Shown here: positions 1 through 41,053 of the stretch, one piece after another
How positions within the stretch are numbered: the stretch's first letter is position 1
How the letters are laid out: each line of letters begins with the position of its first letter
Assembly (NCBI GenBank): GCA_017521195.1
Contig: JAFXGP010000003.1
Location: 1 to 41,053 of the forward strand
Direction of reading: 5' to 3'
Source: Lachnospiraceae bacterium
GTDB lineage: Bacteria; Bacillota; Clostridia; Lachnospirales; Lachnospiraceae
Length of the DNA: 41,053 nt
The notes under the pieces: generated by a model
What the model saw: only the letters and a program-made list of their open reading frames with translations
Databases searched by the model: none
What the model was told of the DNA's origin: nothing
Program-made: the position numbers and the translations under genes

Positions 1-150
1 TAGTAAGTGGCGATGAAGTTTGGGTCTCGCGCAATAGGAATCTACGAATCTGGTCAGGACAGGAATGTAGCAGCCATAAGAAGAATCTCCTATGTGCCGT
101 GAGGGTGCCTGGCGGAGTTAACTGCGAAGGTAACGTGTATAAGTTCCGTC
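1..150 (+). ncRNA. ffs: Signal recognition particle RNA (3' part, cut by window edge)
   Basis: RNA scaffold of the signal recognition particle, which binds Ffh and directs nascent membrane proteins to FtsY. The S-domain hallmark is visible: GGTCAGG at 52-58, a short ACA/TGT stem closed by a GGAA tetraloop at 62-65, then AGCAGCC at 69-75. Flanking segments pair, for example AATAGGA near 33-39 with TCCTAT near 89-94, and CTC near 26 with GAG near 101. The 5' part, including any Alu domain, lies outside the window. The 3' end is estimated; a T-run at 161-166 may mark termination. Confidence 0.85.
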
Positions 151-213
151 ATGTACAGGATTTTTTACGGGTAGGCATAAGTCAAGAGTTCTATAGTCTA
201 AGAGAGGTAGAAA

Positions 214-1122
214 ATGGCAGATAAATGTACCCTTTGTCCACGCAACTGTGGTGTGGATAGAGACAATGGAAAAATCGGATATTGTGGACAAACGGACAAA
301 GTATATGTGGCAAGGGCTGCTCTTCATATGTGGGAAGAACCGTGTATTTCCGGAGAAGAAGGGTCCGGTACCGTATTCTTCTGTGGCTGTACTTTACGAT
401 GTATCTTTTGCCAGAATCATCAGATTGTATTAGGGAAAGCTGAAAGTGGGGATAAAATAGGAAAGGAAGTCAGTATTGAACGATTAAAAGAAATTTTTCT
501 GGAATTACAGGAAAAGGGTGCCAATAATATTAATCTGGTAACCGGAACCCATTATATTCCTCAGATAGCAATGGCATTAAAGTTGGCGAAAGAGGAAGGA
601 TTAAAGATACCCATAGTTTATAATACCAGTGGATATGAAAAAGCAGAATCTCTTCAAATATTGGATGGACTTGTAGATATTTATTTACCGGATATGAAAT
701 ATATATCAAAGGAATTATCCAAAGAATATTCTAATGCATCGGATTATTTTGAGATGGCTTCCAAAGCTTTGGAGGAAATGGTTCGTCAGGTAGGAGAAGC
801 ACAGTTTGATACCAGAGGATATATGACAAAGGGTGTAATCGTAAGACATTTAGTATTGCCGGGTAGTACCAGGGATTCTAAAGCAGTATTGGATTATCTG
901 TGGAATACTTACGGAAATAACATATATCTCAGCATTATGAATCAGTACACACCAATGGAACAAATAAAAAACCATCCGCTTCTTAGTCGTAAAGTTACCA
1001 AAAGAGAATACTCTAAAGTGGTGGATTACGCACTAAGTTTAGGATGGGAAAATGCTTTTATTCAGGAAGGTGAAACCGCAAAAGAAAGTTTTATTCCCGG
1101 TTTCAATGGGGTTGGAGTATAG
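214..1122 (+). CDS. PflX-like radical SAM protein (COG1313 type)
   Basis: 302-residue radical SAM enzyme of the pyruvate-formate-lyase-activase-like PflX group, whose substrate is not established. The radical SAM cluster motif CxxxCxxC is at Cys59, Cys63 and Cys66 (CTLRCIFC). An N-terminal cysteine cluster, Cys5, Cys8, Cys12 and Cys24 (CTLCPRNCG...GYCG), is typical of this group and may hold a further metal site. Preceded by AGAGAGG six bases before the ATG. It follows the SRP RNA by about 60 bases and could be read from the same promoter. No pyruvate formate-lyase gene is adjacent, so an activase role is not supported here. Confidence 0.85.
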   Translation: MADKCTLCPRNCGVDRDNGKIGYCGQTDKVYVARAALHMWEEPCISGEEGSGTVFFCGCTLRCIFCQNHQIVLGKAESGDKIGKEVSIERLKEIFLELQEKGANNINLVTGTHYIPQIAMALKLAKEEGLKIPIVYNTSGYEKAESLQILDGLVDIYLPDMKYISKELSKEYSNASDYFEMASKALEEMVRQVGEAQFDTRGYMTKGVIVRHLVLPGSTRDSKAVLDYLWNTYGNNIYLSIMNQYTPMEQIKNHPLLSRKVTKREYSKVVDYALSLGWENAFIQEGETAKESFIPGFNGVGV

Positions 1123-1123
1123 A

Positions 1124-1246
1124 TTATTCGTTTTCTTCGCTACCAACAAAAGCAACTGCAGATACTACAGAAGACACAACAGAGATTACAACTGCAAAAA
1201 TAATGATTAATAAACCGCCGCCTAATAATAAGAACATTTCTGGCAT
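1124..1246 (-). CDS. 40-residue single-pass membrane peptide, unknown function
   Basis: A short frame of 40 codons convergent with the radical SAM gene, whose stop codon lies just one base away. The product starts MPEMFLLLGGGLLIIIFAV and has one hydrophobic segment (about residues 4-34, rich in Val, Ile, Ala and Ser) with an acidic tail SEENE. A good ribosome binding site (AGAAAGAAGG) sits eight bases before the ATG on the minus strand. Codon use is like that of the neighbours. I do not recognise a family; it could be a small regulatory membrane protein or a toxin-like peptide. Gene status rests on the binding site, composition and clean fit between neighbours. Confidence 0.55.
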   Translation of the reverse strand: MPEMFLLLGGGLLIIIFAVVISVVSSVVSAVAFVGSEENE

Positions 1247-1430
1247 AGTGAAAACCTTCTTTCTAAAAATTTATTTTGATTAGTTAATAGAATGATAAAA
1301 AATATTCTAAAGTATTCATTATTGATACTATAAAGTTTAGGTTATTTTAGAAAATGTGTCAAGGTCAGGAAAATGAAATATAGGATACTCGGGAATTTAT
1401 ATTTAGAAGATTCCTTAGTACAAATAATAT

Positions 1431-1458
1431 TTGTCTTTTGGTTTTAGTTTGTTAAAAT
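1431..1458 (+). promoter_or_regulatory. Promoter of the HAD phosphatase / sugar kinase pair
   Basis: -35 TTGTCT (1431-1436), 16-base spacer, and -10 TAAAAT (1453-1458) with the extended TGT just before it. The start codon is 30 bases downstream and GGTGAGG supplies the ribosome binding site. Confidence 0.55.
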
Positions 1459-1487
1459 AATTAAAAAGAGAAAGGTGAGGAAAGCAA

Positions 1488-2099
1488 ATGCAGAAAATTA
1501 AAAACATTATATTTGATATGGGAAGAGTGTTATTGAAATTTGATCCATATGTTTCTTTAAATGCATATTGTGAGAGCAAAGAAGATATAGATTTATTATA
1601 TAAAGAATTGTTTGAAGGTCCGGAGTGGATTATGGCAGACGAGGGAAAAATAACTAATGGTCAACGTTATGAATTGGTAAAGGAGAGGGTTCCGCAACGA
1701 CTTTACAGGGCTTTAAAACTTGTAGTAGAAAATTGGGCAATCTGTATGGAGCCGGTAGATGGGGCTTTGGATTTTTACAATTATGTAAAAGAAAAAGGCT
1801 ATAATACTTACGTATTGTCTAATGCCTGCAATCGTTTTTACAGTTATTTTCCAAAACACTATGAGTTGGATTCTTTTGAAGGTATTGTAGTATCTTCCGA
1901 TGTAAAAATGATTAAGCCCAATCCTGCAATTTATGAATACATTTTAAAAACATACGATTTGAATCCCGCAGAAAGTCTGTTTATTGATGATGTGGAAGCT
2001 AATATAAGGGCTGCGGAGGCATTGGGTATCAAAGGATTTGTGTTCAAAAATAATTATGGGGAATTAAAGAAAGTCTTAACAGATGATAGATTGTGTTAA
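1488..2099 (+). CDS. HAD-superfamily phosphatase (YihX-like)
   Basis: 203-residue haloacid-dehalogenase-fold hydrolase, probably a sugar-phosphate phosphatase. Motif I is FDMGRVL with the nucleophile Asp10; the usual second Asp is replaced by Gly, as in the YihX/epoxide-hydrolase-like subgroup (FDxGxV). Motif II is Ser111 (VLSNA), motif III Lys143 (MIKPNP) and motif IV IDDVEAN (Asp167/Asp168). A helical cap lies between residues 20 and 90. The stop codon is about 50 bases before the start of the sugar kinase, so the two probably share a transcript. A role in removing phosphate from hexose phosphates made by its neighbour is only inference. Confidence 0.8.
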   Translation: MQKIKNIIFDMGRVLLKFDPYVSLNAYCESKEDIDLLYKELFEGPEWIMADEGKITNGQRYELVKERVPQRLYRALKLVVENWAICMEPVDGALDFYNYVKEKGYNTYVLSNACNRFYSYFPKHYELDSFEGIVVSSDVKMIKPNPAIYEYILKTYDLNPAESLFIDDVEANIRAAEALGIKGFVFKNNYGELKKVLTDDRLC

Positions 2100-2149
2100 A
2101 AAAAGATATATGTTATGATAAAACCACAGTGTATCAGGAGGTAATTGCG

Positions 2150-3109
2150 ATGAAAAAATATGGGGTAACCGCAATAGGAGAACTATTAATAGATTTCACA
2201 CAAAACGGAATTAGTGAGCAGGGGAATGCTTTATTTGAAGCTAATCCGGGTGGAGCACCATGTAATGTGTTATCTATCATATCTAAGTTAGGGGATAAAA
2301 CAGCTTTTATCGGTAAAGTTGGAAAAGATTCTTTTGGAAAACAATTAAAGAGCGCGTTAGAAGAAGTTGGAATCGATGCAACTTATCTTTATATGGATGA
2401 AGAAGTTCATACTACTTTAGCATTGGTACATACTTTTGCAGATGGGGACCGTGATTTTTCTTTTTACAGAAATCCGGGTGCAGATATGATGCTGACAGAA
2501 GATGAAATTCCGGAAGATTTAATTAAAGATACTAAAATTTTTCATTTTGGAACCTTATCTATGACCCATGAAGGAGTACGTAATGCGACCAAAAAGGCAT
2601 TAGATATTGCTAAGAAATCAGGATGTATTATTTCTTTTGACCCAAACCTCAGACCACCACTTTGGGATAGTTTAGATAATGCTAAGGAACAGGTTTTATA
2701 TGGACTTCAGTTTTGTGATATTTTAAAAATATCAGATAATGAAATCCAGTGGCTTACCGGAGAAGAAGATTACACAGATGGTGTAAAATGGATTTTGGAA
2801 AGATATCAGATTCCGTTGATTCTGGTTTCTATGGGAAAAGAAGGAAGCAGAGCTTATTATAATGATACAATGGTAGAAGTAGCGCCATTTTTACAGAAGA
2901 ATACTATTGAAACCACTGGTGCAGGAGATACCTTTGGAGGATGTGTATTACATTATGTTCTTGCACACGGATTAGAAAATCTGACAGAAGATAATTTGAC
3001 AGAAATGTTGCGTTTTGCTAATGCGGCAGCAGCATTGATTACCACCAGAAAAGGCGCGCTTAGAGTGATGCCTTCTGAAGAAGAAATAAAAGAGCTTTTA
3101 AAAAAATAA
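2150..3109 (+). CDS. PfkB-family sugar kinase, probable fructokinase
   Basis: 319-residue ATP-dependent carbohydrate kinase of the ribokinase/PfkB family. The N-terminal substrate region (GELLIDF, then NPGGAPCNV) and the C-terminal signature TTGAGDTFGG with catalytic Asp260 are both intact; FDPNLRPPLW is typical of bacterial fructokinases. A longer frame is open upstream to 2093, but AGGAGG at 2136-2141 fixes the ATG at 2150, and the extra residues do not look like the family. Probably phosphorylates fructose or a related ketose in the cytosol. No PTS or transporter gene adjoins it, so the substrate is inferred from sequence type only. Confidence 0.85.
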   Translation: MKKYGVTAIGELLIDFTQNGISEQGNALFEANPGGAPCNVLSIISKLGDKTAFIGKVGKDSFGKQLKSALEEVGIDATYLYMDEEVHTTLALVHTFADGDRDFSFYRNPGADMMLTEDEIPEDLIKDTKIFHFGTLSMTHEGVRNATKKALDIAKKSGCIISFDPNLRPPLWDSLDNAKEQVLYGLQFCDILKISDNEIQWLTGEEDYTDGVKWILERYQIPLILVSMGKEGSRAYYNDTMVEVAPFLQKNTIETTGAGDTFGGCVLHYVLAHGLENLTEDNLTEMLRFANAAAALITTRKGALRVMPSEEEIKELLKK

Positions 3110-3130
3110 AATTAGATATTGAATAAATTG

Positions 3131-3192
3131 AAACCACCTGCAAAAACTATGAGGTAAGAAAATTTACAAGTAGTTTGAAAGGTGGTTTTTTT
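3131..3192 (+). terminator. Nested hairpin with T-run overlapping the next gene's ribosome binding site
   Basis: Outer arms AAACCACCT (3131-3139) and AGGTGGTTT (3180-3188), inner arms AAACTA (3144-3149) and TAGTTT (3171-3176), and a small GTAA/TTAC stem inside. The 3' arm runs into seven T (3186-3192) directly before the ATG at 3193. It has the form of an intrinsic terminator for the sugar kinase, but its 3' arm is also the Shine-Dalgarno (AAAGGTGG) of the oxidoreductase gene. Confidence 0.75.
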
Positions 3193-4494
3193 ATGGATTC
3201 TATTTGGACAAGAAGCGAGAAACTTCCAAAATTTCCCCAGTTACAAGGTGATATAAAAACAGATGTGTTGATTGTTGGTGGAGGAATGGCAGGAATTCTA
3301 TGCGCCTATTTTTTACAGAAACAGGGAATAGATTATATTTTAGTTGAAGGTAGAACCATTTGTTCCGGAGTGACAAAAAATACTACGGCAAAAATCACAT
3401 CCCAGCATGGATTAATCTATCATAAACTTGTGAAAGACATAGGAATTGAAAAAACATTAATGTATCTGCAAGCAAATCAGGAAGCACTTCAAACCTATGA
3501 AGAACTTTGCCAAAATATAGAATGTAATTTTGAAACAAAGCCATCTTATGTTTATTCCTTGGATGATCCATGGAAAATAGTACAGGAACTTGGTGCATTG
3601 GATGATATAGGATTTGAAGCAGAATTTCGTAAAGCGGAGGAATTGCCTTTTAAAACAGCGGGAGCCGTCTGTTTTGAACATCAGGCACAGTTTCATCCTT
3701 TAAAATTTATTGCTTCTATTGTAAAAGATTTGCATATTTATGAACAAACTTTTGTAAAAGAGTTAAAAGAAAAGATTGCGGTCACAAATCAAGGTAATAT
3801 CGAGTTTCAAAAAATTATTTTTACAACCCATTTTCCCATAGATAATAAACATGGAATGTATTTTATGAAAATGTATCAGCATCGTTCTTATGTAATTGCA
3901 TTGAAAAATGTACAAATGTTAGAAGGAATGTATGTGGACGAAAGAGATAAGGGGTTATCTTTTCGGAATTATGGGGAATATATATTGCTTGGCGGCGGCA
4001 GCCATCGGACAGGGAAAAAGGGTGGAAACTGGAGTGAACTTAGGGATTTTGCAGACAAGTATTATCCAAAGTCAAAGGAGATTGCGTTTTGGGCAACCCA
4101 GGACTGCATGACCTTAGACCGGATTCCTTATATCGGACAATATTCTATGAGCAGAAAAAATTATTATGTAGCTACAGGATTTAACAAGTGGGGAATGACA
4201 TCTTCCATGATAGCAGCAAAGATTTTAACAGATTTAATTATGGAAAAGGAGAATTCCTATACAGAGGTATTTAATCCATCCAGAAGTATGCTGAAGCCAC
4301 AGTTATTTATAAATATAGGGGAATCTACTATGAATCTTTTAACCTTTGGCAAAAAAAGATGTCCTCATCTGGGTTGTGCTTTAGAATGGAATGAGGTGGA
4401 AAAATCTTGGGATTGTCCTTGTCATGGTTCCAGATTTGATGAAAATGGAGGGGTAATTGACAATCCCGCTACGGGAGATTTGGAGATTGAGTAA
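3193..4494 (+). CDS. FAD-dependent oxidoreductase with C-terminal Rieske domain
   Basis: 433-residue fusion of a DadA/glycine-oxidase-like FAD domain with a Rieske [2Fe-2S] domain. The Rossmann dinucleotide motif is VGGGMAGILCA near residues 28-38. The Rieske ligands are in CPHLGC (Cys390, His392) and CPCHGS (Cys408, His411) at the C-terminus, which ends at the family's usual GDLEI strand. The architecture resembles Bacillus YhfW, whose substrate is unknown. A TTG start at 3175 is possible, but ATG 3193 is seven bases after AAAGGTGG and fits the family N-terminus. A Rieske protein in a probable strict anaerobe suggests amine or amino-acid oxidation linked to an internal electron carrier, which is inference. 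Confidence 0.85.
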   Translation: MDSIWTRSEKLPKFPQLQGDIKTDVLIVGGGMAGILCAYFLQKQGIDYILVEGRTICSGVTKNTTAKITSQHGLIYHKLVKDIGIEKTLMYLQANQEALQTYEELCQNIECNFETKPSYVYSLDDPWKIVQELGALDDIGFEAEFRKAEELPFKTAGAVCFEHQAQFHPLKFIASIVKDLHIYEQTFVKELKEKIAVTNQGNIEFQKIIFTTHFPIDNKHGMYFMKMYQHRSYVIALKNVQMLEGMYVDERDKGLSFRNYGEYILLGGGSHRTGKKGGNWSELRDFADKYYPKSKEIAFWATQDCMTLDRIPYIGQYSMSRKNYYVATGFNKWGMTSSMIAAKILTDLIMEKENSYTEVFNPSRSMLKPQLFINIGESTMNLLTFGKKRCPHLGCALEWNEVEKSWDCPCHGSRFDENGGVIDNPATGDLEIE

Positions 4495-4504
4495 ATGTTT
4501 TATT

Positions 4505-4550
4505 ATAGGTAACAGTATTAAGTTTAATAGCTGAACTGTTACCTATTTTA
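4505..4550 (+). terminator. Intrinsic terminator after the Rieske oxidoreductase
   Basis: Perfect 12-base arms ATAGGTAACAGT (4505-4516) and ACTGTTACCTAT (4535-4546), followed by TTTA. The 18-base loop has some internal pairing. Bases 4551-4738 downstream hold no convincing gene. Confidence 0.8.
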
Positions 4551-4738
4551 ATTATGGAAAAATAATTGATTTTGAAAAAATGTACGAAGATCAATAGATA
4601 TTTAAAATTTTTAGTAGAATTTTTAGAACTCAACAAATCGTAGAGTGTCTTTTTTGCAAGGTAAAGTATTCATCGGTTTTATAATCTATATTAGAGTATT
4701 ATGCTAAGAATATAAAAGAAAAAGATGGAGGGCATAAC

Positions 4739-4926
4739 ATGGAAGCAAAAGAGTTGGGAAAATATATTGCTAAAAAACGAAAGGAAAAGCAAATGAGGGA
4801 GCAACATCATTATTTGTAGTGGGAAGAGTAGATAACTATTCGGCTATGATAATTCTTATAGTAGGAATTATTGTTTTGCTATGTGGATTCTTTGTAATGT
4901 TACACTCAAGGAATCATGACAAATAA
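4739..4926 (+). pseudogene. Remnant of an XRE-family regulator with a C-terminal membrane segment
   Basis: After a good ribosome binding site (GATGGAGGG) an ATG opens a 26-codon frame whose start (MEAKELGKYIAKKRKEKQM) is the first helix of an XRE/Cro DNA-binding domain. It then runs out of frame and stops at 4819. In another frame, from about 4801 to the TAA at 4926, lies a membrane anchor with a core like SAMIILIVGIIVLLCGFF and a short basic tail, as found at the end of many Clostridia XRE membrane proteins. The simplest reading is an internal deletion plus frameshift that removed the rest of the DNA-binding domain. Alternatively the first 26 codons are a translated short peptide. Confidence 0.6.
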
Positions 4927-4971
4927 CAGTAGCGAGCAAAACTCTTTGTCCTGAAATTTTTATAAAATTAA

Positions 4972-5000
4972 TTGATAGAAAATCATAAATTTGTTATAAT
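4972..5000 (+). promoter_or_regulatory. Strong promoter of the DUF234 ATPase gene
   Basis: -35 TTGATA (4972-4977), spacer of exactly 17, and -10 TATAAT (4995-5000). It stands 63 bases before the start codon. Confidence 0.75.
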
Positions 5001-5007
5001 AAGAGCA

Positions 5008-5048
5008 GTAATTACTAATCAAGTAATTAGTAATTGTACAATTAGTAA
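5008..5048 (+). promoter_or_regulatory. Cluster of AT-rich dyads at the ATPase transcription start
   Basis: AGTAATTACT (5008-5017) is a palindrome, AATTACTAAT (5010-5019) and ATTAGTAATT (5026-5035) form a perfect 10-base inverted repeat, and AATTAGTAA recurs near 5040-5048. They begin eight bases after the -10, where a repressor would block initiation. They could also form a weak leader hairpin. Confidence 0.45.
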
Positions 5049-5063
5049 AAAGAGGCGGTAATT

Positions 5064-6467
5064 ATGTTTATAGGAAGAGAGAGAGAATTAAGCAAATTAA
5101 ATAAAATGTATCAAAGTGAAACGTTTGAATTTGCGGTTTTATATGGAAGACGGCGTGTAGGAAAAACAACTTTAATTCGTGAATTTATGAGGGATAAAGA
5201 AGGTGTTTTTTACATGAGCATAGAAGGAACAAAGAGGGAGAATCTGCAAGGGTTATCAAAAGCTGTATTATCAAAAAATGAGTTGCAGCAAAATACCGCC
5301 GAGTTTCGGGATTTTGAGGCTCTTTTAGATTATATAGATACTCTTGCGAAGACGGGGGATAGAATGATAATTGCTATTGATGAATATCCTTATTTGGCAG
5401 CATCATATCCCTCCATTTCTTCTATGTTACAGAGTCATATTGATAATTGTTGGAAGGATAGTAAATTATTTTTTATATTATGTGGTTCTTCCATGAGTTT
5501 TATGGAAGAGCAGGTTTTGGGATATAAGAGTCCCCTATATGGAAGACGTACAGCACAATTCAAAATGCATCCATTTACATTTTTTGAGGCAAGAAAAATG
5601 TTAACTGATTTTTCCAAGGAAGAGCAGGCAATTTTGTATGGAGCATGTGGGGGGATTCCGGAGTATTTATCAAGAGTATCTACGAAGCTAAGCGTGCATG
5701 AGAATTTAACGCAGCTATTTTTTGAGGAATCAGGACGTTTGTTTGAGGAACCTGTAAACTTAATGAAGCAGGAATTAAAAGAACCCATGAGTTATCATTC
5801 TATTATTTCGGCGATTGCGTCAGGTGCCAGCAAGGTAAATGAAATTGCAACAAAAACAGGTTTGGAAACCAGCGGATGCAGTAATCAGTTATCTTCTTTA
5901 ATATCTTTGGGAATTGTATGTAAAGAAACACCTATAACAGAACCGGAAACCAGTAGAAAAACGTTATATCGTCTGGCGGATAGTATGTATGTATTATGGT
6001 ATCGTTTTGTTAGGCCAAATATTAGTAGTATTTCCAGGGGAGTAGGAGAGCAGATTTATAAAGCTGTGGTACTTCCTCAGTTAAATGATTTCATGGGAAA
6101 GGTTTTTGAAGAAATCTGTCAACAATATTTATTTTTGCCCGGTGTCTATGAAACATTGCCCTTTCCTGTCGGAAAAGTAGGGCATTGGTGGGGAAATAAT
6201 CCCCAAAAGAAGTGTCAGGAAGAAATAGATTTGATGTCCGTATATGAAGATAAATTACTGATCGGAGAATGTAAGTGGAAAAATGAAAAAGTAGGAATGA
6301 ATGTTATGGAAAAATTGTTAGAACGTGGGGAATTATTTTCTCACAAGGAAAAGAATTATATCATTTTTTCAAAGTCAGGATTTTCCGAGGAAGTTATGGA
6401 ATATGCAAAAGAAAATGAAAATATTAGATTAGTTGATTTTGAAAAGATGTGTGAAGAAAGTAATTAA
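5064..6467 (+). CDS. AAA-type ATPase with DUF234 (PD-(D/E)XK-like) C-terminus
   Basis: 467-residue protein of the COG1672 ATPase type. Walker A is GRRRVGKTT starting at Gly28; Walker B is the IIAIDEYPY segment near residue 110. A winged-helix-like part follows (about 250-320). The C-terminal DUF234 region has EID (Asp389) then GECKW (Glu402, Lys404), the usual active-site pattern of the PD-(D/E)XK nuclease fold. The family is common as stand-alone genes in Clostridia and archaea and its role is not settled; defence or DNA processing has been suggested. It has its own strong promoter with possible operator dyads and lies beside a decayed regulator gene, which suggests a mobile or accessory locus. 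Confidence 0.85.
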   Translation: MFIGRERELSKLNKMYQSETFEFAVLYGRRRVGKTTLIREFMRDKEGVFYMSIEGTKRENLQGLSKAVLSKNELQQNTAEFRDFEALLDYIDTLAKTGDRMIIAIDEYPYLAASYPSISSMLQSHIDNCWKDSKLFFILCGSSMSFMEEQVLGYKSPLYGRRTAQFKMHPFTFFEARKMLTDFSKEEQAILYGACGGIPEYLSRVSTKLSVHENLTQLFFEESGRLFEEPVNLMKQELKEPMSYHSIISAIASGASKVNEIATKTGLETSGCSNQLSSLISLGIVCKETPITEPETSRKTLYRLADSMYVLWYRFVRPNISSISRGVGEQIYKAVVLPQLNDFMGKVFEEICQQYLFLPGVYETLPFPVGKVGHWWGNNPQKKCQEEIDLMSVYEDKLLIGECKWKNEKVGMNVMEKLLERGELFSHKEKNYIIFSKSGFSEEVMEYAKENENIRLVDFEKMCEESN

Positions 6468-6561
6468 TCTAAAGAAAACACCCTGCGAAATTTTTAGATG
6501 TAACATAGAAGTTGTTATAGTATAAAGTTATAAGAAAAGATAGTTACTTATTTAATGTTGT

Positions 6562-6589
6562 TTGCAAAGATACTTTATGATGTTAAAAT
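6562..6589 (+). promoter_or_regulatory. Promoter of the methyltransferase gene
   Basis: -35 TTGCAA (6562-6567), 16-base spacer, -10 TAAAAT (6584-6589) with an extended TGT before it. The start codon is 40 bases downstream. Confidence 0.5.
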
Positions 6590-6629
6590 AAAAGTTATTA
6601 ATAAATCAGTTTGAAATAGAAGGATAGCT

Positions 6630-7229
6630 ATGAAAAAAACAGATTTAGAAAATATAATGGATAAAGAATTAAGGATACAAACCAGCGGAAGGGATGATTC
6701 TAAAGAGGATGATTATCACCATCCTTATGAACCAACACCCTATACTGTACTGGAAAGACTGGCGAAGTCAGAATATATTACAAAAGATAACATTTTAGTA
6801 GATTACGGATGTGGCAAAGGGAGAGTAGATTTTTATCTATCAGCCCAAATTGGTTGTCAAACTATTGGAGTCGACTTTGATGGGCGGATGATAAAGAACG
6901 CTTTGGAAAATAGTAGAAGTTTTGTAGGAAAAAGAAAACCGGAATTTTTACATATTTCTGCTGAAAATTATAAAGTTACGGATGCAGATTGTTTTTATTT
7001 TTTCAATCCATTTACCATAGAAATCTTGTGTTCCGTATTAGGAAAAATCACAGATTCTTATTACAATAATCCCCGTCCAATGACATTGTTTTTTTATTAT
7101 CCTCATGAAGAATACGTGGCATATCTGATGACAAAGAATGAGTTGATGTTTGTGGATGAAATAGATTGTATGGATTTGTTTGAGGGGGAAAATGCGAGGG
7201 AGAGGATTTTGATTTTTGAAATTATGTAG
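6630..7229 (+). CDS. Class I SAM-dependent methyltransferase, substrate unknown
   Basis: 199-residue protein with a seven-strand methyltransferase fold. Motif I is VDYGCGKGR near residues 58-66, followed by the acidic strand end GVDFD, which binds the ribose of S-adenosylmethionine. CFYFFNPF near residue 125 sits at the usual motif IV place. The N-terminal 35 residues are polar (DDSKEDDYHHPYEPTPY). AGAAGG precedes the ATG. No partner gene suggests a substrate; a small molecule or protein is possible. The downstream hairpin that overlaps the next start codon may be its terminator. Confidence 0.75.
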   Translation: MKKTDLENIMDKELRIQTSGRDDSKEDDYHHPYEPTPYTVLERLAKSEYITKDNILVDYGCGKGRVDFYLSAQIGCQTIGVDFDGRMIKNALENSRSFVGKRKPEFLHISAENYKVTDADCFYFFNPFTIEILCSVLGKITDSYYNNPRPMTLFFYYPHEEYVAYLMTKNELMFVDEIDCMDLFEGENARERILIFEIM

Positions 7230-7285
7230 TGGTAAATATGACATTGATTCATCATTATAAATATAACATATTTTTTAAAAAAGAG

Positions 7286-7349
7286 ATGCATACTAAATCA
7301 TAAAAAAGCCGAAAGAGCGGCAGATTGTGAGGCAGTATGCATAATTTTT
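7286..7349 (+). promoter_or_regulatory. Long-range inverted repeat enclosing RBS and start codon of the YyaL gene
   Basis: ATGCATACT (7286-7294) and AGTATGCAT (7334-7342) are perfect 9-base arms, and the ATG at 7337 lies inside the 3' arm. A GCCG-AAAGAG-CGGC hairpin and the GAGG ribosome binding site lie in the loop. AATTTTTTG follows directly, so the element could act as a terminator for the methyltransferase gene or as a hairpin that hides the start codon. Confidence 0.5.
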
Positions 7350-9346
7350 TGAAAAATGAAACCAGTCCCTATTTATTACAGCACGCAGATAATCCGGTGA
7401 ACTGGTATCCATGGTGTAAAGAAGCTTTTGAACGGGCCAGAAAAGAAGATAAACCAATATTTTTAAGCATTGGTTACAGTACCTGTCATTGGTGTCATGT
7501 GATGGCACATGAAAGTTTTGAGGATGAAGAAACGGCTCGGATTCTAAATCAGTATTTCATTTCTATCAAAGTTGACAAGGAAGAACGACCGGATATTGAT
7601 AGTATTTATATGTCTGTTTGTCAGGCATTTACGGGAAGCGGAGGCTGGCCTACAACTATTTTTCTGACACCGGATCAGAAACCTTTTTTTGCAGGAACCT
7701 ATTTTCCAAGGAAAGCCAAGTATGGTCAGATAGGATTACAGGAGTTGTTGCTGGCGATTTGCGAAAAATGGAAAACGGATAGGAAAACCTTATTGGCTTC
7801 CGCAGAGGATGTAATTTCTCATTTAAAACAAAAAAATGAAAGTGTAATTTCAGGTCGGGAATCAGAAGAGATTGAAGAGGCAGACGTACAGTTAATGGAA
7901 ACTGCTTTTAGGCATTATAAACAGTTATTTGATTCAAAAAATGGAGGATTTGGAGCTGCTCCTAAGTTTCCAACACCCCATAATTTATTGTTTTTAATGA
8001 GGTATTATGAAAGAAGCGGGAACAAAGAAGCTTTGTATATGGTGGAAAAAACTTTGATTCAAATGTACAGGGGCGGAATCTATGATCACATTGGAGGGGG
8101 ATTTTCCAGATATTCTACGGACGATTATTTTTTAGCCCCTCATTTTGAAAAAATGCTTTATGACAATGCATTGTTGATTATGGCATATTGTAAAGCATAT
8201 CAGCTTACGGGAAAATCTATTTATTATGGGATTGCGAAAGCGACGACAGATTATATTTTAAGGGAAATGACTTCGGAAGAAGGTGGCTTTTATTGTGCTC
8301 AGGATGCGGACAGCGAAGGCGTAGAAGGAAAGTATTACTTGTTTGAGCCAAAAGAGATTATTCAGATTTGCGGGGAAGCAGAAGGCAGGAGATTTAATCA
8401 GTATTTTGATATTACAGACAGAGGGAATTTTGAAGGAAAAAGTATTCCCAATTTATTGAAGCAGAATAGTGAGGAAGAATGGAATGGGATAAACAGTTCT
8501 GATTTATTTGTAAGTAATCGATTTCAGCAGGAATTTGATGATGGCAAAAAGAAAATTTATGAATATCGTAAAAAGAGATATGGATTACATTTGGACGATA
8601 AAATTCTTACTTCCTGGAATGGGCTTATGATTGCTGCCATGTGTGATTTATATTGTGTTTCCGGAGACAGAAATTATTTAGAAGCAGCGATTAAGGCACA
8701 GGAGTTTATAGAAAAGAATCTGTGTGAAAAGGATACCTTGTTTGTCAGTTTTCGGAAGGGAAAACGAAGTGAAAAAGGATTTTTGGATGATTATGCCAAT
8801 GAAATTTTTGCATGGATTCATCTTTATAAGGCTACTTTTCATAAGGAGTATTTGGAAAAAGCAAAAAGGTTTTGTGAGAAAACAATAGATTCTTTTTATG
8901 ATAAAGAAAAGGGTGGCTTTTTCTTGTATGGAGAAGACAATGAGACATTAATTTTACGACCGAAAGAAACTTATGATGGGGCAGTCTTTAGCGGGAATTC
9001 TGCGATGGCATACAATTTGGTACAGCTTTTTTATCTTACGGGAGAAGATAAATATAGTGAGATGGCAGAGAAGCAGTTGAAATTTTTGGCTACTGAGGCA
9101 AGGGACTATCCCTCCGGTCATGCCATGTTTTTGATTGCTTTGCTGGATTATGACAATGTACCGGATAAGGTTACGGTTGTAGTAAATAGGAAAGAGGAGT
9201 TAGAGCATCTCAGATGCAGGATTCCTTTGGATGTAGTAATTAATGTATTAGAAAATCCAACAAAGGATTATCCTTTGCTAAATGACAGGACCACGTTTTA
9301 TGTGTGTAAGGGACACTCATGTCTTCCGCCTGTGAATGAGATGTAA
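7337..9346 (+). CDS. yyaL: YyaL-type protein: DUF255 thioredoxin fold plus six-hairpin domain
   Basis: 669 residues, normal length for the YyaL/SPATA20 family. The N-terminal DUF255 domain begins with [20 protein letters not shown] and carries the CHWC redox-like pair (Cys50, Cys53). From about residue 190 to the end is an alpha/alpha-toroid related to N-acyl-glucosamine epimerases and six-hairpin glycosidases (for example [17 protein letters not shown] and LTSWNGLMI). No signal peptide, so it is cytosolic. The biochemical role is unknown; a redox-linked or sugar-processing function is family guesswork. GAGG precedes the ATG, and a terminator follows. Confidence 0.9.
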
Positions 9347-9365
9347 AACTGTTTCAATAATATAG

Positions 9366-9412
9366 TAAGCCCACGGTTACTCATTTGTGAGATAATGTGG
9401 GCTTATTGGTTT
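9366..9412 (+). terminator. Terminator after yyaL
   Basis: Arms TAAGCCCAC (9366-9374) and GTGGGCTTA (9397-9405) with an inner TTACTCA/GTGAGATAA stem, followed by TTGGTTT, a weak T-tract. Confidence 0.65.
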
Positions 9413-9418
9413 ATAATA

Positions 9419-9447
9419 TAGACATTGTTCAATGACGAGAGTATAAT
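9419..9447 (+). promoter_or_regulatory. Promoter of the small IGGADGPTS membrane protein
   Basis: -35 TAGACA (9419-9424), spacer of 17, -10 TATAAT (9442-9447). AAAGGAGG follows, eight bases before the ATG at 9480. Confidence 0.6.
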
Positions 9448-9479
9448 CAAAAATTATAAATTACAAAGGAGGAAGTGCA

Positions 9480-9821
9480 ATGAACATTATGACATTTATC
9501 CAATATACAATAGCAATTTTGGAGTTGGTATTTTTTATATTAACTATATACCATTTAGTAAAGGGATTAGGGACTAAAAATTATCAGAATTTGAAAAAGT
9601 ATGGAATTGTATATCTTATCCTTAATTTTATTCGTAGAGTTTTAGAATTTGCGCAGAAAAAGGCGGTGGCAGTCTCCATTATTGGCGGAGCAGATGGTCC
9701 CACCTCTATCTTTCTGGCAGGAAAGGTAGGAGCCGGATTTTTCTGGGGAACTTATCTGATTTGGCTTTTGGTAATACTTGCGGGAGTTGGAATTGTAATT
9801 TATATCAGAAAGAAGAAATAG
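9480..9821 (+). CDS. Small membrane protein with Na+-pump decarboxylase beta-subunit motif
   Basis: 113 residues with three likely membrane segments (about 8-28, 42-55 and 90-108). Residues 67-82 read SIIGGADGPTSIFLAG, the most conserved motif of the beta subunits of sodium-pumping decarboxylases (OadB, GcdB, MmdB), where it forms part of the ion path. Here it stands alone in a protein about a quarter of their size, with no biotin protein or carboxyltransferase gene near. It has its own promoter and an AAAGGAGG site, so it appears to be a real gene and not a decayed end. Function unknown; an ion-conducting or regulatory small protein is conceivable. Confidence 0.7.
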   Translation: MNIMTFIQYTIAILELVFFILTIYHLVKGLGTKNYQNLKKYGIVYLILNFIRRVLEFAQKKAVAVSIIGGADGPTSIFLAGKVGAGFFWGTYLIWLLVILAGVGIVIYIRKKK

Positions 9822-9829
9822 CAGATAAA

Positions 9830-9858
9830 TTGAAAGATAATGTAGAATATGATATAAA
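9830..9858 (+). promoter_or_regulatory. Promoter of the DUF1295 gene
   Basis: -35 TTGAAA (9830-9835), spacer of 17, -10 TATAAA (9853-9858), followed by AAAAGGAG before the ATG at 9893. Confidence 0.55.
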
Positions 9859-9892
9859 AGGAAATATCTAATAAAAAAAAGGAGAAAACAGT

Positions 9893-10696
9893 ATGGTATT
9901 ACCAACAAATTTTTGGCTGTTATTTTTGGCAGCTATGGTGATCAGTTCTATCGGCTTCAAAAATTATGTGTGGTTCATTTCTTTAGGATATGGATTTTCC
10001 ATTGCCGGTGAAGGACTTTTGTTAATGCTTTTGTATGGAAAAGAATTAACTTTAGGAACAGTAATCTGCTGTGTTTTATTTATTATTTATGGTTGTCGTC
10101 TGGGAGGCTATTTGGCTTTTAGAGAGTTAAAAAGCAGTTCCTATAAGAAGAATATGACCGGAGAAATCAAAGACGGAAAAACAATTCCTATGGGAGTGAA
10201 AATTGCTATTTGGGTAACATGTGCTGCATTATACGTAACACAGGTTTCCGGTGTATTCTATCGTTTACATAATGGAAGTGGTTCTAATGTATGGACTTAT
10301 GTTGGTGCTGCGATTATGCTTTTTGGTATTATTTTAGAAACAGCTGCAGATATGCAAAAGAATGCAGCGAAGAAAGTAAATCCCCGTCGTTTTGTAGACA
10401 CAGGACTTTACAGAATTGTTCGTTGTCCTAATTACTTAGGTGAAATGATTTTTTGGACAGGAGTATTGATTTCCGGTATTGGCGCAGTCACAGGTGTAGG
10501 ACAGTGGATTGTAGTTCTCATCGGTTATGTGGGAATTATTTATGTAATGTTCAGTGGGGCCCGCCGTTTGGAAGTACGTCAGAATAAGAATTACGGGAAT
10601 GATCCGGAATATCAGAAATATGCAACAACAGTTCCTATTTTATTACCTTTTGTTCCGCTTTATAGTGTGGAAAAACATAAATGGCTGGTTGCGTAG
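9893..10696 (+). CDS. DUF1295 / steroid-5-alpha-reductase-like membrane protein
   Basis: 267 residues with about six or seven membrane segments. The C-terminal part has the DUF1295 and isoprenylcysteine-methyltransferase-like pattern: RFVDTGLYRIVRCPNYLGE near residues 166-184, then ARRLEVRQNKNYGNDPEYQKY, where the conserved Arg, Pro, Asn, Tyr and Glu residues bind cofactor in related enzymes. It may be a membrane-embedded reductase or methyltransferase acting on a lipid, but the substrate is unknown. It is monocistronic, with its own promoter and a strong terminator behind. Confidence 0.8.
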   Translation: MVLPTNFWLLFLAAMVISSIGFKNYVWFISLGYGFSIAGEGLLLMLLYGKELTLGTVICCVLFIIYGCRLGGYLAFRELKSSSYKKNMTGEIKDGKTIPMGVKIAIWVTCAALYVTQVSGVFYRLHNGSGSNVWTYVGAAIMLFGIILETAADMQKNAAKKVNPRRFVDTGLYRIVRCPNYLGEMIFWTGVLISGIGAVTGVGQWIVVLIGYVGIIYVMFSGARRLEVRQNKNYGNDPEYQKYATTVPILLPFVPLYSVEKHKWLVA

Positions 10697-10717
10697 AGAA
10701 TGAAAATTATTATTAAA

Positions 10718-10754
10718 AAATAGAAGTAGGTTTATACCTATTTCTATTTTTTAT
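10718..10754 (+). terminator. Terminator after the DUF1295 gene
   Basis: 14-base arms AAATAGAAGTAGGT (10718-10731) and ACCTATTTCTATTT (10736-10749), one G-U pair, TTAT loop and a following T-run. Confidence 0.85.
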
Positions 10755-10765
10755 TGCTTAAAAAT

Positions 10766-10820
10766 TTTACATAAACTTTACACAAAATATCTTCGGAATT
10801 TTACATAAGAAAATTAGAAT
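10766..10820 (+). promoter_or_regulatory. Pho-box-like repeats and promoter of the pst-pho operon
   Basis: TTTACA occurs three times, at 10766-10771, 10777-10782 and 10800-10805. The first two are 11 bases apart and the third 23 further on, so all lie on nearly the same face of the helix. A -10 TAGAAT (10815-10820) follows nine bases after the last copy and there is no normal -35, as in activator-dependent Pho promoters. PhoB, encoded at 15034, is the likely ligand. Confidence 0.6.
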
Positions 10821-10909
10821 GAAGAATGTAATCAAAAATATTACAGAAAAAGTTCAAAAAGTTAGTAACAGTTAAAAAGCTTTTCTGTAGAAACTTAAGG
10901 AGGAAGATT

Positions 10910-11752
10910 ATGAAAAAAATCATTAGTTTATTAATGGCATCCGTAATGTGTGTAGGGATTCTTGCAGGATGCGGTGCAAATGAAACAACAAAGGAAACAG
11001 TACAGACAACAACAAATTCAGAGAATCTGTCCGTATCCACAGACGGTTCTACATCCATGGAAAAAGTAATAGGAAGCTTAGGTGAAGTATTTCAGCAAGA
11101 AACAGGGATTAGTTTTACATATAATCCAACAGGTTCCGGTTCCGGAATCAAAGCGGTCAGCGAAGGAAGATGTGATATCGGTCTTTCCAGTAGAGATTTA
11201 AAAGAAGAAGAAGTTGCATCCGGACTTACAGCAACTGTACTTGCTTATGATGGTATTGCTATTATCGTAAATCCTGAAAATCCGGTAGAAGAACTTACAT
11301 CTGAAACACTTGCTAAAATCTACACAGGAGAAATTACAAACTGGAGTGAAGTTGGTGGAAATGATACTGAAATCGTTTTAATCGGTAGAGAAGCGGGAAG
11401 CGGTACAAGAGATGGTTTTGAATCTATTACAGGTACAGAAGATGCTTGTAAATATCGTCAGGAATTAACTTCTACAGGTGATGTTATTACAACGGTATCC
11501 CAGAACCCGGGCGCAGTTGGTTATGCTTCTTTAGCCTCTGTAAAAGATACAGTAAAAGCAGTAAGCGTTGATGGTGTTATACCAAGTGAAGAAACTATTA
11601 AAGACGGCAGTTATGTAGTACAGAGACCTTTCGTTTTAGTAACTAAAACAGAGGAAGCACTTTCTGAGGGTGCACAGAAGTTCTTTGATTATATTACTTC
11701 TGATGAGGCTGTAGAAATTATTGCAGGTGCAGGAGTTGTGGCAGCAAAATAA
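10910..11752 (+). CDS. pstS: Phosphate ABC transporter, substrate-binding lipoprotein
   Basis: 280-residue high-affinity phosphate-binding protein on the outer face of the membrane. It has a lipoprotein signal (basic MKK, hydrophobic stretch, LAGC with Cys21). Mature features match PstS: the phosphate-binding loop DGSTSM near residue 44, TGSGSGIKA near residue 75, and SSRDL. The segment IGREAGSGTRDGFE near residue 160 supplies the remaining ligands. AAGGAGG precedes the ATG. First gene of pstSCAB-phoU-phoBR, behind Pho-box-like repeats. A hairpin after its stop probably gives it more transcript than the membrane genes. Confidence 0.95.
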   Translation: MKKIISLLMASVMCVGILAGCGANETTKETVQTTTNSENLSVSTDGSTSMEKVIGSLGEVFQQETGISFTYNPTGSGSGIKAVSEGRCDIGLSSRDLKEEEVASGLTATVLAYDGIAIIVNPENPVEELTSETLAKIYTGEITNWSEVGGNDTEIVLIGREAGSGTRDGFESITGTEDACKYRQELTSTGDVITTVSQNPGAVGYASLASVKDTVKAVSVDGVIPSEETIKDGSYVVQRPFVLVTKTEEALSEGAQKFFDYITSDEAVEIIAGAGVVAAK

Positions 11753-11759
11753 AGAGACA

Positions 11760-11792
11760 GAAAGCGATGGCTAACAAAGCCACCGCTTTCTT
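11760..11792 (+). terminator. pstS-pstC intercistronic hairpin (partial terminator / mRNA 3' stabiliser)
   Basis: Arms GAAAGCGATGGCT (11760-11772) and AGCCACCGCTTTC (11778-11790) pair over 13 bases with one mismatch and an AACAA loop. Only two T follow, so readthrough into pstC is expected. Confidence 0.65.
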
Positions 11793-11811
11793 GATTGGTT
11801 GGAGAATCGAA

Positions 11812-12681
11812 ATGAAAAAAACAAAAATAATTGAAAATATAATTCATGGAATTTTTTTGATACTTGGATTAATCACAGTAGCCAGCGTTTTGTTGATTAC
11901 AATATATCTTGTAATTGCAGGTATTCCTGCGATTAGAGAAATTGGATTTTTTAAATTCTTGTTTGGGAAAAATTGGGCATCTACGGCAGCAGAACCGGTC
12001 TTTGGAATTTTGCCGTTTATTTTAACCAGTGTATATGGAACCGCAGGGGCTATTGTACTGGGAGTTCCTATTGGATTTTTTACAGCAGTTTATCTTTCCA
12101 AAATTGCCACAGGAAAGATGAGAGAAACTATGGAAGCGGCGGTAAGTCTTTTGGCAGGAATACCATCCGTAGTATATGGTCTTGTTGGTATGTTAGTGTT
12201 AGTACCGGGAATACGTAAAATCTTTCATGTTCCTGACGGAGCCAGTTTGTTAGCAGCCATTATTATTTTAGCCATTATGATTTTACCTTCTATTATAAAA
12301 GTGTCTATTACAGCACTGGATGCTGTACCGAAGGAATATGAGGAGGCATCCTTAGCATTAGGGGCAACCCCTATTGAAACTTATTTCAGAGTATCAGTTC
12401 CGGCAGCAAAAAGCGGTATTGCAGCTGCCGTGGTTTTAGGTGTGGGAAGAGCAATAGGAGAAGCTATGGCAGTTATGATGGTATCAGGAAATGTTCCTAA
12501 TATGCCGTCTCTGTTCCAGAGTGTGCGTTTTCTTACTACAGCCGTTGCCAGTGAAATGGCATATTCCAGTGGATTGCAGCAACAGGCGTTGTTTTCCATT
12601 GCATTGGTATTATTCTTTTTTATTATGTTAATCAACGTAACACTAAATTTCTTTATGAAAAAAGAGGGAAAGGAGGCATAA
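11812..12681 (+). CDS. pstC: Phosphate ABC transporter permease PstC
   Basis: 289-residue inner-membrane permease with six membrane segments, which forms the phosphate channel together with PstA. The EAA-type loop that contacts PstB is ALDAVPKEYEEASLALGAT near residues 165-183. A frame is open from 11767, but those codons lie in the intercistronic hairpin and lack a binding site; GGAG eight bases before ATG 11812 and the normal N-terminus MKKTKIIEN fix the start. The stop codon is one base from the pstA start, with the pstA ribosome binding site inside the pstC end. Confidence 0.93.
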   Translation: MKKTKIIENIIHGIFLILGLITVASVLLITIYLVIAGIPAIREIGFFKFLFGKNWASTAAEPVFGILPFILTSVYGTAGAIVLGVPIGFFTAVYLSKIATGKMRETMEAAVSLLAGIPSVVYGLVGMLVLVPGIRKIFHVPDGASLLAAIIILAIMILPSIIKVSITALDAVPKEYEEASLALGATPIETYFRVSVPAAKSGIAAAVVLGVGRAIGEAMAVMMVSGNVPNMPSLFQSVRFLTTAVASEMAYSSGLQQQALFSIALVLFFFIMLINVTLNFFMKKEGKEA

Positions 12682-12682
12682 T

Positions 12683-13612
12683 ATGGACATTTTGCTGAAA
12701 AAAGAACAGCAGATAAATGAAGACGATTTTATGGAAAAGAGAGTAAAAAGACAGTTGGAAACAAAAGTAATTAGAAAAAGAAAAACGTATGAAGCATCCA
12801 TGAAAGTATTAATGCTTGCTTCCACGTTTTTAACCGGATTACTGGTAGTTTTTTTGATTTCTTATGTATTGATAAAAGGAATTCCCAATCTTTCCATAGA
12901 ATTTTTAATAACAAAGCCAAGTTATATAACAGAAAAAATTGGCATTTTACCGGATATTCTTAATACAGTGTATATCGTACTTGCGACACTTTTCATTGTG
13001 CTTCCTTTGGGCGTAGGAGCGGCAATTTATTTGACGGAATATGCAAGCAATAAAAAAATAGTAGGAGCTATTGAATATGCGGCAGAAACCCTTTCCGGGA
13101 TACCTTCTATTATCTATGGATTAGTTGGAATGTTGTTTTTCTGTCAGTTTATGGGAATGAAAACTTCTCTTTTGGCAGGAGCCATGACTTTGGTAATTAT
13201 GAATCTTCCAACAATTATGAGGACCACGCAGGAGAGTTTAAAAACTGTTCCACAAAGTTATAGAGAAGGCGCCTTTGGTTTGGGAGCCGGAAAGTGGAGG
13301 GTTGTCAGAACTGTAGTATTACCGGGGTGTGTGGATGGTGTGATTACCGGATGTATTTTATCTGTAGGAAGAATCTTAGGGGAATCTGCAGCATTGCTTT
13401 TTACCGCAGGATTCGCCCATGCAGTAAATGGGTTATTAGATGGTCTTTCAGCGCCGGGTGCAACTTTGACGGTTGCTCTTTATGTTTACGCGAAAGAGCA
13501 AGGAGAATTTGGAGTGGCATTTGCCATTGCATCTATTCTTATGATGTTAACCGTTTTGATTAATTTGGCGGCAACTATGGTGGGAAAATATTTCAATAAA
13601 AAGAAAAATTAA
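12683..13612 (+). CDS. pstA: Phosphate ABC transporter permease PstA
   Basis: 309-residue partner permease of PstC. After a charged cytosolic start of about 45 residues come six membrane segments. The coupling loop is TTQESLKTVPQSYREGAFGLGA near residue 180. AAAGGAGG at 12668-12675 supports ATG 12683, although an internal Met (MEKRVKRQ) would give a shorter form closer to some relatives. The gap to pstB is 21 bases. Confidence 0.92.
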   Translation: MDILLKKEQQINEDDFMEKRVKRQLETKVIRKRKTYEASMKVLMLASTFLTGLLVVFLISYVLIKGIPNLSIEFLITKPSYITEKIGILPDILNTVYIVLATLFIVLPLGVGAAIYLTEYASNKKIVGAIEYAAETLSGIPSIIYGLVGMLFFCQFMGMKTSLLAGAMTLVIMNLPTIMRTTQESLKTVPQSYREGAFGLGAGKWRVVRTVVLPGCVDGVITGCILSVGRILGESAALLFTAGFAHAVNGLLDGLSAPGATLTVALYVYAKEQGEFGVAFAIASILMMLTVLINLAATMVGKYFNKKKN

Positions 13613-13633
13613 GAAAATAGTAGGAGAAAATGA

Positions 13634-14386
13634 ATGAATATTATAAGTGCCAGGAATTTAGCATTATGGTATGGAGATAACAAAGCCTTAAAGGAAGTTT
13701 CCATATCGATACCCGAAAAAAGCATCACAGCTTTTATAGGTCCCTCGGGGTGTGGAAAATCAACCTTTTTAAAAACATTAAACAGAATGAATGATTTGGT
13801 GCTAAGTGTAAGAATTGAGGGAACAGTAGAATACGCAGGAAAAAATATTTTTGATCCGTCCGTGGATGTAAATGAGCTTCGAAGAGAAGTAGGTATGGTT
13901 TTTCAGAAGCCAAATCCTTTTCCCATGAGTATTTATGACAATATTGCATATGGACCACGTACTCATGGAATTACCAATAAAGCAAGGTTAGATGAAATTG
14001 TAGAAAAATCTTTAAGAGATGCTGCTATTTGGGAAGAAGTGAAAGATAGATTGAAAAAAAATGCACTTGGTCTTTCCGGTGGACAGCAGCAGCGTCTTTG
14101 CATTGCCAGAGCTTTGGCAGTGGAACCCAAAGTCCTCCTAATGGATGAACCTACCAGTGCCTTAGATCCTATTTCTACTTCAAGAATTGAAGAACTTGCA
14201 GAGGAATTAAAAGAAAAGTATACTATTGTAATGGTAACTCATAATATGCAGCAGGCAGTCCGCATTTCTGATTATACAGCTTTCTTTTTACTGGGAGAGT
14301 TGGTGGAATTTGGAGAAACAGAAAAATTGTTTTCCCAGCCAATGGATAAACGAACAGAAGACTATATTACAGGGAGATTTGGATAA
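13634..14386 (+). CDS. pstB: Phosphate ABC transporter ATP-binding protein
   Basis: 250-residue ATPase that powers PstCA. Walker [10 protein letters not shown] starts at Gly36, the ABC signature is LSGGQQQR, Walker B is [12 protein letters not shown], and the switch His is in [19 protein letters not shown]-like Q-loop wording ([10 protein letters not shown]) is diagnostic for PstB. GGAG stands seven bases before ATG 13634; another ATG at 13630 is out of frame. The stop overlaps the phoU start by one base (TAATG), a sign of translational coupling. Confidence 0.96.
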
Positions 14387-15030
14387 TGAGAAGCAGATTT
14401 GATGAACAGTTGATGCTGTTGAATAAAGAAATGATAGAAATGGGTGCATTATGTGAAGAGGCGATTGAACTAGTAGCAAAAGCGTTAGAAACAAATAATG
14501 TTGAAATTTATAAAAAGGTAAGACCCATTTCTTTAGAGATTGATCAGAAAGAAAAAGATATTGAGGCAAGATGCATGAAACTGCTTTTGCAGCAGCAGCC
14601 GGTAGCCAAAGATTTGCGGCAGATTTCTGCGGCACTTAAAATGATTACAGATATGGAACGAATTGGAGATCAGGCAGAAGATATTGCGGAGATTATCGGT
14701 TATTTAAATGGAGAGAATAGAAATAATAGTGTACCTGTACAGGAAATGGCAAAGGCAACTATTAAAATGGTGACAGAAAGCATAGATGCCTATGTAAATA
14801 AAGACGTTGCTTTGGCAGAAGCTATTTTAAAAGAAGATGATATTATTGATGAATATTTTATGGAGTCTAAAAGACGTTTAATTAAAATGGTAGCAGAAAA
14901 TCCGGAAAATGGAGAATATGCACTGGACCTTTTAATGGTTGCAAAATACTTTGAACGAATTGGAGACCATGCCACGAATATTGCAGAGTGGGTTATCTTT
15001 TCAGTAACAGGAGTGCATGAGGAGGCTTAG
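14386..15030 (+). CDS. phoU: Phosphate signalling regulator PhoU
   Basis: 214-residue all-helical protein made of two PhoU repeats (about 10-100 and 115-205), each with the metal-binding pattern D(M/Y)ERIGDxAxxIAE: DMERIGDQAEDIAE near residue 88 and YFERIGDHATNIAE near 188. PhoU mediates between PstSCAB and PhoR and keeps the Pho response off when phosphate is plentiful. It starts on the pstB stop codon and ends four bases before phoB. Confidence 0.95.
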   Translation: MRSRFDEQLMLLNKEMIEMGALCEEAIELVAKALETNNVEIYKKVRPISLEIDQKEKDIEARCMKLLLQQQPVAKDLRQISAALKMITDMERIGDQAEDIAEIIGYLNGENRNNSVPVQEMAKATIKMVTESIDAYVNKDVALAEAILKEDDIIDEYFMESKRRLIKMVAENPENGEYALDLLMVAKYFERIGDHATNIAEWVIFSVTGVHEEA

Positions 15031-15033
15031 AGT

Positions 15034-15708
15034 ATGATTTGGTGTGTAGAAGATGATGCCGGTATTAGGGATATAGAGGTATATACTTTATTATCCACCG
15101 GATTTGAGGCAAAAGGGTTTGAAGATGGGAAAGCAGCCTTTGAGGCATTAAAGGATGAAAAACCGGAGTTGATTCTTTTGGATGTAATGATGCCGGAAAT
15201 GGATGGAATAGATTTTTTGAAAAAAATAAAAGAATCCTCTTTTTTATGTGATATTCCAATTATTATGGCAACCGCCAAGGGTTCTGAATATGATAAGGTA
15301 AAAAGTCTGGACATGGGGGCAGACGATTATTTGGTAAAACCTTTTGGGATGATGGAAATGGTTTCCCGGATAAAAGCTGTACTTAGAAGATGTAAACCAA
15401 ACCAGGGAACTTCTTTTTTGAAGGTAAAGGATTTGGTGTTAAATGTAGAAGAAAGAACAGTATTTATAAAAGAAGAAAAAGTAAATTTGACTTATAAAGA
15501 ATTTGAATTGTTACAGTTATTTTTATCTCATCCCGGAAAAGTATATACCAGAGATATTCTTTATAATGAAATCTGGGGAGCCGATTATATCGGGGAATCA
15601 AGGACTGTAGATATGCACATCAGAACACTACGTCAAAAATTAGGCGAATATGGAGAAATACTTGAAACAGTAAGAAATGTGGGTTATTGCATGAGAACTC
15701 AGGGCTGA
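15034..15708 (+). CDS. phoB: Response regulator of phosphate starvation (PhoB/PhoP type)
   Basis: 224-residue OmpR/PhoB-type regulator. Receiver domain 1-118 with acidic pocket EDD at residues 6-8, phosphorylated Asp50 (LLLDVMMPEMDG), Thr/Ala switch MATAKG and Lys in VKPFG. Winged-helix DNA-binding domain from about 128 to 222 (TYKEFELLQLF, RTVDMHIRTLRQKLG). Likely target: the TTTACA repeats before pstS. Genomic position in the pst operon supports the PhoB assignment over other OmpR-family members. Confidence 0.9.
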   Translation: MIWCVEDDAGIRDIEVYTLLSTGFEAKGFEDGKAAFEALKDEKPELILLDVMMPEMDGIDFLKKIKESSFLCDIPIIMATAKGSEYDKVKSLDMGADDYLVKPFGMMEMVSRIKAVLRRCKPNQGTSFLKVKDLVLNVEERTVFIKEEKVNLTYKEFELLQLFLSHPGKVYTRDILYNEIWGADYIGESRTVDMHIRTLRQKLGEYGEILETVRNVGYCMRTQG

Positions 15709-15761
15709 TATGTTATTAGTCTTGAGTTTATTCGTTTCAAAGATATAAGGAGCAAGGAAGT

Positions 15762-17414
15762 ATGAAAAAGAAAATATTTCAATCTATTTTAAGAGTAACG
15801 ATAGTAATTCTTTTTATCAGTTTAATATTGATAACAGGAGTACTTCATAATTATTTTCAAAAAATACAAAATCAACAGTTAAAAGAAGAATTGGCTTTAG
15901 CGTCTTTAGGAGTAGAAGAGGGGGAAATGCAATATCTTTCCGGTTTGGAGGAACATAATAATAGAATCACATGGATAGACTCTAACGGAAATATTCGATT
16001 TGACAATCAGGCGGATATTACAAAAATGGAAAATCATAGCGATCGTGAAGAATTTATGGAAGCAATAGAAACCGGTTTTGGAAGCAGTTCGAGACATTCT
16101 GTGACTTTAACAGAAAACACTGTTTATGAAGCAAAATTATTGTCAGATGGAACTGTGCTTCGAATTTCCATGAATCAGAAAAGTATATTGGCCTTGTTGT
16201 TAGGATTGATTCAACCGTTTGGGATTATTTTAATTCTGGCAGTTGTGGTTGCGTATTTTATTGCAGAAAAAGTAGCCAGGCAGATTATAGAACCTTTGGA
16301 TGAGGTTGATTTGGAACATCCTTTAAGAGAAGAAAGTTATGAAGAATTAGCTCCTTTTTTGAAGAGGATTCACTATCAGAAAAAGCAAATACGTTGGCAG
16401 TTAGAAGAGTTAAATCAAAAAAAATTAGAATTTGAACAGGTAATTTCCCATATGAAGGAAGGGCTGATTTTGCTGGATGCAAAGGATCAAATTATTAGTA
16501 TTAATCCGGCTGCCATGGAATTGTTTCAGACAACTTTAGAGTGTATCGGAAACGATTTTTTATCCGTGGAACGAAAGCAAAAATTGACCCAAACCATAGA
16601 AAAAGCGCGGGAAGAAGGATGGGGCCAGACCAGATTTGAAAAAAATAATCGGGAATATCAATTTGATGTTACCGGTATTCGCACTGAAAAAGGACTTATA
16701 GGTTCCGTTATTTTGGCTTTTGATGTTACAGAACAAAAGAATGCAGAAAAAATGAGAAGGGAATTTTCTGCTAATGTGTCCCATGAGTTAAAGACACCTC
16801 TGCAATCTATTATAGGGAGTGCGGAGCTTTTACAAAATAATTTGGTAAAAAATGAAGATGTGCCGCGTTTTATCGGACATATTCATACAGAAGCTTCCAG
16901 ATTAGTAGTATTGATAGAAGATATTATCCGTTTGTCGGAGTTAGATGAAGAAAGAGAACTTCAAAAAGAAGAACTATCTTTGTATCAAATTGTAAATGAT
17001 GTTTTAAAATCTTTACAGGATAAAGCAAATGAACGGAATATTAAGCTTGAGATTACAGGAGACGAAGGTCAGATGACCGGGGTTTATAGATTACTTCATG
17101 AAGTAATTTATAATTTATGTGAAAATGCTATAAAGTACAATGTGGATCATGGCAGTGTTAGGGTTTGCATAGAGGAAAGACAGACGAAAGTGGGGATAAC
17201 TGTAGAAGATACCGGAATCGGAATTCCTAAAGAACATCAAAGCCGTGTGTTTGAGAGATTTTACAGAGTAGATAAAAGTCATTCCAAAAAAACAGGAGGA
17301 ACGGGTCTTGGATTATCTATTGTAAAACATGCTGTAAGTTACCAAAATGGTACAGTTGAATTAATAAGTGAAGAAGGAAAGGGAACAAAAGTAGAGATTT
17401 GGTTTCCTAAATGA
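15762..17414 (+). CDS. phoR: Phosphate-responsive sensor histidine kinase PhoR
   Basis: 550-residue membrane kinase. Membrane segments at about 11-29 and 142-167 enclose a 110-residue extracytoplasmic part. A HAMP-like and coiled linker (170-225), a PAS domain (about 225-325), the HisKA helix with phosphorylated His341 (SANVSHELKTPL) and an HATPase domain (N box NLCENAIKYN, G1 DTGIGIP, G2 GTGLGLSIV) follow. AAGGAG precedes the ATG; a 53-base gap separates it from phoB. Last gene of the operon, followed by a strong terminator. Confidence 0.93.
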   Translation: MKKKIFQSILRVTIVILFISLILITGVLHNYFQKIQNQQLKEELALASLGVEEGEMQYLSGLEEHNNRITWIDSNGNIRFDNQADITKMENHSDREEFMEAIETGFGSSSRHSVTLTENTVYEAKLLSDGTVLRISMNQKSILALLLGLIQPFGIILILAVVVAYFIAEKVARQIIEPLDEVDLEHPLREESYEELAPFLKRIHYQKKQIRWQLEELNQKKLEFEQVISHMKEGLILLDAKDQIISINPAAMELFQTTLECIGNDFLSVERKQKLTQTIEKAREEGWGQTRFEKNNREYQFDVTGIRTEKGLIGSVILAFDVTEQKNAEKMRREFSANVSHELKTPLQSIIGSAELLQNNLVKNEDVPRFIGHIHTEASRLVVLIEDIIRLSELDEERELQKEELSLYQIVNDVLKSLQDKANERNIKLEITGDEGQMTGVYRLLHEVIYNLCENAIKYNVDHGSVRVCIEERQTKVGITVEDTGIGIPKEHQSRVFERFYRVDKSHSKKTGGTGLGLSIVKHAVSYQNGTVELISEEGKGTKVEIWFPK

Positions 17415-17443
17415 GTTTGAATCTAATAATGTAAAGATGGTAG

Positions 17444-17493
17444 AAAAGAGGTTATTGCAAAAACAGATTATGATTTGTAACAACCTCTTTTTC
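17444..17493 (+). terminator. Terminator of the pst-pho operon
   Basis: Arms AAAAGAGGTT (17444-17453) and AACCTCTTTT (17482-17491), additional partial pairing of TTGCAAA with TTTGTAA inside, and a T-run at the 3' end. Confidence 0.85.
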
Positions 17494-17532
17494 ATATAAA
17501 AATTCCAATTAAATATCTTTCTATAAACAGGA

Positions 17533-17585
17533 TTGACAAAAAAGTCTACAAGCAGTAAACTGACAATAAGTCTACTAACTGTAGA
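17533..17585 (+). promoter_or_regulatory. Promoter with two BlaI-type operator dyads
   Basis: -35 TTGACA (17533-17538), spacer 17, -10 TAAACT (17556-17561). Dyad one TCTAC-N5-GTAAA (17545-17559) covers spacer and -10; dyad two TCTAC-N5-GTAGA (17571-17585) lies at the expected transcription start. Both are preceded by AAG, and their centres are 26 bases apart. The half-site TAC/GTA is that of BlaI/MecI/CopY operators, with a five-base rather than four-base centre. The BlaI-family gene at 20093 is the probable ligand. Confidence 0.6.
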
Positions 17586-17621
17586 TTTTTTGGAATGGAA
17601 AGTCCAGGGGAGGAAATGACT

Positions 17622-20012
17622 ATGTATATAAACAATATGTATGACGTATTTACAGGTGTTTTGGAAATGAGCATTATAGCATCGGTATCAATAATAATTC
17701 TTTTATTGCTACGACCTGTTTTAAAAAAATTTCCAAGAATTTTTGCGTATTTACTTTGGGGAATTGTGTTACTGCGTTTACTTTGTCCGGTAAGTTTTCA
17801 AAGTCCCATCTCCATTTTGAAATTATCAAATGCCCCTTTTGTGACTGTATTATTTTCAGCGCCGGAAGCTGAGACAGTAAATGAAGAAACGTTTGAATAT
17901 GTTATTTTAGATGAAGTAGTGAATTTACCGGAAGAAAAGATGACACAAACAGCAGTAAATGGGGAGAAGGCACAAGATAGCCGAGATTATCTGCCTGTCG
18001 AAGTTACAAAGACTCCGGTATGGAACTGGTTGCTTCCGATGATTTGGATTATTGGTATCGGAGCAATGATGGGTTATGGTGTCAGTTCTTATATTTCTTT
18101 AAAAAGGAAACTGATTGGTGCGGTAAAAGAGAAGGATGGAATTTATTCCAGTGATTACATAAAGACAGCTTTTGTTTTGGGTATTTTATTTTCCAGAGTA
18201 TATATTCCTTCGGATTTGGAAGAGTCTAAAAAAGAATTTGTGATACTACACGAGCAAATACATATAAGAAGGAGGGACTCTTTGTTCCGCCTGTTGGCAT
18301 ATATTGCATTGACAGTTCACTGGTTTAATCCTTTGGTATGGGTGGCGTTCTATTTGTCAGGAGTGGATATGGAAGTATCCTGTGATGAAACAGTCATGGG
18401 AAAGGCAAAGGAAGATATCCGCAAAGAATATGCGGCGGCTCTTTTGGAAATAGCAACGGGAAAACATGTTTTGTTTGCAAGATTTCCGGCTTTTGGAGAA
18501 AATCAGACAAAAGCAAGAATCCAGGCAGTGGTAAATTATAAAAAGAAATCAGTAGTTGTTTTAATTGTAGGCTTCATAATAGTTGCAGTGCTGATTATGG
18601 TTCTGGCATCTGATCCAAAGTGGGATAAGGAAAGTTCTTCGGTTTCTTCAACAAACACGAACAAAGAAGTTGAAGAAGGCAGAAGGGAAGCTTATGTGAT
18701 GACAAAGATTGCAATGTGGACAAATGCTTTTAGTAACAGAGATGGGAATACGATTGTTGCCATGAGCACACCGGAAAATCGAAAAGCTTTTGAAGAAGGA
18801 ATGTTGTTATCCGGAGAAGAGGGTAATTCCAGCTTTGGCTGGTCCAGTCCATGGCCCATGTTTGAGAAGGATATTTGGCTAAAAAATCTGGAGGAAAATC
18901 AGGCAACGATTTTGTATTATGCCAGAACATCGGATCCTCACGTGACGGTGTGGGCAGAGTATCTGGGATTTGAGATGGGTGAGGATTTTGAAACAGAAGA
19001 TAATTTCAGAGTTACCAGTAGTGAAATCCTATTTTTAGATAATATTGATGATGCAGTGGAATTTGTGTTAGCTTATGGAGAAGGGATTAATAATACACCT
19101 ATGGATTACCTGACCAATGGTTTGGGAGAAGTATTAAACCAAAATGCCAAAGACAACAGGTACAAAGATGGATATAAAGAATTGTTTTCTCCTGAGACTG
19201 CGGCAGTTGCTTTGTTGAATTTGAATTCTGAAAAGGTAACAGTAGATGTCAGTGAAGGCAGGATGGAAGAGGAAGTTGTAATAGCCCTTATGTTTGAGGA
19301 CTCAGAACAGAATACTATTTTACAAGGTATAAAAATGGTTCAGCCATTTGGACCCAACGGTATCTGGATTCCACAGAATTATGAAGATAGTGTTTTTATG
19401 GAAGACGGAAATAATTATTTTAATAATTATGAGTTTTATAAACAGGAGTTAGGCGAGAATTTCTTAGAAGAATTTTATGAGAAAACTTATACGATAGAAA
19501 GTGATATTTCCAGAGATGGTATGGATGAAACCATAGAAGTATATGCGGGAAATATAGGAGATGGAGATAGCGGATATGTGTTGGTAAAAGACCTTCACGG
19601 AAATTTGTTGTTCCATGAATTTGCACATGCTGCAAGAGCCGGATGGAATACGGTGTTTTTATCAGAAGATGATTTCCTGATAAGTGTACATATGGATGAA
19701 AGAGATACTTATGGCGAATATAGTTATGAAGTTTACCGGGTTGTGGGAGAAAATGAAATTCAGATTCTGGCAAAGGACAGTTTTTCATTTGATTTTGAAA
19801 GAGAGGCTGTTGACAGTGAGAAGATAATGAAATTTTTTGATACTTTGTATTTATATTTGGAAAGAAGCAGGTTACTGCTTACGACACAGGAAGGAGAACT
19901 GAAAGCAATCGGATTAACAGAAGAAAATATGACCTTGGAAGATTTAATGGAGAGTTGGTATTTGCCTAAAAAAATAATTGAGAGTACCAGTTTGGTTCCG
20001 GCAAATCAGTAG
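17622..20012 (+). CDS. M56-family (BlaR1-like) membrane sensor peptidase
   Basis: 796-residue zinc metalloprotease. Membrane segments at about 14-33, 41-58, 133-155 and 310-330 surround a cytosolic peptidase with HEQIH (His210, Glu211, His214) and the downstream Glu in MEVSCDETV. The last 460 residues lie outside the membrane and are not the penicillin-binding domain of BlaR1: I see no SxxK/SxN/KTG set and do not recognise the domain. The frame is open from 17595, but GGGGAGG sits eight bases before ATG 17622. It should cleave the BlaI-like repressor encoded next when its outer domain senses a signal, which is unknown here. Confidence 0.85.
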   Translation: MYINNMYDVFTGVLEMSIIASVSIIILLLLRPVLKKFPRIFAYLLWGIVLLRLLCPVSFQSPISILKLSNAPFVTVLFSAPEAETVNEETFEYVILDEVVNLPEEKMTQTAVNGEKAQDSRDYLPVEVTKTPVWNWLLPMIWIIGIGAMMGYGVSSYISLKRKLIGAVKEKDGIYSSDYIKTAFVLGILFSRVYIPSDLEESKKEFVILHEQIHIRRRDSLFRLLAYIALTVHWFNPLVWVAFYLSGVDMEVSCDETVMGKAKEDIRKEYAAALLEIATGKHVLFARFPAFGENQTKARIQAVVNYKKKSVVVLIVGFIIVAVLIMVLASDPKWDKESSSVSSTNTNKEVEEGRREAYVMTKIAMWTNAFSNRDGNTIVAMSTPENRKAFEEGMLLSGEEGNSSFGWSSPWPMFEKDIWLKNLEENQATILYYARTSDPHVTVWAEYLGFEMGEDFETEDNFRVTSSEILFLDNIDDAVEFVLAYGEGINNTPMDYLTNGLGEVLNQNAKDNRYKDGYKELFSPETAAVALLNLNSEKVTVDVSEGRMEEEVVIALMFEDSEQNTILQGIKMVQPFGPNGIWIPQNYEDSVFMEDGNNYFNNYEFYKQELGENFLEEFYEKTYTIESDISRDGMDETIEVYAGNIGDGDSGYVLVKDLHGNLLFHEFAHAARAGWNTVFLSEDDFLISVHMDERDTYGEYSYEVYRVVGENEIQILAKDSFSFDFEREAVDSEKIMKFFDTLYLYLERSRLLLTTQEGELKAIGLTEENMTLEDLMESWYLPKKIIESTSLVPANQ

Positions 20013-20092
20013 AAACATCATAAACATATAGTTAGAGTAAAAAGGTTTGGGGATAATCAGGAAAAGATGAAATAATAGTTTTAGGAGGAAGT

Positions 20093-20449
20093 ATGGCAGA
20101 ATATAAATTAGGAGAAATTGAAAAGAAATTTGCAAGAATTATATGGAACAATGAACCTCTTTCATCAGGAGAGCTGGTGAAGTTATGTGAGCAGGAATTA
20201 AATTGGAAAAAATCTACTACATACACCATTTTAAAACGTTTGTGTGAAAGAGGATTGTTTATAAATGAAAAGGGTGTAGTGAGAAGTCTGGTATCGGAGG
20301 AAGAATTTCATGCCAACATAAGTGAGCAGTTTGTGGAAGAGGTTTTTTCGGGGTCTTTGCCAAAGTTTGTAGCGGCGTTTACCAACAATAGGAAGTTAAG
20401 TGATAAGGACATTGAGGAATTAAAAAAGATTATTGAGAATTCTATATAA
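20093..20449 (+). CDS. BlaI/MecI/CopY-family transcriptional repressor
   Basis: 118-residue repressor with an N-terminal winged helix (about 6-75; recognition region STTYTILKRLCERG) and a C-terminal helical dimerisation part (about 80-118). Such repressors bind TAC/GTA dyads and are inactivated by cleavage after the winged helix by a partner M56 peptidase. It lies 80 bases downstream of that peptidase, the reverse of the more usual repressor-first order. TAGGAGG precedes the ATG. Probably represses the promoter at 17533 and therefore its own transcript. Confidence 0.88.
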   Translation: MAEYKLGEIEKKFARIIWNNEPLSSGELVKLCEQELNWKKSTTYTILKRLCERGLFINEKGVVRSLVSEEEFHANISEQFVEEVFSGSLPKFVAAFTNNRKLSDKDIEELKKIIENSI

Positions 20450-20456
20450 TAAGAGT

Positions 20457-20491
20457 ACAGACAGTTGCAAAGTAACAGCAACTGTCTGTTT
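20457..20491 (+). terminator. Hairpin between the convergent blaI-like and sodC-like genes
   Basis: Perfect 12-base arms ACAGACAGTTGC (20457-20468) and GCAACTGTCTGT (20478-20489), nine-base loop, short TTT tail on the + strand. It may serve both convergent genes. Confidence 0.7.
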
Positions 20492-20495
20492 GGCT

Positions 20496-20993
20496 TTAAT
20501 ACGTTCTTCGAATGTCTCCGCAGGCAATACCCTTACCCGGATTGCCGGAAGGCTGGGTCATAAAATCATCTCCGTGGGCATGAATTATGATGGATTTACC
20601 AATAATTTCATCAATGGTAAATCGACGGTCAAAGAAAGCCGTCCATGCATATCCCTGATTGGATAAAAGTGGAGGCAGGTCTCCGGCATGGAAAGGATGA
20701 GGAAGATTTTCAGGGTTATAATGCGTACCTACATTGGCGAAGTCATTTCCGCAATCCGGGAAATTATGAATATGCATGGCAAAGAAATCAGAATTATTGG
20801 CCATAGGAGAATAAGGAAGGCCAAAAAATTCTGCTTCTACTAAAACACCTCCATTAGAAGGTTGATAGAATTTCACAAGACCACTGGTCTTAGGATTATC
20901 TTTGTTATCAGCGACCCAAGCCATGGCTTTGGGACGGTCATTTGCTAAAGCCTCGATAAGAGAAACTCTTGGTGTTAATTGATATGATGGCAT
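20496..20993 (-). CDS. Cu/Zn superoxide dismutase-family protein, cytosolic
   Basis: 165-residue SOD-fold protein without a signal peptide. All seven classical metal ligands align: copper His74, His76, His91, His138; zinc His91, His99, His102, Asp105 (motifs MHIHNF, GTHYNP, PHPFHAGD, IIHAHGDD). The disulfide pair is probably Cys81 and Cys158. The loop between the second and third zinc ligands is six residues shorter than in classical enzymes. The active-site arginine that guides superoxide (normally three residues before the second Cys) is Gly155 here, so full dismutase activity is doubtful. AAAGGA precedes the ATG. It diverges from the copper ATPase gene. Confidence 0.85.
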   Translation of the reverse strand: MPSYQLTPRVSLIEALANDRPKAMAWVADNKDNPKTSGLVKFYQPSNGGVLVEAEFFGLPYSPMANNSDFFAMHIHNFPDCGNDFANVGTHYNPENLPHPFHAGDLPPLLSNQGYAWTAFFDRRFTIDEIIGKSIIIHAHGDDFMTQPSGNPGKGIACGDIRRTY

Positions 20994-21044
20994 AAAAAGT
21001 CCTTTTTTATTTAAGGTATGCAGAGTGTGCTTGGCTGGTTATTC

Positions 21045-21087
21045 TTGAAAAATCAGCATAATAAGGTATATAATTAGTTATAACTAA
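21045..21087 (+). promoter_or_regulatory. copA promoter with a palindrome at the transcription start
   Basis: -35 TTGAAA (21045-21050), spacer 18, -10 TATAAT (21069-21074). The perfect 14-base palindrome TTAGTTATAACTAA (21074-21087) begins on the last base of the -10 and is a good candidate operator. No CopY, CsoR or CueR gene is in the immediate vicinity. Confidence 0.55.
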
Positions 21088-21105
21088 CGAGGAAAGGAAA
21101 TCGTT

Positions 21106-23628
21106 ATGAGAAAATTCCAAATAACAGGTATGAGTTGTGCTGCCTGCAGTACCCGTGTGGAAAAAGCGGTAGGAAGTCTTGAAGGAGTAACATCCTGTGC
21201 AGTCAGTTTATTGACCAACTCCATGAGTGTGGAAGGAAGTGCAACTGATAGTGAGATTATAAAAGCGGTAGAAGATGCAGGATACGGTGCTTCCCTAGAC
21301 GGACAAAAAGAAAATAATACTTTATCCGGCAGTAGGGAAGAAGCATTAAAAGATAAAGAAACACCCATTTTAAAAAGAAGGTTATTAGCATCCCTTGGAT
21401 TTTTATTGGTATTGATGTATTTCTCCATGGGACATGTGATGTGGGGATGGCCGGTACCGGATTATTTTGCAGTAAATCCCATGGCATTGGGATTATTACA
21501 ATTGCTGCTGACAATTATCATTATGGTAATTAATCAGAAGTTTTTTATCAGTGGTTTTAAAGGTCTCCTTCACAAAGCTCCAAATATGGATACGCTGGTT
21601 GCACTGGGTTCCGGGGCATCTTTAGTATATAGTGTGTATGCCTTGTTTGCTATGAGTAGCGAAATGGCGAAGGGAAATATGATGGAAGCTCATCATTATC
21701 TCCATGAATTCTATTTTGAATCAGCAGCAATGATTTTAACATTAATTACCGTGGGAAAAATGTTGGAAGCAAGGGCAAAAGGGAAAACCACGAATGCCTT
21801 AAAAGGTCTGATGAGTCTTGCACCTAAAACAGCCGTTTTATTAATAGACGATATAGAAAAAGAGGTTCCTATAGAGCAGGTAAAAAAGGGAGATTTATTT
21901 GTAGTACGTCCGGGAGAAAGCATTCCTGTGGATGGACGAGTAGTAGATGGTCACAGTGCCATTAATGAATCCTCGTTAACAGGAGAAAGCATTCCTGTGG
22001 ACAAAGAACTCGGAGATATGGTGTATGGTGCTACCATAAATCAATCCGGATTTCTTCGTTGCGAGGCAACGAGGGTGGGAGAAGATACAACTCTTTCAAA
22101 GATTATTCAGATGATGAGTGACGTGGCGGCTACCAAGGCACCTATTGCGAAGATTGCAGATAAAGTTTCCGGTGTTTTTGTACCAACAGTCATTACTATA
22201 GCTATAATTACAACGTTTGTATGGTTGTTGTCCGGACAAACCATTGGTTATGCCTTAGCAAGGGGAATTTCCGTATTGGTAATCAGTTGTCCCTGCGCTT
22301 TAGGTCTTGCCACTCCGGTAGCTATTATGGTTGGTAACGGAATGGGTGCCAAAAATGGAATTTTATTTAAAACAGCTACGTCCTTGGAGGAAACCGGAAA
22401 AGTAGAAATTGTAGCTTTGGATAAAACCGGTACTATTACCAAGGGGGAACCTCATGTTACGGACATTATACCGGCAGAAGGGATAACAGAAGATGTATTA
22501 TTAGAAAATGCTTTTTGCCTGGAAGCAAAAAGTGAGCATCCGTTGGCAAAAGCTATTCTTCAGTACGGACAAGAAAAGTCGTTGGTGAAAAAAGAAGTAT
22601 CCGATTTTAAAGTATTGCCGGGAAATGGTCTGATAGGTACATTGGCTGAAAAAAAGTTAATAGGTGGTAATCTTAAATTTATCTTATCTAAAGTAAAAAT
22701 GGAATTTGAATTACAGGAGCAGGTTCGGGTACAGGCGTCTAAGCTGGCATTAGAAGGAAAAACACCATTGTTTTTTGTAGAAGATGAAATATTCCTTGGA
22801 ACCATAGCTGTAGCGGATGTAATCAAAGAAGACAGCAAACAGGCAATCAGCGAACTTAAGAATATGGGAATTCATGTGGTAATGCTTACAGGTGATAATG
22901 AAAAAACAGCTCAGGCTATCGGACGTCAGGCAGGAGTAGATGAAGTTATTGCAGGGGTATTACCGGATGGGAAAGAAAAAGTTATTCGTCGCTTGCAGCA
23001 AAAGGGAAAGGTTGCTATGGTAGGAGATGGAATTAACGATGCGCTGGCCCTTACGAAAGCAGATATAGGAATTGCCATTGGAGCCGGAACGGATATTGCC
23101 ATGGATGCAGCAGATGTGGTATTAATGAAGAGTAGATTATTAGATGTACCGGCATCCATTCGTTTGAGTCGTCAGACAAAGAAGAATATTCATGAAAATC
23201 TGTTTTGGGCATTTGCTTATAATGTAATTGGAATACCTTTGGCAGCAGGATTGTGGATTCCGATATTCGGATGGGAAATGAGTCCTATGTTCGGAGCATT
23301 GGCTATGAGCTTATCCAGTTTTTGTGTAGTAACAAATGCATTAAGATTAAACTTTTTTGATGTAAGAGATACCAAAAAAGATAAAAAAATAAAACACAAA
23401 GAGAAGGAGATTAAAATTATGACAAAGAAAATGACTATTGAGGGAATGATGTGCGGTCATTGTTCAGCAAGAGTAAAAAAAGTATTAGAAGCACTTCCAC
23501 AGGTGGAAGAAGCTGTAGTTAGCCATGAAGACGGAACAGCTATTGTTACTTTGGTTGAAGAAGTAGCGGATGATATTTTAAGAAAAGCAGTGGAAGATCA
23601 GGATTATAAAGTACTGGAAATGGAATAA
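21106..23628 (+). CDS. copA: Copper-exporting P1B-type ATPase with N- and C-terminal metal-binding domains
   Basis: 840-residue copper pump. N-terminal heavy-metal domain with GMSCAAC (Cys11, Cys14); eight membrane segments; ion-binding CPC at Cys395 and Cys397; phosphorylated Asp439 in DKTGT; actuator TGES; hinge GDGINDA. After a lysine-rich linker (about 755-771) a second heavy-metal domain follows (GMMCGHC, Cys783, Cys786), which looks like a CopZ chaperone joined to the pump. Within the gene AGAAGGAG at 23402-23409 stands nine bases before an in-frame ATG (Met772, 23419), so a free 69-residue chaperone could also be made. Diverges from the SOD-like gene. Confidence 0.95.
23402..23628 (+). 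CDS. Possible internal start yielding a free CopZ-like chaperone
   Basis: In-frame ATG at 23419 with the Shine-Dalgarno AGAAGGAG at 23402-23409 would yield the last 69 residues of CopA alone: a single heavy-metal-associated domain with GMMCGHC and the usual length of CopZ. Whether it is used cannot be seen from sequence; the site may be left over from an ancestral separate copZ gene. Confidence 0.4.
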
Positions 23629-23636
23629 GATGAAAC

Positions 23637-23676
23637 AAGAAAGAGCTGTTGTGTTTGCAATGGCTCTTTTTCTTTT
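23637..23676 (+). terminator. Terminator after copA
   Basis: Core arms AAAGAGC (23640-23646) and GCTCTTT (23663-23669), extendable by weaker inner pairs, with a following TTCTTTT tract. Confidence 0.7.
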
Positions 23677-23682
23677 AGATAA

Positions 23683-23734
23683 TTTCATAAAATATGAAAA
23701 CGTAAACAAAATAGAAACATCTCCGTGATAAAAT
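23683..23734 (+). promoter_or_regulatory. Extended -10 promoter and upstream dyad of the two-component system
   Basis: Inverted repeat TTTCATA-AAA-TATGAAA (23683-23699), then an extended -10 TGA-TAAAAT (23726-23734) without a clear -35. The dyad centre is about 50 bases before the expected start, where an activator such as the encoded regulator could bind. Confidence 0.45.
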
Positions 23735-23765
23735 GGTCAAAAATATGGAATTTGGAGGGATTAAA

Positions 23766-24437
23766 ATGTTTAAGATATTGGTAGTAGAGGATGATAAGGA
23801 TTTGAATAAGACGGTATGTTCTTTTTTGAATCATAGTGGTTATGAAGCAATCGGCTGTTTGAATGCTAATGATGCATATGATGCTTTAATAGATAATATT
23901 ATTGATCTCATTGTATCGGACATTATGATGCCGGGAATAGATGGATTTGAATTTGCAACTAATGTTCGGGAATTAAATGAAGATATTCCTATTCTGTTTA
24001 TGACGGCCAAGGATGACATTACTTCTAAACAGAGAGGATTTAGAATTGGTGTGGATGACTATATGGTAAAACCCATTGATTTTGATGAATTGTTTTTGCG
24101 AATCGGAGCATTACTTCGAAGAGCAAAGATTGCGGTAAACAGAAAATTACAAATAGGGAGCTTTGTGATGGATGCAGATGAACACACTGCATATTTGAAT
24201 GAAGAAGAAATAGTACTTACAAATAGAGAGTTCAGTATTTTATATAAGTTGTTGTCGTATCCTAAAAAAACATTTACCAGAACACAGCTCATGGATGAGT
24301 TTTGGGATGCAGATACAGATACTGCACCTAGAGCAGTGGATGTGTATATGACAAAACTTCGTGCAAAGCTGGCAGATTGTGAGGATTTTAAAATTACAAC
24401 TGTTCATGGGCTTGGATATAAGGTGGTATTAAAATGA
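23766..24437 (+). CDS. OmpR-family response regulator
   Basis: 223-residue regulator: receiver domain (1-115) with acidic EDD at 8-10, phosphorylated Asp52 (IVSDIMMPGIDG) and Lys in MVKPID; winged-helix domain (about 127-222). An upstream ATG at 23733 is in frame, but GGAGGG six bases before ATG 23766 and the canonical start MFKILVVEDD decide the start. It overlaps the kinase gene by four bases (ATGA). The target is unknown; the position after copA may be chance. Confidence 0.9.
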   Translation: MFKILVVEDDKDLNKTVCSFLNHSGYEAIGCLNANDAYDALIDNIIDLIVSDIMMPGIDGFEFATNVRELNEDIPILFMTAKDDITSKQRGFRIGVDDYMVKPIDFDELFLRIGALLRRAKIAVNRKLQIGSFVMDADEHTAYLNEEEIVLTNREFSILYKLLSYPKKTFTRTQLMDEFWDADTDTAPRAVDVYMTKLRAKLADCEDFKITTVHGLGYKVVLK

Positions 24438-25507
24438 AAAAGGTAGAGTTAAGAAAAAAAATAACAAGAACAATATACAATTATTTGTTATTTTTTCTGT
24501 TAGTAGCATTTTTAGTATCGTGTTCTACAATGTTATTTGTTACTACATTGAGAGATACTCTGAATTTACAGTTAACCAGCGAAAATGTGAATGTGGCGGC
24601 TAAATTAACCTTTGGAAATGTGATTATCTTAAGTGTTTTATTTACGTTGATTGATTATGTCCGCAGAAAGTTTACAACGGAGAGAATTACAAAACATATT
24701 GCGGGGGCAGCACAGAAAGTTGTACAAGGAGACTTTAGTGTCAGAATTGAACCGGTGAATAAGTTAAGTGCAGATGAACATTTAAATGAGATTATTCATT
24801 GTTTTAATACCATGACAGAGGAATTGGGAAGTGTGGAAACTTTACGGACAGACTTTATCGCGAATGTATCTCATGAAATGAAAACGCCGCTTTCCGTAAT
24901 GCAAAACTATGGGACATTATTACAGATGCCGAATCTGCCGGAAGAAAAAAGATTAGAGTATGCAAAAGGGATTACAGAAGGTTCCCGCCGTTTGGCAGAT
25001 ATGATGACTAATATTTTGAAATTAAATAAATTGGAAAAGCAACAGATTTACCCTAAAACAGAGGAATACGATTTGGGAGAACAGTTGTGTGAGTGTTTAC
25101 TTCAGTTTGAAAACATATGGGAAGAGAAAAATATTGAAATTGAGACAGAGATTATAGAGGATGTGAAGGTAAATACAGACCAAGAATTGTTATCCTTGGT
25201 TTGGAATAATTTACTCTCTAATGCTTTTAAATTCACACCGGAGGGTGGCAAGGTAGTCCTAACTCTTGAGACAACGAAGGAAGATATTATTGTAAACGTA
25301 CAAGACACAGGATGTGGAATGTCCCCAGAAACAGGTGCCCATATTTTTGAAAAATTTTATCAAGGAGATACTTCTCATGCAACCCAAGGAAATGGTCTGG
25401 GACTGGCATTGGTAAAACGTGTGATAGATATTTTGCAGGGAGAAATTAGAGTCGAAAGTGTTCTTGGCAAAGGTAGTACGTTTATAGTCAAATTTAAAAA
25501 CATATAA
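24434..25507 (+). CDS. Sensor histidine kinase, partner of the preceding regulator
   Basis: 357-residue kinase with two membrane segments (about 16-38 and 59-77) separated by only some 20 residues, so it has almost no outer sensing domain and probably senses within the membrane or through a partner. HAMP (about 78-130), HisKA with His147 (IANVSHEMKTPLSV), HATPase with N box NLLSNAFKFT, DTGCGMS and GNGLGLALV. Such short-loop kinases often sense cell-envelope stress or antimicrobial peptides with an ABC transporter; no such transporter adjoins it. Confidence 0.88.
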   Translation: MKKVELRKKITRTIYNYLLFFLLVAFLVSCSTMLFVTTLRDTLNLQLTSENVNVAAKLTFGNVIILSVLFTLIDYVRRKFTTERITKHIAGAAQKVVQGDFSVRIEPVNKLSADEHLNEIIHCFNTMTEELGSVETLRTDFIANVSHEMKTPLSVMQNYGTLLQMPNLPEEKRLEYAKGITEGSRRLADMMTNILKLNKLEKQQIYPKTEEYDLGEQLCECLLQFENIWEEKNIEIETEIIEDVKVNTDQELLSLVWNNLLSNAFKFTPEGGKVVLTLETTKEDIIVNVQDTGCGMSPETGAHIFEKFYQGDTSHATQGNGLGLALVKRVIDILQGEIRVESVLGKGSTFIVKFKNI

Positions 25508-25542
25508 AATAGGATAAACAGAAAGTAGAGAATAATTTAATT

Positions 25543-25947
25543 ATGGATGATAAAAAAACAAAAACAGGTTTTAGTTACACATATTCCGCTGCAGAGCAAG
25601 AAGAAATAAAAAAAATACGTGAAAAATATCAGACAAAAAAAGAAGATGATATGAGCAGGTTACGAAAATTAGATGCTGAGGTTACACAAAAGGCTACAAC
25701 TAATTCATTAGTAATAGGTATTGTAGGAGCATTGATTATGGGGTCAGGAATGAGTCTTGTAATGACCGATATAGGTAATATATTTGGATTACAAGGAAAC
25801 ATTTGCATGGTTATTGGAATCGTAGTTGGGTTACTTGGAATGGTATTGGTTGGGGCGGCATATCCCGTATATAGTAAAGTACTTAAAACGGAACGGGAAA
25901 AAGCAGCACCGGAAATTCTCAGGCTGACAGAAGAATTGATAAAGTGA
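25543..25947 (+). CDS. Small two-span membrane protein, unknown function
   Basis: 134 residues: a charged cytosolic N-terminus (FSYTYSAAEQEEIKKIREKY near residues 10-29), membrane segments at about 54-75 and 87-110, and a charged C-terminus. The ribosome binding site is weak (AGAG about 15 bases before the ATG). It lies 35 bases after the kinase and could be transcribed with it. I recognise the type from Clostridia genomes, but not a function. Confidence 0.65.
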   Translation: MDDKKTKTGFSYTYSAAEQEEIKKIREKYQTKKEDDMSRLRKLDAEVTQKATTNSLVIGIVGALIMGSGMSLVMTDIGNIFGLQGNICMVIGIVVGLLGMVLVGAAYPVYSKVLKTEREKAAPEILRLTEELIK

Positions 25948-26034
25948 TTTATAAAACAAACAAAACCGATTGCAATTTGATATGCAAAATGATAAATTGA
26001 CAATTGTTAAAAAGATGAAAAGAGGATAATTATT

Positions 26035-26853
26035 ATGAAGAAAAATGTATGTGTTATTACCGGTGGTGGTAGTGGAATGGGTTTGGCAGCAGCGAAATGC
26101 ATGCCTAAGGAAAAAATTATTGTAGTAACAGGACGTACTATGTCTAAATTGGAAAAGGCAGTAAAAGAATTAGAAAATCTTGGTTATGAAGCTTATGCAA
26201 AGACTTGTGATACTTCCAAAAGAGAGCAGGTAAGAGAATTGGCTGAATTTGCAGCAAGTCTTGGAGAAATCAAAAATGTAATTAACTCTGCAGGTCTTTC
26301 ACCTGCAATGGCTGAACCGGAACAGTTAATTCGTGTAAATGCACTTGGTACCATATATATAAATGAAGAGTTTTCTAAGTTAATGAACGCGGGAAGTGTA
26401 ATTGTGGATATTTCCTCCAATTCAGCATATATTTTACCGGGATTTTTGGCAAACAAAAAAACATTTGCTCTTGCAGATAAAAATGAAGATTTGTTTGTGA
26501 AAAAGATTTTGGGTCTTCCAAACAAATTAAAGGGATATAAAGCATCAGGCTTAGCTTATGGTCTTTCTAAAAAATTTGTAATCTGGTATGCAGCAAAATG
26601 TGCATATGAATATGGAGCTAAAGGAATTCGCGTATGCTCTTTGAGTCCGGGACTGATTGCAACTGATATGGGAAATTTAGAATCGGAAGAAGGCGGAAGT
26701 TTATTAAATACTACTGCAGAAAGACGTATGGGAAAACCGGAAGAACTTGGATTTGCCATTGCCTCCGTGGCTGATGAAAGAAACGGATATTTAGCCGGAG
26801 TAGACGTTTTGGTTGATGGTGGTAGTGTCAACGGAAAAGAATTTATAAAATAA
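26035..26853 (+). CDS. Short-chain dehydrogenase/reductase with long substrate-side insertion
   Basis: 272-residue NAD(P)-dependent oxidoreductase. The dinucleotide motif is TGGGSGMG (residues 9-16), the structural NSAG at 84-87, catalytic Ser128 and the YGLSK motif with Tyr175 and Lys179. Ser and Tyr are 47 residues apart instead of about 13, owing to an inserted helical segment (about 136-170). A similar separation occurs in 3-alpha-hydroxysteroid dehydrogenase/carbonyl reductase of Comamonas, so a bulky alcohol or steroid-like substrate is possible but unproven. AGAGGA precedes the ATG. A possible promoter is TTGCAA at about 25970 with TAAATT 17 bases further on. Confidence 0.85.
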   Translation: MKKNVCVITGGGSGMGLAAAKCMPKEKIIVVTGRTMSKLEKAVKELENLGYEAYAKTCDTSKREQVRELAEFAASLGEIKNVINSAGLSPAMAEPEQLIRVNALGTIYINEEFSKLMNAGSVIVDISSNSAYILPGFLANKKTFALADKNEDLFVKKILGLPNKLKGYKASGLAYGLSKKFVIWYAAKCAYEYGAKGIRVCSLSPGLIATDMGNLESEEGGSLLNTTAERRMGKPEELGFAIASVADERNGYLAGVDVLVDGGSVNGKEFIK

Positions 26854-26984
26854 ATTTATATTTAACAAAACAGAAACATTACGGGAACAATTCGTAAACA
26901 AACCTCTTGTAAGATACATTCATAACAAAGCAAACAAAACGTCATTGTAAAATAGATGACAGCAAAAACAGGAGGTATTTAGAA

Positions 26985-28004
26985 ATGAGCAACAGAATTT
27001 ATTTAGTAACAGGGGCAGCAGGTTTTTTGGGAAGTAACATCTGTTTACAGTTACTTGAAAAAGGGGAAAAAGTAAGAGCTTTAGTTTTACCAAATGATAA
27101 ATCCGTAAAATATATTCCAAAGGATGTAGAAGTATGCCTTGGAGATTTATGTGATGAAAAGTCCTTATGTGATTTTTTTGATATTCCGGAAGGAATGACA
27201 AGTGTAGTTATCCACTGTGCAAGTATGGTAACCGTAGACCCTGCTTATAGTGAAAAATTAATGGCAGTAAACGTAACCGGAACCAGAAACATCATTACAA
27301 AATGTTTAGCGCATCCTGAATGCGAAAAAATGGTTTATGTAAGCAGCACAGGTGCGATTCCGGAATTGCCAATGGGAACAAAAATCAAAGAAGTAAGTAA
27401 ATTTGAACCAAACGATCCAACCAAAGTAGTAGGTGCTTACAGCCAGTCAAAAGCAAAAGCTTCTCAGATGGTTATGGATTCCGTAAATGTTATGGGATTA
27501 AAAGCTTGTATCGTTCATCCAAGTGGAATTTTAGGACCGAACGATCATGCAATCGGTGAAACAACACATACATTGATGGATATCATTAAAGGTGAAATGC
27601 CAATCGGTATGCAGGGTTCTTTCAATCTTTGTGACGTACGTGACCTTGCAGCAGGATGTATTGCGGCCGTAGACAAAGGACGTATCGGTGAAGCCTACAT
27701 TCTTGCAAACGAACCTGTTACTTTAAAAGAAATGTGTGAAATGCTTCAGGAAGAATGTAATTGTCAAAAGATCAAATTCTATCTTCCACTAGGGCTTGCT
27801 GATAAGATTGCAAAAACACTGGAAAAGAAAGCAGAAAAGAAAGGCGAAAAACCTATGATGACTTCTTTCTCTGTATACAACTTAGCAAGAAATAATGAAT
27901 TTGATTATTCTAAGGCACAAAAAGAATTGGGTTATACAACACGTTCTTATAAAGAAACAATTCATGATGAGGTAGAATGGTTAAAACAGGAAGGCTTGAT
28001 TTAA
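26985..28004 (+). CDS. NAD-dependent epimerase/dehydratase (extended SDR)
   Basis: 339-residue extended short-chain dehydrogenase. Dinucleotide motif TGAAGFLG (residues 9-16), Ser of VYVSSTGAIPE, and the YSQSK motif near residue 149 are visible. The C-terminal part resembles 3-beta-hydroxysteroid-dehydrogenase/dihydroflavonol-reductase-like members more than nucleotide-sugar epimerases. AGGAGG precedes the ATG. It stands 130 bases after the classical SDR gene with a possible separate promoter; whether the two act on one pathway is unknown. Confidence 0.85.
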   Translation: MSNRIYLVTGAAGFLGSNICLQLLEKGEKVRALVLPNDKSVKYIPKDVEVCLGDLCDEKSLCDFFDIPEGMTSVVIHCASMVTVDPAYSEKLMAVNVTGTRNIITKCLAHPECEKMVYVSSTGAIPELPMGTKIKEVSKFEPNDPTKVVGAYSQSKAKASQMVMDSVNVMGLKACIVHPSGILGPNDHAIGETTHTLMDIIKGEMPIGMQGSFNLCDVRDLAAGCIAAVDKGRIGEAYILANEPVTLKEMCEMLQEECNCQKIKFYLPLGLADKIAKTLEKKAEKKGEKPMMTSFSVYNLARNNEFDYSKAQKELGYTTRSYKETIHDEVEWLKQEGLI

Positions 28005-28057
28005 GAAATATGGAATGATTATATATCATGCAAGATTGAAAAAAAATAGGAAAAAAG

Positions 28058-28198
28058 TTGGAATATGAAGGAAAGACACTTTTAGCGGAAGAAACAAAGG
28101 CGCGTCATGAAGCTGCTATAACACAAGGAAAATCGCACAGAGTTAATATTGAGGCACAAATTGCCAAAGCAAAAGAGTTGGGAAATATTAAAAAATAA
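28058..28198 (+). other. Orphan open segment, possible gene remnant
   Basis: A 46-codon stretch open from a TTG at 28058 (TAGGA six bases before) to the TAA at 28198. The predicted peptide is helical and charged (LLAEETKARHEAAITQGKS then AQIAKAKELGNIKK). There is an in-frame stop just upstream at about 28037 and no ATG, so it is either a small protein with a TTG start or the 3' end of a lost gene. I do not recognise a family. Confidence 0.3.
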
Positions 28199-28218
28199 TA
28201 TTATTTATAATTTGGAAG

Positions 28219-28252
28219 AAGGCACAATCTTTATACGGATTGTGCCTTTAGT
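28219..28252 (+). terminator. Bidirectional terminator
   Basis: Perfect 11-base arms AAGGCACAATC (28219-28229) and GATTGTGCCTT (28238-28248) with T-rich flanks; it lies directly after the stop codon of the minus-strand cupin gene and behind the + strand genes. Confidence 0.8.
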
Positions 28253-28253
28253 T

Positions 28254-28736
28254 TTACATTTCAATTTCAATATAATCTTCTTCTTTGTAATCAACAACTA
28301 CACAGTCGGTTTTATAGATACGTTCCGGAAGAGTAATCATAATATGCATTACATCATTATGTACAGGAAATGCTGCTAAATGCCAAACACCTACATTTAA
28401 TTTTACGAAAGTGCCCTTTGGTACATAGAAGGCCTCTGTTAATTCAGGCACAGGATCTTTGGAAGCAGGTGCCACATGAAGGATGGCATCATCATCTAAA
28501 GGAAGAACGCCTTCACAGGTAGTGTTGTGGTATTCAGCTGCGGTAACAATCATTTTTTCCTCTTTACGGGTTATAAATGGAGAAAATGCGATAGGAAGAT
28601 TTCCGGAAACAGGAAATTCTACCTGGTCATTGTAGAAATCACCAAGGCTTGGTCCTTCCGGATTTAACATACTTGCAAATGTACCGTAATGTCTAAAGTT
28701 TTCTGTTGTCAATTCTTTTACTTTGATTGTTCTCAT
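28254..28736 (-). CDS. Ureidoglycolate-lyase-like cupin protein
   Basis: 160-residue cupin-fold protein with the N-terminal pattern of the AllA family (ELTTENFRHYGTFASM) and the conserved core EAFYVPKGTFVKLNVGVWHLAAFPV near residues 100-125. AllA releases glyoxylate and urea from ureidoglycolate in purine breakdown. No allantoin or purine catabolism genes adjoin it, and the sequence differs enough that another small carboxylic substrate is possible. AGGGGG precedes the ATG; it has its own promoter. Confidence 0.65.
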   Translation of the reverse strand: MRTIKVKELTTENFRHYGTFASMLNPEGPSLGDFYNDQVEFPVSGNLPIAFSPFITRKEEKMIVTAAEYHNTTCEGVLPLDDDAILHVAPASKDPVPELTEAFYVPKGTFVKLNVGVWHLAAFPVHNDVMHIMITLPERIYKTDCVVVDYKEEDYIEIEM

Positions 28737-28786
28737 AGTTACCCCCTAAATTTAAATACAAAACTTAATTTTTTTGTTTTGCCTAT

Positions 28787-28814
28787 ACTATAATTAGCTG
28801 ATTTAATTTTACAA
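28787..28814 (-). promoter_or_regulatory. Promoter of the cupin gene
   Basis: On the minus strand: -35 TTGTAA (28814-28809), spacer 16, -10 TATAGT (28792-28787). Confidence 0.55.
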
Positions 28815-28875
28815 AAAATAGTGAAAAATGTCATTTCATATTTTTAAAAAGTAGAAGAATTTATAGAAAAAATTC

Positions 28876-28904
28876 TTACGAAAAATTTTTTCTGGTGCTA
28901 AAAT
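28876..28904 (+). promoter_or_regulatory. Promoter of the CarD-type gene
   Basis: -35 TTACGA (28876-28881), spacer 17, extended -10 TGC-TAAAAT (28896-28904). Confidence 0.55.
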
Positions 28905-28946
28905 AATAAAGTAAGTAGTGTTTTGATAAGAAATGGAGCGTGGAAA

Positions 28947-29438
28947 ATGTTTCAGGTAAATGAAGTGATTGTATATGGTAAGCATGGAGTTTGCAAGATA
29001 ATTGCCAAGGGAAAAATAGATATGCCCATGATTGATAAGAATAAAGAGTATTACACATTGATGCCTTGCAAAGAAAAAGCAACGATTGTGTATGCACCGG
29101 TAGAAAACAATAAGACAATTATGCGCTATGTTTTGACTTTGGAAGAAGTAAATAATTTATTAAAAGAAGTTCCAAATTTGCAGCAAATTCCCATTGAAAA
29201 TGAACGAGAAAGGGAAATATGTTACAAAGAAACTTTGGGGAGTTGTGATTGCAGAGAACTGATTCGAATTATAAAAACACTTTATCTAAGAAAACAAGCA
29301 CGTCTGGAAAGCGGAAAGAAAACGACTGCGGTAGATGAGAGATATTTCTATTTGGCAGAAGACCAGCTGTATGGAGAACTGAGTTTTGTTTTAGGAAAAA
29401 CAAAGGATGAGATTATAAAAGATATTTGCTGGGAATAA
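28947..29438 (+). CDS. CarD/CdnL-family transcription regulator
   Basis: 163-residue protein with the Tudor-like RNA-polymerase-interacting domain at the N-terminus (FQVNEVIVYGKHGVCKI, then YYTLMPCKEKATIVYAPVEN), followed by a helical DNA-contacting part (about 70-163). CarD proteins bind the beta subunit and stabilise open promoter complexes. A TTG start at 28923 is open, but GGAG precedes ATG 28947 and the family begins there. It is monocistronic with its own promoter and a very strong terminator. Confidence 0.88.
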   Translation: MFQVNEVIVYGKHGVCKIIAKGKIDMPMIDKNKEYYTLMPCKEKATIVYAPVENNKTIMRYVLTLEEVNNLLKEVPNLQQIPIENEREREICYKETLGSCDCRELIRIIKTLYLRKQARLESGKKTTAVDERYFYLAEDQLYGELSFVLGKTKDEIIKDICWE

Positions 29439-29440
29439 AG

Positions 29441-29490
29441 AAAAAGGTATTTTGCAAGTAAAGTAAAAATTTGCAAGATACCTTTTTGTT
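29441..29490 (+). terminator. Terminator of the CarD-type gene
   Basis: 17-base arms AAAAAGGTATTTTGCAA (29441-29457) and TTGCAAGATACCTTTTT (29471-29487) with one G-U pair, ending in T5. Confidence 0.9.
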
Positions 29491-29549
29491 ATGTTTATTT
29501 TATGAAAAAAGGAACCTCAATTTGTGACCTTAATTTAGGGGGTACAAAA

Positions 29550-29700
29550 AAGTTGCAATTTATAGTAAAATAGTTTTGTATGTATAGCTGTGTGCATACA
29601 CGGGAAAAATAAAAAGGACATATGGGGCAAAAAACTTATCATGTACGAGGGGTACATACACAAAGGAAACTTTGTGATAAAAAAGTGATAAGGAGACTTT
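29550..29700 (+). promoter_or_regulatory. Pyruvate kinase promoter region and structured leader
   Basis: A candidate promoter is TTGCAA near 29553 with TTGTAT 17 bases later. The leader carries TGTATG...CATACA (about 29577-29600), ATGTAC-GAGGG-GTACAT (29641-29657) and CACAAAG-GAAA-CTTTGTG (29659-29676), the last with a stable GAAA tetraloop, then AAGGAG before the ATG. No known riboswitch is recognised. Confidence 0.4.
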
Positions 29701-31113
29701 ATGAGAAAAACAAAAATTATTTGTACCATCGGTCCGGCATCTCAGAGCCCGGAAAAAATACGTGAGATGATTGAGGCAGGAATGAATGTTTGCCGTTGTA
29801 ATTTTTCACATGGTTCCTATGAAGAACAAAAGACAAAAATGATGAATGTTGTAAGAATCAGTGAAGAAATGAGGAAACCGGTTGCAACTTTGATTGATAC
29901 AAAAGGACCGGAAATTCGTCTTCGTACTTTTGAAGAAGGAAAAGTACTTTTGGAAGAAGGACAAAAGTTCATTTTAACAACAAGAGAGGTACAGGGAACT
30001 AAGGAAATGGTTTCCGTGACCTATGAAAATATAGTGAATGACGTAGTTGTCGGTGGTTCTGTTTTAATTGATGATGGCTTAATTGAACTTGAGGTAGAAG
30101 AAATTACAGAAACTAACATTGTATGTCGTGTAGTAAACGGTGGACCTGTTTCTGATAAAAAAGGAGTAAATCTCCCGGGAGCAAATCTGTCTATGCCATT
30201 TATCAGTGAACAGGATAGAAAAGATATTTTATTTGGTATCGATTGCGGTTTTGATTTTATTGCATTATCCTTTGTCCGTACCAAGGAAGATGTTTTGGAA
30301 GTAAGAGAAATGTTGGACGAAAAGAAGAGTCCGATGAAGATTATTGCTAAGATTGAAAATATGCAGGGTATCAATAATCTGGATGAAATCTTAGAGGTAT
30401 CTGACGGCATCATGGTAGCCCGTGGAGATATGGGTGTGGAAGTACCGATGGAAGATGTTCCGGTAATTCAGAAGAGAATGATTCGTAAAGCTGTGGCAAA
30501 GGGGAAACATGTAATCACAGCAACCCAGATGCTGGAATCCATGACGAAAAATCCAAGACCTACCAGAGCAGAAGCAACAGACGTTGCCAATGCTATTTTT
30601 GACGGAACAACAGCCATTATGTTGTCCGGAGAAAGTGCAAATGGAAAATATCCGGTAGAAGCTGTTAAGACAATGTCAAAAATTGCCGAAAGAGCAGAAA
30701 AGGATATCGATTATAATAAACGTTTAAAGAAGATAGTAGATAGTGAAGAACAGGATATTACCGGTGCAATTTCTCATGCGACCTGTACTATTGCAGCAGA
30801 CTTAAATGCGTCAGCAATTATTACAGTTAGTATGTCCGGTTTTACTGCAGAAAAATTATCCCGTTTTAAACCTGCCTGTCCAATTATCTGTTGCAGTGTA
30901 AATCCAAGAGTGTGTCGTCAGGCAGCGCTTTTATGGGGTGTAACTTCTCTTTTGATTGAGAAGAAGAATACACCGGAAGACTTATTCAGAGAAGCTTTAT
31001 GGGCAGCAGAAAAAGCAGGTAAGATTAAAAAAGGTGATAAAGTAGTAGTAACTGCTGGAGTTCCTTTAGGGGTATCCGGAAACACTAATATGATTCGTGT
31101 TGTAGAGTATTAA
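29701..31113 (+). CDS. pyk: Pyruvate kinase
   Basis: 470-residue glycolytic enzyme that converts phosphoenolpyruvate and ADP to pyruvate and ATP. N-terminal TKIICTIGPAS and NVCRCNFSHG, catalytic Lys in IIAKIENMQG near residue 220, metal-binding region VARGDMGVEV near 240, and ATQMLESM are intact. The length is that of the short form, without the extra phosphoenolpyruvate-utiliser-like C-terminal domain of Bacillus enzymes. AAGGAG precedes the ATG. Only 24 bases separate it from yaaR, so the housekeeping operon may be read from the pyk promoter. Confidence 0.96.
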   Translation: MRKTKIICTIGPASQSPEKIREMIEAGMNVCRCNFSHGSYEEQKTKMMNVVRISEEMRKPVATLIDTKGPEIRLRTFEEGKVLLEEGQKFILTTREVQGTKEMVSVTYENIVNDVVVGGSVLIDDGLIELEVEEITETNIVCRVVNGGPVSDKKGVNLPGANLSMPFISEQDRKDILFGIDCGFDFIALSFVRTKEDVLEVREMLDEKKSPMKIIAKIENMQGINNLDEILEVSDGIMVARGDMGVEVPMEDVPVIQKRMIRKAVAKGKHVITATQMLESMTKNPRPTRAEATDVANAIFDGTTAIMLSGESANGKYPVEAVKTMSKIAERAEKDIDYNKRLKKIVDSEEQDITGAISHATCTIAADLNASAIITVSMSGFTAEKLSRFKPACPIICCSVNPRVCRQAALLWGVTSLLIEKKNTPEDLFREALWAAEKAGKIKKGDKVVVTAGVPLGVSGNTNMIRVVEY

Positions 31114-31137
31114 TTAGAATAGGGGAGGTGAGAGTAA

Positions 31138-31578
31138 ATGGATATGAAAGTAAATGCAGCAATGGCTCCTGCACCGGTAGAAACATCCACACAGGTAAAT
31201 CACAGTGACGGGACTTTCAAGTTTACTCTTGCCAGCCATATACAGGAAGCAGATTTGCAGGCAAGATTAAATACACTTATGGAAGACATCACCATGCAAG
31301 GAGATAAGCTTGCCAAAAAAAGAGATATCCGGGATATGAAAAAATACCGGGGACTAATCAAAGAATTTATGAATGAAATTGTAAACCGGTCGCACCAGTT
31401 TTCGAGAGAGAACTTTCTGGATAGAAGAGGAAGACACAGGGTATATGGAATCATACGCAGAATCGACCAGACATTGGATGAGTTGGCACAGGAACTGGTA
31501 AAAGATGAAAAAGATAATCTTGCAATTCTGGCGAAGATAGGGGAAATTCGCGGATTGCTTCTGGACATTTTTACATAG
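31138..31578 (+). CDS. yaaR: YaaR family protein (DUF327)
   Basis: 146-residue helical protein of the Firmicutes YaaR family. The conserved core [34 protein letters not shown]-like region ([18 protein letters not shown] near residues 54-71) and [11 protein letters not shown] are present. Function unknown; it always lies beside holB. GGGGAGG precedes the ATG. First gene of the conserved string. Confidence 0.9.
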
Positions 31579-31589
31579 GGGGAATAAAC

Positions 31590-32582
31590 ATGGCAGGATT
31601 TAGAGATATCGTAGGACAGGAAAATTTAAAGGAACATATGCAAAATGCCATTCGGATGGATAAGGTGTCTCATGCATATATTATTCAGGGAGAATTAGGT
31701 GCAGGGAAAGAATTTATTGCGAAGATTTTTGCAAAAACCATTCAATGTGAGAGAAGTAAGGAAGAACCGTGTGAAGAATGTCGTTCCTGTAAACAGATTA
31801 ATGGTAAGAATCATCCGGATGTAATCTGGGTAAGTCACGAAAAGCCTAATTCCATTGGTGTAGAGGACATCCGTTCACAGGTAAACAATGATATGGGAAT
31901 TAAACCATATTATGGTCCGAAGAAGATATATATTATCGGTGATGCAGAGAAGATGACAGTACAGGCACAGAATGCATTGTTGAAAACTTTGGAAGAGCCA
32001 CCGGCCTATGGAGTGATTCTTTTACTAACTACCAATGTAGATGCACTTCTGCCTACTATCTTAAGCAGATGTGTTGTGTTACATATGCGTCCTGTAGAAG
32101 ACCGTAAAATTGAAGAGTTCTTGATGAAAGAGTTGCATGTGCCGGATTATAAGGCTTCTGTATGTGCAGCATTTGCCAGAGGAAATATGGGCAAAGCAAA
32201 AGCACTGGCAGAAAATGAAGATTTTGAACATATTAAGGAAGAAGCGGTTTCCTTATTAAAATATATTAATGATATGGAGATATCCGAAATTGTTGCGGCA
32301 ATCAAGAGAATCAATGATTTTAAATTGGATGTAAACAGTTATCTGGATATTATTTCCGTATGGTTTAGGGATATCTTGTTATTCAAAGCAACAAAAGATA
32401 TCAATAGCTTGATTTTTAAGGAAGAAATACAGTATATTAGAAAGATAGCGGGCAGAAGCTCTTACGAAGGAATAGAAAATATTCTGGAAGCACTGGATAA
32501 GGCGCAGACACGTCTCAGTGCCAATGTTAACTTTGAACTTACTATGGAATTATTATTCCTTAGTGTGAAAGAGAACTCGTAA
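31590..32582 (+). CDS. holB: DNA polymerase III subunit delta'
   Basis: 330-residue clamp-loader subunit. The P-loop GELGAGKE (residues 34-41) has Glu in place of the usual Ser/Thr, consistent with a delta' subunit that does not hydrolyse ATP. Zinc cysteines are Cys53, Cys61, Cys64 and Cys67 (CEECRSCK). Sensor-1-like TTNVDALLPTILSRC near residue 150 and the C-terminal helical collar are recognisable. It loads the sliding clamp with tau/gamma and delta. Twelve bases after yaaR. Confidence 0.92.
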   Translation: MAGFRDIVGQENLKEHMQNAIRMDKVSHAYIIQGELGAGKEFIAKIFAKTIQCERSKEEPCEECRSCKQINGKNHPDVIWVSHEKPNSIGVEDIRSQVNNDMGIKPYYGPKKIYIIGDAEKMTVQAQNALLKTLEEPPAYGVILLLTTNVDALLPTILSRCVVLHMRPVEDRKIEEFLMKELHVPDYKASVCAAFARGNMGKAKALAENEDFEHIKEEAVSLLKYINDMEISEIVAAIKRINDFKLDVNSYLDIISVWFRDILLFKATKDINSLIFKEEIQYIRKIAGRSSYEGIENILEALDKAQTRLSANVNFELTMELLFLSVKENS

Positions 32583-32607
32583 CTAACCGGAGTAGTTACA
32601 AATTTTT
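32579..32607 (+). terminator. Weak hairpin overlapping the holB stop codon
   Basis: GTAACTA (32579-32585) and TAGTTAC (32593-32599) with AAATTTTT behind. Probably only a partial stop, since ricT follows within 60 bases. Confidence 0.35.
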
Positions 32608-32641
32608 GAAGAAAGTGCCTTAGGGCAAAAAGAGAGGATAC

Positions 32642-33550
32642 ATGATTAAAGTAATTGGTGTAAGATTTCGTACTGCGGGAAAGATATATTTTTTTGATCC
32701 CCTGGAATTTGAAATAAAACGAGGTGACCACGTAATCGTAGAAACTGCAAGAGGTGTAGAATATGGTACGGTGGTAGGTGATCCTAAAGAAGTGGAAGAG
32801 GATCAGGTAATCCAGCCATTGAAACCTGTACTTCGCGTGGCTACAGCTAAGGATGATGAACAGGAAAAGAGTAATAAGGAAAAAGAAAGAGAAGCTTTTA
32901 AAGTTTGTCTGGAAAAGATCCGTAAGCATGAACTGGATATGAAGCTAATTGATGCGGAATATACTTTTGACAATAATAAGGTATTGTTCTATTTTACTGC
33001 TGACGGAAGAATTGATTTCCGTGAATTAGTAAAAGATTTGGCAGCGGTATTTAAAACAAGAATAGAGCTGAGACAGATTGGTGTCAGAGATGAAACCAAA
33101 ATTTTAGGCGGAATCGGAAGTTGCGGCAGACAGCTTTGTTGTCACACACATCTTTCAGAATTTGTTCCGGTATCTATTAAAATGGCAAAAGAACAGAATT
33201 TATCCTTAAATCCTACCAAAATTTCCGGCGTATGCGGAAGATTAATGTGCTGTTTAAAGCATGAGGAAGAAACCTATGAAGAATTAAACAGAAATCTTCC
33301 TAATGTTGGTGATTTTGTAAATTGTAGCGATGGAGTAAAAGGAGAAGTTCACAGTGTTAACGTACTTCGTCAGTTAGTGAAAGTAATTGTGGAAGTAAAC
33401 GATGAAAAAGAAATCCGCGAATATCGTGCAGATCAGCTTCGTTTTAAACGTAGATTTAAAAAAGAAAAAATTGATGTTCAAGACAAAGAACTTCGTGAAT
33501 TGGAAAAATTAGAAAAACAGGACAAGAAATCGAAACTGGACGATAACTAA
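32642..33550 (+). CDS. ricT: RicT (YaaT), PSP1-domain protein
   Basis: 302-residue PSP1-domain protein. The cysteine-rich signature is present: GGIGSCGRQLCCHTHL and GVCGRLMCCLKHE near residues 155-203, which in Bacillus hold iron-sulfur clusters in the RicAFT complex. That complex works with RNase Y in mRNA maturation and affects sporulation phosphorelay. The lysine-rich C-terminus (about 270-302) is typical. AGAGAGG precedes the ATG. Confidence 0.92.
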   Translation: MIKVIGVRFRTAGKIYFFDPLEFEIKRGDHVIVETARGVEYGTVVGDPKEVEEDQVIQPLKPVLRVATAKDDEQEKSNKEKEREAFKVCLEKIRKHELDMKLIDAEYTFDNNKVLFYFTADGRIDFRELVKDLAAVFKTRIELRQIGVRDETKILGGIGSCGRQLCCHTHLSEFVPVSIKMAKEQNLSLNPTKISGVCGRLMCCLKHEEETYEELNRNLPNVGDFVNCSDGVKGEVHSVNVLRQLVKVIVEVNDEKEIREYRADQLRFKRRFKKEKIDVQDKELRELEKLEKQDKKSKLDDN

Positions 33551-33554
33551 GCAT

Positions 33555-34298
33555 ATGAATGTAGAAATAAAAGCAAATGAAAGAGTAGATGATCTTGGAC
33601 GAAACGGTTATCGGATTATTCAAAATCCGGACCGTTTTTGTTTTGGAATGGATGCGGTTTTATTATCTGATTTTGCAAAAGTAAAACCGGGAGACAGGGT
33701 TTTGGATTTATGTACCGGAACAGGAATTATCCCTATTTTAATGGAAGCAAAATGGGAAGCCTTTTCCTATAAAGCTTTGGAAATACAGGAAGACAGTGCC
33801 GAAATGGCAAGAAGAAGTGTTGCCTTAAATCATCTGGAAGAAAAAATTGAAATTGTAACAGGGGATGTAAAAGAAGCAGATAATTTATTTGAAGTGAATT
33901 CTTTTCATGCAGTCACATGTAATCCTCCGTACATGATAGGTCAGCATGGACTAACCAATCCGGACAGTCCAAAAGCCATTGCAAGACATGAGATTTTATG
34001 TACCTTGGAGGATATTATTCGCCAAAGTGCCCGAATGCTGATACAGGGAGGAAGTTTGTATATGGTACACAGACCCTTCCGCCTGGCAGAGATTATGACT
34101 ACACTTGTGAGATACAAACTGGAACCGAAACGGATGCAGTTGGTGTATCCTTATATAGATAAAGAACCCAATATGGTTTTAATTCAAGCCACTAAGGGTG
34201 GGAAATCGAGAATTACCATAGAGAAACCATTAATTGTTTATGAAAAGCCGGGAATATATACGGAAGAGATTCTTAAGATATATGGTATGGCAAAATAG
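33555..34298 (+). CDS. trmN6: tRNA1(Val) (adenine(37)-N6)-methyltransferase
   Basis: 247-residue N6-adenine methyltransferase (YabB/YfiC family). Motif I VLDLCTGTGIIPI near residue 48 and the catalytic NPPY (Asn123 to Tyr126) are intact; the start GYRIIQNPDRFCFGMDAVLLS is typical. It modifies A37 of a valine tRNA. Four bases separate it from ricT, so translation is probably coupled. The yabA and yazA genes that stand nearby in Bacillus are missing here. Confidence 0.9.
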   Translation: MNVEIKANERVDDLGRNGYRIIQNPDRFCFGMDAVLLSDFAKVKPGDRVLDLCTGTGIIPILMEAKWEAFSYKALEIQEDSAEMARRSVALNHLEEKIEIVTGDVKEADNLFEVNSFHAVTCNPPYMIGQHGLTNPDSPKAIARHEILCTLEDIIRQSARMLIQGGSLYMVHRPFRLAEIMTTLVRYKLEPKRMQLVYPYIDKEPNMVLIQATKGGKSRITIEKPLIVYEKPGIYTEEILKIYGMAK

Positions 34299-34322
34299 AA
34301 TTATAAAAAGAAGGGATATCCT

Positions 34323-35165
34323 ATGGCAGGAAAGCTTTTTTTATGTGCAACTCCCATTGGAAATTTGGGGGACATGACTCCCAGAGTAATAGAAACGTTG
34401 GAAACTGTGGATGTAATTGCAGCAGAAGATACCAGAAACAGTATAAAGTTGTTAAATCATTTTAACATTAAGACTCCTATGACAAGTTATCATGAATATA
34501 ATAAGGTGGAAAAAGCAGAGAATCTGATTGCTCAGATGCAGGCAGGTAAGAATATTGCTCTCATTACTGATGCAGGTACTCCGGCTATTTCAGATCCCGG
34601 AGAAGTTCTGGTGCAGAAATGTCAGGAAGCAGGAATCGTGGTAACATCGCTTCCCGGACCGGCAGCCTGCATTACGGCTTTAACTTTGTCCGGATTATCC
34701 ACCAGAAGATTTTGTTTTGAAGGATTTTTACCCGCAGATAAAAAAGAAAGAAAAGCTGTTTTAGAAGATTTAAAAATAGAAAGCAGAACCATGATTCTTT
34801 ATGAAGCTCCTCACCATTTAAAAGGGACTTTAAAAGAATTGTATGATGCTTTGGGAAACCGCAGAATTACATTGTGTCGTGAGCTGACCAAGAAATTTGA
34901 AACTATTTTTCCAACGACCTTAGAAGAAGCTTTGGAGTATTATGAAAGCAACGATCCACGAGGGGAGTATGTATTGGTTCTGGAAGGAAAAAGTCATCAA
35001 CAGAAAGCAGAGGAAAAACAGGCTTTAGCATTAGAGATTCCGATCGAGGAACATATGAAGATGTATGAAGACAGGGGAATTGACAGAAAAGAGGCTATGA
35101 AGCTGGTTGCCAAAGACAGAGGAATCAGTAAAAGAGATGTATATAACTATCTGTTAACTCTTTAA
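34323..35165 (+). CDS. rsmI: 16S rRNA (cytidine(1402)-2'-O)-methyltransferase
   Basis: 280-residue tetrapyrrole-methylase-fold enzyme. The N-terminal LFLCATPIGNLGDMTPR, AAEDTRNS, and TDAGTPAISDPG near residue 80 are diagnostic. RsmI methylates C1402 in the decoding centre. The C-terminal helical domain ends SKRDVYNYLL. AGAAGGGA precedes the ATG. Last gene of the string; a terminator follows. Confidence 0.95.
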   Translation: MAGKLFLCATPIGNLGDMTPRVIETLETVDVIAAEDTRNSIKLLNHFNIKTPMTSYHEYNKVEKAENLIAQMQAGKNIALITDAGTPAISDPGEVLVQKCQEAGIVVTSLPGPAACITALTLSGLSTRRFCFEGFLPADKKERKAVLEDLKIESRTMILYEAPHHLKGTLKELYDALGNRRITLCRELTKKFETIFPTTLEEALEYYESNDPRGEYVLVLEGKSHQQKAEEKQALALEIPIEEHMKMYEDRGIDRKEAMKLVAKDRGISKRDVYNYLLTL

Positions 35166-35221
35166 ATGCATAAAAGAATGAATAAATGGTAAAATATACA
35201 ACAAATAATGTATAATAGAAG

Positions 35222-35252
35222 AAATGTAAGCTTTTGTGCTTGCATTTTTTTT
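35222..35252 (+). terminator. Terminator of the pyk-rsmI transcript
   Basis: Arms AAATGTAAGC (35222-35231) and GCTTGCATTT (35238-35247) with one G-U pair and eight T. Confidence 0.85.
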
Positions 35253-35311
35253 ATTTAGTGATATTATAAGAAACATATTTGAATAAATATGCAAGAAAAG
35301 AGGAGAAAATT

Positions 35312-36127
35312 ATGAAAAAAATTGTCGTAACTTTATTAGCCGGCGTAATGGCTCTCGGTTTGGTAGCTTGTGGCGGTTCTTCTGACAGTGCAGCTGAATC
35401 AAAAGTACCTGCAAACACAGTTCATTCTGTAGATGATTTACCGGGCAAAACAATTGGTGTTCAGTTGGGAACAACAGGTGACATCTATGCAAGTGATTAT
35501 GAAGCAGAAGGTTCTACAATCGAACGTTACAACAAAGGTGCTGATGCTATCCAGTCCTTAAAACAGGGTAAAGTTGATTGTGTAATCATCGATGCACAGC
35601 CTGCATTAGCTTTCGTAGCTAAAAATCCTGAATTAAAAATTTTAGAAGAAGAATTTGCATTAGAAGAATATGCAATTTGTGTTTCTAAAGAAAATGCTGA
35701 ATTAACAGCAAAAATCAACGATGCGTTAGCTCAGTTACAGGAAAACGGAACTTTAACACAGATTATTGCAAACTACATCGGAGATGAAACAAAAGGAACC
35801 ATGCCTTACGAATCTCCTGCAGACGTTGACAGAAGCAATGGTACATTAGTAATGGCCACAAATGCAGCTTTCGAACCATATGAATATTATGAAAATCAGG
35901 AAATCGTTGGTATCGATGCTGATATGGCTCAGGCAGTAGCAGATATCTTAGGTATGGAATTAAAAATCGAAGATATGGAATTTGATTCTATCATTAATGC
36001 TGTAACAAGCGGTAAAGCAGATATCGGTGTAGCCGGTATGACAATTACAGAAGACCGTTTACAGAACGTAGATTTCTCTGATCCTTACACAACAGCAACA
36101 CAGGTTATTGTTGTTCGCGGAGAGTAA
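35312..36127 (+). CDS. Amino-acid ABC transporter binding lipoprotein, circularly permuted
   Basis: 271-residue family-3 solute-binding protein with a lipoprotein signal (LVAC, Cys20). The order of parts is reversed relative to GlnH: residues 37-157 (VHSVDDLPGKTIGVQLGTTG ... LQENGTLTQIIANYIG) match the normal second half, a linker at 158-176 follows, and residues 177-270 (NGTLVMATNAAFEPYEYY ... VDFSDPYTTATQVIVVRG) match the normal first half. Both pieces are intact and the cut falls at the hinge, so the fold should be preserved. Permease and ATPase genes follow, so it probably serves a polar amino acid. The start at ATG 35312 is fixed by GAGGAG; the open frame to 35279 has no binding site. 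Confidence 0.9.
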   Translation: MKKIVVTLLAGVMALGLVACGGSSDSAAESKVPANTVHSVDDLPGKTIGVQLGTTGDIYASDYEAEGSTIERYNKGADAIQSLKQGKVDCVIIDAQPALAFVAKNPELKILEEEFALEEYAICVSKENAELTAKINDALAQLQENGTLTQIIANYIGDETKGTMPYESPADVDRSNGTLVMATNAAFEPYEYYENQEIVGIDADMAQAVADILGMELKIEDMEFDSIINAVTSGKADIGVAGMTITEDRLQNVDFSDPYTTATQVIVVRGE

Positions 36128-36154
36128 TCTAAAGAAAGTATAAAGTAATAACAG

Positions 36155-36186
36155 ACTGCTGTCAGAGTAGGTGCTTTGGCAGCAGT
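36155..36186 (+). terminator. First intercistronic hairpin after the binding protein gene
   Basis: Arms ACTGCTG (36155-36161) and CAGCAGT (36180-36186) with further CA/TG pairing inside. No T-run, so it may protect the 3' end of the binding-protein message. Confidence 0.5.
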
Positions 36187-36209
36187 ACTTATGTTAAATT
36201 TACAGACGG

Positions 36210-36265
36210 GTGTTATCTGTATATGCTTTTATAAGGATAGAGGAATATACAGATAGCACTTTTTT
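36210..36265 (+). terminator. Second hairpin: attenuating terminator before the permease gene
   Basis: Arms GTGTTATCTGTATAT (36210-36224) and ATATACAGATAGCAC (36245-36259), one G-U pair, followed by six T (36260-36265). It ends 15 bases before the permease start. Confidence 0.75.
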
Positions 36266-36280
36266 AGAGAGGGTATAAAA

Positions 36281-36979
36281 GTGAATTTTAGAGAAGAATT
36301 TTATTTGAATTTTATTCAGGATGAGAGATGGCGCTATATTACCAAAGGTTTGAGCACTACTTTTACCGTAACATTTTTTGCTGTTATTTTGGGTGTGGCA
36401 TTGGGGATTGTAATTGCATTAATCCGTTCTACAGCAGATAAAAGCGGAAGCAAATCAGTTGTATTAAAAATTGCGGACTGGATTTGTAAAGTGTATTTAA
36501 CAGTAATCCGAGGAACACCGGCAATGATTCAGTTGTTGATTATGTATTACATTGTTTTTGCCAGCCCTAATGTAAGCAAACAATTTGTAGCAATTCTTTC
36601 CTTCGGTATTAACTCTGCGGCATATGTAGCAGAAATTTTCCGTTCCGGAATTATGTCCATTGATAACGGACAGTTTGAAGCAGGACGAAGTCTTGGATTC
36701 AGCTATGCGCAGACAATGATTTATATTGTGATTCCACAGGCATTTAAAAACGTATTGCCTGCACTTGCAAACGAATTTATTACATTGTTAAAAGAAACAT
36801 CTATCTGTGGTTACATTGCTTTAACAGATATTACTCATGGTGCAAATACCATTCGAAGCCAGACATATTCACCGTTGCTTCCTCTTTTGGCAGCGGCGCT
36901 GATTTACCTTATTATAGTAAGTATTTTATCTACATTAGTAGAAAAATTAGAAAGGAGATTAAGAACAGATGCAAGATAA
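36281..36979 (+). CDS. Polar amino-acid ABC transporter permease
   Basis: 232-residue permease of the HisM/GlnP type with five or six membrane segments. GlnP-type features are [19 protein letters not shown] near residue 79 and the coupling loop [20 protein letters not shown] near residue 127. A GTG start follows GAGAGGG by six bases, which lowers translation relative to the binding protein. It overlaps the ATPase gene by 11 bases. Confidence 0.92.
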
Positions 36980-37709
36980 TCAGGTGTTGTTTGAAATTAA
37001 AGATTTATGCAAATCTTTCGGAGATAATCTTGTATTAGATCATATCTCCACAGAAATAAAAAAAGGTGAAGTTGTGGTAATCATCGGGCCGTCCGGTTCC
37101 GGAAAATCTACTTTCCTTCGTTCTTTAAATCTTTTGGAAGAACCAACCGGAGGAAGCATTACCTTTGAAGGTTTGAATATTACAGATCCAAAATGTAACA
37201 TTAATAAATACCGTCAGAAAATCGGGATGGTATTCCAGCATTTTAATCTATTTCCTCATAAGACAATTTTGGAAAATATGACTTTGGCTCCTATGAAGCT
37301 TTTGAAAAAAACAAAAGAAGAAGCAGAAGGTCAGGCAATGGAATTGTTAAGAAGAGTTGGTCTGGAAGAAAAAGCTAATGCGTATCCAAGCCAGTTATCC
37401 GGTGGACAGAAACAGAGAATTGCCATTGTTCGTTCTCTTTGTATGAATCCGGATGTGATTCTTTTTGATGAACCAACTTCTGCTCTTGACCCGGAAATGG
37501 TTGGAGAAGTTTTAAATGTTATGCGTGACCTTGCAAAACAGGGTATGACTATGGCAGTGGTAACTCACGAAATGGGCTTTGCCAAAGAAGTGGGAACCCG
37601 TGTGATGTTCATTGACGAAGGTCAGATTAAAGAAGAAAACACACCAAAGGAATTCTTTGAAAATCCGCAGAATCCGAGATTGCAGGAATTCTTGTCTAAG
37701 GTGTTGTAG
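36969..37709 (+). CDS. glnQ: Polar amino-acid ABC transporter ATP-binding protein
   Basis: 246-residue ATPase of the GlnQ/HisP family. Walker [10 protein letters not shown] near residue 38, [11 protein letters not shown], signature LSGGQKQR, Walker [17 protein letters not shown] and switch VTHEM are intact. GAAAGGAG precedes the ATG inside the permease gene. With the permuted binding protein and one permease it completes an importer. Confidence 0.93.
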
Positions 37710-37727
37710 GAAAAATTATAAAAAAGT

Positions 37728-37774
37728 AAAACGAGTTATGGATACTGTGTGTGCAGTATAATAACTCGTTTTTG
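37728..37774 (+). terminator. Bidirectional terminator between glnQ and mnmM
   Basis: Arms AAAACGAGTTAT (37728-37739) and ATAACTCGTTTT (37761-37772) with an inner TACTG/CAGTA stem and T5; A-rich on the other side, so it can serve the convergent minus-strand genes. Confidence 0.85.
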
Positions 37775-37846
37775 TTATTGTTGTATATTTTCCTGAATGT
37801 AGGTAATAACCCATAAACAAAGGAAAATTGATTTTGTAAAAGCAGA

Positions 37847-38404
37847 TTATAATTTCCATATAAGAACCGGAATCGGTGGATTTTTTGGACGATTGTAATA
37901 AGAGGAACAAATGACCAGATATTTTTTTTGGTCTAATTCTTTCAAATAGGAAAGAAGAGCATCACGTTCTTCAAACCCACTGTCTCCGCCACTGTAAATG
38001 CAAAGACTCATAAGTCCGCCCTTTTTTAACAAATCTAATCCCTGTTCAATAGCAGCTATGCTGCTTGAAGCTTTTGTAGAGAGGTTATGATCACCTCCCG
38101 GTAAATATCCAAAATTAAAAATAATACAGTTTACGGAATCGGCATCTGCATATTGATTCATATGGCTGTGAGAATCCAAGATAAGTTGGTAGTTTTGAGG
38201 TACACCTGCATCTTGCAGTCTTTGCAATGTATTTTCGTATGCAAGTTTCTGAATATCAAAAGCAAGTACTTTACCGCTGGTGCCAACAAGCTGGCATAAA
38301 AGCTTTGTGTCGTGTCCGTTTCCCATAGTTGCATCAATGCAGAAGTCTCCGGATTGAACATGATGTTTGATAAAATGGTGGCACCATTCGGTAATCTGAT
38401 ACAT
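37847..38404 (-). CDS. mnmM: tRNA 5-(aminomethyl)uridine methyltransferase (YtqB family)
   Basis: 185-residue class I methyltransferase of the YtqB/PF06962 type, shown in Bacillus to complete the mnm5 modification of U34 in tRNAs. Motif I is CIDATMGNGHDT near residues 22-33; FNFGYLPGGDH near residue 98 is a family signature, as is the C-terminal NRPKNPPIPVLIWK. TAGGAG precedes the ATG on the minus strand. It follows the ABC-F gene by 15 bases and is probably co-transcribed with it. Confidence 0.85.
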   Translation of the reverse strand: MYQITEWCHHFIKHHVQSGDFCIDATMGNGHDTKLLCQLVGTSGKVLAFDIQKLAYENTLQRLQDAGVPQNYQLILDSHSHMNQYADADSVNCIIFNFGYLPGGDHNLSTKASSSIAAIEQGLDLLKKGGLMSLCIYSGGDSGFEERDALLSYLKELDQKKYLVICSSYYNRPKNPPIPVLIWKL

Positions 38405-38419
38405 AAAAGTTCTCCTAAG

Positions 38420-39976
38420 TTAAAAGATTTTCGTTGTCCATTTGGTACAGTCAATAACTCTTGTTGCCCAGTCTTCGTAGAAGTCCGGTTCGTGACAAAC
38501 CATAAGGATACTTCCTTTGTATGCTTTTAATGTACGCTTTAATTCATCTTTCGCATCCACATCCAAATGGTTAGTAGGTTCGTCTAATAACAATACGTTG
38601 GTTTCACGGTTGATAAGTTTACATAATCTTACTTTTGCCTGTTCTCCACCACTCAGAACTTTAACTTTGCTTTCAATATGTTTTGTGGTAAGACCGCATT
38701 TTGCAAGAGCGGAACGTACTTCATATTGGGAGAATCCCGGAAACTCATTCCAGATTTCTTCAATACAGGTAGTTTCGATTCCCTTTGGCATTTCCTGTTC
38801 AAAGTAACCGATGTGTAAATACTGGTCACGTTCTACCCAGCCTTCCAGAGATGGAATTAATCCAAGTAAAGATTTTAAAAGAGTGGTTTTACCGATACCA
38901 TTGGAACCGATAAAGGCAATTTTTTCTCCACGTTCAATTTCTAAGTTAAGGGCAGAGGAAAGTGGTTCGTCGTATCCGATTACCAAATCCTTTGTTTGGA
39001 ATAAATATCTACCCGGAGTACGGGCTTCTTTGAAATTGAATTCCGGCTTTGGTCTTTCTGCAGCCAATTCAATCATATCCATTTTGTCCAGTTTTTTCTG
39101 ACGGGACATGGCCATGTTACGGGTAGCAACACGCGCTTTGTTTCTTGCTACGAAATCTTTTAAGTCTGCAATTTCTTTCTGCTGTTTGTTATAAGCAGCT
39201 TCTAACTGAGCTTTTTTCATAGCATAAACTTCCTGGAATTTGTCGTAGTCGCCAACGTAACGGTTCAATTCCTGATTATCCATATGATAGATTAAGTTGA
39301 TTACACTGTTTAAGAATGGGATATCGTGAGAGATTAAAATAAAAGCATTTTCGTAATCGTTTAAGTATCTCTTTAACCATTCAATGTGTTCTGCATCCAA
39401 ATAGTTGGTAGGCTCGTCCAAAAGTAAAATATCCGGTTTTTCCAGTAATAATTTCCCAAGCAATACTTTGGTTCTCTGACCACCACTTAAGTCCGTAACA
39501 TCTTTGTCTAAACCGATATCTGCAAGACCAAGGGCACGTCCCACTTCCTCTACTTTGGAATCAATCAGATAAAAGTCATGAACTGTGAGCAAATCTTGGA
39601 TAGTTCCCAATTCTTCCATATAAACTTCCAATTCTTCCGGAGTAGCATCTGCCATCTTATCGCAGATGTCATTCATCTGGGCTTCCATTTCAAATAAGAA
39701 ATCGAAAGCAGAAGCAAGCACACTGCGGATAGTCATCCCTTGTTCCAAAGCAGTATGCTGATCCAAGTATCCTACACGGACATTTTTAGACCATTCTACT
39801 TTTCCTTCATCGGGCATAAGTTTTCCGGTAATAATATTCATAAAAGTGGATTTTCCTTCGCCATTGGCACCTATAAGACCAATGTGTTCTCCTTTTAAGA
39901 GACGGAAAGAAACATCGTTAAAAATGGCTCTGTCTCCAAAACCATGAGTTAAGTGTTCAACGTTTAAAATACTCAT
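38420..39976 (-). CDS. ABC-F family ATPase (YkpA/YbiT type)
   Basis: 518-residue cytosolic protein with two ABC domains and no membrane part. First Walker A GANGEGKST (from Gly36), first signature LSGGQRTK; second Walker A GSNGIGKTT near residue 350, second signature LSGGEQAK; both have LLLDEPTN(Y/H)LD. The linker between them (about 240-310) is charged and helical. ABC-F proteins act on the ribosomal E site; the YkpA/YbiT group is a housekeeping type and resistance to antibiotics is not implied. TGAGGGA precedes the ATG. Confidence 0.92.
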   Translation of the reverse strand: MSILNVEHLTHGFGDRAIFNDVSFRLLKGEHIGLIGANGEGKSTFMNIITGKLMPDEGKVEWSKNVRVGYLDQHTALEQGMTIRSVLASAFDFLFEMEAQMNDICDKMADATPEELEVYMEELGTIQDLLTVHDFYLIDSKVEEVGRALGLADIGLDKDVTDLSGGQRTKVLLGKLLLEKPDILLLDEPTNYLDAEHIEWLKRYLNDYENAFILISHDIPFLNSVINLIYHMDNQELNRYVGDYDKFQEVYAMKKAQLEAAYNKQQKEIADLKDFVARNKARVATRNMAMSRQKKLDKMDMIELAAERPKPEFNFKEARTPGRYLFQTKDLVIGYDEPLSSALNLEIERGEKIAFIGSNGIGKTTLLKSLLGLIPSLEGWVERDQYLHIGYFEQEMPKGIETTCIEEIWNEFPGFSQYEVRSALAKCGLTTKHIESKVKVLSGGEQAKVRLCKLINRETNVLLLDEPTNHLDVDAKDELKRTLKAYKGSILMVCHEPDFYEDWATRVIDCTKWTTKIF

Positions 39977-40031
39977 TTTTCCCTCACTAAGTTTATTTAA
40001 ATTTATGGTTTCTCAATAGTTTAAAATCGTT

Positions 40032-40037
40032 TATAAT
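40032..40037 (+). promoter_or_regulatory. -10 element before the MDR dehydrogenase gene
   Basis: TATAAT at 40032-40037, 46 bases before the start codon. A clear -35 is not seen. Confidence 0.4.
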
Positions 40038-40082
40038 CATACCATAGGAACGAAAAGAGCGCAAACGAAAGGAACTTAAAAT

Positions 40083-41012
40083 ATGAAAGGAATCTATTTT
40101 AACGGAACCGATGCTGTTTATAGAGAAGATTTACCAATACCTGTAAGGGATGAAAAAGAATCTTTGGTAAAAATTCTTTTGTGTGCAGTTTGTAATACAG
40201 ATAAAGAAGTACGTAAGGGATATCGTCCTGATTTCCGAGGTGTCATGGGACATGAATTTGTAGGAGAGGTTGTGGAATCTTCTGATGAGAGCCTTGTTGG
40301 GAAAAAGGTTGTGGGAGAGTTAAATGCAGCTTGTGGTGAATGTATTTATTGTAAAACCGGACGTCCAAGTCATTGCAATGAACGTAGAGTTCTGGGAATG
40401 AAAAATAAAGATGGTGCTTTTGCAGAATATATGACTATTGATACAAATCTTTTGCATGTTGTACCGGAGGAACTTCCTACAGAGATTGCAATTTTTACAG
40501 AACCTTTGGCAGCAGCATTTGAGATTTTAACTCAGGTGCATGTTTCTCCTGCTAAGAATGCAGCAGTATTGGGAGACGGAAGACTGGCGCTTTTTGTGGC
40601 TCAGGTTTTGGCTCAGACAGGAATTGATTTGACGGTTATCGGGAAACATGAAGAAAAATTAGAATTATTTAAATCTTTTGCAAAAGTTACCACAGAAGGA
40701 GAATCGGAAGGTTATGAATATGTGGCAGAATGTACAGGATCTCCTACAGGGTTAAAAAAGGCTTTAGAGTTAGTTCGTAAAAAAGGAACAATTATATTAA
40801 AGAGTACTTATGCAGGAACTACTGATGTCGATATGAGCATGGTGGTAGTGAACGAAATCAGCATTGTAGGAAGCAGATGCGGCCCATTTGAACCGGCACT
40901 GAAAATGTTAAAAGAAGGTAAAATTACATTACCGTCGATTGAAATTTATGAATGTAAAGATTTTGGAGAAGCATTTGAATCAAGAGCCTTTAAAGCTGGA
41001 ATAAAGTTTTAA
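40083..41012 (+). CDS. Zinc-dependent alcohol dehydrogenase-like protein (short MDR form)
   Basis: 309-residue medium-chain dehydrogenase. Catalytic zinc ligands Cys37 and His57-Glu58 (GHEF), structural zinc Cys84, Cys87, Cys90 and Cys98 (CGECIYCKTGRPSHC). The nucleotide motif is VLGDGRLALF, with Ala at the third Gly position. The length fits a short MDR subgroup that starts directly with the catalytic domain; it is not truncated. Substrate unknown. AAAGGAA precedes the ATG. It diverges from the ABC-F gene; the 41 bases after it hold no feature. Confidence 0.85.
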   Translation: MKGIYFNGTDAVYREDLPIPVRDEKESLVKILLCAVCNTDKEVRKGYRPDFRGVMGHEFVGEVVESSDESLVGKKVVGELNAACGECIYCKTGRPSHCNERRVLGMKNKDGAFAEYMTIDTNLLHVVPEELPTEIAIFTEPLAAAFEILTQVHVSPAKNAAVLGDGRLALFVAQVLAQTGIDLTVIGKHEEKLELFKSFAKVTTEGESEGYEYVAECTGSPTGLKKALELVRKKGTIILKSTYAGTTDVDMSMVVVNEISIVGSRCGPFEPALKMLKEGKITLPSIEIYECKDFGEAFESRAFKAGIKF

Positions 41013-41053
41013 ATGATAAAATCTTAAAAGAAAATCAGATAGATAAGACAGGA

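Follow-up and report, generated by a model that had tools for sequence, protein, structure and literature searches.

Results

The binding-protein gene and its operon

The window analysed here is the whole 41,053-nt stretch of contig JAFXGP010000003.1 from a Lachnospiraceae bacterium. It contains a plain operon in which the gene for a binding protein of 271 amino acids is followed by one permease gene and one ATPase gene:

35312..36127, plus strand: binding-protein ORF, 271 aa
35312..35371, plus strand: lipoprotein signal peptide, residues 1-20, with the lipobox LVAC (residues 17-20) and Cys20, read from the sequence
35372..35419, plus strand: flexible spacer, residues 21-36, linking the lipid anchor to the folded domain (pLDDT below 50 for residues 19-29)
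35420..35782, plus strand: canonical back half, now first, residues 37-157, from profile matches, ArgBP alignment and model
35783..35836, plus strand: linker from the old C-terminus to the old N-terminus, residues 158-175, with a conserved motif
35837..36118, plus strand: canonical front half, now last, residues 176-269, from profile matches, ArgBP alignment and model
36204..36265, plus strand: stem-loop with a T run, terminator-like, between the binding-protein and permease genes
36281..36979, plus strand: amino-acid ABC permease (BPD_transp_1), 232 aa, from Pfam/NCBIfam
36969..37709, plus strand: amino-acid ABC ATPase (ABC_tran), 246 aa, from Pfam/NCBIfam

The first-pass annotation had given the same coordinates for the ORF and the same residue ranges for its two halves and, as it also claimed, both pieces are complete and are followed by cognate permease and ATPase genes. 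An AGGAG-like ribosome site lies just 5' of the ATG of the binding-protein gene, and the protein carries an N-terminal signal with a lipobox Cys typical of bacterial lipoproteins and is predicted to be lipidated. The permease gene listed above is the only one found adjoining the binding-protein gene; the NCBIfam model closest to the ATPase is GlnQ, at 324.1 bits and under the cut-off of 379. The stem-loop has a folding energy of -27 kcal/mol (z -7.07; none of 200 shuffled sequences did as well) and may lower the output of the permease relative to the binding protein. By eye, the ORFs upstream of the binding-protein gene (a methyltransferase and an RsmI-like protein) appear to be housekeeping genes, which argues for a chromosomal setting. 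Scanned against Rfam at gathering thresholds, the window yielded only the SRP RNA (18-117, bacterial small SRP, 72.4 bits), and neither a T-box nor a riboswitch was detected; thus, RNA gives no clue to the ligand.

The binding protein is a circular permutant

Pfam SBP_bac_3 (PF00497) matched the binding protein with 126.2 bits, far above its gathering cut-off of 26.4, and thus placed it in this family. The match falls into two stretches, the best of which aligns residues 179-269 to profile positions 1-91. Similarly, the best of two stretches matched by NCBIfam TIGR01096 aligns residues 35-156 to profile positions 121-250. In an alignment to Thermotoga ArgBP (6svf), residues 172-270 correspond to chain positions 5-104 and residues 40-155 to positions 113-226, i.e. 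the two parts are swapped, and the protein lacks the canonical topology, in which lobe 2 stands between the start and the end of lobe 1. The first-pass annotation, which had proposed a circularly permuted GlnH-like protein, named a profile match in the normal order as evidence against this; no such match was found, as the matches come as two swapped stretches.

Using a profile of 36 canonical relatives, rotation of the sequence to start at residue 160 raised the best single-domain score from 159.9 to 329.2 bits, and the twelve best rotation starts were residues 157-168. In a controlled version of this test, five canonical proteins were held out of the profile, leaving 31 rows; rotation gained 33-153 bits in all 13 permuted proteins tested and at most 0.6 bits in each of the five held-out canonical proteins. 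In total, we conclude that the binding protein belongs to the family-3 (SBP_bac_3) amino-acid-binding proteins and is circularly permuted.

Among the NCBIfam models tried, which were of the GlnH, ArtJ and Lys-Arg-Orn types, the protein missed the cut-offs of NF007029 (121.4 versus 303), NF041765 (91.8 versus 510) and TIGR01096 (142.4 versus 256.35), perhaps only because the permutation splits the match; the protein may therefore share the ligand of one of these types despite the missed cut-offs. None of four permuted proteins scanned against NCBIfam reached the cut-off of any substrate-binding model listed, and annotation that is blind to chain order thus tends to hide permutants.

A two-lobe model with both hinge strands intact

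The AlphaFold model of the protein is confident (pLDDT 87.8) and is that of a two-lobe binding protein, and both lobes of SBP_bac_3 are present in the sequence; hence, a different fold, which would have spoken against the proposal, was not found. The lobe 2 and lobe 1 parts of the model match separate domains of Thermotoga ArgBP with 43-45% identity. The whole-chain alignment to canonical binding proteins appears to run partly through the pseudo-symmetry of the lobes. The back half comprises lobe 2, the second hinge strand (about residues 116-125) and, from lobe 1, the C-terminal helices, while the front half extends from the start of lobe 1 through the end of the first hinge strand. Because both hinge strands (residues 116-125 and 260-269) are unbroken in the model, the chain break is predicted to lie in lobe 2, just past the first hinge strand, and not within the hinge. 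The earlier proposal that the new termini lie at the hinge was thus right as to the neighbourhood and wrong as to the exact site.

The old termini are joined as proposed, by a linker of 18-19 residues rather than exactly 19. In the aligned relatives, the linker of the permutants has the conserved motif GDxTKGxxPYxSPxxxDRS, and the linker region is modelled well (pLDDT block means of 89 and 96 over residues 161-180). Across 28 aligned rows, G162 and G177 are invariant. The same is true of G239, T244, R249, D94, F187 and F224, which we take to be the positions holding the amino acid in the SBP_bac_3 family; these conserved residues suggest an amino-acid ligand.

The swapped order recurs in many relatives

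In a scan of one genome per species, 380 of 515 pattern matches were confirmed as relatives, and the best 80 of these 380 were kept. A colinear ORF with the same order was present at 79 of the 80 loci, which are mostly titled Lachnospiraceae; the remaining locus, L003, is truncated by a contig end. From the window's order, 295 genomes were sampled; of the 47 genomes listed for its family besides its own, 16 have a match covering profile positions 27-263 or more of 264 with an E-value of 1e-100 or better. Sampling was kept to the phylum of the window and, because some fetched regions were chosen for colinear-looking or close matches, counts of permuted and canonical proteins are not prevalences. 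The binding protein and its relative at L001 differ by a dN of 0.081 and a dS of 1.55; over four such pairs, dN was 0.08-0.16, and dS reached 1.24 and 1.55 for two pairs, the other two being saturated. The protein is therefore under protein-level constraint. Canonical relatives (L175, L180, L177 and L094) are 64-78% identical to it in the front half and 52-55% in the back half. Two candidates were dropped: L143, read as an N-C-N protein, starts at its contig end, and L101, which its match range had suggested to be a permutant, is in fact canonical.

A lipobox pattern was detected in 70 of the 81 aligned relatives and, in these 70 rows, the Cys lies 10-62 residues (median 13) ahead of the position of D42. 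Of the 11 flagged proteins, three have a lipobox by eye, and in at least eight of the 81 the signal peptide lacks a clear lipobox; these are the permuted proteins at L036, L051, L052, L061, L062, L068, L069 and L078, three of them titled Blautia. The lipobox at L060 is doubtful, too.

At L030, two adjacent permuted genes (4038-4826 and 4998-5789), whose products are 57% and 72% identical to the binding protein of the window, precede one permease gene. An ATPase match was absent from the fetched stretch at seven of the 80 loci (L007, L011, L012, L014, L015, L016 and L023), which have a permuted binding protein and a permease; their ATPase may be shared or encoded elsewhere. Finally, the genome of the window contains two 982-aa frames (G000:C8:34612 and G000:C79:42952; L085, L086, L088 and L089) with SBP_bac_3-like stretches, which are perhaps sensor proteins with binding domains.

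Opening sites, permease fusions and arrays

The sampled relatives are opened at no fewer than four sites, all of them in lobe 2. The binding protein of the window has the P1 cut; P2 permutants are opened in the middle of lobe 2 (L149-L154, L159, L192, L193 and L146), and their profile matches overlap by a few profile positions only. On the trees described below, L146 groups among canonical proteins and away from the other P2 proteins. The P3 proteins and the P1-cut L093 and L157 are sisters (support 99/93). L160-L162 and L157, sister proteins of which L160 and L157 are 52% identical, have opening sites some 30 residues from each other, which looks like a sliding of the chain ends. The two cuts reflect either separate events or one redundant ancestor that was trimmed differently.

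Fusions to the permease were found in 13 main-type permutants (about 500-530 aa) and in three divergent permutants. Moreover, there are five arrays of permuted domains, three with two units, one with three and one with five, each with the permease last. Two of these are:

L148, 1071-5651, minus strand: five-unit array, 1526 aa, permease-fused
L155, 1431-4532, minus strand: permease-fused array

The others are L147, L171 and L099/L158. In the arrays, the N-to-C joint has 13-19 residues (nine joints) and the C-to-N joint 15-17, whereas in canonical proteins the N-to-C joint is shorter, at 3-9 residues (median 4; 40 proteins) and, in two tandems, 3-4; because of these lengths, the array units are best read as permuted C-N domains. 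As judged by eye, a lipobox is retained in many fused forms, while a membrane anchor seems to take its place at the start of four of the five arrays; the same four have an ATPase gene directly upstream.

Permuted and canonical proteins are mixed on trees

Trees were built from re-ordered sequences hand-chosen from 182 units, a quick one of 121 rows and a careful one of 65, and on both the permuted and canonical binding proteins are intermingled. The first-pass annotation had suggested looking for one clade. The nearer relatives do group on the 65-row tree (26 rows at 88/84, of which 24 at 97/95, with the bootstrap unsettled here as in the permease tree described below), but a single clade of the whole cut type (32 P1-cut rows) was rejected by the AU test (p-AU 5.7e-5). 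On this tree, the P1 label changes six times (four forced by starred branches), the P2 label twice (both forced) and the P3 label once; the groups were partly named after the trees were seen, and each of these changes could be either a gain or a loss. The AU test did not reject one common origin for the six P2 rows (p 0.188), despite the two changes that starred branches impose. The placement of L144, on a long branch, is weak.

A permease tree was built from 64 hand-chosen rows of 169 permeases. Here, 20 main P1 rows form one group (88/95), while L045, L043, L071, L064, L131, L091 and L135 lie outside it among the partners of canonical proteins, and L093 lies among P3 rows. The P1 label changes 11 times (six forced), and 26 of the 61 inner branches are open. 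Closely related permeases adjoin both canonical and permuted binding proteins; the permease tree shows only that the two forms share one permease family.

Discussion

We are confident that the gene encodes a permuted SBP_bac_3 lipoprotein of a polar-amino-acid ABC importer that has kept its fold and hinge, has moved its anchor and probably arose by way of duplication. This reading is based on the observed chain order, the confident two-lobe model, conservation, the operon and the family-wide occurrence; we infer the ligand class, unchanged closure, the duplication origin and tolerance through symmetry. The chain would run from lobe 2 through the second hinge strand to the end of lobe 1, and from there through the linker into the opening part of lobe 1, with the first hinge strand last. 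Once folded, the protein and its hinge would be essentially as in a canonical binding protein, so that the amino acid would be caught by ordinary lobe closure and handed to the permease. The tether alone would have moved, with the lipid anchor leaving from lobe 2 rather than lobe 1. The first-pass annotation had suggested that the permutation may alter lobe closure or anchoring. The likely origin is a duplication that gave a tandem front-back-front-back protein, from which the outer halves were then lost. Such a tandem intermediate is plausible: canonical tandems exist (L103 and L109), and the protein aligns without re-ordering across the SBD1-SBD2 boundary of GlnPQ (6h30). No permutant whose ends are long and redundant, as would be expected of the direct intermediate, was seen among the ORFs read. 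Because the operon encodes one permease, the permease is probably a symmetric homodimer and, the lobes being pseudo-symmetric, could hypothetically accept either lobe beside the anchor. As an explanation of why permutation is tolerated, this argument does not discriminate, since 34 of 40 sampled canonical relatives also have a single permease.

Two readings would deny the permutation itself. The genome of the window is a draft of 133 contigs with 81.7% completeness, and halves swapped in assembly or annotation, or two gene fragments, might give such a picture. As for the first-pass annotation's own worry about an assembly error, this is vanishingly improbable and is ruled out by the same order at 79 of 80 loci, among them L039, the record of which is titled complete genome, and by less fragmented genomes: permuted genes occur in G661 and G658, whose assemblies have one or two contigs, and the P2 type lies on a 3.8-Mb contig (G523). 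Moreover, signal peptide, linker and operon are all intact. Alternatively, the protein could belong to the OpuAC type, which is already permuted, and the longest sequential structural match of the model is indeed OpuAC, over 204 residues. This is very unlikely, however, because the identity is 15-16% to OpuAC and 43-45% to the ArgBP domains; moreover, Pfam gives SBP_bac_3 and no OpuAC model at E 0.1, and membership in that family is rejected by sequence.

A permuted SBP_bac_3 lipoprotein may have come to be kept in different ways. By neutral drift, tandem duplication and trimming would yield permutants that are as good as the parent and merely retained. The mixture of canonical and permuted proteins on the trees, with closely related permeases, supports this, as does the different opening of P3 and L157, which is expected if ends are trimmed freely; the confinement of all four cuts to lobe 2 and the conserved main-type linker, with its two invariant glycines, suggest constraint instead, and we give this explanation about an even chance. 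If termini had been relocated adaptively, an opening in lobe 2 would suit the anchoring or permease fusion of a Gram-positive surface-tethered protein and would have been selected repeatedly. Several permutant groups with four cut sites, all in lobe 2, and the repeated fusion of the new C-terminus to a permease (13 main-type, three divergent and five arrays) fit this, and tethering is named as a possible reason by Brautigam et al. (PMC4990184). Given the relatives without a clear lipobox and the canonical binding proteins beside closely related permeases, we nevertheless consider selection for the new site doubtful.

Beyond the single gene, we lean towards several separate permutations in the phylum of the window, at four or more sites in lobe 2, with related permeases serving both forms and with arrays of up to five permuted domains. 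If so, circular permutation is a recurrent natural means of moving the tether of a Gram-positive binding protein. Permuted and canonical relatives differ mainly in the starting point and the anchoring of the chain; such pairs are a natural experiment on whether tether position matters for ABC import, and the four opening sites offer naturally permuted scaffolds for biosensor design.

TmArgBP and the GlnH and ArtJ proteins are homologous to the binding protein over both lobes and have the same kind of operon partners, and TmArgBP shares with it the GMTITExR motif and the lobe-2 Asp; by contrast, the protein of the window has swapped halves, its anchor on lobe 2 and an extra conserved linker. 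The domains of GlnPQ are in canonical order. GlnPQ (6h30) has tandem SBDs fused to a permease, and the SBD-permease fusion also occurs in permuted relatives; the boundary of its tandem SBDs is colinear with the permuted protein, but the permuted arrays differ from it in their C-N units and in N-to-C joints of 13-19 residues versus 3-9 in canonical proteins. Fukami-Kobayashi reportedly worked on 'domain dislocation'. Among the matches listed, no natural permutant of SBP_bac_3 was found in the open-licence PMC literature.

Tp0684/TpMglB-2 of Treponema pallidum ('type Ic/cluster Bc') is a natural circular permutant among the tethered binding proteins, and Gram-positive gut bacteria have relatives of it; a benefit of the new tether is proposed there, as a question raised rather than answered (PMC4990184). 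It differs in being a type I sugar-binding protein that is permuted in the N lobe and has a fourth cross-over, and thus in both family and cut; no type I (cluster B) sugar-binding family matched our protein in Pfam at E 0.1, and it does not belong to type Ic. Glycine-betaine binders of the OpuAC/ProX type and molybdate binders (CPSARST family) are likewise related by circular permutation, as seen by structure at less than 24% identity (PMC2395249); they differ from our protein in family and ligands, while the chain order of OpuAC appears to fit its model over the 204 residues. Natural permutants of binding proteins are known from a few cases, and those of the TpMglB-2 and OpuAC types came to light through structures or when little sequence identity was left, whereas here canonical relatives are still 64-78% and 52-55% identical in the two halves. 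Thus, permuted binding proteins as such are already known from TpMglB-2 and the OpuAC type; what is surprising here is that the chain is opened at four sites, that permutants are fused to permeases and that they form arrays.
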